Shown: positions 1-64,000 of the stretch, in pieces | Layout of the letters: every line of letters begins with the position of its first letter | How positions within the stretch are numbered: the stretch's first letter is position 1 | NCBI RefSeq assembly: GCF_000231445.1 | Contig: NZ_AGFR01000007.1 | Coordinates: 124,001-188,000, forward strand | DNA from: Commensalibacter intestini A911 | GTDB taxonomy: Bacteria; Pseudomonadota; Alphaproteobacteria; Acetobacterales; Acetobacteraceae | Length of the DNA: 64,000 bases | Reading direction: 5' to 3' | Translations under genes and position numbers: made by a program | Notes under the pieces: model-generated | What the model saw: the letters and a program-made list of their open reading frames with translations, nothing else | The model's database searches: none | Told to the model about the DNA's origin: nothing

Positions 1-57
1 TCGCAACTTCTTGCAAAGCAGAGTTAGAAGAAATATGTAATAGTGTATCCGTGCTCA
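1..57 (-). CDS. 5' end of a divergent gene, possibly hemC (partial)
   Basis: On the minus strand an ATG at 57 opens a frame that runs off the left edge and begins MSTDTLLHISSNSALQEVA. It is divergent from tsaD. In many alphaproteobacteria the gene divergent from tsaD is hemC (hydroxymethylbilane synthase), and its core motif would lie beyond the visible part. The identity therefore rests on synteny alone. I see no strong ribosome binding site, so even the start is tentative. Confidence 0.3.
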
Positions 58-117
58 TTTCAGATGTACTTTATTCTTTGATAGTGACTGTTTTTTAACT
101 TAAAGAAATGCTTTATT

Positions 118-1218
118 ATGCCATCCATACACCAAAGTGACATAAAAACAAATAAGAACCTGACAATTCTATCGATAGAATCTTCGTGTGATGATACTGC
201 ATGTGCCTTGGTTCGATACGATGGAACGGTGCTTGCAGAACAAATTTACTCTCAAAAAGAACATATTCAATTTGGTGGTGTCGTCCCCGAAATTGCTGCC
301 AGAGCTCACCTTTCTCACTTATCCGCGTTAGTGCAAAAAACATTAGCACAAGCACAAATTGACTGGAAAGAGATTGATGCTATTGCTGCAACTTGTGGCC
401 CAGGACTAATTGGTGGCGTTATCGTCGGTAGCAGCTTTGCCAAAGGACTGGCTTTAGCTCAGAACTTGCCTTTTATTGGCATCAATCATATTGAAGCCCA
501 TGCGTTAACCGTTCGAATCCCCAATATCTCACCTTTACAAGTAAATTTCCCATATCTCTTATTCCTTACTTCTGGTGGACATTGCCAATGTATTAACGTT
601 ACCAATATTGGCGAATATCAACGCCTTGGTGGAACCATTGATGATGCCACTGGGGAGGCATTTGATAAAGTTGCTAAAATGTTAGGGCTTTCTTGGCCTG
701 GTGGCCCTGCCCTAGAAGCTTTGGCAAAAGAAGGCGATGAAAACACGTTTACCCTTCCTCGACCTCTTTACGGTAGACCTGGATGTGATTTTTCTTTTTC
801 AGGATTAAAAACAGCAGTTGCAAACTTACTGACCGACTATGAAACAACAGATGTCTTACCCAGACAATTTGCTGCTGACGTTGCTGCTAGCTTTCAAAAA
901 GCAATTACCACCGCAATCATCAATCGCTTAGAAAATGCAATTAAACTAGCTCCGAACAGCACATTACTCGCCACCGCTGGTGGGGTTGCAGCCAATCAAT
1001 ATCTCAGAAAACATCTACTGGCCTTAGCGGAAAAATATAACCTTCCCTTTATTGCACCACCAATGAAATATTGTACAGATAACGCAGTTATGATCGGTTG
1101 GGCAGCAATTGAAATATTGCATCAGGCCAGTAAACACCATAAACTCATGAATGATATTTCAATGTTGCCTCGTCCGCGTTGGCCTTTATCGGAAATGTCT
1201 CAACGGTTTGACGTATAA
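118..1218 (+). CDS. tsaD: tRNA N6-adenosine threonylcarbamoyltransferase TsaD
   Basis: TsaD (formerly Gcp) transfers the threonylcarbamoyl group from TC-AMP to A37 of tRNAs that read ANN codons, acting in the cytoplasm with TsaB and TsaE. The 366-residue product begins its ASKHA-type fold with ILSIESSCDDTACALV near residue 17. It carries the metal-binding HIEAH motif near residue 124, the glycine-rich FLTSGGHCQ segment, and the late GGVAAN and DNAVMIGWA motifs. It is slightly longer than the usual ~340 residues because of short N- and C-terminal extensions; the C-terminal PRPRWPL segment is common in alphaproteobacteria. gpsA starts 10 bases downstream, so the two are probably co-transcribed. 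Identification is firm. Confidence 0.97.
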   Translation: MPSIHQSDIKTNKNLTILSIESSCDDTACALVRYDGTVLAEQIYSQKEHIQFGGVVPEIAARAHLSHLSALVQKTLAQAQIDWKEIDAIAATCGPGLIGGVIVGSSFAKGLALAQNLPFIGINHIEAHALTVRIPNISPLQVNFPYLLFLTSGGHCQCINVTNIGEYQRLGGTIDDATGEAFDKVAKMLGLSWPGGPALEALAKEGDENTFTLPRPLYGRPGCDFSFSGLKTAVANLLTDYETTDVLPRQFAADVAASFQKAITTAIINRLENAIKLAPNSTLLATAGGVAANQYLRKHLLALAEKYNLPFIAPPMKYCTDNAVMIGWAAIEILHQASKHHKLMNDISMLPRPRWPLSEMSQRFDV

Positions 1219-1228
1219 AGGATAAACA

Positions 1229-2188
1229 ATGTCCATGAATGTTGCTGTTATTGGTGCTGGTGCATGGGGAATAGCCCTTTCCCTACAAATGGCCAGAACT
1301 GGTGCCAATGTCTATTTATGGAGCCGTAAAGAGTTACCTAATCCAACCAATCGCACGTTATCTCGTCTTGATTGCGTTCCTCTTCCAGAAACGATTACGG
1401 TTAGCAATCAGTTTCCCACACAAGCCGATATTACTTTTCTGACTGTTCCATTGCAACATATGCGCTCTATTCTACCACATGTTTCTGGAAACTCTCCTTT
1501 GATTGCTTGTTGTAAAGGCGTCGAAACAACAAGCCTTAAATTTCCCTTAGAAATCTTAGAAGAATTTTATCCGCAACGAGAACATGGTGCTTTATCAGGC
1601 CCTAATTTTGCACACGAAGTAGCCAAAGGATACCCAACCGCCAGCGTCATTGCCTCAAAACATCCAGAACTTGCTCAAGAATGGGCAAACAAACTTTCAA
1701 CCTCTACTTTCCGCCTCTATGCCAATCATGATCCGATTGGTGTTGAAATTGGAGGTGCTGCTAAAAATGTATTTGCCATTGCTGCTGGACTTGCCATGGG
1801 TGCTGGACTTGGGGAGAATGCTAGAGCCTCTATTATTACACGTGGCATTGCAGAACTCTCTCGCCTCAGTATTGGATTAGGCGGAGAACCGATGACCTTA
1901 TCAGGATTGGCGGGTGTTGGAGATATGATCCTAACCTGCACAGGACAAGGATCACGAAACTACTCCTTAGGTGTTGAACTGGGGCAAGGCAAGAAACTCC
2001 AAGAGATTCTTGCGCAACGCACCACCGTCGCCGAAGGGGTTACAACTGCCCCAGCACTTTTAAAAAGAGCTAAGCAACATCACGTCAATACGCCTATTAT
2101 TGAAGCAGTTACCCATATCTTAAATGAAGAAATCACCGTTCAGACTGCTCAAAATATTTTAATGTCTAGACCTTTGGGCAATGAGTGA
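1229..2188 (+). CDS. gpsA: NAD(P)-dependent glycerol-3-phosphate dehydrogenase GpsA
   Basis: GpsA reduces dihydroxyacetone phosphate to sn-glycerol-3-phosphate, the backbone for phospholipid synthesis, in the cytoplasm. The 319-residue product opens with the Rossmann nucleotide-binding motif GAGAWGIAL (residues 10-18). It contains the substrate-loop region SGPNFAHEVA and the catalytic lysine K179 within GGAAKNVFA, followed by the GLAGVGDMILTCTG helix-rich domain. Length and motifs are normal for the family. An AAGGA-like ribosome binding site lies just before the ATG. It sits immediately behind tsaD, a gene pair often conserved in alphaproteobacteria. Confidence 0.97.
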   Translation: MSMNVAVIGAGAWGIALSLQMARTGANVYLWSRKELPNPTNRTLSRLDCVPLPETITVSNQFPTQADITFLTVPLQHMRSILPHVSGNSPLIACCKGVETTSLKFPLEILEEFYPQREHGALSGPNFAHEVAKGYPTASVIASKHPELAQEWANKLSTSTFRLYANHDPIGVEIGGAAKNVFAIAAGLAMGAGLGENARASIITRGIAELSRLSIGLGGEPMTLSGLAGVGDMILTCTGQGSRNYSLGVELGQGKKLQEILAQRTTVAEGVTTAPALLKRAKQHHVNTPIIEAVTHILNEEITVQTAQNILMSRPLGNE

Positions 2189-2238
2189 TACTCTACACGC
2201 TATTAAAACCAGTATATTTGACTTACTAAGGAATACAA

Positions 2239-2730
2239 ATGCCCGACAAAACTATTTATGATTTTGACCTTCCGATGCCATCAGGGGAAGCAATCAGTTT
2301 AAATAACTATCGTGGTAAACCTTTATTAATTGTTAATACGGCTTCGCATTGTAAATTTACCCCACAATATGAAGAAATACAGGATTTATGGGAGTTATAT
2401 CGCCATTGGGGATTAACGATTATTGCTATTCCTTCTGGAGATTTTGGAGAACAAGAGTTTAAAAGCAATGAAGAAATCAATCATTTTTGTAGTAAGCGTT
2501 ACAATATTAGCTTTATTTTGGCCCAAAAAAGCCATGTAAAAGGTAAAAATGCTATTCCTTTATTCCAATGGTTATCCGAGCAAGGCGGTTTTTTTGGGCG
2601 TCCTCGTTGGAATTTTTATAAATATGTTTTGAACCGCCAAGGAAAATTATATAAAACCTTTTCAAGTATAACACGTCCTTCTTCCACACGATTTGTCGAT
2701 GCGATAGAAAGAATTTGTTATGATTTTTAA
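2239..2730 (+). CDS. Glutathione peroxidase family protein
   Basis: Thiol peroxidase of the glutathione peroxidase family, expected to reduce H2O2 or lipid hydroperoxides in the cytoplasm. The 163-residue protein has the family start (NYRGKPLLIVNTASHC) with the peroxidatic cysteine at C38 followed by the signature FTPQYEE. The conserved WNFYKYVLNRQGK block lies near the C terminus. The usual second motif FPCNQFGxQEP is altered to IPSGDFGEQEF, so it lacks the NQF residues and the resolving cysteine usually found in this stretch. C64-type resolution is therefore unlikely and the reductant is uncertain. It lies 50 bases after gpsA on the same strand. Confidence 0.88.
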   Translation: MPDKTIYDFDLPMPSGEAISLNNYRGKPLLIVNTASHCKFTPQYEEIQDLWELYRHWGLTIIAIPSGDFGEQEFKSNEEINHFCSKRYNISFILAQKSHVKGKNAIPLFQWLSEQGGFFGRPRWNFYKYVLNRQGKLYKTFSSITRPSSTRFVDAIERICYDF

Positions 2731-2782
2731 AAATAAATTCATATAAACTAAATCCTTTATACGTGCTTTCTTTAGGGTAACG

Positions 2783-4336
2783 ATGTTCAAAAATATTTTA
2801 ACCGTAGGCAGCTGGACAATGCTCAGCCGCCTGCTTGGGTTGGTCAGAGATCAATTGCTGGCTGCTTTTTTAGGTGCAGGTTCCTTACAAGACGCATATC
2901 AAGTCGCTTTCCGCCTACCGAATATGTTCAGACGTTTATTTGGTGAAGGCGCATTTAATGCAGCCTTTGTTCCTTTATTTACTACGACACTCACAAAAAA
3001 AAGCTCACAAGAAGCACAACGTTTTGCGAATGAAGCATTCAGCGTTTTAATTACGATATTAGTTATTATTACCCTATTAGCTGAAATCTTTATGCCACAA
3101 ATTGTCATGGTGATTGCACCTGGTTTTACCGTTGACAAAGCACGTTACCAAGAAGCCATTATTCTAAGCCGTATTACCTTTCCATATATGGTTATGATCT
3201 GTGCAGCAGCTTTGGTTGCAGGAGTATTAAATAGTTTACATCGTTTCGGCATTGCAGCTGCAGCTTATGTTAGCTTTAATGTCGTTGGTATTGCTGCTCT
3301 TTTATGGCTAACCCCTTTTATGCCCAATGCTGCTTGGGCTGCGGCTTGGGGGGTTACGATCTCTGGCGTTATACAATTAGGTATTTTACTATTTGCGGCT
3401 TGGCGAGCAGGTATCCGCATTAAATTTTGCATCCCAAAATTAACCGAGAACATTCGTTTATTATTTAAAAAAATGGCTCCAGGGATTGTAGGCAGTGGAA
3501 TCACTCAAATTAACCTAACCGTTGATACGATTATTGCAACACTACTACCAACAGGCAGCGTATCCGTCATGTATTTTGCGGATCGTATTAATCAACTCCC
3601 TCTGGGTGTATTAGGGGCTGCTGCTGGAACGACACTTTTACCAATTTTAACCAAAGCACTTCATAAAGATGATCCTAATGCTGCTTTTGAAGCACAAAAT
3701 AAGGCCATTGATTATTCTTTACTATTAACATTACCTGCCGCTTTTGGCTTATTCAGTATTGCAATCCCTATCATTTCAACATTATTTGGACATGGGGAAT
3801 TTACCATTAAAGATGTCTATGCTTCTGCTCAATCTTTGCAGATGTATACCATTGGACTACCCGCCTTCGTATTAATCAAAGTTCTATCTCCAGGTTTTTT
3901 TGCCAGAGGTGATACATCAACCCCCGTTAAAATCGGGATGTTTACGATTTTACTTAATTTTGTTCTTAACTTGCTCTTTATGAAACCTCTTGCTCATATG
4001 GGGCCACCATTAGCCAGCAGTTTAGCCGCAATAACTAATGTTATTTTACTTGCCGTCATTCTACGAAAAAGAAATGCATTAGCCTTACCTGCACCTTTAA
4101 TTAAACGAATCGTATTGATGACTGGTGCATCTATGATCATGTGCTTAACCCTTATCGGAGTCATGCACTTATTTTTCTTAGAAATCTCAGAAAAAAACAT
4201 TTTCTATCGTTTATATTGTTTGATTCTATTGACCTCTTTGGGTGGATTATTATACGGTATATTATTACATGTTTTCCGAGTCATCGACTTAGGTCAGTTT
4301 TTTATTAGACTCAAAAAGAAAATATTAAAAAAATAA
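2783..4336 (+). CDS. murJ: Lipid II flippase MurJ
   Basis: MurJ (MviN) moves lipid II across the inner membrane for peptidoglycan synthesis. The 517-residue protein is almost wholly hydrophobic, consistent with about 14 transmembrane helices. It starts with the family signature ILTVGSWTMLSRLLGLVRDQ, followed by FRLPNMFRRLFGEGAFNAAF. Further MurJ segments are INQLPLGVLGAAAGT and LSPGFFARGDTSTPVKIG. Length is normal for the MATE-like MurJ family. It is downstream of the peroxidase gene and upstream of mutS, all on the plus strand; murJ beside mutS or glnD is frequently seen in alphaproteobacteria. Confidence 0.96.
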   Translation: MFKNILTVGSWTMLSRLLGLVRDQLLAAFLGAGSLQDAYQVAFRLPNMFRRLFGEGAFNAAFVPLFTTTLTKKSSQEAQRFANEAFSVLITILVIITLLAEIFMPQIVMVIAPGFTVDKARYQEAIILSRITFPYMVMICAAALVAGVLNSLHRFGIAAAAYVSFNVVGIAALLWLTPFMPNAAWAAAWGVTISGVIQLGILLFAAWRAGIRIKFCIPKLTENIRLLFKKMAPGIVGSGITQINLTVDTIIATLLPTGSVSVMYFADRINQLPLGVLGAAAGTTLLPILTKALHKDDPNAAFEAQNKAIDYSLLLTLPAAFGLFSIAIPIISTLFGHGEFTIKDVYASAQSLQMYTIGLPAFVLIKVLSPGFFARGDTSTPVKIGMFTILLNFVLNLLFMKPLAHMGPPLASSLAAITNVILLAVILRKRNALALPAPLIKRIVLMTGASMIMCLTLIGVMHLFFLEISEKNIFYRLYCLILLTSLGGLLYGILLHVFRVIDLGQFFIRLKKKILKK

Positions 4337-4417
4337 TATTATAAAATGTAATTAATCATATTCAATTACTCTGTATTTTAAATGGTTGAAGATTATTACT
4401 GAGCTAAATGAGTTACC

Positions 4418-7039
4418 ATGACAATTCCTTCTTCGACAGGTGCCACTCCTGTAATGGCACAATGGTTTTCATTAAAAGATCAATTTCCTGATGCGCTTCT
4501 TTTTTTTCGCATGGGTGATTTTTTTGAGTTATTTTTTAACGATGCCGAAGCTGCTGCAAATGCTTTGGACATCGCATTAACGGCTAGAGGAAACCATGGG
4601 GGGCAACCTATCCCAATGTGTGGGGTGCCTGTTGGTACTGCATCAAATTATTTAGCACGTTTAATTAAAAAAGGCTTTAAAGTTGCTGTTGCAGAACAAA
4701 CCGAAAGTCCTGCAAATCGACCAAAAGGGCAAAAAGGCCCGTTATCTAGAGATGTTGTTCGTCTAATTACACCTGGCACCTTAACTGAAGATGAGCTATT
4801 ACAAGCTGGGCAAGAAAACTACGTTTTATCCATTGTTTTTTCGGCAAAACATAAAACTACAAAATTAGGCGTTGCATGGATTGATATCTCAACGGGTTTT
4901 TTTGAAACGAGTTCAATTAACAGCTCTAAATTAAATGATTTATTAGGTCGCATTAATCCTTCAGAAATTATATGTTCCAAAGATATTCAACTGAATGATT
5001 ACGAGAACCGTCGCACTATTCTTCGTGATACACATACCCTTAAAACTGCTGAAAAAGAACTGTCCAGCTTATTTAATGTCAATACATTTGATGCCTTAGG
5101 TAATTTCAACGACGAAGAAATTATCGCCGGTTATGAGCTTGTGCACTATATTCAAAAAACACAGGCTGGCAAACTTCCTCAACTCTCTCGGCCTCAATCT
5201 CAACAATATGAAACAATTCTAGCGATTGATCCTGCCACCAGAAACAGTTTAGATATTTTACAAAATAGCGATGGTGATCAAAAATTTACGTTATTTTCCA
5301 GCGTATCATATACCGTGACCGCCCCTGGTGCGCGAATGTTAGCCAATTGGCTTGCCGCTCCTTTAACGCAAATTAAATATATCCAAACGCGACAAGAAGG
5401 ATGGATATATTTACAACAAGATGCCCTACTCTTAACGACACTCCGTAAAACGTTAAAAGGTGCACCAGATATTGCTCGTGCGCTTAGCAGGCTTTCATTA
5501 GGCAGAGGGCAACCCAGAGATTTAGCTTCTATTCGGAATGGACTGGAAATCGGACGCAATATTGCAGAAGTCCTTAAACAATTTGAAAAAGAAACAGGGC
5601 GCTCTTGCTCCTTAATTCAAAATACGTCTGAATATCTTTTATATGGCGAAGAATTATTACTCAGTCTTCGTGCTGCATTAGAAGAAAACCCGCCTTTAAA
5701 ACTTGAAGAAGGGTTTATTATCAAAGCTGGTTATAATGATGAACTGGATGCTTATCGTCGCCTGAGAGATAATAGCCGTCAAGTCATTGCAAGTTTACAA
5801 GAAGATTATAAAAATAAATATAATATCAGCACCCTAAAAATTAAACACCATACGCAACTTGGACATATTATCGAAGTTAGCAATACAGCTGGTAATAAAA
5901 TTCAAAATCATCCAGATTTAATCTTAAGGCAAGGAACTGCTAATCTTTCTCGTTTTACCACTATAGAACTCAATGAACTGAGTGGAAAAATATTAGAGGC
6001 CAATACCTTAGCTGCTGAAAAAGAAAAACAGCTCTTTACAGAGCTTATTCATAAAACATTACAAGAAAGCACTCTCCCTTTATTAGCAAAATCAATTGCC
6101 ATTATCGATGTCTTGCAATCTTGTGCGACTTTGTATTCAAAACATCATTGGTGTATTCCAACTTTGACCGATGATACTAGCTTTGAACTGATCAACTGTA
6201 GACACCCTGTTGTTGAGGCGGCCTTACAACATAAAACAACATTTACCCCTAACTCATGTAATTTATCAAAAAATAATAAAATCATGCTGTTAACAGGGCC
6301 AAATATGGCAGGAAAATCAACGTTCCTGCGCCAAGTTGCCTTAAGTGTTATTTTGGCACAAGCTGGGCTTCCTGTTCCTGCTTCAGAAGCAAAAATTGGT
6401 ATTGTTGACCATCTATTTTCCCGAGTGGGAGCTTCTGATGATTTAGCACATGGACGTTCAACTTTTATGGTTGAAATGACTGAATCTGCCTCAATTTTAA
6501 ATCAAGCAGGCCCTAGATCCTTAGTCGTTATTGATGAAATCGGACGAGGTACTTCCACACTTGACGGAATGGCCATTGCATGGTCAATGCTAGAAACATT
6601 ACATAATACTATTCAATGCCGAACTATTTTTGCCACCCATTTCCATGAACTTGTACAATCAACACAACATTTGAAATCCTGCAAACCTTTTACAATGAAG
6701 GTTCAAGAATGGAAAGGCAGCATTATATTTCAATATGAAGTTATTCCAGGGGCCGCAGAGCATAGTTGGGGTATTCATGTTGCACAACTCGCAGGCGTTC
6801 CTTTGCCGACATTAAAAAGAGCCCAGCAACTTTTACAAAATCTAGAAACACAATATAATGATCCACAAATTACGCTCCCTTTATCATCTCCTTTCATTGA
6901 ACAAACACCCACAAATCAATCACTACCTTATCAATATGAAGAAATTACAGAGATTTTAAAAATGATTGACCCTGATGAATTAACACCTAAAAAATCGTTA
7001 AATATTCTTTATAAACTTAAAAAGCTTATTGATAAATAA
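4418..7039 (+). CDS. mutS: DNA mismatch repair protein MutS
   Basis: MutS recognises mismatches and small loops and starts methyl-independent or methyl-directed repair together with MutL. The 873-residue product has the mismatch-contacting Phe-x-Glu motif at F35-F36-E37 inside FRMGDFFELFF. The connector, lever and clamp regions follow. The ATPase domain has Walker A GPNMAGKST at residues 627-635, Walker B VVIDEIGRGTSTLDG and the ATHFHEL loop. The C-terminal dimerisation region is present. All functional residues I can check are intact, so mismatch repair should be active. The next gene downstream is glnD. Confidence 0.98.
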   Translation: MTIPSSTGATPVMAQWFSLKDQFPDALLFFRMGDFFELFFNDAEAAANALDIALTARGNHGGQPIPMCGVPVGTASNYLARLIKKGFKVAVAEQTESPANRPKGQKGPLSRDVVRLITPGTLTEDELLQAGQENYVLSIVFSAKHKTTKLGVAWIDISTGFFETSSINSSKLNDLLGRINPSEIICSKDIQLNDYENRRTILRDTHTLKTAEKELSSLFNVNTFDALGNFNDEEIIAGYELVHYIQKTQAGKLPQLSRPQSQQYETILAIDPATRNSLDILQNSDGDQKFTLFSSVSYTVTAPGARMLANWLAAPLTQIKYIQTRQEGWIYLQQDALLLTTLRKTLKGAPDIARALSRLSLGRGQPRDLASIRNGLEIGRNIAEVLKQFEKETGRSCSLIQNTSEYLLYGEELLLSLRAALEENPPLKLEEGFIIKAGYNDELDAYRRLRDNSRQVIASLQEDYKNKYNISTLKIKHHTQLGHIIEVSNTAGNKIQNHPDLILRQGTANLSRFTTIELNELSGKILEANTLAAEKEKQLFTELIHKTLQESTLPLLAKSIAIIDVLQSCATLYSKHHWCIPTLTDDTSFELINCRHPVVEAALQHKTTFTPNSCNLSKNNKIMLLTGPNMAGKSTFLRQVALSVILAQAGLPVPASEAKIGIVDHLFSRVGASDDLAHGRSTFMVEMTESASILNQAGPRSLVVIDEIGRGTSTLDGMAIAWSMLETLHNTIQCRTIFATHFHELVQSTQHLKSCKPFTMKVQEWKGSIIFQYEVIPGAAEHSWGIHVAQLAGVPLPTLKRAQQLLQNLETQYNDPQITLPLSSPFIEQTPTNQSLPYQYEEITEILKMIDPDELTPKKSLNILYKLKKLIDK

Positions 7040-7110
7040 ACATATCTTCTTAAATATAGACTACGGATATTTTATTAATTTTTATTAAATTCTACTAACT
7101 GGTTAAAAAA

Positions 7111-10038
7111 TTGAAGCATCCTATTACTGATTTCTCTCCTGATCCTATAAAAGCCACGGAAATGTTACGAGAACATATCCGCTCTGCCTTTCGTGAAAAT
7201 CCCAACGTATCAAGAAATGAATTGCTTCAAATTTTTCGTCGACATTTAGGACGTATTCAAACCCAAGTTCGTACTGAATTTGAAGTAAACAGACTCTCTG
7301 GATTACAAGCCAGCAAACAACTAACCTCGTTTGTCGATGGTTTAATGAGCATTCTTTTTGAACTGATTTATAACAAACTATTAAGCTCTGATAATCCAAA
7401 GAACTTTATTACGTTAATTGCAACAGGCGGATACGGCCGTAAATGCTTGGCCCCTTTCAGTGATTTAGACCTATTATTTTTAACCCCTGAAAACCCATCT
7501 AAAGAATTATTAGATACTATTGAACAGCATCTATATTTCCTATGGGATTTAGGAATAAAAATTGGTCATGCCATACGCTCTGTTCCACAATGTTTAATTA
7601 CAGCCAAGGAAGATATCACCGTTTTAACCGCCTTGCTTGATGTCAGGTTACTAAGTGGACATCAAGATTTATTTAATAATTTTATCGATAAATTCAAAGA
7701 ATTATGCGAGGACATTGGTGCCCCACGTTATATCTTAGAAAAAAGCAAAGAGCGTGAAGCTCGCCATAAAAAATTTGGGGATACCCCTTATCTAGTAGAG
7801 CCGAATATCAAAGAAGGTAAAGGCGGCCTTCGTGATTTACAAACCATCTATTGGGAGTATCGCTTTACGTTAGGATTTGACCAATTCTCTGATTTTATAA
7901 CACCTAAAATTCGTGAGTTAGAATTACTAACAGAGCAAGAAATTCTACGCCTACAAAGAGCACATAACTTTTTGTGGACGGTTAGATTTCAGCTACACTA
8001 TATTTCAGGGAGAGCAGAAGATCGTTTAACGTTTGATATGCAACCTGTTGTCGGCGGTCGTATAGGGTATACAAAGCACGGCCAACAAGTCGGCGTTGAA
8101 CGCTTTATGCGTCATTATTTCTTAACCGCAAGAGAAGTAATGCGTTTAACTCATGTAATTGAATCCGCACTAACGCTTTATACTCAAAAAGTAAAAATCA
8201 ATAAGTACGAAGCTAGTAAATTTATTCCAAATACAGGTTACACCTTACTAGATGGAAAAATTTTACCAACAGCAGATATTTCCTTTGCAAAAGACCCTAT
8301 CGAAATGATGCGCCTTTTGAAACTCGCTCAAACACAAAAGCGAGCTATTCATCCACTAGCTGTGCATCAACTCATTCGATGGGAACGTAAGGCTGCCATT
8401 TTACGAGGGGACGGTGAAGCTTCTCGTATTTTCCTTGATCTTTTATGTGATACCCCCACACATTTATCTCCTAAAGCACGATATCGGTTACTTCATAATA
8501 AAGATCAAAAAGAAGATAGGGCTCCTCTAATTCTTCCTCCACCAGAGGAAAAATATAATGTAAACTGGTTGCATATTTTAAATGAAACTGGAATTTTAGG
8601 ACAGTTTATGCCTGAATGGCGAAGAATGGTAGGACAAATGCAATTTGATACCTATCATATCTTTACCGTTGATCAGCATAGTATAGAGGCTGTTAAATTA
8701 CTGGCATTACTAGAGGCCGGTTATTATCAAGACGACCTACAATTTGCACATAAATTATTACAAGGCATTCAATCTAAAAAAGCCTTATATATGGCAACTT
8801 TATTGCATGATATGGGCAAAGGTAGAGGTGGCGACCACTCAGAGGTTGGCTCTGAAATGGCGATTACCATTTGCTCTCGCCTTAATATGTCTGCTGAAGA
8901 AACAGATACAATCTCTTGGTTAATTTTACATCACTTACTTCTAAGCCACACTGCTTTCCAACGCGATATTGATGATCCGAAAACAATCCTTGACCTTGTA
9001 GATACTATTCAATCTCCAGAACGCTTAAGATTATTATTCTTGCTCACCGTTTCAGATATGCGTGCCGTCAATAAAAAAGTTTGGAACGCTTGGAAAGCAA
9101 CTTTATTAACCGAGCTTTATAATCGTGTTTCTGAAGTTTTAGAAGGTAGCTTAGCCACTCAAGAAAGAGATACACGTGTATATCGCGTTAAAAAACATCT
9201 GACACAACAATTCTCTACGCAAAATATTACAAACCAAGATGTCGAATTCTTTATGGGTCTAGGATATGCAAGCTATTGGTTATCTTTTGACGAAAATACA
9301 CATATGCGTCATGCACGCTTGATTACTGATGCTCATAAAACCGAAGCACCTTTAACTATTCGCACCTATCCTTTACCTGATCGTGGTGTTACAGAAGTAA
9401 CAGTTTATGCTGGTGATCATCCTGGATTATTCTCAAAAATCTCTGGAGCATTAGCCGTTGCTGGTGCATCTATTGTTGATGCACGCATTCATACACTCAC
9501 CAATGGGATGGTCTTGGATACATTTTGGATACAAGATGCAGCACAAGATGTATTCGATGATCCTCATCGTTTAGAACGCATTATTGAGCTTATTAACACT
9601 GCCTTAGCAGGGACAGTAGATATTGAAAAACGCCTGCAAGAATGTAACCGTCATATGTTATATGGTCGTCGCATGCGTGCTATTCATGTTCCTCCACGGG
9701 TTGTGATCGATAATCAAGCCTCTAATGGGTTTACCGTCATTGAGGTTAATGGACGCGATCGTATCGGATTGCTTTACGATGTGACCAAAACAATCAAAGA
9801 GCAAAAATTACAAATTAGCTCTGCACATATTACGACTTATGGTATTCGTGCGGTTGATGTCTTCTATGTCAAAGACGTCTTTGGGCTAAAAGTGCAAGAT
9901 CGAAAAAGGCTATCCATTGTTCGTGAGGCTATCCTCAAAGTATTAGAAGAGGTCGAAGAAAATATTACGGGAATTCAACCCAATAGCACGGCTTCTATCG
10001 TTCAAATGGAAGTGACGCCTCCAAAAGAAGAGGAATAG
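7111..10038 (+). CDS. glnD: Bifunctional PII uridylyltransferase/uridylyl-removing enzyme GlnD
   Basis: GlnD senses glutamine and adds UMP to, or removes it from, the PII proteins GlnB/GlnK, thereby controlling nitrogen assimilation. The 975-residue product has the nucleotidyltransferase motif GGYGRKCLAPFSDLDLLF near residues 106-123. The GlnE/GlnD linker follows, then an HD phosphohydrolase domain (LLHDMGKGRGGDHSEVG near 565) and two C-terminal ACT domains near 762 and 873. The frame begins with TTG at 7111. The first in-frame ATG is codon 18, and neither has a good ribosome binding site, so the exact start is unsure. A short convergent hairpin follows the stop. Confidence 0.96.
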   Translation: MKHPITDFSPDPIKATEMLREHIRSAFRENPNVSRNELLQIFRRHLGRIQTQVRTEFEVNRLSGLQASKQLTSFVDGLMSILFELIYNKLLSSDNPKNFITLIATGGYGRKCLAPFSDLDLLFLTPENPSKELLDTIEQHLYFLWDLGIKIGHAIRSVPQCLITAKEDITVLTALLDVRLLSGHQDLFNNFIDKFKELCEDIGAPRYILEKSKEREARHKKFGDTPYLVEPNIKEGKGGLRDLQTIYWEYRFTLGFDQFSDFITPKIRELELLTEQEILRLQRAHNFLWTVRFQLHYISGRAEDRLTFDMQPVVGGRIGYTKHGQQVGVERFMRHYFLTAREVMRLTHVIESALTLYTQKVKINKYEASKFIPNTGYTLLDGKILPTADISFAKDPIEMMRLLKLAQTQKRAIHPLAVHQLIRWERKAAILRGDGEASRIFLDLLCDTPTHLSPKARYRLLHNKDQKEDRAPLILPPPEEKYNVNWLHILNETGILGQFMPEWRRMVGQMQFDTYHIFTVDQHSIEAVKLLALLEAGYYQDDLQFAHKLLQGIQSKKALYMATLLHDMGKGRGGDHSEVGSEMAITICSRLNMSAEETDTISWLILHHLLLSHTAFQRDIDDPKTILDLVDTIQSPERLRLLFLLTVSDMRAVNKKVWNAWKATLLTELYNRVSEVLEGSLATQERDTRVYRVKKHLTQQFSTQNITNQDVEFFMGLGYASYWLSFDENTHMRHARLITDAHKTEAPLTIRTYPLPDRGVTEVTVYAGDHPGLFSKISGALAVAGASIVDARIHTLTNGMVLDTFWIQDAAQDVFDDPHRLERIIELINTALAGTVDIEKRLQECNRHMLYGRRMRAIHVPPRVVIDNQASNGFTVIEVNGRDRIGLLYDVTKTIKEQKLQISSAHITTYGIRAVDVFYVKDVFGLKVQDRKRLSIVREAILKVLEEVEENITGIQPNSTASIVQMEVTPPKEEE

Positions 10039-10048
10039 TCCCCTCTTC
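10027..10048. terminator. Short hairpin between convergent genes
   Basis: A 7-bp stem (gaagagg / cctcttc, loop of 8) covers the glnD stop codon and the gap to the convergent TPR gene. There is no clear T-run on either side, so function as a terminator is uncertain. Confidence 0.35.
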
Positions 10049-10049
10049 A

Positions 10050-11918
10050 TTATAAAAGATTAACTAACTCAGCCTTTACTTCCTCTATCAATGCATTCCA
10101 TGCTTGATCTGGTGGTAAAGGCTGTTCTTGTTTAAAGATCTTTAATGTTGGGTACCATAGACTATTTTTTGTTTCATTTTGATGCGCAGGATACCAACGC
10201 CAGTCTCCACCAAAATGATTAAGTAACCACACAGATTTCCCTAACATTCCCGCTAAATGGGCAATCATTGTATCAACGGTGATCACTAAATCTAATTGTT
10301 GAATAAATGAAGCTGTTTTGAAGATATCCCCATTGGGTAAAGCGCCAAAAAATCCTTTTGGAAGCTCTGACTTTTTAAGATCCATTTGTAGAGCGTAAAA
10401 ATCTATATTTGGAATAGTTGAAAGTTTCTTAATCGCTGATTTCGTAATAGATCGCAATGTATCAAAACGGTTATCTCTATTTCCTGACCAACAAACGCCA
10501 ACTTTCAAATGGCTAGAAGGTATTAGAGTATATTCTTCTTTAAGTGCTTCAATATTAAATTGATAAGAAGGGATTCCTTGCTTTTGAAGGAGATGAGGTA
10601 AGCTCATCAACATGACTTGATGCGTTACCTCTTCTGGAATTGGACTTCCTTTTTCAATCACTTCACAGCGATGATCTGAATGACAGGAATTTACAATAAC
10701 ATCAAATAATCGAATTAACCCTTTAGGAACCTCGATAATTACAGAATGTTTTTGCAAAAACTCTGGTAAAAAACGAACAAACTGTAAAGTATCCCCTAAC
10801 CCTTGCTCTACACGAATCAACAATCTTTCAACAGGATCTATTCCATTCCATATTGGAATTTGATCCATATCGACAAAATGATTCAGCAAAGAATGGCGAG
10901 CCTCCATATGCTCCCATCCTTCGACCAATGAACCTTTTGCCAACAAAACCATTGATAGATTATATTGTATCTTATGATAATCTTCTTCTGTCACAGTTAC
11001 TGACGCAACAGGCTCTAATAAACGACGATATATTCCCTCAGCCTCATCCAATTCTCTGAGTTCAAACAAGACCGTTCCAAGATTTAATCCAATACGTGAA
11101 TCTGTTGGAGCTTTTTGATAAGCATCTTGCAGTAATGCTTTGGCTGCTAATAACTCTCCAAGCGCCATTTGCACCAGACCTAAATTCACCTGAGTTTCAA
11201 TGACATCGGGTTCGTGTTCAAAAGCGTAAGTTAAATTTTCTTTCGCCTCTTTTAAACGATTGAGTTTAAAAAGAACGGCTCCTAAATTTGCATATGTTGA
11301 AATGCTCTGTGGGTTTAGTCGTATCATTTTACGAAATACACGCTCTGCATCTCCCAACATTCCCATCCGCTCTAATAACAACGCAAGTTCGTGCAAGAAT
11401 TCAATTTTACCTGTATTATATTTAACAGCATCTTTGGCAATATTAAGTGCTTGATCGAAAGCTTCGCCTTGCCAATAAAACCGAATAAGCGCCTGCCAAT
11501 AAGTAATAGACGCCGGAACCAACTCTATCGCTTTACGAAAAGAAAGCTCGGCTGCACTATTCTCATCTATCGCTTCTTGCACAAGCGCAAGCGCATGATG
11601 GGCTCTGGGGTCATATGCATTTAATAAAACGGCACTTTTTAATGCGGCTTCTGCTTCTGCCACATGGCCTTGTTCATACAAAGATAATCCTAATGGAATA
11701 TAGTAATAAGAAAGTGATTTCTGTTCTATTGCTTGCCCAGCAAAGGCAATGGCTAAAGCATGATTACCTGAGGCTCTGGCAACGCAAGCTCTGCCATATA
11801 ATGCCTCTGAAAAATTAGGATCTTTGGTTAGAATATCACAAAAAATTTCATCAGCTTCTTGGATCTGTCCTTTGGATAACAAAGATAATCCATTACTAAT
11901 TTTTTGATCATAATACAT
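10050..11918 (-). CDS. TPR-repeat protein with C-terminal GT9-like glycosyltransferase domain
   Basis: The 622-residue product begins with about eight tetratricopeptide repeats (residues 1 to about 310, with typical A-L-x-G/A-x-A spacing such as AEAALKSAVLLNAYDPRAHHALA). It ends in a domain resembling heptosyltransferase-like GT-B enzymes. That domain has VGVCWSGNRDNRFDTLRSI near residue 476 and the late block LDLVITVDTMIAHLAGMLGK followed by SVWLLNHFGGDWRW. This TPR plus GT9-like layout is common in Acetobacteraceae and other alphaproteobacteria. A role in cell-surface or protein glycosylation is likely but unproven, and the acceptor cannot be read from sequence. It is convergent with glnD. 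Confidence 0.85.
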   Translation of the reverse strand: MYYDQKISNGLSLLSKGQIQEADEIFCDILTKDPNFSEALYGRACVARASGNHALAIAFAGQAIEQKSLSYYYIPLGLSLYEQGHVAEAEAALKSAVLLNAYDPRAHHALALVQEAIDENSAAELSFRKAIELVPASITYWQALIRFYWQGEAFDQALNIAKDAVKYNTGKIEFLHELALLLERMGMLGDAERVFRKMIRLNPQSISTYANLGAVLFKLNRLKEAKENLTYAFEHEPDVIETQVNLGLVQMALGELLAAKALLQDAYQKAPTDSRIGLNLGTVLFELRELDEAEGIYRRLLEPVASVTVTEEDYHKIQYNLSMVLLAKGSLVEGWEHMEARHSLLNHFVDMDQIPIWNGIDPVERLLIRVEQGLGDTLQFVRFLPEFLQKHSVIIEVPKGLIRLFDVIVNSCHSDHRCEVIEKGSPIPEEVTHQVMLMSLPHLLQKQGIPSYQFNIEALKEEYTLIPSSHLKVGVCWSGNRDNRFDTLRSITKSAIKKLSTIPNIDFYALQMDLKKSELPKGFFGALPNGDIFKTASFIQQLDLVITVDTMIAHLAGMLGKSVWLLNHFGGDWRWYPAHQNETKNSLWYPTLKIFKQEQPLPPDQAWNALIEEVKAELVNLL

Positions 11919-12082
11919 AAAAATAACCCAGATCTATTGATGAAATATTCGTAAATAATAAAAACACTATACAAAAGCTTTACATAAACTCAAAATATTG
12001 AATTCTTAAAATGATATTCTCTCGAAAATATCAGCTTTTATCTCAGATATTCCCTATCTTCTTTTCAAAAATTCCCTTATAA

Positions 12083-13258
12083 ATGAAATCTATGTTTTAT
12101 ATCAGGAATAGAATATCGGTTATGATCTTATTAAAACCCTTTACCCGTTCTGTCTCTCTTGCCTTGGCACTGACTTTGCTTCCACCTTCTTTGGCACAGG
12201 CAAAACAAAAACTGGATCAACCTGCCCTTTTATCTTCTGATGCATTAAAGCAAGTGGCCTCAGTTAATGGGTATTTACCTGATTATATCGTTGTTGATAA
12301 CAAAGAACGTATGATTGCTGAATTCCCAAGATTTACAGATGAAGAAGGTCTCTCTTTGGCGATTGTAAAGCCAGATCATACATTGGCTCCATATCCCAAC
12401 AAAGAATGGAATACCATCAATACCCAAGATCCAAGTAAAAGCTTCATTGGCTTGGCTGGCATGACGTTGACTCCAGATGGAATTTTATGGGTTTTAGATA
12501 GCGGAATTCCAAAAGTTGGATCTGCACCGATTAAAAATGCTGCAAAAATTATAAAAATCGATACAAAAACAGATCAAGTTCTTCAAACATATCCTATTCC
12601 TGCTTCGGCCTTCAAAGACAAAAGCGCTTTAAACGCCATTGCAGTCTATGGCAATGATATCTATATCGCCGATAAAGGCTCTCCTGCTATTATTGTTTTT
12701 GATCTAAAAAATAATACTGCAAGACGTGTCTTAGAAAATTCACCTTCTTTATATTCAAGATTAGAAGTCGTTGTCGATCATAAGGTTATTAAACCCAATC
12801 TAGACCAAACATCTCATTTCAATGTGAACCAACTGGCCATTTCTCCGGATGGTAAACGCCTCTATTATCAAGCTGTCAGTGGCCCTTTATACCGTATTGA
12901 TACGATGTATCTCAAAGATGCGACTTACTCACCCGCAGAGTTAAACGAAGCGATGATGATTTGGTTTAAAACGCCTTCATCTGGAGGTATTGTTTGCGGG
13001 CCAGATGGTACTTTATATATTGATGATATTGCCACCAATAGTGTCTATCGTTTTACCACAGGTCGTATTTTAAATAAATTAATCACAGATTCACGTTTGA
13101 AATGGCCAGCCCATCCATTCGTGACAAAAAAGAATGTTTTATACATTCCAACGATACAGCTTGATCAAACAAAGCTGTTAAACAAGCAAGACCATTCAAC
13201 CATACAATGGCCTTTACAAATTTACATTTTAACCCCACCTGCTATACAAAATAAATAA
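12083..13258 (+). CDS. Exported major royal jelly/yellow-family (MRJP) protein
   Basis: The 391-residue protein has a signal peptide ending near ALTLLPPSLAQA, so it is periplasmic or secreted. The mature part is a six-bladed beta-propeller of the MRJP/yellow family (related to L-dopachrome tautomerase proteins). Family landmarks are GILWVLDSG, the AIAVYGNDIYIADKG blade, VNQLAISPDGKRLYYQAVSG followed by LYRIDT, and GGIVCGPDGTLYIDDI. Bacterial members are known but their substrates mostly are not, so no reaction is assigned. Possible starts are ATG at 12083, 12092 or 12122. The last gives the shortest, most typical signal peptide, but none has a good ribosome binding site. SMP-30/gluconolactonase is a weaker alternative call. 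Confidence 0.85.
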   Translation: MKSMFYIRNRISVMILLKPFTRSVSLALALTLLPPSLAQAKQKLDQPALLSSDALKQVASVNGYLPDYIVVDNKERMIAEFPRFTDEEGLSLAIVKPDHTLAPYPNKEWNTINTQDPSKSFIGLAGMTLTPDGILWVLDSGIPKVGSAPIKNAAKIIKIDTKTDQVLQTYPIPASAFKDKSALNAIAVYGNDIYIADKGSPAIIVFDLKNNTARRVLENSPSLYSRLEVVVDHKVIKPNLDQTSHFNVNQLAISPDGKRLYYQAVSGPLYRIDTMYLKDATYSPAELNEAMMIWFKTPSSGGIVCGPDGTLYIDDIATNSVYRFTTGRILNKLITDSRLKWPAHPFVTKKNVLYIPTIQLDQTKLLNKQDHSTIQWPLQIYILTPPAIQNK

Positions 13259-13291
13259 ATTCTTAATTGATCATTTTTTATTAGGTTTACA

Positions 13292-14692
13292 ATGCGTTAC
13301 GTTTCTACCAGAGGGCAAGCCCCTGTTTTAAATTTCTCTAATACTCTTCTTGCTGGCCTTGCCCAAGATGGTGGCTTATATATCCCTGAAACTTGGCCTC
13401 AAATTTCTGCTGATGAATTACGTAAAATGAGAGGTCTCAGCTATCCTGAACTAGCTGCAAAGATCGTCCATCTTTTTACAGGAAACGAAATTCCTGAAGC
13501 TGTTTTATTAGATCTTTGCCAAAAATCTTATGCTGGTTTTAACCATCAAGCCATTGTCCCTTTAATTCAACTTGACCATAATCTGTTTGTTCAAGAGTTA
13601 TTTCATGGCCCAACGCTCGCATTTAAAGATATGGCGATGCAATTACTAGGTCATTTATTTGATTATGTATTAAGCCAAAAAGGTGAAAAAATCACTATTG
13701 TCGGTGCAACATCTGGTGATACTGGCTCTGCTGCTATTGAAGCATTCAAAGGTAGTAATAATTTAACCGTCACGATTTTACATCCTTACGGCAGGACCTC
13801 TGAAGTTCAACGCCGTCAAATGACAACGGTTTTGGAACCAAACATCAATAATATTGCTGTTGAAGGTTCTTTTGATGACTGCCAAGACTTGGTAAAAGCC
13901 ATGTTTGCAGATGCCCCTTTCCGTGATGAAGTGCAACTCTCTGCAGTGAACTCCATTAACTGGGGTCGTATTGCAGCTCAAGTCCCTTATTATGTTTATG
14001 CTGCTTTATTACTAGGGGCTCCTGACCGAGAAGTATCCTTTACTGTTCCGACAGGTAACTTTGGAAATATCTTGGCTGCATGGACAGCTCGCAAAATCGG
14101 TGTGCCTATTAACCTACTTTGTGTTGGTTCAAACCACAATGACATCTTAACGCGTTTCTTACTCAATAACGATATGAGCATCCAAGGCGTTCGCCCTAGC
14201 CTATCCCCTTCTATGGATATTCAAATTTCGTCTAATTTTGAGCGCTTATTATTTGAATTACTAGACCGTGATGCGGATCAGTGCCGTCAAATTATGCAGA
14301 ATTTCCGTAAGAATAATAAAATGAATATTCCTGCCTCTATTTGGAACAAAGCAACTGAGAACTTTAAAGGTATGGCACTCAGTGACCACGAAACCGAAAA
14401 AGTCATTCAACAATATTACAAAGAATCTGCTTATTTGGCAGATCCTCATACCGCTATTGGCATTGCAACAGCGCAAAAATATCGTAACAAAAATATTCCA
14501 ATGGTCACTGTTGCGACGGCGCATCCTGCTAAATTCCCAGATGCAATCAAACAAGCAACGGGTATTACCCCTGCTTTGCCTTTAGCCTTAGCAGACTTAT
14601 ATGATCGCAAAGAGAACTATCAAGTTTTACCCGCTGATTTAAAGAAAATCGAAGATTCTGTTCGTGCAACTGCACGTAAAAATAACATTTAA
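13292..14692 (+). CDS. thrC: Threonine synthase
   Basis: ThrC is a PLP enzyme that converts O-phospho-L-homoserine to L-threonine, the last step of threonine synthesis. The 466-residue product starts with the family signature MRYVSTRG and QDGGLYIPE. It carries the PLP lysine K112 in GPTLAFKDMAMQ. The phosphate-binding segments GATSGDTGSAAIEAF and PTGNFGNILAAW are intact. It belongs to the long, fungal/proteobacterial ThrC class. It is the first gene of a likely operon with an M16 peptidase (31-base gap), pmbA and a Tim44-like gene. Confidence 0.97.
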   Translation: MRYVSTRGQAPVLNFSNTLLAGLAQDGGLYIPETWPQISADELRKMRGLSYPELAAKIVHLFTGNEIPEAVLLDLCQKSYAGFNHQAIVPLIQLDHNLFVQELFHGPTLAFKDMAMQLLGHLFDYVLSQKGEKITIVGATSGDTGSAAIEAFKGSNNLTVTILHPYGRTSEVQRRQMTTVLEPNINNIAVEGSFDDCQDLVKAMFADAPFRDEVQLSAVNSINWGRIAAQVPYYVYAALLLGAPDREVSFTVPTGNFGNILAAWTARKIGVPINLLCVGSNHNDILTRFLLNNDMSIQGVRPSLSPSMDIQISSNFERLLFELLDRDADQCRQIMQNFRKNNKMNIPASIWNKATENFKGMALSDHETEKVIQQYYKESAYLADPHTAIGIATAQKYRNKNIPMVTVATAHPAKFPDAIKQATGITPALPLALADLYDRKENYQVLPADLKKIEDSVRATARKNNI

Positions 14693-14723
14693 TATCACTA
14701 TTTAATATCACTCTAGGATAAAT

Positions 14724-15989
14724 ATGAACCAAGCTATAAAGATCACACGCCTCCCCTCTGGAATGATCGTCGTAACGGAAAAAATGGATCGTGTTGAAAC
14801 GATTTCTCTTGGTGCGTATGTCAGTGTTGGAACACGTTATGAAACAGCCGAAGAAAATGGGATTTCCCATTTTCTGGAGCATATGGCTTTTAAAGGCACG
14901 ACAACACGCTCTGCATTAGATATTGCCGAAGCTGTTGAAAATGTTGGTGGCCATATTAACGCATATACAGCCCGTGAAATTACTGCTTATTATATTAAAT
15001 TATTAAAAGATGATTACGAGCTTGGAATTGATATCTTAGGAGATATTTTAACCCACAGCACCTTTGACCCTACAGAGTTAGAAAGAGAGCGTGGCGTTAT
15101 CCTTCAAGAAATTGGTCAAGCAAATGATACACCAGATGATATTGTTTTTGATTATTTCCAAGAGACAGCTTATCCCGACCAACCAATGGGACGTCCGACT
15201 TTAGGCACAGAAGCACTGATCCGCACGATGAAGCGTGATACGTTACAAGCCTATATGACCCGTCATTACAATACAAGTAATACGATTTTTGCTGCTGCTG
15301 GTAATTTAGATCATGACAAAATTGTTGACCTTGTCGAACATTATTTCAAAGATTTACCTCAAACGCCAACGCAATCCGCAATTCCTGCAAATTATCAAGG
15401 AGGTGAATTCCGTAAAGAAAAAGAACTTGATCAAGCTCATATTCTATTAGGGTTCCCTTCTGTTAATTATAATCACCCTCAATATTACGCAGCTATTTTA
15501 CTGTCTATTATTTTGGGTGGCGGCATGTCCTCTCGCCTATTCCAAGAAGTGCGTGAAAAACATGGATTAGTATATTCCGTTTATTCCTATAATACAGCCC
15601 ATCAAGATGATGGTTTGTTTGGGATTTACGCTGGCACAGGTGAAGAGCAAACCAAAGAGCTCATGCCAATTTTAATTCAAGAACTAAAGAAAATTCAGGA
15701 ATTTATTAAACCCGAAGAATTACAACGTACCAAAGCACAATTAAAATCTTCTTTGTTAATGTCTATGGAAAGCACAGCTAGTCGTTGTGAGCAAATTGCT
15801 CGTCATTTACAGATTTATAACCGTATTATTCCTCCGCAAGAAATGGTTGATAGAATTGACGCTGTGACGATTGAAGATATTTATCAAATTGCAGAATATA
15901 TTTTCCATGGCAAACCGACATTAACAACATTAGGCCCTATTCGCCATGTACCATCCTTAGCTGAAATTATCGAAAGTCTAAAATCATGA
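14724..15989 (+). CDS. M16 family zinc peptidase (processing-peptidase-like)
   Basis: The 421-residue protein is a single-unit pitrilysin/M16 peptidase similar to the mitochondrial processing peptidase beta subunit and to the alphaproteobacterial proteins annotated PqqL or RPP. The inverted zinc site HFLEH is at residues 49-53, with the distal glutamate region ELERERGVILQEI about 76 residues later. The C-terminal half has the glycine-rich loop GGGMSSRLFQEVREKHGLVYS. No signal peptide is visible. The thrC-M16 order is common in alphaproteobacteria. The stop overlaps the pmbA start by four bases (ATGA), implying translational coupling. The substrate is unknown. Confidence 0.92.
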   Translation: MNQAIKITRLPSGMIVVTEKMDRVETISLGAYVSVGTRYETAEENGISHFLEHMAFKGTTTRSALDIAEAVENVGGHINAYTAREITAYYIKLLKDDYELGIDILGDILTHSTFDPTELERERGVILQEIGQANDTPDDIVFDYFQETAYPDQPMGRPTLGTEALIRTMKRDTLQAYMTRHYNTSNTIFAAAGNLDHDKIVDLVEHYFKDLPQTPTQSAIPANYQGGEFRKEKELDQAHILLGFPSVNYNHPQYYAAILLSIILGGGMSSRLFQEVREKHGLVYSVYSYNTAHQDDGLFGIYAGTGEEQTKELMPILIQELKKIQEFIKPEELQRTKAQLKSSLLMSMESTASRCEQIARHLQIYNRIIPPQEMVDRIDAVTIEDIYQIAEYIFHGKPTLTTLGPIRHVPSLAEIIESLKS

Positions 15990-17323
15990 CGCAACATCAA
16001 AATTTCATCAAAGATTTAATCCATCAAGCTAAAAAAGCTGGGGCAACAGCTGCGGATGCGGTCATGTTGGCTTCGACTTCTGTGGGTGTGCAAGTCAGAA
16101 ATGGACAACCTGAAGAATTAGAACGCTCAGAGACCAAGACTGTCGGACTACGGGTCTTTATTGACAAACGTTCTGCCACCATTTCAACAACAGACTTACA
16201 AAAAGAAAATATCGCAAAGCTCGTTGAACAAGCGATTTCTATGGCAAAGATTTTACCAGAAGATCCTTTTTCTGGCCTTCCTGAGCCTTCTACGAAAGCC
16301 TGTATCGATCCTAAAGAACTTGATTTATATGATTCTTCTGAACGCTCTACTCAAGAAATGCTAGAGCAAGCCAAAAGAGCCGAAGCAGCAGCTTTAGCCG
16401 TTCACGGTGTTACCAACAGTATCGGTGGCAGTTGTGGTTATGGTAAAACCGAAATGATCTTAGCCAACAGTAATGATTTCTTTGGCACTTATGCACGAAC
16501 CTCTCATTCTTTGTCTGCATGTGTATTGGCTGGAACAGGCACAGACATGCAACGTGATTATGATTATCACTCCACAGTGCATTTAAAAGATTTAGAAGAT
16601 GCAGAAGCCATTGGACGCAGTGCTGGTGAAAAAGCAGTTGCAAAATTAAATCCTAAAAAGCCAAAAACAGGCATTCTACCGATTGTGTTTGACCCTAGAG
16701 TAGCAAACTCTATTATCGGTCACTTAGCAGGTGCTTTAAACGGGTATTCTATTGCTAGAGGCACTTCTTTCCTTAAAAATGATATGGGTAACTTAATTTT
16801 CCCTGAACATATCACCATCATTGACCAACCTTATCAAATTAAAGGCCTAGCCTCTCGTCCGTTCGATGTTGAAGGTTTATATCCTGAAGAGCTTAAATTG
16901 GTTGATCAAGGAAAAATTGCGAATTGGTTGTTAGATAGTCGCACTGCTAATCAGCTTGGATTGGTCAGTAACGGTCACGCAACACGTGGCCCTTCTTCTC
17001 CTCCTTCTCCGACTACAACCAATTTATATGCTATGGCTGGTCATCAAACGCCTGCAGAATTAATGGCCGATATCAAAGAAGGTATCTATATTACAGAGAT
17101 GATTGGTTCTTCTGTCAATATGCTAACAGGCGATTATAGCCGTGGTGCCAGTGGTTTCATGATCCGTAATGGACAACTTGCAGAACCTGTGATGGAATTT
17201 ACTTTGGCTTCAACGCTCAAGGAAATGTTTTCACAAGTACATGTCGCTAATGATCTTAAATTCCGCTATAGTACAAACAGCCCTACCTTACGCATTGACC
17301 AAATGAGTGTGGCGGGTAATTAA
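15986..17323 (+). CDS. pmbA: PmbA/TldE-type protease subunit
   Basis: The 445-residue product belongs to the TldD/PmbA family. In enterobacteria, TldE (PmbA) pairs with TldD to degrade peptides, including modified microcins and the CcdA antitoxin. Sequence landmarks are VGLRVFIDKRSATISTTDL in the N-terminal domain, VVFDPRVANSIIGHLAGALNG-like text in the middle (here IVFDPRV), and the GASGFMIRNGQLAEPVMEFT block near the end. The PmbA partner lacks the catalytic HExxxH of TldD, and I see none here. TldD itself is not in this window. The gene overlaps the upstream M16 gene by four bases. Confidence 0.92.
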   Translation: MTQHQNFIKDLIHQAKKAGATAADAVMLASTSVGVQVRNGQPEELERSETKTVGLRVFIDKRSATISTTDLQKENIAKLVEQAISMAKILPEDPFSGLPEPSTKACIDPKELDLYDSSERSTQEMLEQAKRAEAAALAVHGVTNSIGGSCGYGKTEMILANSNDFFGTYARTSHSLSACVLAGTGTDMQRDYDYHSTVHLKDLEDAEAIGRSAGEKAVAKLNPKKPKTGILPIVFDPRVANSIIGHLAGALNGYSIARGTSFLKNDMGNLIFPEHITIIDQPYQIKGLASRPFDVEGLYPEELKLVDQGKIANWLLDSRTANQLGLVSNGHATRGPSSPPSPTTTNLYAMAGHQTPAELMADIKEGIYITEMIGSSVNMLTGDYSRGASGFMIRNGQLAEPVMEFTLASTLKEMFSQVHVANDLKFRYSTNSPTLRIDQMSVAGN

Positions 17324-17342
17324 TATACGTTTACCGAAATGG

Positions 17343-18416
17343 ATGAAAGAAATGAATCGTACGACCTTTAATAGCCGTACCCTACTTTGTCTTTTAAGTT
17401 TTACTCTGGTTGCTCCTTCTATGCTTGTGGACTTAATTCCTCAAGCAGAAGCAAGAGCAGGTCGAGGATCTTCAATGGGAAGTCGCGGCAGCAGAACATT
17501 CAGCGCCCCGTCTTATACCAGAAGTAGCCCAAGTGGCGCACAACCTATGCAACGGACGATGACACGCCCTCCTGCAGCGGCAACATCGGCTCCTTCTTCT
17601 AATAGTGGGATGTCTGGTGCTGCACCAGGAATGGCTGGCGGAGCAATGAACCGTCCTGTTCAACAGCAACAAAGTGGTGGGATGAGTAACTTTACAAAAG
17701 GACTCGTCGGTGGTGCTATTGGTGCCGCTGGATATCATATGTTGGCTGGTAGTAAAGAAAGCAATGCTCAACAACCAAGCAATCCAGATCAACAAGGTCA
17801 AAACACACAACAACAAGCACCACAACGTCAAGGTGGTGGCTTTATGACGTTTGTTACTCGCCTGATTATGATTGGATTAGTCATCTGGTTGGTCATGCGC
17901 TTTATTCGTAGACGTCGTGCGGCATCTAATATGGCCAATACAATGTCTGCTGGTCGTATGAATCCTGGAATGAGTGCTGGCGCGCAACCTCAACCTACAC
18001 AACAAACCAATATTCAATTACAACAAGACGATTATATTGCTTTCCAACAACGCTTGACCGAAGTCCAAGATGCTTGGACAAGACAAGACCTCGGTAGTTT
18101 ACAAAAAATAACAACACCAGAAATGCTTGCTTATTTTAATGAACAACTGACTGACTTAGCAAGCCGTGGACTGCATAATAGCGTTTCTAATGTACAATTC
18201 ATTCAAGGCGATTTATCCGAAGCATGGGGTGAAGGAAACAGAGAATACGCAACTGTTGCAATGCGTTACTCTTTAATTGACGTTACGACTGATAATACAG
18301 GACGTGTTGTCGAAGGTAATCCAAATCAACCTGAAAATATTGCTGAATTATGGACGTTTGTCAGAGCAGCTAATAATAACTGGTGGCTATTATCCGCTAT
18401 CCAGCAAGCAAACTAA
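17343..18416 (+). CDS. Exported Tim44-like domain protein
   Basis: From ATG 17343 (357 residues; ATG 17352 is an alternative) the protein has a signal or anchor segment around LLCLLSFTLVAPSMLVDLIP. A low-complexity Gly/Ser/Gln/Met-rich region follows, then a transmembrane helix near FVTRLIMIGLVIWLVMRFIRRRR. The C-terminal Tim44-like/TimA domain starts at DDYIAFQQRLTEVQDAW. The upstream extension of the frame overlaps the pmbA end and is unlikely to be used. Tim44-like bacterial proteins are membrane-associated and of uncertain function; in alphaproteobacteria TimA has been linked to the cell envelope. It is the last gene of the thrC operon, and a strong hairpin follows. Confidence 0.82.
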   Translation: MKEMNRTTFNSRTLLCLLSFTLVAPSMLVDLIPQAEARAGRGSSMGSRGSRTFSAPSYTRSSPSGAQPMQRTMTRPPAAATSAPSSNSGMSGAAPGMAGGAMNRPVQQQQSGGMSNFTKGLVGGAIGAAGYHMLAGSKESNAQQPSNPDQQGQNTQQQAPQRQGGGFMTFVTRLIMIGLVIWLVMRFIRRRRAASNMANTMSAGRMNPGMSAGAQPQPTQQTNIQLQQDDYIAFQQRLTEVQDAWTRQDLGSLQKITTPEMLAYFNEQLTDLASRGLHNSVSNVQFIQGDLSEAWGEGNREYATVAMRYSLIDVTTDNTGRVVEGNPNQPENIAELWTFVRAANNNWWLLSAIQQAN

Positions 18417-18472
18417 AATAACAACATCATTAAACGAAAAATAAACCTCGTTTAATCAACTTATATGCAAAT

Positions 18473-18511
18473 AAAAAACCATTCTATTTTATAATAGAAT
18501 GGTTTTCTTTT
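18473..18511. terminator. Bidirectional rho-independent terminator
   Basis: A perfect 14-bp stem (aaaaccattctatt / aatagaatggtttt) with loop ttat is flanked by an A-run on the left and T-rich sequence on the right. It lies between the convergent Tim44-like gene and the coxF-like gene and could serve both strands. Confidence 0.85.
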
Positions 18512-18561
18512 ATCGTAACAGAAACGACCTTAAATCAGTAATGTCGTTGTAGACAAATTGA

Positions 18562-18723
18562 TTATAACTGAATTAACGCAAGAACATATAAAATCCCACT
18601 TAACCCAAGCAATGCAGAAAGTAATGCCATATTCCGTTTACTCTGACGGCGTTCAAATTCTTTCTGTTGTTCCATAGTTAGTGAGATTGCAATCGCTTTT
18701 GCTTGTAGTGGTTGCTTTTTCAT
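18562..18723 (-). CDS. Small CoxF-like membrane protein of the ctaB locus
   Basis: This 53-residue protein starts at ATG 18723 after the A/G-rich site aaagggaag. It has a charged N-terminal half ending QQKEFERRQSKRN and one transmembrane helix (about residues 32-51, rich in Leu and Ala). This layout, FERR...RN followed by a helix with LYVLALIQ, matches the short CoxF-type proteins that follow ctaB in alphaproteobacterial cytochrome oxidase operons. It begins 15 bases after the ctaB stop. Its role is unproven; family members are presumed to act in oxidase assembly. Residues 1-17 are less typical, and M17 is a possible alternative start. Confidence 0.72.
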   Translation of the reverse strand: MKKQPLQAKAIAISLTMEQQKEFERRQSKRNMALLSALLGLSGILYVLALIQL

Positions 18724-18738
18724 TGTGGTTTCTTCCCT

Positions 18739-19686
18739 TTAAACAAAATGGTCGATAATCAAAGCAAGAAATAATAAAAATAAATAAATTAACGAAAAAC
18801 GAAAAGAATGTCTGGCAGCTTTATCATTATTCAGACTTAACCCCTCTGGAGTTTGCTTTTCTAATAATACTCTAATTGCCATATAAATAAATCCAGCATT
18901 TAAAAGAATTGCAGTCCCCATATAGATATAAGAAGTATATCCGCAATAAACAGGGGATAAAGAAAATATTGCCAAAATAATAGTATAAATTAAAATCTGC
19001 CAGCGTGTATGCTTTGCCCCTTTAACCACAGGCAACATTGGAATACCAGCCCGGCCATAATCTTTACAAGCATATAAAGCAAGTGACCAAAAGTGCGGTG
19101 GTGTCCATAAAAACGTAATAGAAAATAAAATAATAGGGAATAAATCCATACTCCCCGTGACAGAAGTCCAACCTATTAACGGAGGAAATGCCCCAGCAGC
19201 ACCACCAATAACGATATTCTGTGGTGTAGAGCGCTTTAACCAGATTGTATAAATCACGCTATAAAAAAAGATCGAAAACGCTAAAATCGCCGCAGTTAAA
19301 AAATTCGTTGCCAAGAACATTAAAATGACCGACAACACAGAAACGCCAATCCCATAAATCAACGCATCATCAGGATGAACTCTGCCTGCTGGTAAAGGTC
19401 TTGTAATTGTTCTTTGCATAACCAAATCAATATCACGATCATACCACATATTAATGGCACCAGCCCCACCAGAAGCCATGCAAATACAAAGAATGCTAAT
19501 AAGTGCTAGAACGGGATTAATATGACCAGGTGCAAGAATAATCCCCACAACCCCCGTAAATACGACGAGTGAGATCACTCTTGGTTTTAGAAGAGAAAAC
19601 CAATCTTTGACGTTACTTCCAACTACAGCAGCATCATAACGAATACGCTTTGATCCTACTGCTTCATTAGAGAGTGACTGCCCCAT
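18739..19686 (-). CDS. ctaB: Protoheme IX farnesyltransferase (heme O synthase)
   Basis: CtaB/CyoE is an inner-membrane UbiA-type prenyltransferase that adds a hydroxyethylfarnesyl group to heme b, making heme O. From ATG 19686 it has 315 residues. The frame can be extended to 19737, but that overlaps the upstream gene end. The first Asp-rich site is NMWYDRDIDLVMQRT with RPLPAGRV after it. The second is DYGRAGIPMLPV, and the WxxPP(H)FWSLAL segment is present. About nine transmembrane helices are expected. In acetic acid bacteria heme O serves the bo3 ubiquinol oxidase. Here the gene sits in a remnant cox operon 11 bases behind a degenerate cox1 homologue. Confidence 0.95.
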   Translation of the reverse strand: MGQSLSNEAVGSKRIRYDAAVVGSNVKDWFSLLKPRVISLVVFTGVVGIILAPGHINPVLALISILCICMASGGAGAINMWYDRDIDLVMQRTITRPLPAGRVHPDDALIYGIGVSVLSVILMFLATNFLTAAILAFSIFFYSVIYTIWLKRSTPQNIVIGGAAGAFPPLIGWTSVTGSMDLFPIILFSITFLWTPPHFWSLALYACKDYGRAGIPMLPVVKGAKHTRWQILIYTIILAIFSLSPVYCGYTSYIYMGTAILLNAGFIYMAIRVLLEKQTPEGLSLNNDKAARHSFRFSLIYLFLLFLALIIDHFV

Positions 19687-19697
19687 GAATATAAATC

Positions 19698-21011
19698 CTA
19701 TTTTATGCGAGAAAATGCAGGGGAAGGAAGTTGCCATTCATACGTTGTTGCCCCTGCCCCCCAATAATTATTAGAAACACTGACTTTACTACACAAAGCA
19801 TGCACCAAAACGACTAAGAATGTTAATAAAGACAATCCCATAAAGATCGCACCAATTAATATGGACTGACTTCCCATTGAAAACATATCTAATGTAAAGA
19901 CAACACCGATACAGGTGATTGCAAAATGTAATTTGGCTAAGAATTCTGAATATTGCTTTCCAAGGATTTTCCCCATCCAAAAGTAAAACCCAGCAAATAC
20001 CGCAAATAAAACCCCGTATGAGATACAAGAGTGGATTAAACCAACTTCACTCATAATCCCTTGTAATGGCCAACCAACACTTAAGAGTGCAATAAATCCA
20101 AAAGACCATAAAATTGGTGCAGGATAACGACGCTGCCCAGAGAAGAATAGTTTAAGCGCATAAATGAATAAATATAAAGATAATCCATATAACGCACAGG
20201 CATAAAAAATATGCAGCATTAAGCTTTGCTGTAAGCTAATTAAATGACTGCTAAAAATCATTTTATTCCAAGAAAGCAAGATAATAGATGGCACCAATAC
20301 CATTGCCAAAATGACAGATCGCGTCTGTTTAATACTTTGATCAGAAATCGTGCTAATAATATGAAAAACTAAAGAAATTGCTGGAATAATAAGGATCATT
20401 ACCATTGGATAGGCAAAACTATGCACGGTTTGCTGTATAGCGACATTTAATTGCCCAGCCCCCCAATAATCTTTAGATAACGCAGCCAGCATGACAGAGG
20501 CTGTCGGCAATAATAATGCAGATGCAATCCCTTGTCCCCAAACAAACAACGGTAAAGAAGCATAACTAACATCTAATGCTCTATGATTAATAATCGTAAT
20601 CAACATATTACTTGAAAATATAATCGCTGATACTGACCAAAAAACTAAGCTAAACAAAGAAAATAATGCATTTTGTGGATATAAAAATGTAAGAAAATTA
20701 CAAATGAAACCAACGAACAGACACATAAAAGAAAAAGCATTTAATCCTTTAAATGCCATATCTTTGCTTTTAATTAAAATTGGAACAAACCAAGCCCCTA
20801 GCCCTAACATTAAGGCTGGTTGCAAAACAAAAAACACCATCATTCGAGCATGCGTTTGTGGTAAATTCTGTATAAAATTAATGGTGCTAAATTGGCCTAA
20901 AACAGGAAAAAAAGCACTAAGCTGCACAAATAAAGCCGCAATACCACCGCTAATTCCAGCGAATACCGCTAAAAATAAAGCATTAATTCCAATTTTATAA
21001 TGTGTCTTCAT
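19698..21011 (-). CDS. Degenerate heme-copper oxidase subunit I homologue lacking the catalytic site
   Basis: From ATG 21011 (TTG 21026 is an alternative) the product has 437 residues and about 12 hydrophobic helices. It aligns along its length to CoxA/CtaD: DMAF...LN after helix 2, PLFVWG, FHIIST, LHF near the end, and the C-terminal ATTYEWQLPSP. Both low-spin heme ligands remain (H54 in QTHARMM; H327 in LIHSCIS). The dinuclear centre is gone. The HPEVY motif reads YPMVM (201-205), so the CuB His, the Glu and the cross-linked Tyr are absent. The HH pair is K250-M251, and the high-spin heme His is L325. The stretch before H327 is about 13 residues shorter than in normal enzymes. The frame is open and canonical elsewhere, so this is a maintained gene and not decay. 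No coxB or coxC is next to it. Confidence 0.85.
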   Translation of the reverse strand: MKTHYKIGINALFLAVFAGISGGIAALFVQLSAFFPVLGQFSTINFIQNLPQTHARMMVFFVLQPALMLGLGAWFVPILIKSKDMAFKGLNAFSFMCLFVGFICNFLTFLYPQNALFSLFSLVFWSVSAIIFSSNMLITIINHRALDVSYASLPLFVWGQGIASALLLPTASVMLAALSKDYWGAGQLNVAIQQTVHSFAYPMVMILIIPAISLVFHIISTISDQSIKQTRSVILAMVLVPSIILLSWNKMIFSSHLISLQQSLMLHIFYACALYGLSLYLFIYALKLFFSGQRRYPAPILWSFGFIALLSVGWPLQGIMSEVGLIHSCISYGVLFAVFAGFYFWMGKILGKQYSEFLAKLHFAITCIGVVFTLDMFSMGSQSILIGAIFMGLSLLTFLVVLVHALCSKVSVSNNYWGAGATTYEWQLPSPAFSRIK

Positions 21012-21098
21012 TACATATTCTATCAAACATACTCGATTAAGATATTCAGAATAAGATAATTCATATGCTGCACATAAACAATGGCAGCATATACGATT

Positions 21099-21737
21099 TT
21101 ATCGAGGTAGATGCACCAAGGTAAATAATCCAAAAGGGTGCACAGGCTGTAAACTTGCTTTTTTCAACTCTTCAGGAGGAAGCAAAGATTCTATAGAAAA
21201 ATCAGGATGCCATCCTAATGACTTTGACGCTGGAGCCATTACGCGTTCAATATAATAACGCAATCCTTTTTGTGCCAAAAAGTGATTAACAAACAGAATA
21301 TGTCCGCCAGGTTTGACCACACGCTTGAGTTCTGCGAATAAACGATCAGGATGTGGAACAACAGAGGCTACAAACATACCAACCGCAATGTCAAAAGACC
21401 CATCTTCAAAATTTGTTGCCTCTGCATCCATTTCAAATAGATTCTCAACATTCAACAAATTTTGACGCTGAACCCTTTGTCGTGCTTTTTTAAGCATATC
21501 CGTGGATAAATCAATTCCAGTAATACGTTTATCTATATCATAAGAAGGAAGCGCTAATCCTGTACCGACCCCTACTTCTAATACTCTTTGCCCTGGTAAA
21601 CGATTAACTTCTGCAACAGCACAACGCCGCCCAAATGAAGAAATACTTCCAAAAACTGCATCATAGACCATCGCCCATCGACGATAGGCTAACTTAACAG
21701 CATCTGCGCTTAACGCAGTATGAGGTGAAGGAGGCAC
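21099..21737 (-). CDS. pmtA: PmtA-type phosphatidylethanolamine N-methyltransferase
   Basis: This SAM-dependent methyltransferase converts phosphatidylethanolamine towards phosphatidylcholine at the inner membrane. The start is taken as GTG 21737 (212 residues) because GGGAG lies seven bases upstream; the frame could be extended to TTG 21797. The product has AYRRWAMVYDAVFG, SAM motif I LEVGVGTGLALP, GIDLSTDML, and MFVASVVPHPDRLFAELKRV. It continues with GGHILFVNHF and LGWHPDFSIESLL. These blocks match the Rhodobacter-type PmtA family more closely than UbiE. It lies 87 bases upstream of the cox1 relic on the same strand and may share its promoter. Confidence 0.88.
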   Translation of the reverse strand: MPPSPHTALSADAVKLAYRRWAMVYDAVFGSISSFGRRCAVAEVNRLPGQRVLEVGVGTGLALPSYDIDKRITGIDLSTDMLKKARQRVQRQNLLNVENLFEMDAEATNFEDGSFDIAVGMFVASVVPHPDRLFAELKRVVKPGGHILFVNHFLAQKGLRYYIERVMAPASKSLGWHPDFSIESLLPPEELKKASLQPVHPFGLFTLVHLPR

Positions 21738-21744
21738 GTTATTG

Positions 21745-21749
21745 CTCCC
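21745..21749 (-). promoter_or_regulatory. Ribosome binding site deciding the pmtA start
   Basis: On the minus strand GGGAG is followed by seven bases and then GTG at 21737. The longer TTG frame start at 21797 has no comparable site. This supports a GTG start for pmtA. Confidence 0.65.
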
Positions 21750-21990
21750 AATAAACTGTGAACGAATAAGATTATACAAACAAGTGTTATTAACCAAAAA
21801 AGAATAAAAATCTAGTTAGTTTTTCTTTTTTTGCGTTTAATTATAAAATGAAATGCTTTAAAACAACATTCCATAATCTATATTATGTTAAATAAAAGGC
21901 TATTTGTTGTTTATTATAAAACAAATATATACTATAAACACGCTATGAAATAAATAAATAAAACAGGTGAGTTTAGGAGAAATATTTTTT

Positions 21991-22221
21991 ATGTGGTTAT
22001 CCATTTTAAATTGGTTTTTAGCTATATTAAGTATTGGTGTCTGGGTAGGTTCCTATATTTTCTATGAAAAAGAAAAATTTATGGCATGGTTTGATAATAA
22101 GTTTGGAAAAGATGACCCTATGCCTCCGTCTCCTAAACAACAAAATGATGCTTTAAATTTAGGAGAAGGTAGCACTGTTAGCTTTAATAAGGACACTACT
22201 TCAGATAAAGAAGAGTCTTAA
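21991..22221 (+). CDS. Small single-pass membrane protein, unknown function
   Basis: From ATG 21991, preceded by AGGAG at 21975-21979, this encodes 76 residues. One N-terminal transmembrane helix (about 2-25, MWLSILNWFLAILSIGVW) is followed by a basic/acidic stretch and a polar, Pro- and Ser-rich tail. An in-frame GTG at 21967 would overlap the ribosome binding site and is less likely. It does not resemble a family I can name. It is convergent with gshB, five bases away. A long AT-rich spacer (21738-21990) separates it from divergent pmtA. Confidence 0.55.
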   Translation: MWLSILNWFLAILSIGVWVGSYIFYEKEKFMAWFDNKFGKDDPMPPSPKQQNDALNLGEGSTVSFNKDTTSDKEES

Positions 22222-22226
22222 CTACA

Positions 22227-23189
22227 TCATTTAATATAAGATAAAATACTATCCCAAATAATTCCTGCAGAATTCATCTGATTAAAACGATCTAATTCTT
22301 GCAGGCCTGTGGGTGATGTTACATTAATTTCTGTTAAATAATCTCCTAACACATCGATTCCAACAAAGAACAACCCTTGCTCTTTCAAAGCAGGACCAAT
22401 GATTTTACAAATTTCTTTGTCTCGTGGTGTTAACTCAACTTTTTGTGCGACACCTCCAACATGCATGTTAGAACGCAAGTCTCCCTTTTGCGGAACACGA
22501 TTAATTGCACCAATCGGTTCACCATTCACCAAAATAACGCGCTTATCTCCTAAACGTACAGCAGGTTCATAACGTTGAATCATTAATGGTTCACGAGAAG
22601 CAGCGAATTGCATTTCTAGCAAAGAATTTAAATTCTCATCATCTTCACGAATACGGAAAACACCAATTCCACCATTGCCGTAAAGAGGTTTAATAATAAT
22701 ATCTTTATATTCTGCACGGAATTCACGAATAGCCTGCACATCTCTGGTAATTAATGTTGGTGGCATGATTTCTGGCCACAATGTTGCAAAAATTTTCTCT
22801 GGTGCATTACGCACAGATGCAGGGTTATTCACAACAAAAACTTTGTCCTTACCAACACCGTGGATTTGCTCCAATATATGCGTTGCTGTGATATATCCCA
22901 TATCAAAAGGTGGATCTTGACGCATTAAAAGCACATCAAAATCTTTTAGCTCAACCGTCTTTTCCTCACCAAATTCTGCATGATTGCCTTGCACACGTTG
23001 AACTTTAACATTTCTGCCTCTAGCAGTAATCTTTTTAGTATTAGCGTGGCTTTTTAAACTTAGCGTATCTACGGAATAAACAAAAAGCTCATATCCTCTT
23101 GCTTGTGCCTCTAACATTAACGCAAATGTTGAATCTCCATTAATATTAACGCTTTCCAGCGGATCCATTTGTACAGCAATCTTTAACAT
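22227..23189 (-). CDS. gshB: Glutathione synthetase
   Basis: GshB joins gamma-glutamylcysteine and glycine using ATP, completing glutathione synthesis in the cytoplasm. The 320-residue ATP-grasp product shows MLKIAVQMDPLESVNINGDSTF-type N terminus (here split at residues 1-22), and LLMRQDPPFDMGYITATHIL. It also has NNPASVRNAPEKIFATLWP, IIKPLYGNGGIGVFRI and the C-terminal VGIDVLGDYLTEINVTSPTG. Length is normal. A clear AGGAT-type ribosome binding site precedes the ATG. It is the last gene of a minus-strand run uvrB-galM-greB-gshB with short gaps. Confidence 0.97.
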   Translation of the reverse strand: MLKIAVQMDPLESVNINGDSTFALMLEAQARGYELFVYSVDTLSLKSHANTKKITARGRNVKVQRVQGNHAEFGEEKTVELKDFDVLLMRQDPPFDMGYITATHILEQIHGVGKDKVFVVNNPASVRNAPEKIFATLWPEIMPPTLITRDVQAIREFRAEYKDIIIKPLYGNGGIGVFRIREDDENLNSLLEMQFAASREPLMIQRYEPAVRLGDKRVILVNGEPIGAINRVPQKGDLRSNMHVGGVAQKVELTPRDKEICKIIGPALKEQGLFFVGIDVLGDYLTEINVTSPTGLQELDRFNQMNSAGIIWDSILSYIK

Positions 23190-23220
23190 GCTTTTATCCT
23201 CTATTGACTAATATTTTCTT

Positions 23221-23712
23221 TTAAGATGGATAAGAAATTTCAAGAATTTCTAAAAATTTTTCTCCAGCAGGACTTTGAAACTTCACTTCATCTCCTACTT
23301 TTGCATTCATTAACGTTCTGGCTATCGGAGAAATCAGACTAATTTGACCATTTTCAGTAATAGCTTCGTCCACCCCCACAATCGTCACTGTATATTCTTG
23401 ATCATCTTCGGTAACATAAGTCACCGTCGCACCAAAATAAACTTTGTTTTTCTGAGGTTGATCTTTCGGATCGACAACAACCGCATCATCTAAGCGTTTT
23501 GATAAGAAACGAACACGCCGATCGATTTCTCTTAAACGCCTTTTCCCATAAATATAATCACCATTCTCAGAACGATCTCCATTCCCTGCAGCCCAAGAAA
23601 CAATCTCTACGATTTTTGGGCGTTCTTTATAAAGTAATGTATTTAACTCTTCTTGTAAGCGGTGAAACCCTTGAGGTGTTAAATGAGTCGGTAACTTATT
23701 GGATATTGCCAT
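23221..23712 (-). CDS. greB: Transcription elongation factor GreB
   Basis: Gre factors enter the RNA polymerase secondary channel and stimulate cleavage of backtracked RNA. The 163-residue protein has the N-terminal coiled coil with the acidic tip region NGDRSENGDYIYGKRRLREI. It then has DRRVRFLSKRLDDAVVV and the FKBP-like C-terminal domain (SPIARTLMNAKVGDEVKF). The YGKRRLREIDRRVRFL segment is typical of GreB and not of GreA. It lies 13 bases after galM and 31 before gshB, consistent with one operon. Confidence 0.93.
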   Translation of the reverse strand: MAISNKLPTHLTPQGFHRLQEELNTLLYKERPKIVEIVSWAAGNGDRSENGDYIYGKRRLREIDRRVRFLSKRLDDAVVVDPKDQPQKNKVYFGATVTYVTEDDQEYTVTIVGVDEAITENGQISLISPIARTLMNAKVGDEVKFQSPAGEKFLEILEISYPS

Positions 23713-23725
23713 AAAATACTCTCAA

Positions 23726-24613
23726 CTAACTCACTGAAAAAGAGTAAAAAATATCGCCTTTTAAGACTTGCCCTGGTTTTAATATCGTTAACCCTCTATC
23801 TGAAATATCTGGCATATTAATTGCGTTATTCATATTGCTCGCAGGTTCTAACGTAAAATAAGGAGCACTTTCAGGGTTTGATAAAATAAGATGTTCAAAG
23901 ACACGACTACTGGTAATCGTTAAGTAAGCATTTGAATATTTCCAACGAATAAACGCAAAACGATCCCATCCGGCATAACAATTATCCAAATGTTCGCTTT
24001 TACACAAAGGACGCATTTGATCAAAAGACCACCGGCCATCATTAGACATACGCCCTTGCGGCAAACCATTCTCGTCATTATTCCATAATGTTTTGGCTGA
24101 AAATCCAACCTCAACAAAGTTTCTACGAGGAAAATAAGGATGAAACCCTAACCCAACAGGCTGATTACAGCGATCTGTATTTTCAAAACGCATATAAACC
24201 GATAACCCATTTTCATATAACGTATATTTTAACTTTGCTTTATAAGAAAATGGCCATTGCTTTTTACCATCTTTAAGGGGGTCATGAACCAAAGATAATG
24301 TTGCTTTATTTTCTGCAAAACTTTCCAGATCCCATTCTCTATTCCATGCATTCCCATGGATAGAATCTTTACCATTTGCTGCATTTGGCTCTAATTGATA
24401 CTTACGCCCTTCAAATTCGAATTTACCCTCTGCAATCCGATTAGAATAAGGAAGCAAAGGATAGGCTGCTATAATCTGATTTTTACACTTGGCTAGGTGA
24501 GAATTCACAACAGGGTAAAAAATAGGTGTATCTTGACACAACCAATATCCAATTGCCCCACCTAGGGCAGGATATATGCCAACCTGATTATGTCCTGCTT
24601 TAATTTCTAACAT
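23726..24613 (-). CDS. Aldose 1-epimerase family protein
   Basis: This galactose mutarotase-like enzyme is expected to interconvert alpha and beta anomers of an aldose. The 295-residue product has the family pattern: an early YPLLPYSNRIAEGKFEFEGR segment with the Asn-Arg substrate residues, GNAWNREWDLE carrying the conserved His position (SIHGNAW), and GFHPYFPR with the catalytic histidine. The C-terminal YFTLEPASNMNNAINM carries the catalytic glutamate. It resembles the YeaD/GalM-like group; its sugar is not known. It starts nine bases after the uvrB stop and is probably co-transcribed with it. Confidence 0.88.
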   Translation of the reverse strand: MLEIKAGHNQVGIYPALGGAIGYWLCQDTPIFYPVVNSHLAKCKNQIIAAYPLLPYSNRIAEGKFEFEGRKYQLEPNAANGKDSIHGNAWNREWDLESFAENKATLSLVHDPLKDGKKQWPFSYKAKLKYTLYENGLSVYMRFENTDRCNQPVGLGFHPYFPRRNFVEVGFSAKTLWNNDENGLPQGRMSNDGRWSFDQMRPLCKSEHLDNCYAGWDRFAFIRWKYSNAYLTITSSRVFEHLILSNPESAPYFTLEPASNMNNAINMPDISDRGLTILKPGQVLKGDIFYSFSVS

Positions 24614-24622
24614 TTCTGTTCC

Positions 24623-26752
24623 CTAGCCTTTCTTAACTCTTTTAGATTTAGGAGCTTTTACAGAAGACTTTTTCTGTTCTTCAGACGAAACACCTATCCC
24701 TAATTCTGTTTCTTCTAGCTTTTTTATCTCATCACGTAAATGCGCAGCTTCTTCAAATTCTAAATTTGCAGCCGCAGCATGCATTCTTTTTTCTAATTCC
24801 GCAATTGTTTGTTGTAAATTTTTACCAACAAGAGAAAGATCTTCAATGGTTTTACTAGGGGAGATCGTAACATAATCTTGTTCGTAAACAGAGGCCATTA
24901 ACTCACCAATTTTCTTTTTCACAGAAAATGGCGTAATTCCATGGTCAATATTCCATTGAGTCTGCTTTTCTCGCCTTCTCGCTGTTTCATCAATGGCATA
25001 TTTTAAGCTCTCTGTCATTTTATCAGCATATAACAAAACACGTCCATCAACATTTCGTGCCGCACGTCCAATAGTTTGCACTAATGACGTTTTAGAACGC
25101 AAGAATCCTTCTTTATCCGCATCTAAAATCGCTACCAACTGACATTCTGGGATATCTAAGCCCTCACGAAGCAAGTTAATGCCTACCAAAACATCAAAAA
25201 CACCTAAACGTAAATCTCGGATAATTTCAATTCGTTCCAATGTATCAATATCAGAGTGTAGATAACGTACTTTTATTCCAGACTCGCTCATATAATCTGT
25301 TAGTTTTTCAGACATTTTCTTAGTTAATGTCGTAACCAAAACACGCCCACCTTTTTGAATGACTTTCCGAGACTCTTCTAATAAATCATCCACTTGCAAC
25401 TCAACAGGACGAACATCTGTAATCGGATCAATCAACCCAGTTGGACGAATAACTTGCTCGACAAAGACCCCTTCTGTTCTACCCATTTCCCAAGGGCCAG
25501 GTGTCGCACTCACAAAAATTGTTTGTGGACGATATGCATCCCATTCAGCAAAATTTAAAGGTCGATTATCCATACAAGAAGGCAAACGAAATCCAAAATC
25601 AGAGAGTGTTTTCTTACGTGCATAGTCTCCACGTTCCATCCCACCAATTTGAGGAACACTGACATGACTTTCATCAACAATTAACAGTGAATCTTCTGGT
25701 AAATATTCAAATAAAGTCGGTGGTGGTTCACCAGGATTACGCCCTGTTAAATAACGAGAGTAATTTTCAATCCCTTTACATAACCCTGTTGTTTCGATCA
25801 TTTCTAGATCAAACTGAGTGCGTTGCTGTATTCTTTCTGCTTCGAGCAATTTACCCTCAGCAACAAATTGATCTAATCTAAGTTTCAACTCTGATTTAAT
25901 GGTTTTTACAGCCTGAGTTAATGTCGGACGTGGCGTGACAAAGTGACTGTTCGCATAAACAGTAATGGCTTGTAAATCACCAGTCTTTACCCCTGTCAAA
26001 GGATCAAACTCATCAATTTCTTCGACCTCATCACCAAACAAATGTACGCGCCAAGCACGATCTGCATTTTGCACAGGGAAAATATCAATCGTTTCGCCAC
26101 GAACCCTAAACGTTCCGCGCTGAAATCCTAAATCATTGCGTCGATATTGTTGCTCAACAAGCCCTTTGATAAGCAAATCACGATTAATCTCAGCCCCGAC
26201 CTCAACCTTAACGACCATTTTTGAATAAGATTCTGGAGAACCAATACCGTAAATACAAGAAACAGAGCCGACAATAATCACATCGTTACGCTCTAACAAA
26301 GCTTGCGTTGCAGAGTGACGCATACGATCAATTTGTTCGTTAATTTGGCTGTCTTTTTCAATGTAAGTATCAGAGCGTGCAATATAGGCTTCTGGCTGAT
26401 AATAATCATAATAGCTAACAAAATATTCTACTGCATTATTTGGAAAAAACTCTTTCATTTCTCCATATAATTGTGCGGCCAATGTTTTATTCGGTGCTAA
26501 AATTAATGTTGGCTTTTGAACCGTTTCAATGACTTTTGCCATTGTAAAGGTTTTACCAGAACCTGTTACCCCTAATAAAACCTGATCCCGTTCGCCCTCA
26601 TTAATCCCATTTGACAAAGCTTTAATCGCTGTGGGTTGATCTCCAGAAGGCTCAAATTCAGACACAACCTGAAAATGTTTCACTTTAGGTTTGGCAGGAA
26701 TCTTTTCAGGGTGGAAAATAACTTTATAATCAGCCGCGTTTGTTTTTTTCAT
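24623..26752 (-). CDS. uvrB: UvrABC system protein B
   Basis: UvrB is the damage-verifying helicase of nucleotide excision repair. It loads from UvrA2B and recruits UvrC. From ATG 26752 it has 709 residues; an in-frame TTG three codons earlier is less likely. Walker A GVTGSGKT is at residues 61-68, with the beta-hairpin [21 protein letters not shown] after it. DESHVS is the Walker B region. Helicase motifs ATPGPWE and [13 protein letters not shown] are present, and a C-terminal UVR domain ([17 protein letters not shown]) contacts UvrC. The product ends in a short basic tail. It heads the operon with galM, greB and gshB. Confidence 0.98.
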
Positions 26753-26844
26753 GGAATTCAAATTATAATATTAAAAGCATATTTTACTACTATAATTTAA
26801 ATCTCTCCTTAATCAAATATATAGATTTATTTAAAAGAAATAAC

Positions 26845-27441
26845 TTAAACAAAAGGCATGATGTTTTTCATAGCACGATCAATATATTCCTCTTTTTCTG
26901 TAATAGGTGCCACGTAATGCAAAGCATTTTTAGCCGCCTCAACACCTTCAAAACGAGCAATAATCCAAGCTGCCAAATAGACTGATGATAAACACCCCCC
27001 TGATGTTGCAACATTTCCCTCTGCATAAAACGGTTGATTTAATACCGTAATCCCTTCTTCTTCTACCCAAGGTTTTGTCGTTAAATCAGTGCAAGCCTTT
27101 TTACTTTTTAATAACCCTAGTTTAGATAAAAGCAATGTTCCTGAACATTGTGATACTAATAATTGTTTGTCAGCATCCAGTTTAAATTGGCTCATAATGC
27201 TATGATCTTCTGCAATTTCACGAGTTTTCATCCCACTACCAAAAACCACAGCATCAGCATGATTAACCTCAGTCAAAGAAATATGAGATTCAACAACAAG
27301 ACCTTTCATTGAACGAACATGAGCGCGATCACTGGCAATGGACACTCTCCAGTCTGGCTTTTTAATACGGTTAAGTATCCCAAAGGCAATAAAAGAGTCT
27401 AACTCGTTATATTCGTCAAAAGTAAGAATAGCGATATGCAT
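26845..27441 (-). CDS. DJ-1/PfpI family protein
   Basis: The 198-residue protein has the class I glutamine amidotransferase-like fold of the DJ-1/PfpI superfamily. It starts MHIAILTFDEYNELDSF, where the glutamate position is followed by Asp, and has the nucleophile elbow SQCSGTLLLS with C99. The histidine expected soon after is replaced by the segment TSGGCLSSVYLAAW, which is like the isonitrile hydratase/AraC-N-terminal type (TSGG..S.YL). The substrate is unknown; glyoxalase, chaperone and isonitrile hydratase activities all occur in the superfamily. It is divergent from pepF across a 274-base AT-rich spacer. Confidence 0.82.
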   Translation of the reverse strand: MHIAILTFDEYNELDSFIAFGILNRIKKPDWRVSIASDRAHVRSMKGLVVESHISLTEVNHADAVVFGSGMKTREIAEDHSIMSQFKLDADKQLLVSQCSGTLLLSKLGLLKSKKACTDLTTKPWVEEEGITVLNQPFYAEGNVATSGGCLSSVYLAAWIIARFEGVEAAKNALHYVAPITEKEEYIDRAMKNIMPFV

Positions 27442-27715
27442 GATTTGCTCTCTGTATAAATGTAATTATTTTTTTTCAATATCGTATTTTAATGTAAACG
27501 TTATGATTTAAAAGAAAATATTAGTAATCATTAAACAAGATACTCCATCAAAAATAACTCATCACCATATGAATAGTATATTGAATATATTACCAATATA
27601 ATATTCACCTCTTTTTGCATCTTAATTTAATTACCAGTTAACCTTTTCCTTTTTTAATAATCTATATTAAGATAAATTCTTTAAGAGATTTATTTAAATA
27701 ACGATTAGGAATATC

Positions 27716-29536
27716 ATGTTTTCTCTAGATCATTTTATGTATACTGCCCCCAATCAAACGGGTTCTGGAAGCAAGAGTGATGAACAACTTCCTTCTTGGG
27801 ACTTGTCTGATCTTTATCCTTCCCCTGACAGTCCAGAGTTGAAAAATGATCTGGATAGAGCTCGTTCAAAAGTTGAAATATTTGCGACCAATTGGCAAGG
27901 CAATCTGGAAAATGCTTCTGGCCAAGAAATTGCAATGGCCATTGATCTTTATCAAGAAGTCAGTGAAATATTAGGGCGTATTGGCTCTTATGCTCAACTT
28001 ATTTTTGCAACAGATTCAACAGATGCAAAGAACGCTCAATTTTATCAATATATTAATGAACAAATTACCAGCATCAGCACAAAAACCCTTTTCTTTACGC
28101 TGGAACTAAACCGTATTTCTGAAGAAAGTATGCAAGAAAAACTAGAAAATTCTGCATTACTTGCTTGGAAACCATTCTTAGACAGTATCCGCGTTTTCCG
28201 TCCCTATCAGCTAAGTGACGAAGTCGAAAAAGTCTTACACGAAAAATCTGTTACTGGGCGCACTGCTTGGTCAAGATTATATGATGAAACCTTGGCCTCT
28301 ATGCAAGTCACCGTGCAAGATGAACAAGTTACTTTGGGAGAAGCCTTAAATAAACTTTCTTCCAATGAGCGTCTAGTCAGAGAAAATGCAGCCAAAGGAT
28401 TGGGGGAAAGCTTCAATAGTAACTTACGCCTTTTCTCTTTGATTACAAATACGCTTGCCAAAGATAAACATATCACCGATGAATGGCGCAAATTCCCTCG
28501 TGTGGATTCAGAACGTAACTGCGACAACATGATCGAAGATGAGGTGGTTGATGCGCTTGTTAATGCCGTTACAGAGGATTACCAACGTCTTTCCCATCGT
28601 TATTTCCGTTTAAAAGCCAAATGGTTAGGACTGGAAAAGTTACAACATTGGGATCGTAATGCCCCTTTACCTGATGATAATGACCAAATCATTCCTTGGG
28701 AAAAAGCGAAAGAAATCGTTCATACCGCTTATCATGAATTTAACCCAGAAATGGGCGATATGATTAAAGAATTCCTAGACAAACCTTGGATTGACGCGAC
28801 TTTACGTCCAGGAAAATCTTCTGGTGCTTTTGCACACCCTACCGTTCCAGAAGTTCACCCTTATATTTTATTGAACTATCATGGACGCAATCGTGATGTC
28901 ATGACTTTAGCCCATGAACTTGGACATGGTATTCACCAAATTTTGGCCGCTGATCAAGGATATATTCAATCCAATACACCTTTAACTTTGGCTGAAACCG
29001 CCAGTGTTTTTGGTGAAATGTTAACCTTCCAAAGCTTGCTACGTAATCAAAAAACACCAGAGCAACGTCGTATCATGTTAAGTCGTAAGGTCGAAGACAT
29101 GTTAAATACGGTTGTGCGTCAAATTGCCTTTTACCAGTTTGAACGCAAAGTTCATGAAGCTCGTCAAACCAATGAACTTTTACCTGAGCAAATAGGACAA
29201 TTCTGGATAGAAACACAACAAGCAAGCCTTGGGCCTGCTTTTGAATTTACGCCTGAATATCAATCTTATTGGACATATATCCCTCACTTTATTCATTCTC
29301 CATTTTACGTCTATGCTTATGCATTCGGAGATTGCTTGGTGAATGCCCTTTACAAAGTCTATCAAGATGGTCATGAAAATTTCCAAGAGAAATATATAGA
29401 GATGCTCAAAGCAGGTGGAACAAAAAAACATAAAGAGCTCTTAGCTCCATTTGGACTAGATGCTTCTGACCCTGCATTCTGGCGTAAAGGACTGGATGTC
29501 ATTTCTCAATTTATCGACGAATTGGAACAAGCATAG
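27716..29536 (+). CDS. pepF: Oligoendopeptidase F (M3 family)
   Basis: PepF is a cytoplasmic zinc metallopeptidase that degrades oligopeptides of about 7-17 residues. The 606-residue product carries the catalytic HELGH at residues 400-404 in TLAHELGHGIHQIL. The downstream zinc glutamate region TLAETASVFGEML follows. The PF01432 C-terminal block YVYAYAFGDCLVNALY and the N-terminal oligopeptidase F region (LSDLYPSPDSPELKNDL) are both present. The ATG at 27716 follows AGGAATATC. The next gene starts two bases after its stop, so the two are co-transcribed. Length is typical. Confidence 0.94.
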   Translation: MFSLDHFMYTAPNQTGSGSKSDEQLPSWDLSDLYPSPDSPELKNDLDRARSKVEIFATNWQGNLENASGQEIAMAIDLYQEVSEILGRIGSYAQLIFATDSTDAKNAQFYQYINEQITSISTKTLFFTLELNRISEESMQEKLENSALLAWKPFLDSIRVFRPYQLSDEVEKVLHEKSVTGRTAWSRLYDETLASMQVTVQDEQVTLGEALNKLSSNERLVRENAAKGLGESFNSNLRLFSLITNTLAKDKHITDEWRKFPRVDSERNCDNMIEDEVVDALVNAVTEDYQRLSHRYFRLKAKWLGLEKLQHWDRNAPLPDDNDQIIPWEKAKEIVHTAYHEFNPEMGDMIKEFLDKPWIDATLRPGKSSGAFAHPTVPEVHPYILLNYHGRNRDVMTLAHELGHGIHQILAADQGYIQSNTPLTLAETASVFGEMLTFQSLLRNQKTPEQRRIMLSRKVEDMLNTVVRQIAFYQFERKVHEARQTNELLPEQIGQFWIETQQASLGPAFEFTPEYQSYWTYIPHFIHSPFYVYAYAFGDCLVNALYKVYQDGHENFQEKYIEMLKAGGTKKHKELLAPFGLDASDPAFWRKGLDVISQFIDELEQA

Positions 29537-29538
29537 TC

Positions 29539-39228: not shown

Positions 39229-40089
39229 CTAATTCATACTCGAAACGATCTCACAAGCGGAATTATTATTTTGACGACATGCTTTTAAAAGCCATTCTTT
39301 GGCCTCAACCTTACTTGCTTTGGTTCCATGTCCTGTCAAATAATCAATACCAACAGATAACTGTGCTTCAGCTACATTTTGCTTAGCTGCTTGTAAATAA
39401 TACTCAAAAGATTTTTTATAATCTTTTTTTACACCATTACCGTTATCATATAATACCCCTAACATTGCGTTAGCATGTTTATTTCCCTGTCGAGCTGATT
39501 TATCTAGCCATATAAAAGCTTGTTTATAATTTTCAGCCATTCCTTGACCGCTATAATACATCCGCCCTAAAAAATATTGAGCATCACTATTCCCTTTTTG
39601 AGCAGCGAGTTCAAAGTATTTTTTTGCATTTGAATATACTCTAGGAACACGTAAACCTTTATAATAAATTAGTCCTAAATAAAAATTCGCTTCTGGCTCA
39701 TTTTTTTGAGCTGCTTGTTCTAGAAATTTTCTTGCCTGAATATAATCACGTTCTACACCAATGCCTCCACCATAAAAAACACCTAGCGCCAACTCAGCTT
39801 TAGCATTGCCGCCTTTTGCTGCTTTTTTAAACCATTCTATGGCTACATTTTGGTCTTGTGTCACACCTTGCCCATGCAAATATCGTAATCCTAAATGATA
39901 TTCAGCAGCAGCATTCCCAGAAGATGCAAGCTTGGTTAATTGGGCTATGGTTTGTTTAGAATCTGCTTTTTCAAAATTAATCGTATGATCCAATACCTGC
40001 AAAGCTTTTGACGGTTCAGGAAAAACCAATGCTATACTAACAGCCAAGCCTATCCCAAAGCTGTAAAATTGCTTACAGATCTTTCTCAT
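39229..40089 (-). CDS. Exported Sel1-repeat protein
   Basis: The 286-residue protein has an N-terminal signal peptide (FYSFGIGLAVSIALVFPEPSKA region, residues 8-29) and six Sel1-like repeats. A C-terminal two-cysteine cap (LLKACRQNNNSACEIV) follows, similar to that of the 621-residue paralogue. It is therefore likely periplasmic. It is the promoter-proximal gene of three Sel1 genes in tandem on the minus strand. Cysteine-capped Sel1 proteins such as the Helicobacter Hcp group are secreted, but no such role can be shown here. Confidence 0.82.
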   Translation of the reverse strand: MRKICKQFYSFGIGLAVSIALVFPEPSKALQVLDHTINFEKADSKQTIAQLTKLASSGNAAAEYHLGLRYLHGQGVTQDQNVAIEWFKKAAKGGNAKAELALGVFYGGGIGVERDYIQARKFLEQAAQKNEPEANFYLGLIYYKGLRVPRVYSNAKKYFELAAQKGNSDAQYFLGRMYYSGQGMAENYKQAFIWLDKSARQGNKHANAMLGVLYDNGNGVKKDYKKSFEYYLQAAKQNVAEAQLSVGIDYLTGHGTKASKVEAKEWLLKACRQNNNSACEIVSSMN

Positions 40090-40193
40090 TATATACTCTT
40101 TAAAATAAAGATTTAAAAAAACAGATTATCAATAAACTGAAAACCTATTACATAACAATACCATATTTATTACAATACAAGGAATTCACAATC

Positions 40194-40640
40194 ATGGCAG
40201 ACTTTATTCAACAGATTCACTTAAATGATTGTTTAAAATTAAGAAAAGAAGTCTTATGGCCTTCTGCCACACTGCAAGAATGTACGGAAGAAGGCGATGA
40301 TCAAGCACTTCATTTTGGATATGTTAAAGACCAGCACATCATTAGCTGCTTATCTGTATTTTATCGTACACCAACACGATACCAAATTCGAAAATTTGCA
40401 ACACAAACAGCTTATCAAAATCAAGGCATTGGCAGTTATTTGTTTAAAAATGTTTTACAAGAATTGATTAACAAACAAATCGAGACTGTTTATTTAAACG
40501 CACGAACAACCGCTGTGCGTTTTTACAAGAAATTTCAGTTCCAAGCATTCGATAAAGAATTTTCTAAAAAGAATGTGACTTTTTTACCAATGGAACTTGA
40601 TTTAACCAAATGGGATATGAAAACACCGACAACAAAGTGA
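40194..40640 (+). CDS. GNAT family N-acetyltransferase
   Basis: The 148-residue protein has the GNAT fold: a beta4 strand (IRKFATQTAYQ) leads into the acetyl-CoA pyrophosphate loop QNQGIGSYLF near residue 81. The C-terminal strand and helix (VYLNARTTAVRFYKKFQFQAF) are typical, with Tyr as the likely general acid. N-terminal LNDCLKLRKEVLWPS resembles small acetyltransferases annotated YjcF-like or ElaA-like. The substrate is unknown. It is convergent with the 85-residue membrane protein downstream. Confidence 0.85.
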   Translation: MADFIQQIHLNDCLKLRKEVLWPSATLQECTEEGDDQALHFGYVKDQHIISCLSVFYRTPTRYQIRKFATQTAYQNQGIGSYLFKNVLQELINKQIETVYLNARTTAVRFYKKFQFQAFDKEFSKKNVTFLPMELDLTKWDMKTPTTK

Positions 40641-40645
40641 TAATT

Positions 40646-40903
40646 TTAATGCTGGCCAAATAATTCTTTTTGTTGTTGCTTTAAGAAGTTATCTTTTTTT
40701 TCTTGAAGCTTTTCAATGGCTTTCTTCTTTTGTTCATCAGCCTCTTGTAATAAATCTTTTGCCTGATCACTTGTTTGATCGACAATATCTTGAAAACGCT
40801 CTTGAGCGTTCATTGTACTATTTTTGTTATAAGATTGAATATACATTCCAACCCATATACTGGCCGCCACTGCTAACCCTAAGATAATAATTTTTTGTAT
40901 CAT
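40646..40903 (-). CDS. Small membrane-anchored coiled-coil protein
   Basis: From ATG 40903 (a GTG at 40918 is possible) this encodes 85 residues. A single N-terminal transmembrane helix or signal anchor (MIQKIIILGLAVAASIWVG) is followed by a polar linker. A highly charged coiled coil rich in Gln, Lys, Asp and Glu (about residues 35-82) ends KELFGQH. No family is recognised. It is divergent from the TonB receptor gene across a spacer that holds a Fur-box-like site, so it might also respond to iron. Confidence 0.55.
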   Translation of the reverse strand: MIQKIIILGLAVAASIWVGMYIQSYNKNSTMNAQERFQDIVDQTSDQAKDLLQEADEQKKKAIEKLQEKKDNFLKQQQKELFGQH

Positions 40904-41077
40904 TTTACATACCACCACAAAATATCAAAGAAAACCATCACTTTATGTAATACAAAATAAAATAAAAAGATATAATTTCAATAGTTATTGACGTTAATTA
41001 TTCAAAATCAAACACTATAGTTACGATCTGCTGTAGAAGTAAAATTTAGTTGAAAAGCATTCGCCTCTCTGTTATTT

Positions 41078-41102
41078 GATAACGATTATCACTTTCATTA
41101 TC
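41078..41102 (+). promoter_or_regulatory. Fur-box-like operator upstream of the TonB receptor gene
   Basis: The site GATAACGATTATCACTTTC matches the 19-base Fur consensus (GATAATGATAATCATTATC) at 15 positions and is followed by a further ATTATC. It ends about 24 bases before the receptor ATG, so Fur bound to Fe(II) would probably block transcription. Confidence 0.7.
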
Positions 41103-41125
41103 AACAAAACTGATTTTTTATATCC

Positions 41126-43321
41126 ATGACTTACCCTCATCGCTCTCTTTTATTTATCAGCTCTGGTCTTGCTTTTTTCGCCTTACAAGACCTTGCTTTT
41201 GCACAAACCACAACAACCAATACCGAACAACAATCAACGTCGACTCAAACAGATGATGATTCCGCACCAAGCGAGCAGATTGTTGTAAAAGGTAGTCGAA
41301 ATTCAATTGTTGCAAAAACCTCTTCTGCTGCAACAAAAACATCTACTCCATTAATTTATACACCAGAATCAGTCTCTGTTGTCACAGCTGCCCAAATGCA
41401 AATGCAAAATGCACAGACAATGGCTCAAGCACTCCGTTACAGCTCTGGTATTTCTGCTGAACAACGTGGAGCGAATAGTCGATATGATCTGGTTGATGTT
41501 CGTGGTTTTGATGCTGGCCAGTATCTTGATGGGTTATTACTATTTAAAGGCCAATATTATGCTGCTCAACAAGTCGATCCTTATTTATTACAAGAAATAG
41601 ATGTCGTCAAAGGCCCCTCTTCTGTTGTTTATGGTCAAAGTAGCCCAGGAGGCATCATTGCCTTAACCAGTAAATTTGCCAATGGATCTCGCTATCGCTC
41701 TGTTTCTCTTGAAGGTGGAAACAATAATTATGCCCGTGGTACGTTTGATTTAGGGGATAAATTTAAAGGGCTAGATAACTTATCTTGGCGTATTGTCGCA
41801 ACAGGATTCAGACAAGATAGCAGTCGGGATTGGTATACAAAATCAGAACGTTATGCCATTCAACCCTCTCTTTACTGGGAACCCACTGACGATATTACAA
41901 TGACCGTTTATGGGCGTTACCAAGCAGACCCTAGCGATACATCATATCAAATGTTTCCCGCCTATGGATCTGTTTTATCAAGCCCTTTTCATTTTCCTTC
42001 TGATTTTTATTCAGGTGATAAGAATTTCGAAAAATATAAGCGCACACAAGCCTCCGTTGGATATAAATTTACCTATCAAATCAATCCAGAATGGCAATTT
42101 ATTTCTATGGCACGTTACACCAATGTAGGAAGCACCTATAACCAAGTTTATGGGACAGGAGGGCCTTATACAAATTCCAGCGCTGGCTATTATCCAGGAA
42201 GTCGATATTTATACCGTGCAGCCAATGGCTCTAAAGAACACTTTGATACAGTTACCATTGAAGAGCAATTGCACGGACAAATCCATACTGGCCCTGTGGC
42301 TCATGATTTACTGCTAGGGGTAAGTTGGCAGAACATCCGTGACAATTATAATTATGGTTGGGCAGAATCTGTTCCTCTTGATCTATATCATCCAAACTAT
42401 TCAGCTCCAATTACTATTCCATCCCCCTATTTAGGTGCAGGAATTAGCACCAATCAAGAAGGCATCTTTTTACAAGATAATATGAGTTATAAACGCCTAC
42501 ATGTTCAATTGGGGTTTCGTAATGATTGGTCCAGCATTAGTACCAGAAACCATTATGCCTCTGCCTCCAACTTTACACAAAGTGATCAAGGCTTCACTTT
42601 CCGAAGTGGAATCCTTTATAACTTACCCTATAATATCTCTCCTTACTTTAGTTACGCTCAGTCCTTTCAACCTCTCAATCAAGTCAACCAAGCAAACCAA
42701 GAACCTTATAAACCTACTCGTGGTGAACAATACGAATTCGGCGTCAAATATCAACCAGAGCATTTCAATGGTTTCTTTACGGCTGCTGTCTATAATCTGG
42801 AACAAACCAACGTCTTAACCAGTGACCCTCAAAACGCTAACTTTAGTATTCAAGCTGGAAGAATACGTTCTCGTGGTCTTGAACTGGAAGCACATACCTC
42901 CCCAATTGCTGGATTAAATTTAATCGCTGCCTACACACATCAAAATGTAAAATACATGGCTGGAGATTATGCAGGTCAACGTCCAACCCAAATCCCTGCC
43001 AACATATTCTCTTTTTGGGCAGACTATACCATTCAATCTGGAACTTTCAAAAACCTAGGCGGTGCTTTCGGGGTCAGGTATAATGGAAATACAAATGGTG
43101 ATTACGCAACATTCCTACGAACCCAAGCATATACTTTGTTTGATATGCAAGCCCATTATAAATTCGACGATAGTATTCCGACTTTAAAAGGGCTAGATGC
43201 ACAGTTAACAGCTCAAAACTTAACTAACAAACGCTACTTTACCGCTTGTTACAGCCAATCTTTCGGTTGTGCTATCGGTCAAGGCAGAACCGTTATCGGA
43301 AAACTTTCTTACACTTGGTAA
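41126..43321 (+). CDS. TonB-dependent siderophore receptor
   Basis: This outer-membrane receptor is likely to import a ferric siderophore with TonB energy. The 731-residue product has a signal peptide ending ALQDLAFA, a Thr/Gln-rich linker, and the TonB-box-like EQIVVKG. The plug domain follows (TPESVSVVTAAQMQ; VDVRGFDAGQYLDGL; VVKGPSSVVYGQSSPGG). The 22-strand barrel ends in the siderophore-receptor signature LTNKRYFTACYS...CAIGQGRTVIGKLSYTW, with a Cys pair. It is the FhuA/FpvA type without an N-terminal signalling domain. The Fur-like box and the convergent PepSY gene support iron regulation. The siderophore is unknown and no synthesis genes are present. Confidence 0.93.
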   Translation: MTYPHRSLLFISSGLAFFALQDLAFAQTTTTNTEQQSTSTQTDDDSAPSEQIVVKGSRNSIVAKTSSAATKTSTPLIYTPESVSVVTAAQMQMQNAQTMAQALRYSSGISAEQRGANSRYDLVDVRGFDAGQYLDGLLLFKGQYYAAQQVDPYLLQEIDVVKGPSSVVYGQSSPGGIIALTSKFANGSRYRSVSLEGGNNNYARGTFDLGDKFKGLDNLSWRIVATGFRQDSSRDWYTKSERYAIQPSLYWEPTDDITMTVYGRYQADPSDTSYQMFPAYGSVLSSPFHFPSDFYSGDKNFEKYKRTQASVGYKFTYQINPEWQFISMARYTNVGSTYNQVYGTGGPYTNSSAGYYPGSRYLYRAANGSKEHFDTVTIEEQLHGQIHTGPVAHDLLLGVSWQNIRDNYNYGWAESVPLDLYHPNYSAPITIPSPYLGAGISTNQEGIFLQDNMSYKRLHVQLGFRNDWSSISTRNHYASASNFTQSDQGFTFRSGILYNLPYNISPYFSYAQSFQPLNQVNQANQEPYKPTRGEQYEFGVKYQPEHFNGFFTAAVYNLEQTNVLTSDPQNANFSIQAGRIRSRGLELEAHTSPIAGLNLIAAYTHQNVKYMAGDYAGQRPTQIPANIFSFWADYTIQSGTFKNLGGAFGVRYNGNTNGDYATFLRTQAYTLFDMQAHYKFDDSIPTLKGLDAQLTAQNLTNKRYFTACYSQSFGCAIGQGRTVIGKLSYTW

Positions 43322-43329
43322 GTTCATAT

Positions 43330-43370
43330 GCTTTTATTTTGGATATCATTTAATCCAGAATAAAAGCTTT
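43330..43370. terminator. Bidirectional hairpin between TonB receptor and PepSY genes
   Basis: A 14-base stem (gcttttattttgga / tccagaataaaagc, one G-T pair) encloses a ten-base loop and is followed by TTT. It sits between convergent genes and touches the stop of the minus-strand gene. Confidence 0.7.
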
Positions 43371-44874
43371 ATTTATTGCCTTTAAGATTATTTTTCTTAT
43401 TTAAATATCCATAAACAAAAACAAAAGAAATCCCAATCAAGATAAACACGATACTTATCATCGCATAGACAAAATTCTCATTTAAAAATGAGATTAATAT
43501 TTCTGGAAATAAAATTAGTTTCACAATCGGCATAAAAAGACATAAGCCTGCAAATAACCCAACCTGATGACGCCAAGCCTTCATCACTGTTGAGTAGAAA
43601 CTATAAAAAATCCCTTCAATAAACGACAAAATAAAGATAATGAAGAAGCTTAATTCCTCCCAAAACGGTTTTGTTATAGCTTGCTTTGGCACCAACATAT
43701 TCACCCAAAAGACAGCAAGTAATGCCAATAACACCCCCATAATCACACCCACATGCAAACCATCAACGAGCTTATAAAAAAATAATAATCGTGCAGAGAT
43801 ATGCTTCTTATTAAAATGACGCCGTTTATTGGAAAAGAAGAGTAACCCTGTTGCAACGAGTATCGATGATCCAATTCCTGCCAGAAAATACACCCACCGT
43901 AAAACATCTCCACCTGCACGCGTTAAATGCAAACCAAACATTAAATTCAAAAAATATCGTCCTGCGCTGGGTTGATTTTCTTGTAAGGATATTTTCTGTG
44001 AAGCACGATCTAGCTCTACATAATTACGCATAATCGCTAATTGATCCACATCACTTTGCACGATATGAATTTGCTGTGGTGTAATCATAATAAACCCAGG
44101 CATTGCATTAAACGTTGCTTTAGCCTCTTTGACTAACGAAAATAGATTTTGCTCTGTATGATCTTGCTTTGCTTTTCCCTGAAAATCTGTAACCGCAACA
44201 TAATGATTAGGAGATGCATTTAAAAAAGACATATAATTGGGCGCGTAAAATAAAAAGCCACTAATCACCATCAGTAATAAAAAAGGTAAGAAAAAAACGC
44301 CGATCCCTAGATGAATATCCAATACAAACCGTAATGCAGATGCTTTAGGTCGAACTTTAAAAAACTCTTTCCACAAATGCTTTAAATGAATAATAAATCC
44401 ACTAAGAATAAAAAGAAAAAATGAAATAGAGAGGATAATAATAACGACCTCCCCCACAGGATGTCCCATTAATAAATTATTATGCAAGCTATCAAAAAAA
44501 TATCCTCCAACAGTTGATTGTGTTGGGATTACTTTTCCTGTGGCAGGATCAATATTTTGCCAATTGAGTAACGCACCTTGACTGTATAAAACATGGATAA
44601 AAGGATAACGTTCAGAAGGCAAAACCACAAAGCTAAAGCGTTTTTGCTCTGTATTTTCTTGCCATAACGCATAGGATGTTTCCATTGATTGTTCAGAAAG
44701 CGTTTGTGACTGCGCTTGTGTATAGCGCGCCAGCTCTGGTTGCATCCATCTGGAAATCTCCAGATCAAAAATGGAAACCGTTCCTGTAATAACCAAGAAA
44801 AAGCAAAACCATCCCCCTATTAAACCGCCCCAGCGATGGATTAACGTTAAAATAGACAGTATTTTTTGGATCAT
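43369..44874 (-). CDS. PepSY-associated transmembrane protein, probable iron-uptake partner
   Basis: The 501-residue inner-membrane protein has the PepSY_TM layout. The first helix is in HRWGGLIGGWFCFFLVITG, and a periplasmic domain of about 100 residues follows. DIHLGIGVFFLPFLLLMVISG precedes a second periplasmic part, and the helical C-terminal region begins LHLTRAGGDVLRWVYFLAG. Members next to TonB siderophore receptors are thought to reduce or release siderophore-bound iron in the periplasm (FpvG/FsrB-like). The conserved histidines in the helices (HRW, HLG, LHL) could bind heme. It faces the TonB receptor gene across a shared terminator. Confidence 0.87.
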   Translation of the reverse strand: MIQKILSILTLIHRWGGLIGGWFCFFLVITGTVSIFDLEISRWMQPELARYTQAQSQTLSEQSMETSYALWQENTEQKRFSFVVLPSERYPFIHVLYSQGALLNWQNIDPATGKVIPTQSTVGGYFFDSLHNNLLMGHPVGEVVIIILSISFFLFILSGFIIHLKHLWKEFFKVRPKASALRFVLDIHLGIGVFFLPFLLLMVISGFLFYAPNYMSFLNASPNHYVAVTDFQGKAKQDHTEQNLFSLVKEAKATFNAMPGFIMITPQQIHIVQSDVDQLAIMRNYVELDRASQKISLQENQPSAGRYFLNLMFGLHLTRAGGDVLRWVYFLAGIGSSILVATGLLFFSNKRRHFNKKHISARLLFFYKLVDGLHVGVIMGVLLALLAVFWVNMLVPKQAITKPFWEELSFFIIFILSFIEGIFYSFYSTVMKAWRHQVGLFAGLCLFMPIVKLILFPEILISFLNENFVYAMISIVFILIGISFVFVYGYLNKKNNLKGNK

Positions 44875-45070
44875 CTGATCATTTTCAAGAAGTTGAGAAT
44901 AAGAATGAACAACACTATAGAAGATTTAAATGGAATTTCAATTTGTAAATCTTCTATTTATCCAATTACACTCATGAACTGATTAACTATCGGCTTTTAG
45001 GATTAAAAGATAGACTTTATAAGTTTAATAAAGTAGCCCTTTATTAAAGAGAAAATAAGTGCAACATAAA

Positions 45071-45622
45071 ATGAAAAAACTCATAACAACAATATATATT
45101 CTGGGCTGCTTAACCTATAGCTTTACAAGTCATGCCCAAACTGTGCCGAATGAAGTTATTCAAGGGCCATTTAAAACAGATTTATACCCAGACGGTAAAA
45201 TTTATTTTGAAAAAGAGAATGATGCGACTAATAACGATCCCTGCCAAACCATTGCATTTATATTGGAATATAAACAAGATAACCATATTAAAAAAGAACA
45301 AATTGATGAGTATTCTGAGGATGGGGCTTGTGTAGAACTAGCATCTGTATTTTTTGCTAAGGTCCATAATAAAAGCTATATATTTGTTATGCAAAAATGG
45401 GGGCACAACATGCCTTCTGTTGATATTTCTAACGATTTTTATACAACAACGGCTTATACAAAAGATCAAGATGGTAGTCTAATCATAGATTCAAAAATGT
45501 TTAACGATCCTAACCTTTCAGGGACAGACGGATATGTTGATGATGGTGTACGTCATAGACGATATTACAAATACAAAACTGCTGCTGCTATCAAAAAATA
45601 TCTAAAGCAGAAATATCAATAA
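45071..45622 (+). CDS. Exported protein of unknown function
   Basis: From ATG 45071 the product has 183 residues; a GTG at 45059 is less likely. It has a signal peptide (KLITTIYILGCLTYSFTSHA) and a mature beta-rich domain with two cysteines (DPCQTIAF and DGACVELA) that could form a disulfide. The tail ends in a basic helix (AAAIKKYLKQKYQ). It has no motif I recognise. It lies downstream of the divergent PepSY gene in an AT-rich spacer. A hairpin and a 26-base tandem repeat follow. Confidence 0.6.
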   Translation: MKKLITTIYILGCLTYSFTSHAQTVPNEVIQGPFKTDLYPDGKIYFEKENDATNNDPCQTIAFILEYKQDNHIKKEQIDEYSEDGACVELASVFFAKVHNKSYIFVMQKWGHNMPSVDISNDFYTTTAYTKDQDGSLIIDSKMFNDPNLSGTDGYVDDGVRHRRYYKYKTAAAIKKYLKQKYQ

Positions 45623-45654
45623 ATAATCTCATTTGCCATACACTTTAATAAATA

Positions 45655-45711
45655 GACCTAAAAATTAGGTCTTAACTATATAAATAAAAATTAGGTCTTA
45701 ACTATATAAAT
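45655..45711. repeat. Perfect 26-base tandem duplication with hairpin
   Basis: The unit from 45660 to 45685 (core ttaggtcttaactatataaa) is repeated exactly at 45686-45711. Before it, gaccta (45655-45660) can pair with taggtc (45666-45671) around loop aaaat. The first hairpin may act as a weak terminator between the exported-protein gene and the convergent amidase. Confidence 0.75.
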
Positions 45712-45721
45712 ACTGTAGCAA

Positions 45722-47071
45722 TCAAAGCACCTTATTCCTTTGAATAATCGTTGCTTTAGCAATGCCATTTTTCTCTAATAAACTACCCACAGCAAATAAA
45801 AGCTGTTCTTGATGAGGTTTAGCAATTAATTGCAACCCAATAGGTAGTTTTCCATCACGATGAATAGGTACAGATAAAACAGGACAGTGACTCATACTGA
45901 AAGGCTGCGTATAAATTCCCAGATTAACCCGAGCAGACACAGGCTTTCCATCTACAAACACCACTGGATTATCAATTTGAGGGGCAATAGAGCCAACTGC
46001 TGGTGCAATTAATAAGTCATATTCTTTAAAAATATTGTCTAAATATTGCTGGAACCAAAATTGTATTTCTTTAGCTTTTAAATAACTGGAGACTGGTAGT
46101 AACGCCCCAGCCATCAAACGCTCTCTGGTCGCAGGATCATATTCCATAGGTTTCGTTCTTAAATTCGGTAAATGTAACTTTCCCCCTTCTGAAGCTGTCA
46201 TTAAATAAGAGGCTGCCCGAACTTGTTCTATATGAGGCAGATCGATTTTCCCTTGTTTAGAAAAACAACGCACAATTTCCTGAATAGCATCTAAAATATC
46301 TTGATCGACATCCCGTTCAAACCATCCCGCCAGCTGTCCTATCCGCAAAGAAGATATTGATGGAAAAGATGTGTTTGTTGTGACCTCTGCCATCACATTA
46401 AAAACAGTCTTTAGATCCTCTATGCTTTGGCAAAAAGGCCCGATTCTATCGAAACTTTCCGCAAATGGATAAACGCCTTGCATCGGCAGAACTCCATAAG
46501 TTGGCCTGATCCCCCACACTCCACAAAAAGAGGCTGGCACACGTATAGACCCATTCGTATCTGATCCCAAAGAAAAAGAGAGTATTCCCCCACCTACTGA
46601 TGCTGCAGACCCTCCTGAAGAACCACCTGCAAACCTTGAAAAATCATGAGGATTATGTGTCATTCCATGATGCTCATTATCAGTTACAAATCCATAAGCA
46701 AACTCATCCATATTTAACGTTGCCACAGGAATAGCCCCAGCAGCACATAATCTTTGAATGACTTTTGCATCTTGGTTCGCAGGATTATTTTGGGATAATA
46801 ATTTAGACCCTGCGGTTGTCACTTCGCCTTTTACATCAAATAAATCTTTAACACCAAAAGGCACCCCAACCAAAGGCCCTGGATCTTTACCCTCAGCAAT
46901 CAACGCATCAACCTTTGTCGCTGCATATAAAGCACGGTCCTTTAAAAAACGCGTAACACTATTCATCGACACATCATATCGTTCAATCATTTCTAAATAA
47001 TGAGACACAACTTCTTGTGCAGAATAACGTTTATTCCGAATATGATGAGCAATCTTTTGAACGGAACTCAT
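45722..47071 (-). CDS. AtzE-type amidase (amidase-signature family)
   Basis: From ATG 47071 the product has 449 residues; a longer frame to 47107 overlaps the small upstream gene. It is an amidase-signature hydrolase with the Lys-Ser-Ser triad. The Lys is in VGVPFGVKDLFDV, the first Ser is in AGGSSGGSAAS, and the nucleophile lies in GSDTNGSIRVPASFCG. The TNGSIRVP text and NMDEFAYGFVTDNEHHG are typical of AtzE and not of GatA. AtzE hydrolyses 1-carboxybiuret in the cyanuric acid pathway, but many AtzE-like enzymes lack that context. Only the AtzG-like partner is present here, so the substrate is uncertain. Confidence 0.87.
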   Translation of the reverse strand: MSSVQKIAHHIRNKRYSAQEVVSHYLEMIERYDVSMNSVTRFLKDRALYAATKVDALIAEGKDPGPLVGVPFGVKDLFDVKGEVTTAGSKLLSQNNPANQDAKVIQRLCAAGAIPVATLNMDEFAYGFVTDNEHHGMTHNPHDFSRFAGGSSGGSAASVGGGILSFSLGSDTNGSIRVPASFCGVWGIRPTYGVLPMQGVYPFAESFDRIGPFCQSIEDLKTVFNVMAEVTTNTSFPSISSLRIGQLAGWFERDVDQDILDAIQEIVRCFSKQGKIDLPHIEQVRAASYLMTASEGGKLHLPNLRTKPMEYDPATRERLMAGALLPVSSYLKAKEIQFWFQQYLDNIFKEYDLLIAPAVGSIAPQIDNPVVFVDGKPVSARVNLGIYTQPFSMSHCPVLSVPIHRDGKLPIGLQLIAKPHQEQLLFAVGSLLEKNGIAKATIIQRNKVL

Positions 47072-47075
47072 TTGA

Positions 47076-47240
47076 CTATTCCTTTTCTTTGATGTCAGGA
47101 ATTTCAAATTGATGGATCAATTGACTATATTGCATCAAAACTTGAGTATTCTTTTTAACTCCTTCCATACATTCCTGTGGAATAGAAAGTAAAATACTCT
47201 CAGACAATAATTCAATAACTTGATCAGAGACTGTTTTCAT
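47076..47240 (-). CDS. AtzG-like (DUF4089) small partner of the amidase
   Basis: A 54-residue protein, too short for most gene finders, starts at ATG 47240 and stops four bases before the amidase ATG. Its pattern fits the DUF4089/AtzG family: an early helix (VSDQVIELLSESILLSIP) is followed by a loop, then a second helix (GVKKNTQVLMQYSQLIHQFE) and an IPD end. In the cyanuric acid pathway AtzG forms a tight complex with AtzE and is needed for folding. The tight spacing and pairing here support the same job. The short product lacks the longer tail of some homologues. Confidence 0.72.
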   Translation of the reverse strand: MKTVSDQVIELLSESILLSIPQECMEGVKKNTQVLMQYSQLIHQFEIPDIKEKE

Positions 47241-47392
47241 TAGTTTATTCCTTGTTCACTCTTTCTTTGAATTAAAGCGTAAGATTCAAAATACCCAAAG
47301 TAACATTATAAACAGAAAAATTTTTTTCTTTATAAGACTGCCAAAAAAGATAAACTAACATCCATACATCATAAAATAATGAGACCTCTATC

Positions 47393-48154
47393 ATGATATC
47401 GAATATCTTTTTCCGATCATCACTTCTTGCTGTCGGTTTGGCAATAACGATCCCCAGTGCCAAAGCTGCTGATATTATTACCACTCAAAAAGCACAAACA
47501 TTATTAAACACCCAACCACACTCAATCGAAGCCATTTCAGGAAAAATGCTGAATACGCCTTATGTAGCGGATACGTTGATTGGTTCCTCCACTATTCCAG
47601 AGAAATTAGTGATTAATGTTAATTCTGTGGATTGCTTTACGTTTATTGATGACGTATTGGCTTTATATCAATCCCATGATTTGAATGATCTGACAAAAAA
47701 TATGACAAAAATCCGTTATGTTGATGGAAAAGTCAACTTTCTTGATCGTAAACATTTCTTTTCAGATTGGTATAGTCGTTCACCACAAAATGCTAAAGAT
47801 ATCACACAGCAAATCAGCCCTCATGCGGTTACCATTCTCAAGCATCTAAACCGCAAAGCAGACGGTTCAGAATATTTGCCCGGTTTAGGAATTACCGCCA
47901 GAGAAATACATTATATCCCTTCTACCTATGTCAATGACGACGTGATCAATCATTTAAAAACAGATGATTTTATTGGAATTTACACACCAAAAGATGGGCT
48001 AGATGCTTCTCATGTTGGTATTTTAATCAAAAAAGACAATCAAATTTATTTCCGTAATGCCTCTTCTTTGGCAAAAAATCGTAAAGTCGTTGATAGTCCT
48101 TTATTACAATATATTCACAATAAACCTGGAATTATGGTCTTACGCGCTCAATAA
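47393..48154 (+). CDS. Exported DUF1460 (NlpC/P60-like) protein
   Basis: The 253-residue product has a signal peptide (LLAVGLAITIPSAKAA) and the DUF1460 domain, which has an NlpC/P60-related papain-like fold. The likely nucleophile C81 is in INVNSVDCFTFIDDVL, and the general-base His is near residue 206 in DASHVGILI. TPYVADTLIGS and ITAREIHYIPSTY are further family segments. Some DUF1460 members are annotated as N-acetylmuramoyl-L-alanine amidase-like, so a role in cell-wall peptide processing is plausible but unproven. It is convergent with recR, four bases away. Confidence 0.85.
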   Translation: MISNIFFRSSLLAVGLAITIPSAKAADIITTQKAQTLLNTQPHSIEAISGKMLNTPYVADTLIGSSTIPEKLVINVNSVDCFTFIDDVLALYQSHDLNDLTKNMTKIRYVDGKVNFLDRKHFFSDWYSRSPQNAKDITQQISPHAVTILKHLNRKADGSEYLPGLGITAREIHYIPSTYVNDDVINHLKTDDFIGIYTPKDGLDASHVGILIKKDNQIYFRNASSLAKNRKVVDSPLLQYIHNKPGIMVLRAQ

Positions 48155-48158
48155 GGAA

Positions 48159-48755
48159 TTATACAGACCGTCTGGTTGTTAAAGCCGCTGTCAACGTTCC
48201 CTCATCCATAACTTCCAAAGATCCACCCATTGGAATACCTTGACTGACCTTTGTAATTTTGACATCCCAAGGTAACAACTGATCATATAACCAATGCATG
48301 GTTGTTACCCCATCGACTGTCGCACCCAAAGCCAAGATAATCTCTTTGACTTCTTGCCGTTCCAAGCGTTGTAATAATGGGAGTATATTTAAATCATCAG
48401 GCCATATTCCTGCCAAAGGCGATAAGGAACCGCCCAAAACTTGATATTGCCCTTTGAAAATTCCAGTTTTTTCCAAAGCCCACAAATCACCAACGGTTTC
48501 CACGATACAGATTTGGTCTGCATGACGATTAAGATCACTGCAAATTACACAAGGATCAGAACTATCTAAATTTCCACATGAAGAGCAAGTCTTTACATGA
48601 TCGGCAGCTTGTTGCAACGCGTTTGCCAGCGGGATCATACGAGATTGTGGTTGTTTTAATAATGCCAGCGTGGCTCTGCGTGCAGAGCGTGGCCCCAATC
48701 CTGGCAATTTGCTTAACAAAGCAATTAATCGTTCTATTTCAGGGCCACCCATCAT
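48159..48755 (-). CDS. recR: Recombination protein RecR
   Basis: RecR works with RecF and RecO to load RecA at gaps in DNA. The 198-residue protein has the N-terminal helix-hairpin-helix GLGPRSARRATLALL and the zinc finger CSSCGNLDSSDPCVICSD. The Toprim domain starts ICIVETVGDLWALE and continues LGGSLSPLAGIWPDDL and ALGATVDG. AAAGGATATC precedes two adjacent ATG codons (48755 and 48752); the second gives better spacing. The order dnaX-ybaB-recR is conserved in many bacteria. Confidence 0.97.
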   Translation of the reverse strand: MMGGPEIERLIALLSKLPGLGPRSARRATLALLKQPQSRMIPLANALQQAADHVKTCSSCGNLDSSDPCVICSDLNRHADQICIVETVGDLWALEKTGIFKGQYQVLGGSLSPLAGIWPDDLNILPLLQRLERQEVKEIILALGATVDGVTTMHWLYDQLLPWDVKITKVSQGIPMGGSLEVMDEGTLTAALTTRRSV

Positions 48756-48805
48756 GATATCCTTTATCTATATTACTGATACATCAGTCAATAATATATA
48801 ATCCA

Positions 48806-49129
48806 TTAAAATGGCAAATTTAACCCTTCTGGAAGATTCAATCCACCTGTTACTTTTTGCATTTCTTCTTTAGTTTTTTCATCCAATTGACGACGTGCTT
48901 CGGTATAAGCTGCAACGATTAAATCTTGTAACATTTCCATTTCATTCGCATCAGCAAGTTTAGGATCAATTTTAATCGATTTCATTTCCCCTTTACCGGC
49001 CAACTCAACGGTTACCATTCCAGCACCAGAGGAGCCTTCAACAGTAATCAACGCCAATTTCCCTTGCATTTCACTCATTTTACTTTGCATTTGTGATGCT
49101 TGTTTCATAAGATTAGCAAAATTTTTCAT
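48806..49129 (-). CDS. YbaB/EbfC family nucleoid-associated protein
   Basis: The 107-residue protein binds DNA as a dimer and is involved in nucleoid organisation in other bacteria. It shows the N-terminal helix [20 protein letters not shown], the central strand [22 protein letters not shown], and the second helix [20 protein letters not shown]. The Gly/Leu-rich end [15 protein letters not shown] matches the family. It lies between dnaX (31 bases) and recR (50 bases) on the same strand, a conserved arrangement. Confidence 0.95.
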
Positions 49130-49159
49130 ACTTTATAAACTCCATTGGTTAAAATCATC

Positions 49160-51106
49160 TTATTCATCAGGATCATAAGGTGGAATGTCTTCATCAAAAC
49201 GCATTGCCCCGTCATCATCATCCATTGATGAAATATCTTCTGGAAATAGACCATACTCATCTAGCTGAGGATTGACAAGATTCCCAAGCTTTGCACCTGG
49301 AAATATTTTTAAAATCCCTAAAATAAATGGATCTTGTCCTACCTCTTTTAAATCTGCTTCTGCTTGTATTGCTTCTTGCTCCATCAAAGAGGGCTCCCCT
49401 TGATGTTGAGACAACACAATCGTCCAACGCTGCGTCGAATAAGTATTAAGCAGTTTAGAAAGTTGCTGTGCTAGATTATTCGGTGCTTTATCCTCTACCC
49501 TAAATTCAATCATTGGCGGTGCGAATTTAACTAAATGCACAAGATTTCGCAAATGTGCATGTAATAAACGTTCCTGTTTTTCCTTAACAAAAACGACCAC
49601 TTCACGCCAGGTCTGCCATGTTGTTTTTTCATGAACAGGCTCTGCTTCTTCTTGCACTTCTGGAACAGCATAGGCTTGAGCAACCTCTCCTTGAGGATAC
49701 CCAGCAGAAACCGCACTGTTTTGACCAACAGCATATAAAAATGCGTCCCCTCCACCTTGAGCAGAAGAGGATAATGACGCTGTTGATGAAGCAGAAGGCG
49801 ATGAAAGAGCTGAAGGTTTGCCTCCACCCATTTGTGGAGTGCCACCACCATTTTTAATTTGCTTAATCAACTCATCAGGAGACGGGAGATCAGAAACATA
49901 ACATAAACGAATAAGCACCATTTCCACAGCAGCTTTTCGATTAGGTGCCATATCAACTTCACGCGTTCCTTTAAGCAGCATTTGCCATGTGCGCCCTAAA
50001 ACAGGCACGGACAATTTATCTGATAGCTCCCCACCTTGAACACGTTCTAATTCTGATAATTCAGCACTATTTCTTAACGCTGGCACGGATTTTATTCTTG
50101 AGAGTAAATGCACAAGATCTAATAAATCAGTCAGCAATACTCCTAAATCTGCACCACTGGCATAAGCTTGATCGGTAAGCTCTAAGACTTGATCTGGCTT
50201 TCCAGCCATCATTGCTGTGAATAAATCAAACATTAATGCACGATCTGCAAAGCCCAACATTTCAGAAACGGTAGAGGCTTCAATTTGTCCAGCATCTGCA
50301 TCGCCATCTCTTTGTGCAATAGCTTGATCTAACAAAGACAACCCATCTCGAACCGATCCATCCGCAGCTCTGGCAATAAGATTAATGGCCTCTGGGGCGA
50401 TAGAGACATTCTCTAACTCAGCCAATTTTGTAAAGTGATCTTGTAATTGCTCTTGCGGCACACGTCGTAAATCAAAACGCTGACAACGCGATAAAACAGT
50501 GACTGGAACTTTACGGATTTCTGTCGTTGCAAAGATAAAAGTAACTTGTTCAGGAGGTTCTTCTAACGTTTTTAATAATGCATTAAATGCATTACGAGAT
50601 AACATATGGACTTCATCGATGATGTATACTTTCATCCGTGCTTGTAAAGGACGGAAACGAGAGCCTTCAATAATCTCTCTGACATCATCTACCCCTGTAT
50701 GAGAGGCGGCATCAATTTCCAACACATCAGGATGACGATCAGCCAAAATCGCTTTACAGTTCGGACAAACTCCACAAGGATCAGCCGTAGGACCACCTTG
50801 GCCATCTTCCCCGACACAGTTTAACGCTCGAGCAATAATCCGAGCCGTCGTTGTTTTTCCAACCCCACGCACACCCGTCAACATAAACGCATGTGCAACT
50901 CGTCCCATGGCAAACGCATTGCGCATGGTTCTGACCATTGCTTCTTGGCCAATTAAATCATCAAAATTTTGGGGGCGATATTTACGTGCAAGAACACGAT
51001 AAGATTTTTCAACAGTTGGTGGTGGTGTTTGCGGCAAATCTTCAAATAAACCAGCGGATTGTGTCTCGTCAGGTAAAGGAAAATTCTCGTCCGGAAGATC
51101 TGTCAT
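49160..51106 (-). CDS. dnaX: DNA polymerase III subunit gamma/tau
   Basis: DnaX is the ATPase of the clamp loader and links polymerase cores with DnaB. From ATG 51106 it has 648 residues. Walker A GVRGVGKT is at residues 78-85. A zinc-binding cluster has C97, C111, C114 and C117 (DPCGVCPNC). AAA+ motifs IIDEVHMLSRNAFNALLKTLEEPP and SRCQRFDLRR follow in segments. A domain III region, a low-complexity Ser/Gly stretch and a C-terminal tau domain precede the acidic end. The 4.5S RNA gene is immediately upstream. I see no obvious slippery site for a programmed frameshift. Confidence 0.96.
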   Translation of the reverse strand: MTDLPDENFPLPDETQSAGLFEDLPQTPPPTVEKSYRVLARKYRPQNFDDLIGQEAMVRTMRNAFAMGRVAHAFMLTGVRGVGKTTTARIIARALNCVGEDGQGGPTADPCGVCPNCKAILADRHPDVLEIDAASHTGVDDVREIIEGSRFRPLQARMKVYIIDEVHMLSRNAFNALLKTLEEPPEQVTFIFATTEIRKVPVTVLSRCQRFDLRRVPQEQLQDHFTKLAELENVSIAPEAINLIARAADGSVRDGLSLLDQAIAQRDGDADAGQIEASTVSEMLGFADRALMFDLFTAMMAGKPDQVLELTDQAYASGADLGVLLTDLLDLVHLLSRIKSVPALRNSAELSELERVQGGELSDKLSVPVLGRTWQMLLKGTREVDMAPNRKAAVEMVLIRLCYVSDLPSPDELIKQIKNGGGTPQMGGGKPSALSSPSASSTASLSSSAQGGGDAFLYAVGQNSAVSAGYPQGEVAQAYAVPEVQEEAEPVHEKTTWQTWREVVVFVKEKQERLLHAHLRNLVHLVKFAPPMIEFRVEDKAPNNLAQQLSKLLNTYSTQRWTIVLSQHQGEPSLMEQEAIQAEADLKEVGQDPFILGILKIFPGAKLGNLVNPQLDEYGLFPEDISSMDDDDGAMRFDEDIPPYDPDE

Positions 51107-51197
51107 CAACTCATTCCAGGAAATAAAATAACAAAAGCAGGCAATTTAAATAAAGACCTGCATCCTTACCCTTGCTTATAAAGGAAATCTCTTTCAA

Positions 51198-51300
51198 AGG
51201 TGGCAAGCCACAAATGACCCGAACGATACTCACGATGGCTGCTTCCTTCCGGATCTGACCGAGTTCGCAAGGTATTCGTCCATTTGTGACTTCCCACCCC
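51198..51300 (-). ncRNA. ffs: 4.5S signal recognition particle RNA
   Basis: On the minus strand the conserved SRP apical sequence GGTCAGATCCGGAAGGAAGC appears (51241-51260 and on to 51237). It is nearly identical to the E. coli motif. The flanks form a long stem, as CACAAATG on the 5' side pairs with CATTTGTG on the 3' side, extended by GGTGGG/CCACC segments. About 103 bases is the usual small bacterial size. It assembles with Ffh for co-translational protein targeting. A place beside dnaX is common. End positions are estimated to within a few bases. Confidence 0.92.
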
Positions 51301-51357
51301 TCTTCTAGCATAAAAGGTGGGGTGGATGACAAGTCTTTTTTTTCATTTTATGAAAAA

Positions 51358-53184
51358 TTATTCTCCAACAGCGGCACCGCCTGGATGACGATAGTCCGTA
51401 CCACCATAATAAATACGTTTTCCATCTTTATCTTTACCGACAACAATACCCTCTGCAATCCCCCACGTAGAGTATAAATCCAGAGGATATCCCTTTTTCT
51501 TTAATTCTTCACGCACCACAGGACTTAACGCATTAAATTCTAACTGCACAGGAACAGGTTCCCATTGTTGATGAATGCGAGGTAAATTAATCGCTTGTTG
51601 AATATTCAAATCGTAATCAATAACGCCAGTTAACACAGATAAAACGATTGTAGGAATACGAGATCCACCAGGGCTGCCAATAACCATAAATGGTTGATTA
51701 TCTTTGGAAATAATGGTTGGAGTCATAGAGGATAAAGGCGTTTTACCTGGTGCAATGGCATTGGCTTTGCTTCCAACAATCCCATACATATTGGCTTGAC
51801 CTGCTGCCGTAGCAAAATCATCCATTTCGTCATTCATGACGATTCCTGTATTTCCAGCAACTACACGAGCACCAAACCAACCATTTAAGGTATAAGTCAT
51901 AGACACAGCCATACCGTTTTTATCGATAATAGAGAAATGAGTCGTTTCATGTTTCTCGTGTGTTTGTGTAACACCAGGTTTAACATTTTTAGCCAATGCC
52001 ACTTGCCCTGGAACCAATGCTGCAGAATTAACCGCTTGTTTGAAATTCAGAGTTTTACGAACATCTGCTGCATATTGTAGATTTAAAAAACGTTCAATAT
52101 CATTTTTAACAAACGCAGGATCGCCTAAATCACGACGATCAGAGTAAGCACGACGCATTGCTTCGATTTCTCTTTGAGCAGAAGGTAAGGTTTGCAATCC
52201 AAGTTTATGCATATCATAGCCCGAAATGATATTTAACATTTCACATAAAGCCACCCCACCGCCACTTGGAGGAGGTGCTGTATCAATCGTATATCCACGA
52301 TAAGAACAAGTTAATGGTTGCATAATACGCGGTTGATATGATGCAAAATCTTTCATTTGTAAAATACCACCATGCTTTGCACTCGCTGCAACGATTTCTT
52401 TGGCGATTTTACCTTTGTAAAACGCATCATTGCCTTTTTCAGCAATCAATTTCAGCGTTCTTGCCAAATCTTCTTGACGGAATACATCCCCAACTTTCCA
52501 AGGCGTGCCATCTGCTTTTAAGAAAATCTTTGCTGCTTCTGGATCTTTTGCAAAATCAGACGTAGAGGTTGAAAGTAATTCAACATCTTCTTTGGTTAAA
52601 ACATACCCATCTTTTGCAAGTTTAATCGCAGGCTCAATCAAGTCAGCTCTGGATTTGCTGCCCCATTTTTCACGAACCAGCTCCATCCCTGCCACGGTTC
52701 CAGGAACACCAACCGCTTTCCATCCAAGAACAGACGCGTTTGGAATAACTTTACCATCTTTATCTTGATACATTTTTTCTGTGGCAGCACTGGGGGCTTT
52801 TTCACGAAAATCAACAAAATGAGCCTCACCATTAGGCAAGCGAATGGTTAAAAAACCACCCCCACCAATATTCCCCGCAGCAGGATAAGTGACCGCCATT
52901 GCATATGCCACAGCAACCGCAGCATCCGCAGCATTTCCACCGTCTTTTAAAACTTGTGCGCCAACTTTGGCAGCCAAATCGCTGGCAGATACAACCATCC
53001 CATTATAAGCAGCAACAGGTTGTGTTGGAATATTTTCAGCAGGCGTTCCACCAAATGCCAAAGCATCAGCACCATTTCCTGCTTGCGCATAAGCAGCAAC
53101 CGAAAAACAGCTGCCTGACAACAGCAATGCACCAAAGGCAGATTGTAAAACACGTCGTTTCATTTTCGGAGAAATCTTTTCCAC
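51358..53184 (-). CDS. ggt: Gamma-glutamyltransferase
   Basis: GGT hydrolyses or transfers the gamma-glutamyl group of glutathione and other gamma-glutamyl compounds in the periplasm. The 608-residue product has a signal peptide (SAFGALLLSGSCFSVAAYAQ). It has the autoprocessing site before TTHFSIIDKNG with the catalytic threonine T414. Substrate-binding segments are DFREKAPSAA, TLNGWFGA and GSPGGSRIPT (the oxyanion loop). A GTG at 53184 is the start taken; an ATG at 53163 gives an equally good signal peptide. It is isolated, with the SRP RNA downstream. Confidence 0.95.
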   Translation of the reverse strand: MEKISPKMKRRVLQSAFGALLLSGSCFSVAAYAQAGNGADALAFGGTPAENIPTQPVAAYNGMVVSASDLAAKVGAQVLKDGGNAADAAVAVAYAMAVTYPAAGNIGGGGFLTIRLPNGEAHFVDFREKAPSAATEKMYQDKDGKVIPNASVLGWKAVGVPGTVAGMELVREKWGSKSRADLIEPAIKLAKDGYVLTKEDVELLSTSTSDFAKDPEAAKIFLKADGTPWKVGDVFRQEDLARTLKLIAEKGNDAFYKGKIAKEIVAASAKHGGILQMKDFASYQPRIMQPLTCSYRGYTIDTAPPPSGGGVALCEMLNIISGYDMHKLGLQTLPSAQREIEAMRRAYSDRRDLGDPAFVKNDIERFLNLQYAADVRKTLNFKQAVNSAALVPGQVALAKNVKPGVTQTHEKHETTHFSIIDKNGMAVSMTYTLNGWFGARVVAGNTGIVMNDEMDDFATAAGQANMYGIVGSKANAIAPGKTPLSSMTPTIISKDNQPFMVIGSPGGSRIPTIVLSVLTGVIDYDLNIQQAINLPRIHQQWEPVPVQLEFNALSPVVREELKKKGYPLDLYSTWGIAEGIVVGKDKDGKRIYYGGTDYRHPGGAAVGE

Positions 53185-53288
53185 GGCAATTCTTTCTTGA
53201 TATAATTAAATTCCATCTATTCCAGAAATACTAGTCTATTCTGTATAACGCTGTCTAGAGTAACAACAATTAAGTCTGGTTAACATAA

Positions 53289-54125
53289 CTATTTCTGATC
53301 ATCAGGAGCCTCCGTGACTTTGGTCACTTGTGGATATATTTGACTAATTTGATAGACACGCTTTTTGCCTAAAAGGGTAGGATATTGATATAAAACTGAA
53401 GACGCTAAATGATCCTCTATATAAGCAGGATCTTTGGCATTCGTATCCATAGTGCCATAGCCCTCGAATATCGTTTCATAATTAGAGGGATTATCAGAAT
53501 AAACACATAAATTTGTACTAAGTGATGAATTATTACAGGTAAAGAGAGGATTATCTTTTCCGATAGGTCTGACGATTTTTATTTTATAATAGATGAGATG
53601 CATCGTGACCGTTTGTCCCTTGGTATCCCACATGGTGGGTTGTCCCGTATTGGGATTACTGGCAATCGGTACCTGCCATGTATAGGTCTGATCATAGGTC
53701 TTTAATACCCCAGAATCTATCATCGCAATGACGTTAGGCTGCCCTCCTTTTGTCATTGTCTTTTGAGAATTTCCTTGACTATCTAACCATTCAATAGATT
53801 TAGATTCCTCCCCTCCCCCAGCATGAAACCCTGTATCTGTTAACTGATATCCTAATGCTTGTAATCGTTCTTCCGTATCAACTTTTCCAATCATTATATA
53901 TTGTGCTATATCACCATTTTTTCTCCAATCTGAGTCATTACTACGAGCTTTTGTGACATATTGAGTAAGTTTCTCAGGGACGATGACTCTAATGGTGTCG
54001 TCAGTTTTGGATAAAGGTTTGGCATTTCCTAATTGATTATCAACAGGAATATAGAAGATATTAGGACCACAAGCGGTTAGCCCCAAACAGAATATGAATG
54101 TTGTTCCTATGGCATAAGATTTCAT
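53289..54125 (-). CDS. Lipoprotein of unknown function
   Basis: The 278-residue product has a lipoprotein signal peptide with lipobox LTAC at about residues 16-19 (TTFIFCLGLTACGPN), so it should be anchored to the inner or outer membrane by an N-terminal lipid. The mature domain is hydrophilic and beta-rich, with acidic stretches and segments such as IIRVIVPEKLT and YTWQVPIASNPNTGQP. A cysteine pair (CNNSSLSTNLC) is near residue 205. No family is recognised. GGAG precedes the ATG. It is divergent from the small 85-residue membrane protein. Confidence 0.6.
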   Translation of the reverse strand: MKSYAIGTTFIFCLGLTACGPNIFYIPVDNQLGNAKPLSKTDDTIRVIVPEKLTQYVTKARSNDSDWRKNGDIAQYIMIGKVDTEERLQALGYQLTDTGFHAGGGEESKSIEWLDSQGNSQKTMTKGGQPNVIAMIDSGVLKTYDQTYTWQVPIASNPNTGQPTMWDTKGQTVTMHLIYYKIKIVRPIGKDNPLFTCNNSSLSTNLCVYSDNPSNYETIFEGYGTMDTNAKDPAYIEDHLASSVLYQYPTLLGKKRVYQISQIYPQVTKVTEAPDDQK

Positions 54126-54253
54126 TTTTTATTCTCCACTTGTACTAATATTTCCTATACATCTAGTTTTTGATACTGCTGGAAGGGTATAGTAAACGAA
54201 TACAACAATAAAATTCCTCTATTACTCTTTGATTTACACCCGTTAATTTCAAC

Positions 54254-54511
54254 ATGAAAAAGACAAATATTTTCTTACGTATCTTGGGCTATAGTGGCAA
54301 AGCCATTTTATTTATACTTGATGTCATTATTTCGAATATTGAACTCATTATTTATTTAGTGGGCGCAGGCGTCTTCATCTATCTTATTTATATCTTAACC
54401 CCTTTAATCATTGCCACTTTTTACCTTTATTATACTTATCTATCCTTGATTGCTTTTATCATATTCATTGTTGGCATGATCATGGCGTTTTTATTTTTTA
54501 TCGACTCGTAA
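54254..54511 (+). CDS. Small three-helix membrane protein
   Basis: The 85-residue product is extremely hydrophobic, with three predicted transmembrane helices (about 10-30, 33-55 and 60-84). They carry almost no charged residues apart from the N-terminal KKTN and R. No family is recognised. It is divergent from the lipoprotein gene and convergent with the ATP-grasp gene 12 bases away. There is no clear ribosome binding site before the ATG, so the coding call is moderate. Confidence 0.5.
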   Translation: MKKTNIFLRILGYSGKAILFILDVIISNIELIIYLVGAGVFIYLIYILTPLIIATFYLYYTYLSLIAFIIFIVGMIMAFLFFIDS

Positions 54512-54523
54512 AAAACAATTATC

Positions 54524-55600
54524 TCAACGCCAAGAACTCGCAATCATCATATCCAACAAGTCTATAAACTCCCATCCTTCTGCTCTGACGGAAATCATGG
54601 ACAAGCAATCTTGTTTTTCTCTGCCTGGACGACCTGCACCTGTCATGTTCGGTTTCATATTTAAATCAAAAATCTTGAATATTCCTGCTTTATTCGCACG
54701 GCAATCAATACGAATGGGGGCTCTGGCCTCTACAATTTCAGCAGCCTTCACACACGCTTGAACAATCGCTTGCATTTCCACAGATTGTAACTCTGTTACA
54801 CTAATCGCAGCACTATTTTCTGTTACAGGCGTATCGCCATTATAAGGCGCAATATAATCTTTTTGATTAAAACGATGCACAGGACGTAATGCCCAATAAT
54901 TAGAATGTGCTTCCCAACGATCTGAACCTTTAATCGGAGGCATAATGGTTAAGGTAATTTCTTTGCCTTCTAGTAATTCCTCTACCATAAAGTAAGAACC
55001 GAATTTTTGTTCTTGTTGTAACTGTTCAAGCGTCGTTTTTAGATGCGAAAAGTCGTGAACTACACTCACCCCTTGGCTACCCCTGCCACGCACAGGTTTG
55101 ACCACCAAAGGAAAACTCATCTGACCTTGTTCTATTTTCTTTTGCAACTCCGATAAAGACAAAATCCCAGCGTGAACTTGCTCTCCAACCAAATAAGACT
55201 GTGCAACTGGTAAGTTTCTTTGACTTAACAAATAATTGGTTTCAAATTTATCATCAAAGCGTTGCATGCCCTTGGTTGTCTGGCCAATTTTATAAATCGT
55301 GGCTGGCACTCTCTCAATCGGATGCCCTTCAAATAAAACAGTATTTAACCAAAGATGTGTCGCCCCTGCTTTTAATGCCGCGTCTATCCCTTCTTGTGTA
55401 TCAGGAAAAACCCAATCAAAAACAACTTGTGCAGAAGGATTATTACTTGGAGTTATCACCGAACGATGGTGTTGTTGCAGAGTAAAAGCAATATCTGCAC
55501 CACCATCTGAATATCCTCCTGGTTTCCCATCTTTACGTAGTCCATCAATCACAGGAGGCGATAATGCTTGATATAAAAGTGCTATATTTTTACCTGACAT
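54524..55600 (-). CDS. ATP-grasp enzyme related to D-alanine-D-alanine ligase
   Basis: The 358-residue protein has the ATP-grasp fold with a D-Ala-D-Ala-ligase-like layout: an N-terminal SDGGADIAFTLQQH region, a central KFETNYLLSQRNLPVAQSY helix, and FPLVVKPVRGRGSQGVSVVHD binding ATP. A late metal-binding RIDCRANKAGIFKIFDLNMKPN follows. It differs from Ddl in the first domain and lacks the YxxK signature, so it probably ligates other substrates. Similar stand-alone enzymes occur in some bacteria and fungi and are of unknown function. A good GGAG site precedes the ATG. Confidence 0.75.
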   Translation of the reverse strand: MSGKNIALLYQALSPPVIDGLRKDGKPGGYSDGGADIAFTLQQHHRSVITPSNNPSAQVVFDWVFPDTQEGIDAALKAGATHLWLNTVLFEGHPIERVPATIYKIGQTTKGMQRFDDKFETNYLLSQRNLPVAQSYLVGEQVHAGILSLSELQKKIEQGQMSFPLVVKPVRGRGSQGVSVVHDFSHLKTTLEQLQQEQKFGSYFMVEELLEGKEITLTIMPPIKGSDRWEAHSNYWALRPVHRFNQKDYIAPYNGDTPVTENSAAISVTELQSVEMQAIVQACVKAAEIVEARAPIRIDCRANKAGIFKIFDLNMKPNMTGAGRPGREKQDCLSMISVRAEGWEFIDLLDMMIASSWR

Positions 55601-55710
55601 TACAATTCTCCATTTTGATACAAATTGTAGTTAGCATAGCTCTAAATAATTAATTGAGTCATATAAAAATTATTTGACTGCCTTCTTATCTTTTCAATTA
55701 AATAAAAAAC

Positions 55711-55752
55711 AAAAAAGGCTATGTTGCTTTCTATACAACACAGCCTTTTCTT
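55711..55752 (-). terminator. Terminator of the dihydroxyacetone kinase gene
   Basis: Read on the minus strand, aaggctgtgttg pairs with caacatagcctt (one G-U pair) around a nine-base loop and is followed by six T. It lies 28 bases after the kinase stop codon. Confidence 0.85.
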
Positions 55753-55780
55753 AATAATTTAAATAGAAGACTACTTAATC

Positions 55781-57445
55781 TTATTGACTTAAATCACCAC
55801 ATTGACCAAGCAATGCTTCGAATACACGTGCAACAGCTACCGCACCTGGATCTGCATTTCCAGCCAAGCTATCACTGTTCAAGTAAGAAGAACGACCAGC
55901 ATTTGCTTTAGTGGATTTTGAAGTATTATCTGCACCTTGAACCGCTGCTTGCGTTGCTGCTTCAAGGCTATTGCTTTTTGCGAATGCTTCCAAGGCAGGT
56001 TGTAATGCATCGATCATGGTTCTGTCACCCAAATCAGCGCCACCATAATGCTTCATTTGTTTTAAGCCAGCTAATAAACCTTCAGATAAAGATTTACCTT
56101 CTGCAATTTTTTGCCCCGTCGCAGTAAAGAAGATAGACATCAACACGCCACTTGATCCACCCATAACCACAGCCAAGCGTTCACCAACAACTAAACATAA
56201 TTTAGAAAGATCAGCTAATGGAAGGTCTTTTGCTTTTAACAATGCGGCAACACCACGAGCACCCGCAGCAAATGTTGCACCTGTATCCCCATCACCTACT
56301 TTAGCATCTAAATCATTTAATTCATCTTCAAGATCACTTAAGGTTTGGGTAACAACATCAACAACTTTACCTGCAACTTCATTTGAAGATGCTGTATATT
56401 GAACTTTTGTTTCAACAGTTTCCATAGAAACGACTGGCATTTTTTGTGGTTGAACAGCATGAATCCAAGAAGACGCTTCTGTCGGTGCTGTTAATGCTTT
56501 TTCAATCTTTTCATCTAATACGAGTAAGCTTAAAGAGAAGCCTTTCATATCTAACGCGGTAACAACCAGTGCTGGCCCAACAATCCAAGAGATTTGTGGA
56601 GCTAATGCACTATGATATAATTCTTTGGTTAAGATCGCCATTTCAAGAGCTGAAACACCACCTAGATTATTCACCATCACTGCGACGCGAGCATCATTTT
56701 TAATATGTGGTGTTAATTTAGATAACATTAAATCAATCACTGCACGACTATTTTGTGTCGCAACAGTGCTAGCACCTGGTTCACCGTGAATCCCTAAACC
56801 AACTTCGATAGAACCTTCAGGAATACGTTGTGCATCACTTTGTGCTTGAGGCAAATGACATCCAGACATTGCAACACCAATACTGGATACCTGTTGATTT
56901 GCATGATCAACAAATTCTTTAACTTCTGCCAAAGAATGTCCTGCTTCTGCAGCATAACCAGCCATTTTATGAACAAAAACTGTTCCAGCAATTCCACGAG
57001 GTTGTTTATTATCTGGCAAAGAAATATCATCACGAACGATAACCATTTCTACTTTATAGCCAAGTTGTTTTGCTTTTTCAGCAGCTAATCCAAAGTTAAG
57101 ACGATCACCTGTATAATTTTTAATAATTAACAAACAACCAGCTTCACCTGTTACAGCGATAATAGCTGTTAATACAGCGTCAACACTAGGAGATGCAAAC
57201 AAGTCACCACAAACTGCAGCGGTCAACATTCCTTTTCCAACAAATCCAACGTGAGCAGGTTCATGCCCTGCACCACCACCAGAAACAACGGCTACTTTTT
57301 TCTTGTCCCAATCGTTACGCACCACAATACGCATCGATGGATCCGTATCTAACTTAGCAAGATTTTTATGTGGTGCTGTAACTAAAGATCCTTCAATAGC
57401 ATCATTTACAAGCGCTGTACGATCATTAAAAAAGAAATTCGACAT
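55781..57445 (-). CDS. dhaK: ATP-dependent dihydroxyacetone kinase (fused DhaK-DhaL)
   Basis: This kinase phosphorylates dihydroxyacetone (and possibly glyceraldehyde) to enter glycolysis. From ATG 57445, preceded by AAGGGA, it has 554 residues; the frame extends upstream to 57580 without support. The DhaK part begins NDRTALVNDAIEG and has SGGGAGHEPAHVGFVGKGML. The His that binds substrate covalently lies in LGIHGEPGAS. The DhaL (nucleotide-binding) part has LDAKVGDGDTGATF and GGSSGVLMSIFF. The two-domain ATP-dependent form is independent of the phosphotransferase system. DHA is the product of glycerol oxidation in acetic acid bacteria, so the gene may recycle it. It is followed by a good terminator. 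Confidence 0.94.
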   Translation of the reverse strand: MSNFFFNDRTALVNDAIEGSLVTAPHKNLAKLDTDPSMRIVVRNDWDKKKVAVVSGGGAGHEPAHVGFVGKGMLTAAVCGDLFASPSVDAVLTAIIAVTGEAGCLLIIKNYTGDRLNFGLAAEKAKQLGYKVEMVIVRDDISLPDNKQPRGIAGTVFVHKMAGYAAEAGHSLAEVKEFVDHANQQVSSIGVAMSGCHLPQAQSDAQRIPEGSIEVGLGIHGEPGASTVATQNSRAVIDLMLSKLTPHIKNDARVAVMVNNLGGVSALEMAILTKELYHSALAPQISWIVGPALVVTALDMKGFSLSLLVLDEKIEKALTAPTEASSWIHAVQPQKMPVVSMETVETKVQYTASSNEVAGKVVDVVTQTLSDLEDELNDLDAKVGDGDTGATFAAGARGVAALLKAKDLPLADLSKLCLVVGERLAVVMGGSSGVLMSIFFTATGQKIAEGKSLSEGLLAGLKQMKHYGGADLGDRTMIDALQPALEAFAKSNSLEAATQAAVQGADNTSKSTKANAGRSSYLNSDSLAGNADPGAVAVARVFEALLGQCGDLSQ

Positions 57446-57648
57446 GATCCATCCCTTACGTTGGAAAAATTTTAAATAACTGTTTCTACTATGCACCAAG
57501 GCAAATAGTCGTGACAAGATGCTATTCAAGATTCTGTGAAAAAATATATTTTTGCCAGTTATTTCCTTGTTTTTTGACAATAATCAGGTAATAATAGAAG
57601 TTTCCCTTTATGCTAAAATAGCACAATATTTATCCTATTAAGGAATAA

Positions 57649-57680
57649 AAAAAGGAGTGAATAACCACTCCCCTTTTTAT
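57649..57680 (-). terminator. Terminator of the map gene
   Basis: Read on the minus strand, ggagtg pairs with cactcc around a six-base loop and is followed by seven T. It lies about 20 bases after the map stop. Confidence 0.8.
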
Positions 57681-57698
57681 CATATTGATATAAAGTTA

Positions 57699-58493
57699 TT
57701 ATTTCTCTTCATAAGGCGGCTGATTCATTCCTGTTGGAGAATATGTAAAGACTTCACACCCATCTTCAGTAACTCCCATCATATGCTCAAACTGGGCACT
57801 TAAAGAACGATCACGCGTTACTGCTGTCCATTCATCATCTAAGATTTTAACGTCTGGTTTTCCTACATTCAACATTGGTTCAATGGTAAAAACCATCCCA
57901 GGTTTTAATTCTAGCCCATGTCCTCTTTTACCATAATGCAAAACATTAGGCTCTTGATGAAATACACGACCAATACCATGACCACAAAAATCTCTTACCA
58001 CTGAAAAACGTTGAGCCTCGGCATATTCTTGAATGACATATCCAATATCACCCAATGTATTTCCTGGTTTAACTTCTTTAATCGCACGCACCAATGACTC
58101 ATACGTTACATCAATAAGCCGTTGCGCTAAACGAGATGCTTTACCAACAACATACATACGGCTGCTATCACCATACCAACCATCTAGGATTGGGGTCACA
58201 TCAATATTTAAAATATCTCCATTCATTAAACGGCGATCACCAGGAATCCCATGACACACAACGTGATTAATAGAAATACAACAAGACTTGGGAAAGCCTC
58301 TATAATTCAAAGGAGCTGGGATCGCCCCATGTTTAAGCGTATATTCATGGATAATTGTATTCAACTCTTCTGTTGTTACCCCTTCTTTGACAAAAGGGGT
58401 AATCATATCCAACGTTTCAGCCGCCAAACGTCCAGCGGCTCTTAACCCAACGAAATCTTCTTGGGTATGAAATACCATCCGTCGATCAGCCAT
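57699..58493 (-). CDS. map: Methionine aminopeptidase, type I
   Basis: Map removes the initiator methionine from nascent proteins. From ATG 58493, preceded by GGAGA five bases away, it has 264 residues; an upstream extension to 58535 is not supported. The metal ligands are visible: D in NGDILNIDVTPILDG and in YGDSSRMYVV, H in GHGIGRVFHQEPN, E in MVFTIEPMLN, and E before the C terminus (QFEHMMGVT). HNVVCHGIP-type segment (NHVVCHGIPGD) holds the substrate His. All five ligands appear intact, and the length is typical of the plain type I enzyme. Confidence 0.96.
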   Translation of the reverse strand: MADRRMVFHTQEDFVGLRAAGRLAAETLDMITPFVKEGVTTEELNTIIHEYTLKHGAIPAPLNYRGFPKSCCISINHVVCHGIPGDRRLMNGDILNIDVTPILDGWYGDSSRMYVVGKASRLAQRLIDVTYESLVRAIKEVKPGNTLGDIGYVIQEYAEAQRFSVVRDFCGHGIGRVFHQEPNVLHYGKRGHGLELKPGMVFTIEPMLNVGKPDVKILDDEWTAVTRDRSLSAQFEHMMGVTEDGCEVFTYSPTGMNQPPYEEK

Positions 58494-58530
58494 GTTAGTC
58501 TCCAGTTTCAATAATCTATAAAATAAAATA

Positions 58531-58557
58531 CCCAACTAATAATACATATTAGTTGGG
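58531..58557 (-). terminator. Terminator of the D,D-carboxypeptidase gene
   Basis: A perfect ten-bp stem (cccaactaat / attagttggg) has a seven-base loop. On the minus strand it is followed by T-rich sequence (tattttatttta). It lies after the carboxypeptidase stop and before map. Confidence 0.8.
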
Positions 58558-58615
58558 CAAGGTAAACTCATTCTTAATAACATTTCTGTAGATTGTTACA
58601 GTCTACAAAATAGAT

Positions 58616-59716
58616 TTATCTTTTCTTCTGTTTTTTAACAGCACTACTACTATGGGTGGTACGTTTTACAGACGAAGCTTTTGCTTTCTTCGTTGGAAGT
58701 TGAGCAACCTCAACAGTCCTCCCTCTGGAAGATCGTGTTGCTTTAGCTAAAATTACATTAGAACGTTTACGCCCACGTGGTGTTGCTCTAGCTAAAACCA
58801 TTGGCCTCTCTGCAGGAGCAATGCCATGCTTTGCAAACCCATTATCAAGCGCATTCATCATAATCGTATTCCGTCGACCATTGCTAGGAGCACCCATTAC
58901 AACGCCTACTAATCGAACATTTCCCTGAACAGCAGAACCAACCAAGTTATGCCCAGCCGCAGCAGTATAACCCGTTTTCAACCCATCAGCCCCTGCATAC
59001 CCTCTGATAAGCGGATCATGATTAGGAATATTACGACCACGAAAATTAAAAGACGGCGTTCTAAAAAACGGATAATATTCAGGATAATCTAACACTAAAT
59101 GACGAGCTAATGTTGCCATATCTCTTGCTGTCGTCACCTGATCTGGATTAGGAAGCCCAGAAGCATTTCTGAAAGTAGATCTGCTCATTCCGATCACTCT
59201 CGCTTGCTGAGTCATCATTTGAGCGAAACGAGCTTCATCACCACCGCCTATAAACTCACCTAATGCACAAGCAGCATCATTTGCAGATTTCGTAACTAAC
59301 CCTAAAACAGCTTCACGGATCGTAATCATTGATCCTGGTCGTAAACCAAGCTTTGAAGGCTCCATCGAAGCTGCATGAATTGAAACAGGAATCCGTTGGT
59401 CCAATGAAATTGCATTTGCGTGTAACGCACGAAACGTCATATATAACGTCATCATCTTCGTTAAACTGGCAGGATAACGTTGCAAATCAGGATCATCTTT
59501 AGAAATAACATCACCGTTAATATCGGTAACGATTGTACTAACTCTTCCTACATATTGTGCGTGTGCCAATGGGGACAAAAAGAAAGAACTAAGAGATACT
59601 GAGAAAGCAACAGCCTTTGCTACTTTTGTTTTTTTAATTTTTAGTAATGACCTCACGATTGAAAATCGTTTCTTAATCAAAACATATTTATTACAATTAG
59701 AAATATACCCTGTCAC
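58616..59716 (-). CDS. D-alanyl-D-alanine carboxypeptidase with basic C-terminal tail
   Basis: This low-molecular-weight penicillin-binding protein trims the terminal D-Ala of peptidoglycan stem peptides in the periplasm. The product has 366 residues and starts at GTG 59716, four bases after GGGGAGC. It has a signal peptide ending SPLAHAQ and the catalytic S84-x-x-K87 (PASLTKMM). The S144-A-N146 motif is in KSANDAAC, and K247-T-G is in GLKTGYT. The PBP5-type C-terminal beta domain and membrane-anchoring helix are absent. Instead there is a Lys/Arg/Ser-rich tail of about 70 residues ending AVKKQKKR, which may bind DNA-like polyanions or the membrane. Confidence 0.94.
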   Translation of the reverse strand: MTGYISNCNKYVLIKKRFSIVRSLLKIKKTKVAKAVAFSVSLSSFFLSPLAHAQYVGRVSTIVTDINGDVISKDDPDLQRYPASLTKMMTLYMTFRALHANAISLDQRIPVSIHAASMEPSKLGLRPGSMITIREAVLGLVTKSANDAACALGEFIGGGDEARFAQMMTQQARVIGMSRSTFRNASGLPNPDQVTTARDMATLARHLVLDYPEYYPFFRTPSFNFRGRNIPNHDPLIRGYAGADGLKTGYTAAAGHNLVGSAVQGNVRLVGVVMGAPSNGRRNTIMMNALDNGFAKHGIAPAERPMVLARATPRGRKRSNVILAKATRSSRGRTVEVAQLPTKKAKASSVKRTTHSSSAVKKQKKR

Positions 59717-60127
59717 TTTGCTCCCCTATACGCCACAACAATCAAAGACAAATGAATTATTTAGATTTTAGCACACACAACCCGATGCGACATACTATTT
59801 CACGTTTACAAACAACATTTCCTACATCGGTCTATAATTTTTTTAACGTTATCATTTTAATCGTTTTCTATCAATCAGAGAATATAATAAAAATATAAAT
59901 TACAATAAGATACTGCCTATATTTAAACTACATGAATAAGAAATAATTGTGACATAAAAATAGGATTTTATGATAAATCTTGCCATTTAGATGATTTTTC
60001 AACGAATTATTGGATTTTTACAAAAGAATAATCCCTTGAAAATGATGGGTAGATATGCTTTACCTCTTTTGGCTCAGATTAAAAGTTTAATTCTTTCCAC
60101 TCTTCATTTTGAAGTATTCGTTTAAAT
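59717..60127. other. AT-rich intergenic region before clpS, with one tiny open frame
   Basis: This 411-base spacer between the divergent carboxypeptidase and clpS shows no hairpin or known RNA motif that I can recognise. An open frame of 44 codons at 59991-60125 (starting MIFQRIIGFLQKN) ends two bases before the clpS ATG, but it has no ribosome binding site and may be chance. Promoters of both flanking genes should lie here. Confidence 0.5.
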
Positions 60128-60490
60128 ATGTCTGTTTTTGCACCACTCTACTCACTTATTTTTCACAATAGCCTTTCTAATTGTGTCGATTCTCCAACAT
60201 TGGATGAAACAAAAGCAGCGTCATTACACCAAACGAAAAAACCTCCTATGTATAAAGTTATTATGTTAAATGATGATTTTACACCAATGGATTTTGTTGT
60301 TTATATTCTGGAAGCTATTTTCCAAAAAAACAATGATGATGCCATGCAAATTATGTTAGATATTCATCATAATGGTAGTGCCAATTGTGGTCTTTATACT
60401 TATGAAATTGCAGAAATGAAACAAACACAAGTCATTCAATTTGCAAGACAGAATCAATATCCTTTACAATGTATCCTTGAAAAAGAATAA
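60128..60490 (+). CDS. clpS: ATP-dependent Clp protease adaptor ClpS
   Basis: ClpS recognises N-degron substrates and delivers them to ClpAP. The 120-residue product has the conserved core [20 protein letters not shown], followed by the pocket region and the C-terminal [22 protein letters not shown] and LEKE ends. The N-terminal part before the core is about 40 residues, longer than in E. coli ClpS, and the only ATG in frame before the core is the one used. The start has no good ribosome binding site. It is followed after 148 bases by clpA on the same strand, the standard partner order. Confidence 0.93.
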
Positions 60491-60638
60491 AACCTGTTTA
60501 TCTATTTAGACACTCATCGTAACATTTTCTTTAACATAGATTAAGGCACATCTATATAAAATAAAGTTGGAAAAATAATTTTCTTGCAATAGAATAAATA
60601 TAGTTACGCGTCTTGCTAGTTATAAAAGGTATTATATT

Positions 60639-62949
60639 GTGTTATCCAACAATTTAGAGCATTCCATACGCCGGGCTTTTGAATTAGCTGGGAAATATCA
60701 TCACGAATATGCTACCCTAGAACACCTTCTTTATGGGTTAACAGAAGACCCTGACGCTATCGCTATATTTAACGCTTGTCGTATTAATGTGCAACAACTC
60801 CGTCATGATATTCAATATTTTATTCAAAATGACTTATCTATTTTAACGACAACAACAGATACACAACCTAAACCAACAACAGCATTCCAACGGGTTATTC
60901 AACGTGCCAGCATCCACGTCCAATCAAATGATGCTCAAGATGTAAGTGCTGCTAATGTTATTGTTGCTTTATTCTCAGAACATGAAAGTCATGCAGTTTA
61001 CTTTTTACAAACTCAAAATTTAACAAAATTAGATGTTTTAAATTACATTGCTCATCGAATTACAAAAAACACTTCCTCTCATCCATATACATCTGAAGAA
61101 AATGATGACTTGGAAGACTTTTTCCTTGAAGAACAAGGACAGCAAAATCAAAACGACAATCCTTTAAAGCAATATTGTGTTAACTTAAATGAGAAAGCAA
61201 TTGCAGGATCAATTGATCCTCTTATTGGTCGTGATGCTGAAGTCGAACGTACAATACAAATTTTATGCCGTCGTACGAAAAATAACCCTTTATTAGTCGG
61301 TGATCCTGGAGTTGGAAAAACCGCAATAGTCGAGGGTCTAGCACTAAGAATTACCCAAGAAAATGTTCCCACTATTTTAGAGAATTGTAAGATCTATGCT
61401 TTGGATATGGGGATTTTAATGGCTGGAACACGCTATAGAGGCGATTTTGAAGAGCGATTAAAAGCCATTATCCAAGCCTTACAAAATGAAGAAAATGCTA
61501 TTCTTTTTATTGATGAAATTCATACGATTGTTGGTGCTGGATCAACATCTAATGGGTCTTTAGACGCATCTAATCTCTTAAAGCCTGCTTTAGCAGAAGG
61601 TAGCTTGCGTTGCATTGGCTCAACAACCTATAAAGAATATCGTCAACATATTGAAAAAGATCATGCCTTAGTCAGGCGCTTTCAAAAAATTGACGTTGTA
61701 GAGCCTTCTGCAGAAGATACTTTTCAAATTCTTTTAGGACTAAAAGAAAATTATGAAAAATATCATAATGTTTCTTATACCAAAGATGCCATTAAAACTG
61801 CGGTAACGTTGTCTATTAAATATATCCATGACCGTAAACTCCCCGATAAAGCACTAGATATTATCGATGAGGTTGGTGCGATCCAAGCGCTCCTCCCTAA
61901 AACCAAAAGAAAAAATTATTACCGTCAATGATATTGAAAAGACAATTTCTAAACTGACAAAAATCCCAGAAAAGACAATTTCTTCTGATGACAAAAAAGC
62001 ATTAAAACAAATTGATGCTAAATTAAAGAAAGCAATCTTTGGGCAAGATCCTGCTATTGATATTCTTGCCTCTGCGATTAAACTCTCCAGAGCAGGCTTG
62101 CGCTCTCCTGAAAAGCCTATTGGAAGCTATTTATTCTGTGGCTCTACGGGAGTAGGAAAAACAGAAGTAGCTCGTCAACTTGCAGAAGTCTTAGGGATTA
62201 AACTCATTCGCTTTGATATGTCTGAATATATGGAAAAACATTCAGTTTCCAGACTGATTGGGGCTCCTCCTGGTTATGTTGGGTTTGATCAAGGTGGATT
62301 ATTAACAGATTTCGTTGATCAACATCCTCATTGTGTATTATTGCTTGATGAAATTGAAAAAGCACATACTGATATTTATAATATCTTATTACAAGTAATG
62401 GATCATGGATCTTTAACAGATCATAATGGCAAAACGATTAACTTTAGAAATACGATTATTATCATGACAACCAATGCTGGTGCTGCAGAATTCAGCAAAC
62501 CTGCCATTGGGTTTATTAATAATCATGTTAATGTTGATAATAACGAAGCGCTTAAAGACACGTTCTCTCCTGAATTTAGAAATCGTCTCGATGCAATCGT
62601 TCCATTTGCTGCTCTGTCAGAAACAACCATCAGTAAAGTAGTCAACAAGTTTATTCATGAACTGCAAGACAGATTATCTGCACAACAAGTTATCTTAACT
62701 TTATCCAACAGTGCCAAAGATTGGTTAATTAAACATGGATATGACGCTGTCTATGGTGCCAGACCTCTGGGCAGAGTTATCCAAGATCATATCAGCAAAC
62801 CATTAGCTGATGAAATCTTATTTGGTAAGCTTATTCGTGGTGGAAACGTTGAAATTCATACAAAAGATGATCACTTAACATTTAAATATCACCCCAATCC
62901 TGCCCCAAAACGTAAAGTTAAGAAAAAAGCAGAATTAGAAGCATCTTAA
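60639..62949 (+). pseudogene. clpA: ATP-dependent Clp protease ATPase subunit ClpA, broken by a frameshift
   Basis: ClpA is the AAA+ unfoldase that feeds ClpP. A GTG at 60639 (AAAGG nine bases upstream) opens a frame with the N domain ([19 protein letters not shown]), D1 Walker [14 protein letters not shown] and [10 protein letters not shown]. This frame stops at 61931, just after [10 protein letters not shown]2 continues in the +1 frame to 62949: [14 protein letters not shown], Walker A GSTGVGKTE, GAPPGYVGFDQGG, and LLLDEIEKAH. The break falls in a run of six A at 61910-61915; dropping one A would restore a normal ClpA (about 770 residues). No other disruption is seen. It may be a sequencing or assembly error, slippage, or recent inactivation. 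Confidence 0.9.
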
Positions 62950-62961
62950 AACTCTGCTTTT
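62925..62961. terminator. Hairpin between clpA and the DUF3465 gene
   Basis: A nine-bp stem (aaaagcaga / tctgctttt) with a 19-base loop overlaps the clpA stop. On the minus strand it is followed by a T-run (six T), so it more likely ends the DUF3465 transcript. Confidence 0.5.
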
Positions 62962-62970
62962 ACTCAATAA

Positions 62971-63435
62971 CTAGTCGTATTTAACGCCATTAATCATTAC
63001 ATATCCTGAATGTGGCCATTTACGACTAGTTCCTTTATGTGTCCAGTCAACACCTTGACGTCTGGGGTTATCATAATAATAACGTCCAACGACTTCGACA
63101 TAATCCCCTTTATGAACCCATGGCCATGACGGCGCATTCATTTCATCAAGGTTGCTTACAATACGAATAGAAACCCCAGAACCAATATTTAAATAAAAAT
63201 ATCCATGCTCCCCACTTCGTGTATAACGCGCCTTAGAGAGTGCAATGACTTTCCCACAAACATGAACAGGAACGTCCGCTTTTGAGGGAAAATATGAATT
63301 ATTCTTAAAAATCTGCTGTGCTTGTAAAAAACCTTGATTATTACAAGCACTAACAGGATCTTTTGCCAATGCTATGACACTGGCAAAAACTAAACAATAC
63401 AACGCAATAAAGCGTATAATATATCGAAAAAACAT
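62971..63435 (-). CDS. Exported DUF3465-family protein
   Basis: The 154-residue protein has a signal peptide (FIALYCLVFASVIALA) and a small beta-barrel-like domain. Two cysteines (ACNNQGFL, HVCGKVIAL) could form a disulfide. The text GEHGYFYLNIGSG, KGDYVEVVGRYYYDN and the late VDWTHKGTSRKWPHSGYVMINGVKY matches the DUF3465 pattern (WTHxD..G.H..G.i...G..Y), which is suggested to be an OB-fold-like domain. Function unknown. It is convergent with clpA and lies 22 bases downstream of the PPK2 gene on the same strand, possibly in the same operon. Confidence 0.75.
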   Translation of the reverse strand: MFFRYIIRFIALYCLVFASVIALAKDPVSACNNQGFLQAQQIFKNNSYFPSKADVPVHVCGKVIALSKARYTRSGEHGYFYLNIGSGVSIRIVSNLDEMNAPSWPWVHKGDYVEVVGRYYYDNPRRQGVDWTHKGTSRKWPHSGYVMINGVKYD

Positions 63436-63457
63436 CTATTTAGAACGATAGTTTAAT

Positions 63458-64000
63458 TTATTTTTTATCTTTCTTAACCTTTTTTGTTTTTTTTGCATCT
63501 GCCTCCGCAGCGCCTAACTCTTCTTTAAATAAACGCAAAGACTGTAACTCTTCTGGAGTAGACGTTTTTTTAATTTCCTCTTTTTTCTCTTTGATCATTT
63601 CTTTTAATTGAGGATCGCTATTCAGCTTATCCTTAATAATCCGCAAAGAAGCCAATACTTCAGGGCTAGACTCACTAACAATTTTCTCTTGTTTTTCTTT
63701 AACAAGAAGCTTTTTATCAGGATTTCCCCCTAACTCCTCTTTTAATAGATTCAAAGATGCCAAAACCTCCGGATTAGGTTTAGGTGCAACCATTTCAAAT
63801 TTTTCAAGCTCTGCAATCATCAGCTCGACAACGACAAGACGAGCAAACCATTTATTATTGGCAGGAACAACGAACCAAGGCGCATGAGGTGCCGCGGTAG
63901 CTTCAACAGCTTCTTGATACACATCTTGGTATTGTTCCCAAAATTTTCTTTCTTTTGGATCACTTGGAGAAAACTTCCATTGTTTTTCCGATAGATCTAA
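63458..64000 (-). CDS. Polyphosphate kinase 2 family protein, C-terminal part (partial)
   Basis: The frame is open to the right edge. At its visible start it reads KQWKFSPSDPKERKFWEQYQ, followed by YQEAVEATAAPHAPWFVVPA and NKWFARLVVVELMIAELEKF. This is the end of a PPK2 (polyphosphate:nucleotide phosphotransferase), which makes nucleoside triphosphates or diphosphates from polyphosphate. The PPK2 core should end near there. Instead there are three repeats of about 36 residues (PEVLASLNLLKEEL; PEVLASLRIIKDKL; PEELQSLRLFKEEL). A Lys-rich end (KKTKKVKKDKK) follows. The tail looks like a charged helical coiled coil and is not usual for this family. The catalytic Walker motifs are outside the window. 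Confidence 0.85.
   Translation of the reverse strand, partial: LDLSEKQWKFSPSDPKERKFWEQYQDVYQEAVEATAAPHAPWFVVPANNKWFARLVVVELMIAELEKFEMVAPKPNPEVLASLNLLKEELGGNPDKKLLVKEKQEKIVSESSPEVLASLRIIKDKLNSDPQLKEMIKEKKEEIKKTSTPEELQSLRLFKEELGAAEADAKKTKKVKKDKK

Follow-up and report, generated by a model that had tools for sequence, protein, structure and literature searches.

A gene lying directly upstream of the heme O synthase gene ctaB in Commensalibacter intestini A911, here denoted ctaD*, encodes a homologue of cytochrome oxidase subunit I in which the ligands of the dinuclear centre have been replaced and the two histidines of the low-spin heme site have been kept. Comparison with copies from across the bacterial family indicates that CtaD* is very likely a single-heme protein under selection, and we tentatively regard it as a one-heme (b/o-type) pseudo-oxidase, with heme docking for CtaB as its most plausible role. 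The window, that is, the whole stretch of DNA analysed here (64,000 nucleotides), contains the features collected in Table 1.

Table 1. Features of the ctaD* locus, with positions numbered along the window
Feature	Position	Strand	Basis
ctaD*, gene of a catalytically dead homologue of cytochrome oxidase subunit I	19698..21011	-	ORF, PF00115, AlphaFold2
H54 codon, low-spin heme axial ligand position, helix II	20850..20852	-	aligned with the helix II His of CtaD
H327 codon, second low-spin heme axial ligand position, helix X	20031..20033	-	at the column of the second AHFHY His of CtaD
ctaB, heme O synthase	18739..19686	-	TIGR01473, 332.9 bits (cut-off 210.3)
PmtA-like methyltransferase gene, upstream of ctaD*	21099..21797	-	NF045882, 166.3 bits (under the cut-off of 390)
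53-aa protein after ctaB, one hydrophobic segment, basic N-terminus	18562..18723	-	ORF
84-aa ORF between gshB and the pmtA-like gene, one hydrophobic segment	21967..22221	+	

The ctaD* frame is intact, opening with an ATG at 21011 and closing with a TAG at 19698 to give 437 aa. The protein matches the Pfam COX1 family (PF00115) with 108.7 bits (E 4.2e-31), above the curated cut-off, and scores 137.5 bits against TIGR02891, the CtaD/CoxA equivalog, for which the cut-off is 670.75. The AlphaFold2 model (pLDDT 90.7, pTM 0.91) has 12 long predicted helices and superposes on COX1, pointing to a 12-helix COX1 fold. Similarity to COX1 starts in helix I, and not from helix 2 onwards as had been proposed from an examination of the DNA by itself (hereafter, the sequence-only reading). 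Both low-spin heme histidines recognized in that reading, H54 and H327, were recovered by alignment to CtaD and to solved COX1 chains, with the H327 column also matching the low-spin ligand of the latter, and the bis-His site of helices II and X typical of the PF00115 fold family is present. By contrast, every one of the CuB ligands, the heme a3 His, the cross-linked Tyr, the K-channel Lys and the D-channel Glu of a functional heme-copper oxidase is missing from the window protein: aligned to a bona fide CtaD of the same bacterial family, it has Y201, K250 and M251 for the CuB ligands, L325 for the a3 His, M205 for the Tyr, L279 for the Lys and M203 for the Glu of the HPE motif. The replacements at the dinuclear centre, the Tyr and the Glu had likewise been noted in the sequence-only reading and are borne out. 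The same register was obtained from a profile of 49 CtaD* relatives aligned to the solved COX1 chains, and neither the superposed predicted structure nor the independent profile alignments place alternative ligands at the CuB and a3 positions. The two Arg that bind the heme propionates and the loop of the Mg site are also gone, losses which could weaken heme binding.

To define the extent of the CtaD* family, a profile built from 14 copies was run over 397 genomes of the bacterial family and again over 41 chosen genomes. The main alignment comprises 63 CtaD* copies from as many genomes and 19 genera, along with 10 CtaD and 2 CyoB sequences; four further copies were found upstream of ctaB, of which three belong to g33, an additional genus, bringing the total to 67 aligned copies from 20 genera. 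Genus g33 and genome G056 had been candidates for the absence of CtaD*, which was dismissed once their ctaB loci revealed divergent copies. Four ctaB loci (L134, L136, L137 and L139) are uninformative on CtaD*, the contig ending by ctaB or the genes being those of a cox operon. One copy (L064, genus g56) is included in the 63-row counts and omitted from the dN/dS set, the loop-length table and a 62-row alignment; the suspicion that it is frameshifted was dropped, its ORF continuing normally.

Despite a mean identity of about 27% among the genus representatives, H54 and H327 are kept in all 63 aligned copies and in the four further ones. Both are also found in seven out of seven named loci, one each from Acetobacter farinalis, Acidomonas methanolica and Brytella acorum and four from Gluconobacter; at least four of the seven represent genomes already counted. 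Compared with CtaD/CoxA, the subunit I of aa3 oxidases, the first and third CuB His, the cross-link Tyr and the K-channel Lys are each present in 0/63 copies and the a3 His in 1/63. The second CuB His and the D-channel Glu each persist in 35/63, suggesting that part of the family keeps remnants of the old centre. The sole copy with a His at the former a3 position (L100 in genome G214, which reads HIHS in helix X) probably has it by chance.

Among the 142 columns that do not vary between the CtaD and CyoB sequences, only five are kept throughout the 63 CtaD* copies, namely, H54, W158, P202, W248 and H327, and the chance of two columns named beforehand both being among these five is 0.001. A CtaD-free alignment of 49 rows has M1, H54, W158, W248 and H327 as its invariants, so P202 is not universal. 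In the 62-row alignment, which is likewise free of CtaD, the spans 54-65 and 327-345 are ungapped in all 62 rows and both histidines are again invariant; together with the agreement of the independent alignments, this rules out that the ligands were misplaced in the alignment. A second invariant set of metal ligands was looked for in the 63 copies and not found. A single family-specific gain is clear, namely, W125 (numbered as in the window protein), a Trp in 58 of the 63 copies versus Ala in the 10 CtaD, which may occupy the room once taken up by the high-spin heme and points to no partner. The family-wide invariance of both axial His strengthens the proposal, already made in the sequence-only reading, of a single-heme b/o protein derived from an oxidase.

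In a quick tree in which long branches were flagged, 37 CtaD* copies form one group apart from CtaD (SH-aLRT 100). A tree of these 37 rows alone has a length of 37.1 substitutions per column, the median column having changed 15 times, and only H54, W158, P202, W248, H327 and Y343 show no change. The former catalytic positions require 18 (CuB1), 13 (CuB2), 20 (CuB3), 17 (a3), 14 (Glu), 15 (Tyr) and 21 (K-channel) steps, indicating that they drift at approximately the median rate of the family, whereas the low-spin ligands do not move. Within genera, NG86 dN/dS medians of CtaD* range from 0.058 to 0.231 in six genera (109 pairs, of which 78 come from g60, one from g31 and two from g54), compared with 0.018-0.079 for ctaB in the same pairs; YN00 medians for the pairs obtained (0.074-0.109) agree with those of NG86. 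The dN of CtaD* is 3.1-4.3 times that of CtaB, that is, CtaD* is under constraint, although by this measure it is held about three to four times more loosely than CtaB. All CtaD* copies in the 63-row alignment are open frames of 408-751 aa from stop to stop; in genome G061, one TGA falls inside the profile match, and the copy's own frame is still 411 aa long. The values far below 1 and the intact ORF agree with the non-decaying frame anticipated by the sequence-only reading, for which dN/dS near 1 among relatives would have signified ordinary decay. With both heme-gripping histidines unchanged in every copy examined, CtaD* is probably functional as a one-heme protein rather than a mere remnant.

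Relative to CtaD, the median lengths of all five N-side loops are unchanged, whereas those on the P-side differ by -4, -21, -11, 0, -13 and -21 residues; by median length, only the periplasmic loops of CtaD* are shortened.

The ctaB ORF of the window is open from 19737, with a likely start at the ATG at 19686, which is preceded by AGGA and lies 11 nt past the ctaD* stop; it is the only heme O synthase match above cut-off in the genome. In all 40 fetched loci, ctaD* has ctaB directly downstream and the pmtA-like gene upstream on the same strand. However, a wider gene block is conserved too, with gshB near in 40/40 loci and tim44 and tldD in 35/40 each (some stretches stop short of the outer genes), so adjacency to ctaB is weak evidence of shared function and was set aside as proof of it. 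Comparison of the window's own neighbours across the 40 loci revealed no obvious redox partner.

Besides CtaD*, the window genome has one COX1 match, in a CyoB-like frame of 670 aa, and its sole COX2 match lies close to this cyoB gene; unlike in the setting of CtaD/CoxA, CtaG/Cox11 was not found in this genome. A single heme A synthase gene is located away from the ctaD* locus. Across the 27 CtaD* genomes tested, heme A synthase (CtaA) is present in 14 and lacking in 13; in the latter, the heme of CtaD* must be B or O, which rules out a general role tied to heme A. Surf1 was found in none of the 27, but in both of the two relatives with a real CtaD. However, its absence is not specific to CtaD*, given that five related genomes without CtaD* lack Surf1 as well.

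No ctaB over the cut-off was detected in 6 of 15 genomes searched (G002, G029, G066, G070, G116 and G210), and in these six the CtaD* profile matched neither CtaD* nor CyoB at 1e-20, with no match at 1e-5 in G029, G066, G070 and G210 either. Five of them (all except G002) are small, at 1.7-2.1 Mb, and heme-copper respiration has seemingly been lost from them altogether. In G001 (locus L138, genus g2), the conserved start of ctaB lies 73 nt past the pmtA stop with no CtaD* in between. This genome represents a natural loss of CtaD* in which ctaB and CyoB-like genes have been retained, indicating that CtaB can do without CtaD*. In G031, ctaB is at a contig edge and there is no COX1 match, which may reflect an assembly gap. 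The COX1 matches of L085 (G007) and L086 (G001) lie in frames of 987 and 984 aa, respectively, perhaps representing CyoB fused to another subunit.

The presence of two His that are invariant exactly at the low-spin positions of a protein that has lost most of its chemistry is best explained by one bound heme. The fold, the residue losses, the invariant histidines, the purifying selection and the loop trimming are read directly from the sequences, and it is from these that we infer heme occupancy of the site. According to a scenario taken from the literature, an ancestor of the acetic acid bacteria swapped its aa3 cytochrome c oxidase for a quinol oxidase. Subunit I would then have been deprived of CuB and heme a3, together with the cross-link Tyr and the K-channel Lys. 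Much of the periplasmic cap, to which subunit II docks, would have gone as well, leaving the fold of 12 helices with the bis-His pocket of a single low-spin heme. In lineages in which Surf1 was not found, CtaD* may take up or retain heme B or O in the membrane beside CtaB and assist its transfer to the bo3/ba3 quinol oxidase. It would then represent a subunit I arrested at the opening stage of assembly, because the low-spin heme is the one inserted first in real COX. A section of PMC9145763 describes this early entry of the low-spin heme into subunit I as well as intermediates without heme a3, which makes a one-heme CtaD* biochemically plausible. The intermediates that accumulate in Rhodobacter sphaeroides without Surf1, as presented there, resemble CtaD* in combining a COX1 fold with a low-spin heme (putative in CtaD*) and no a3; however, they are trapped intermediates of a normal gene, whereas in CtaD* this state would be encoded outright, by a conserved gene of its own.

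If CtaD* is indeed a single-heme protein under selection, heme handling together with CtaB appears about evenly poised, with a slight tilt in its favour. The sequence-only reading had left electron transfer, heme handling and sensing open as roles. We favour, by inference, heme holding or transfer with CtaB over electron transfer or sensing, and these over a heme-free scaffold. A more specific version, a dedicated one-heme relay in which CtaD* would hand heme B or O from CtaB to the incoming quinol oxidase and so do the job that Surf1 does elsewhere, strikes us as conceivable but rather doubtful. The proposed task, in which a modified heme would be held briefly next to the enzyme that makes it and then handed on, would liken CtaD* to Surf1 in speculative functional terms only; the two belong to unrelated families and Surf1 was found in none of the 27 CtaD* genomes tested.

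Several other readings have to be weighed against heme docking. CtaD* could be a membrane electron-transfer cytochrome b, operating between quinol and cytochrome c or in heme A/O chemistry, or a sensor of redox state or oxygen, with the low-spin heme at the periplasmic face. We consider this rather unlikely: a bis-His low-spin heme is a classical electron carrier, which in COX accepts electrons en route to heme a3, the shortened periplasmic loops would expose the heme edge, and the purifying selection speaks for this reading too, but the window's own neighbours, compared across the 40 loci, include no obvious redox partner, no second set of metal ligands is invariant in the 63 copies, and the variant concerned with heme A synthesis is excluded in the 13 genomes without CtaA. 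A heme-free structural partner stabilizing CtaB, as suggested by Degli Esposti 2023 in a part of PMC10715153, would fit the constant adjacency of the two genes, the 11-nt gap in the window and the six genomes in which neither a heme O synthase over cut-off nor CtaD* was matched. Nevertheless, this proposal seems improbable to us, for it leaves unexplained why precisely the two axial His are fixed when most CtaD-invariant positions drift, its premise that all metal-binding residues are lost fails in the Acetobacter copy named, that of A. farinalis, and G001 has ctaB without CtaD*.

It is very improbable that the two His bind something other than heme, for example a metal ion or a different porphyrin intermediate, or serve packing only. 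Packing constraints do exist, W158, P202 and W248 being likewise unchanged throughout the 63 copies, but packing would hardly demand His in every one of them, and the columns concerned are exactly those of the two low-spin heme ligands in an otherwise COX1-like fold. Least credible of all is slow decay of a functionless aa3 relic. In Matsutani's work of 2014, the loss of ctaD function was reportedly put down to accumulated mutations, and both the loss of the catalytic residues and the faster evolution of CtaD* relative to CtaB could be read in this way. However, decay is ruled out by the dN/dS medians (0.06-0.23 in six genera) and the 63 open frames, and the axial His have stood unchanged over 37 substitutions per column.

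Few enzymes have been studied as thoroughly as the heme-copper oxidases, and a COX1 homologue that is conserved but has the low-spin site only would constitute a pseudoenzyme, a non-catalytic, one-heme branch of their superfamily. It would amount to a long mutagenesis experiment of nature in which catalysis is gone and a handful of positions is fixed, including exactly the two low-spin ligands. It also makes testable how heme reaches the terminal oxidase after CtaB.

On the question of novelty, which the sequence-only reading had left undecided, the gene itself proves to be known, its heme site apparently not. A passage in PMC10715153, following Matsutani 2014, places a 'deranged COX1-like protein' beside CtaB in Acetobacter and states that it lacks all conserved metal-binding residues. 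By family and by position next to ctaB, this is the same gene; however, at odds with the description given there, the A. farinalis copy (L157), which can be aligned to the window gene, keeps both low-spin ligands, as do all other copies in the alignments. On this key point, the sequences of the copies examined contradict the printed loss, correcting the published view in organisms responsible for vinegar and other oxidative fermentations. We found no description of a conserved low-spin site in the CtaD* family in the open-licence literature, where searches for an oxidase homologue with the low-spin heme alone, one of them narrow, brought up nothing relevant either. The conservation of the heme site, how far it extends and the pattern of loop shortening hence appear to be new. 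As far as the relevant sections go, consecutive locus tags for ctaB and ctaD are given for Acetobacter pasteurianus (PMC5158111), ctaB and ctaA of the same species were reportedly shown to be functional (PMC6915089), and Bombella intestini is described as devoid of cytochrome c oxidase genes (PMC5112900).

Two small ORFs accompany the locus. For the 53-aa protein encoded after ctaB, no Pfam match over the cut-off was obtained, and a similar short hydrophobic ORF follows ctaB in 28 of the 40 loci, according to a crude scan in which at least one hit (L123) looks spurious. It perhaps corresponds to the short ORF that separates ctaB from ctaG in cox operons, in which case this gene would be the third relic of a cox operon, the locus being a three-gene relic. 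The 84-aa ORF on the opposite strand had no family match over the cut-off, and a similar ORF is found in 23 of the 40 loci.
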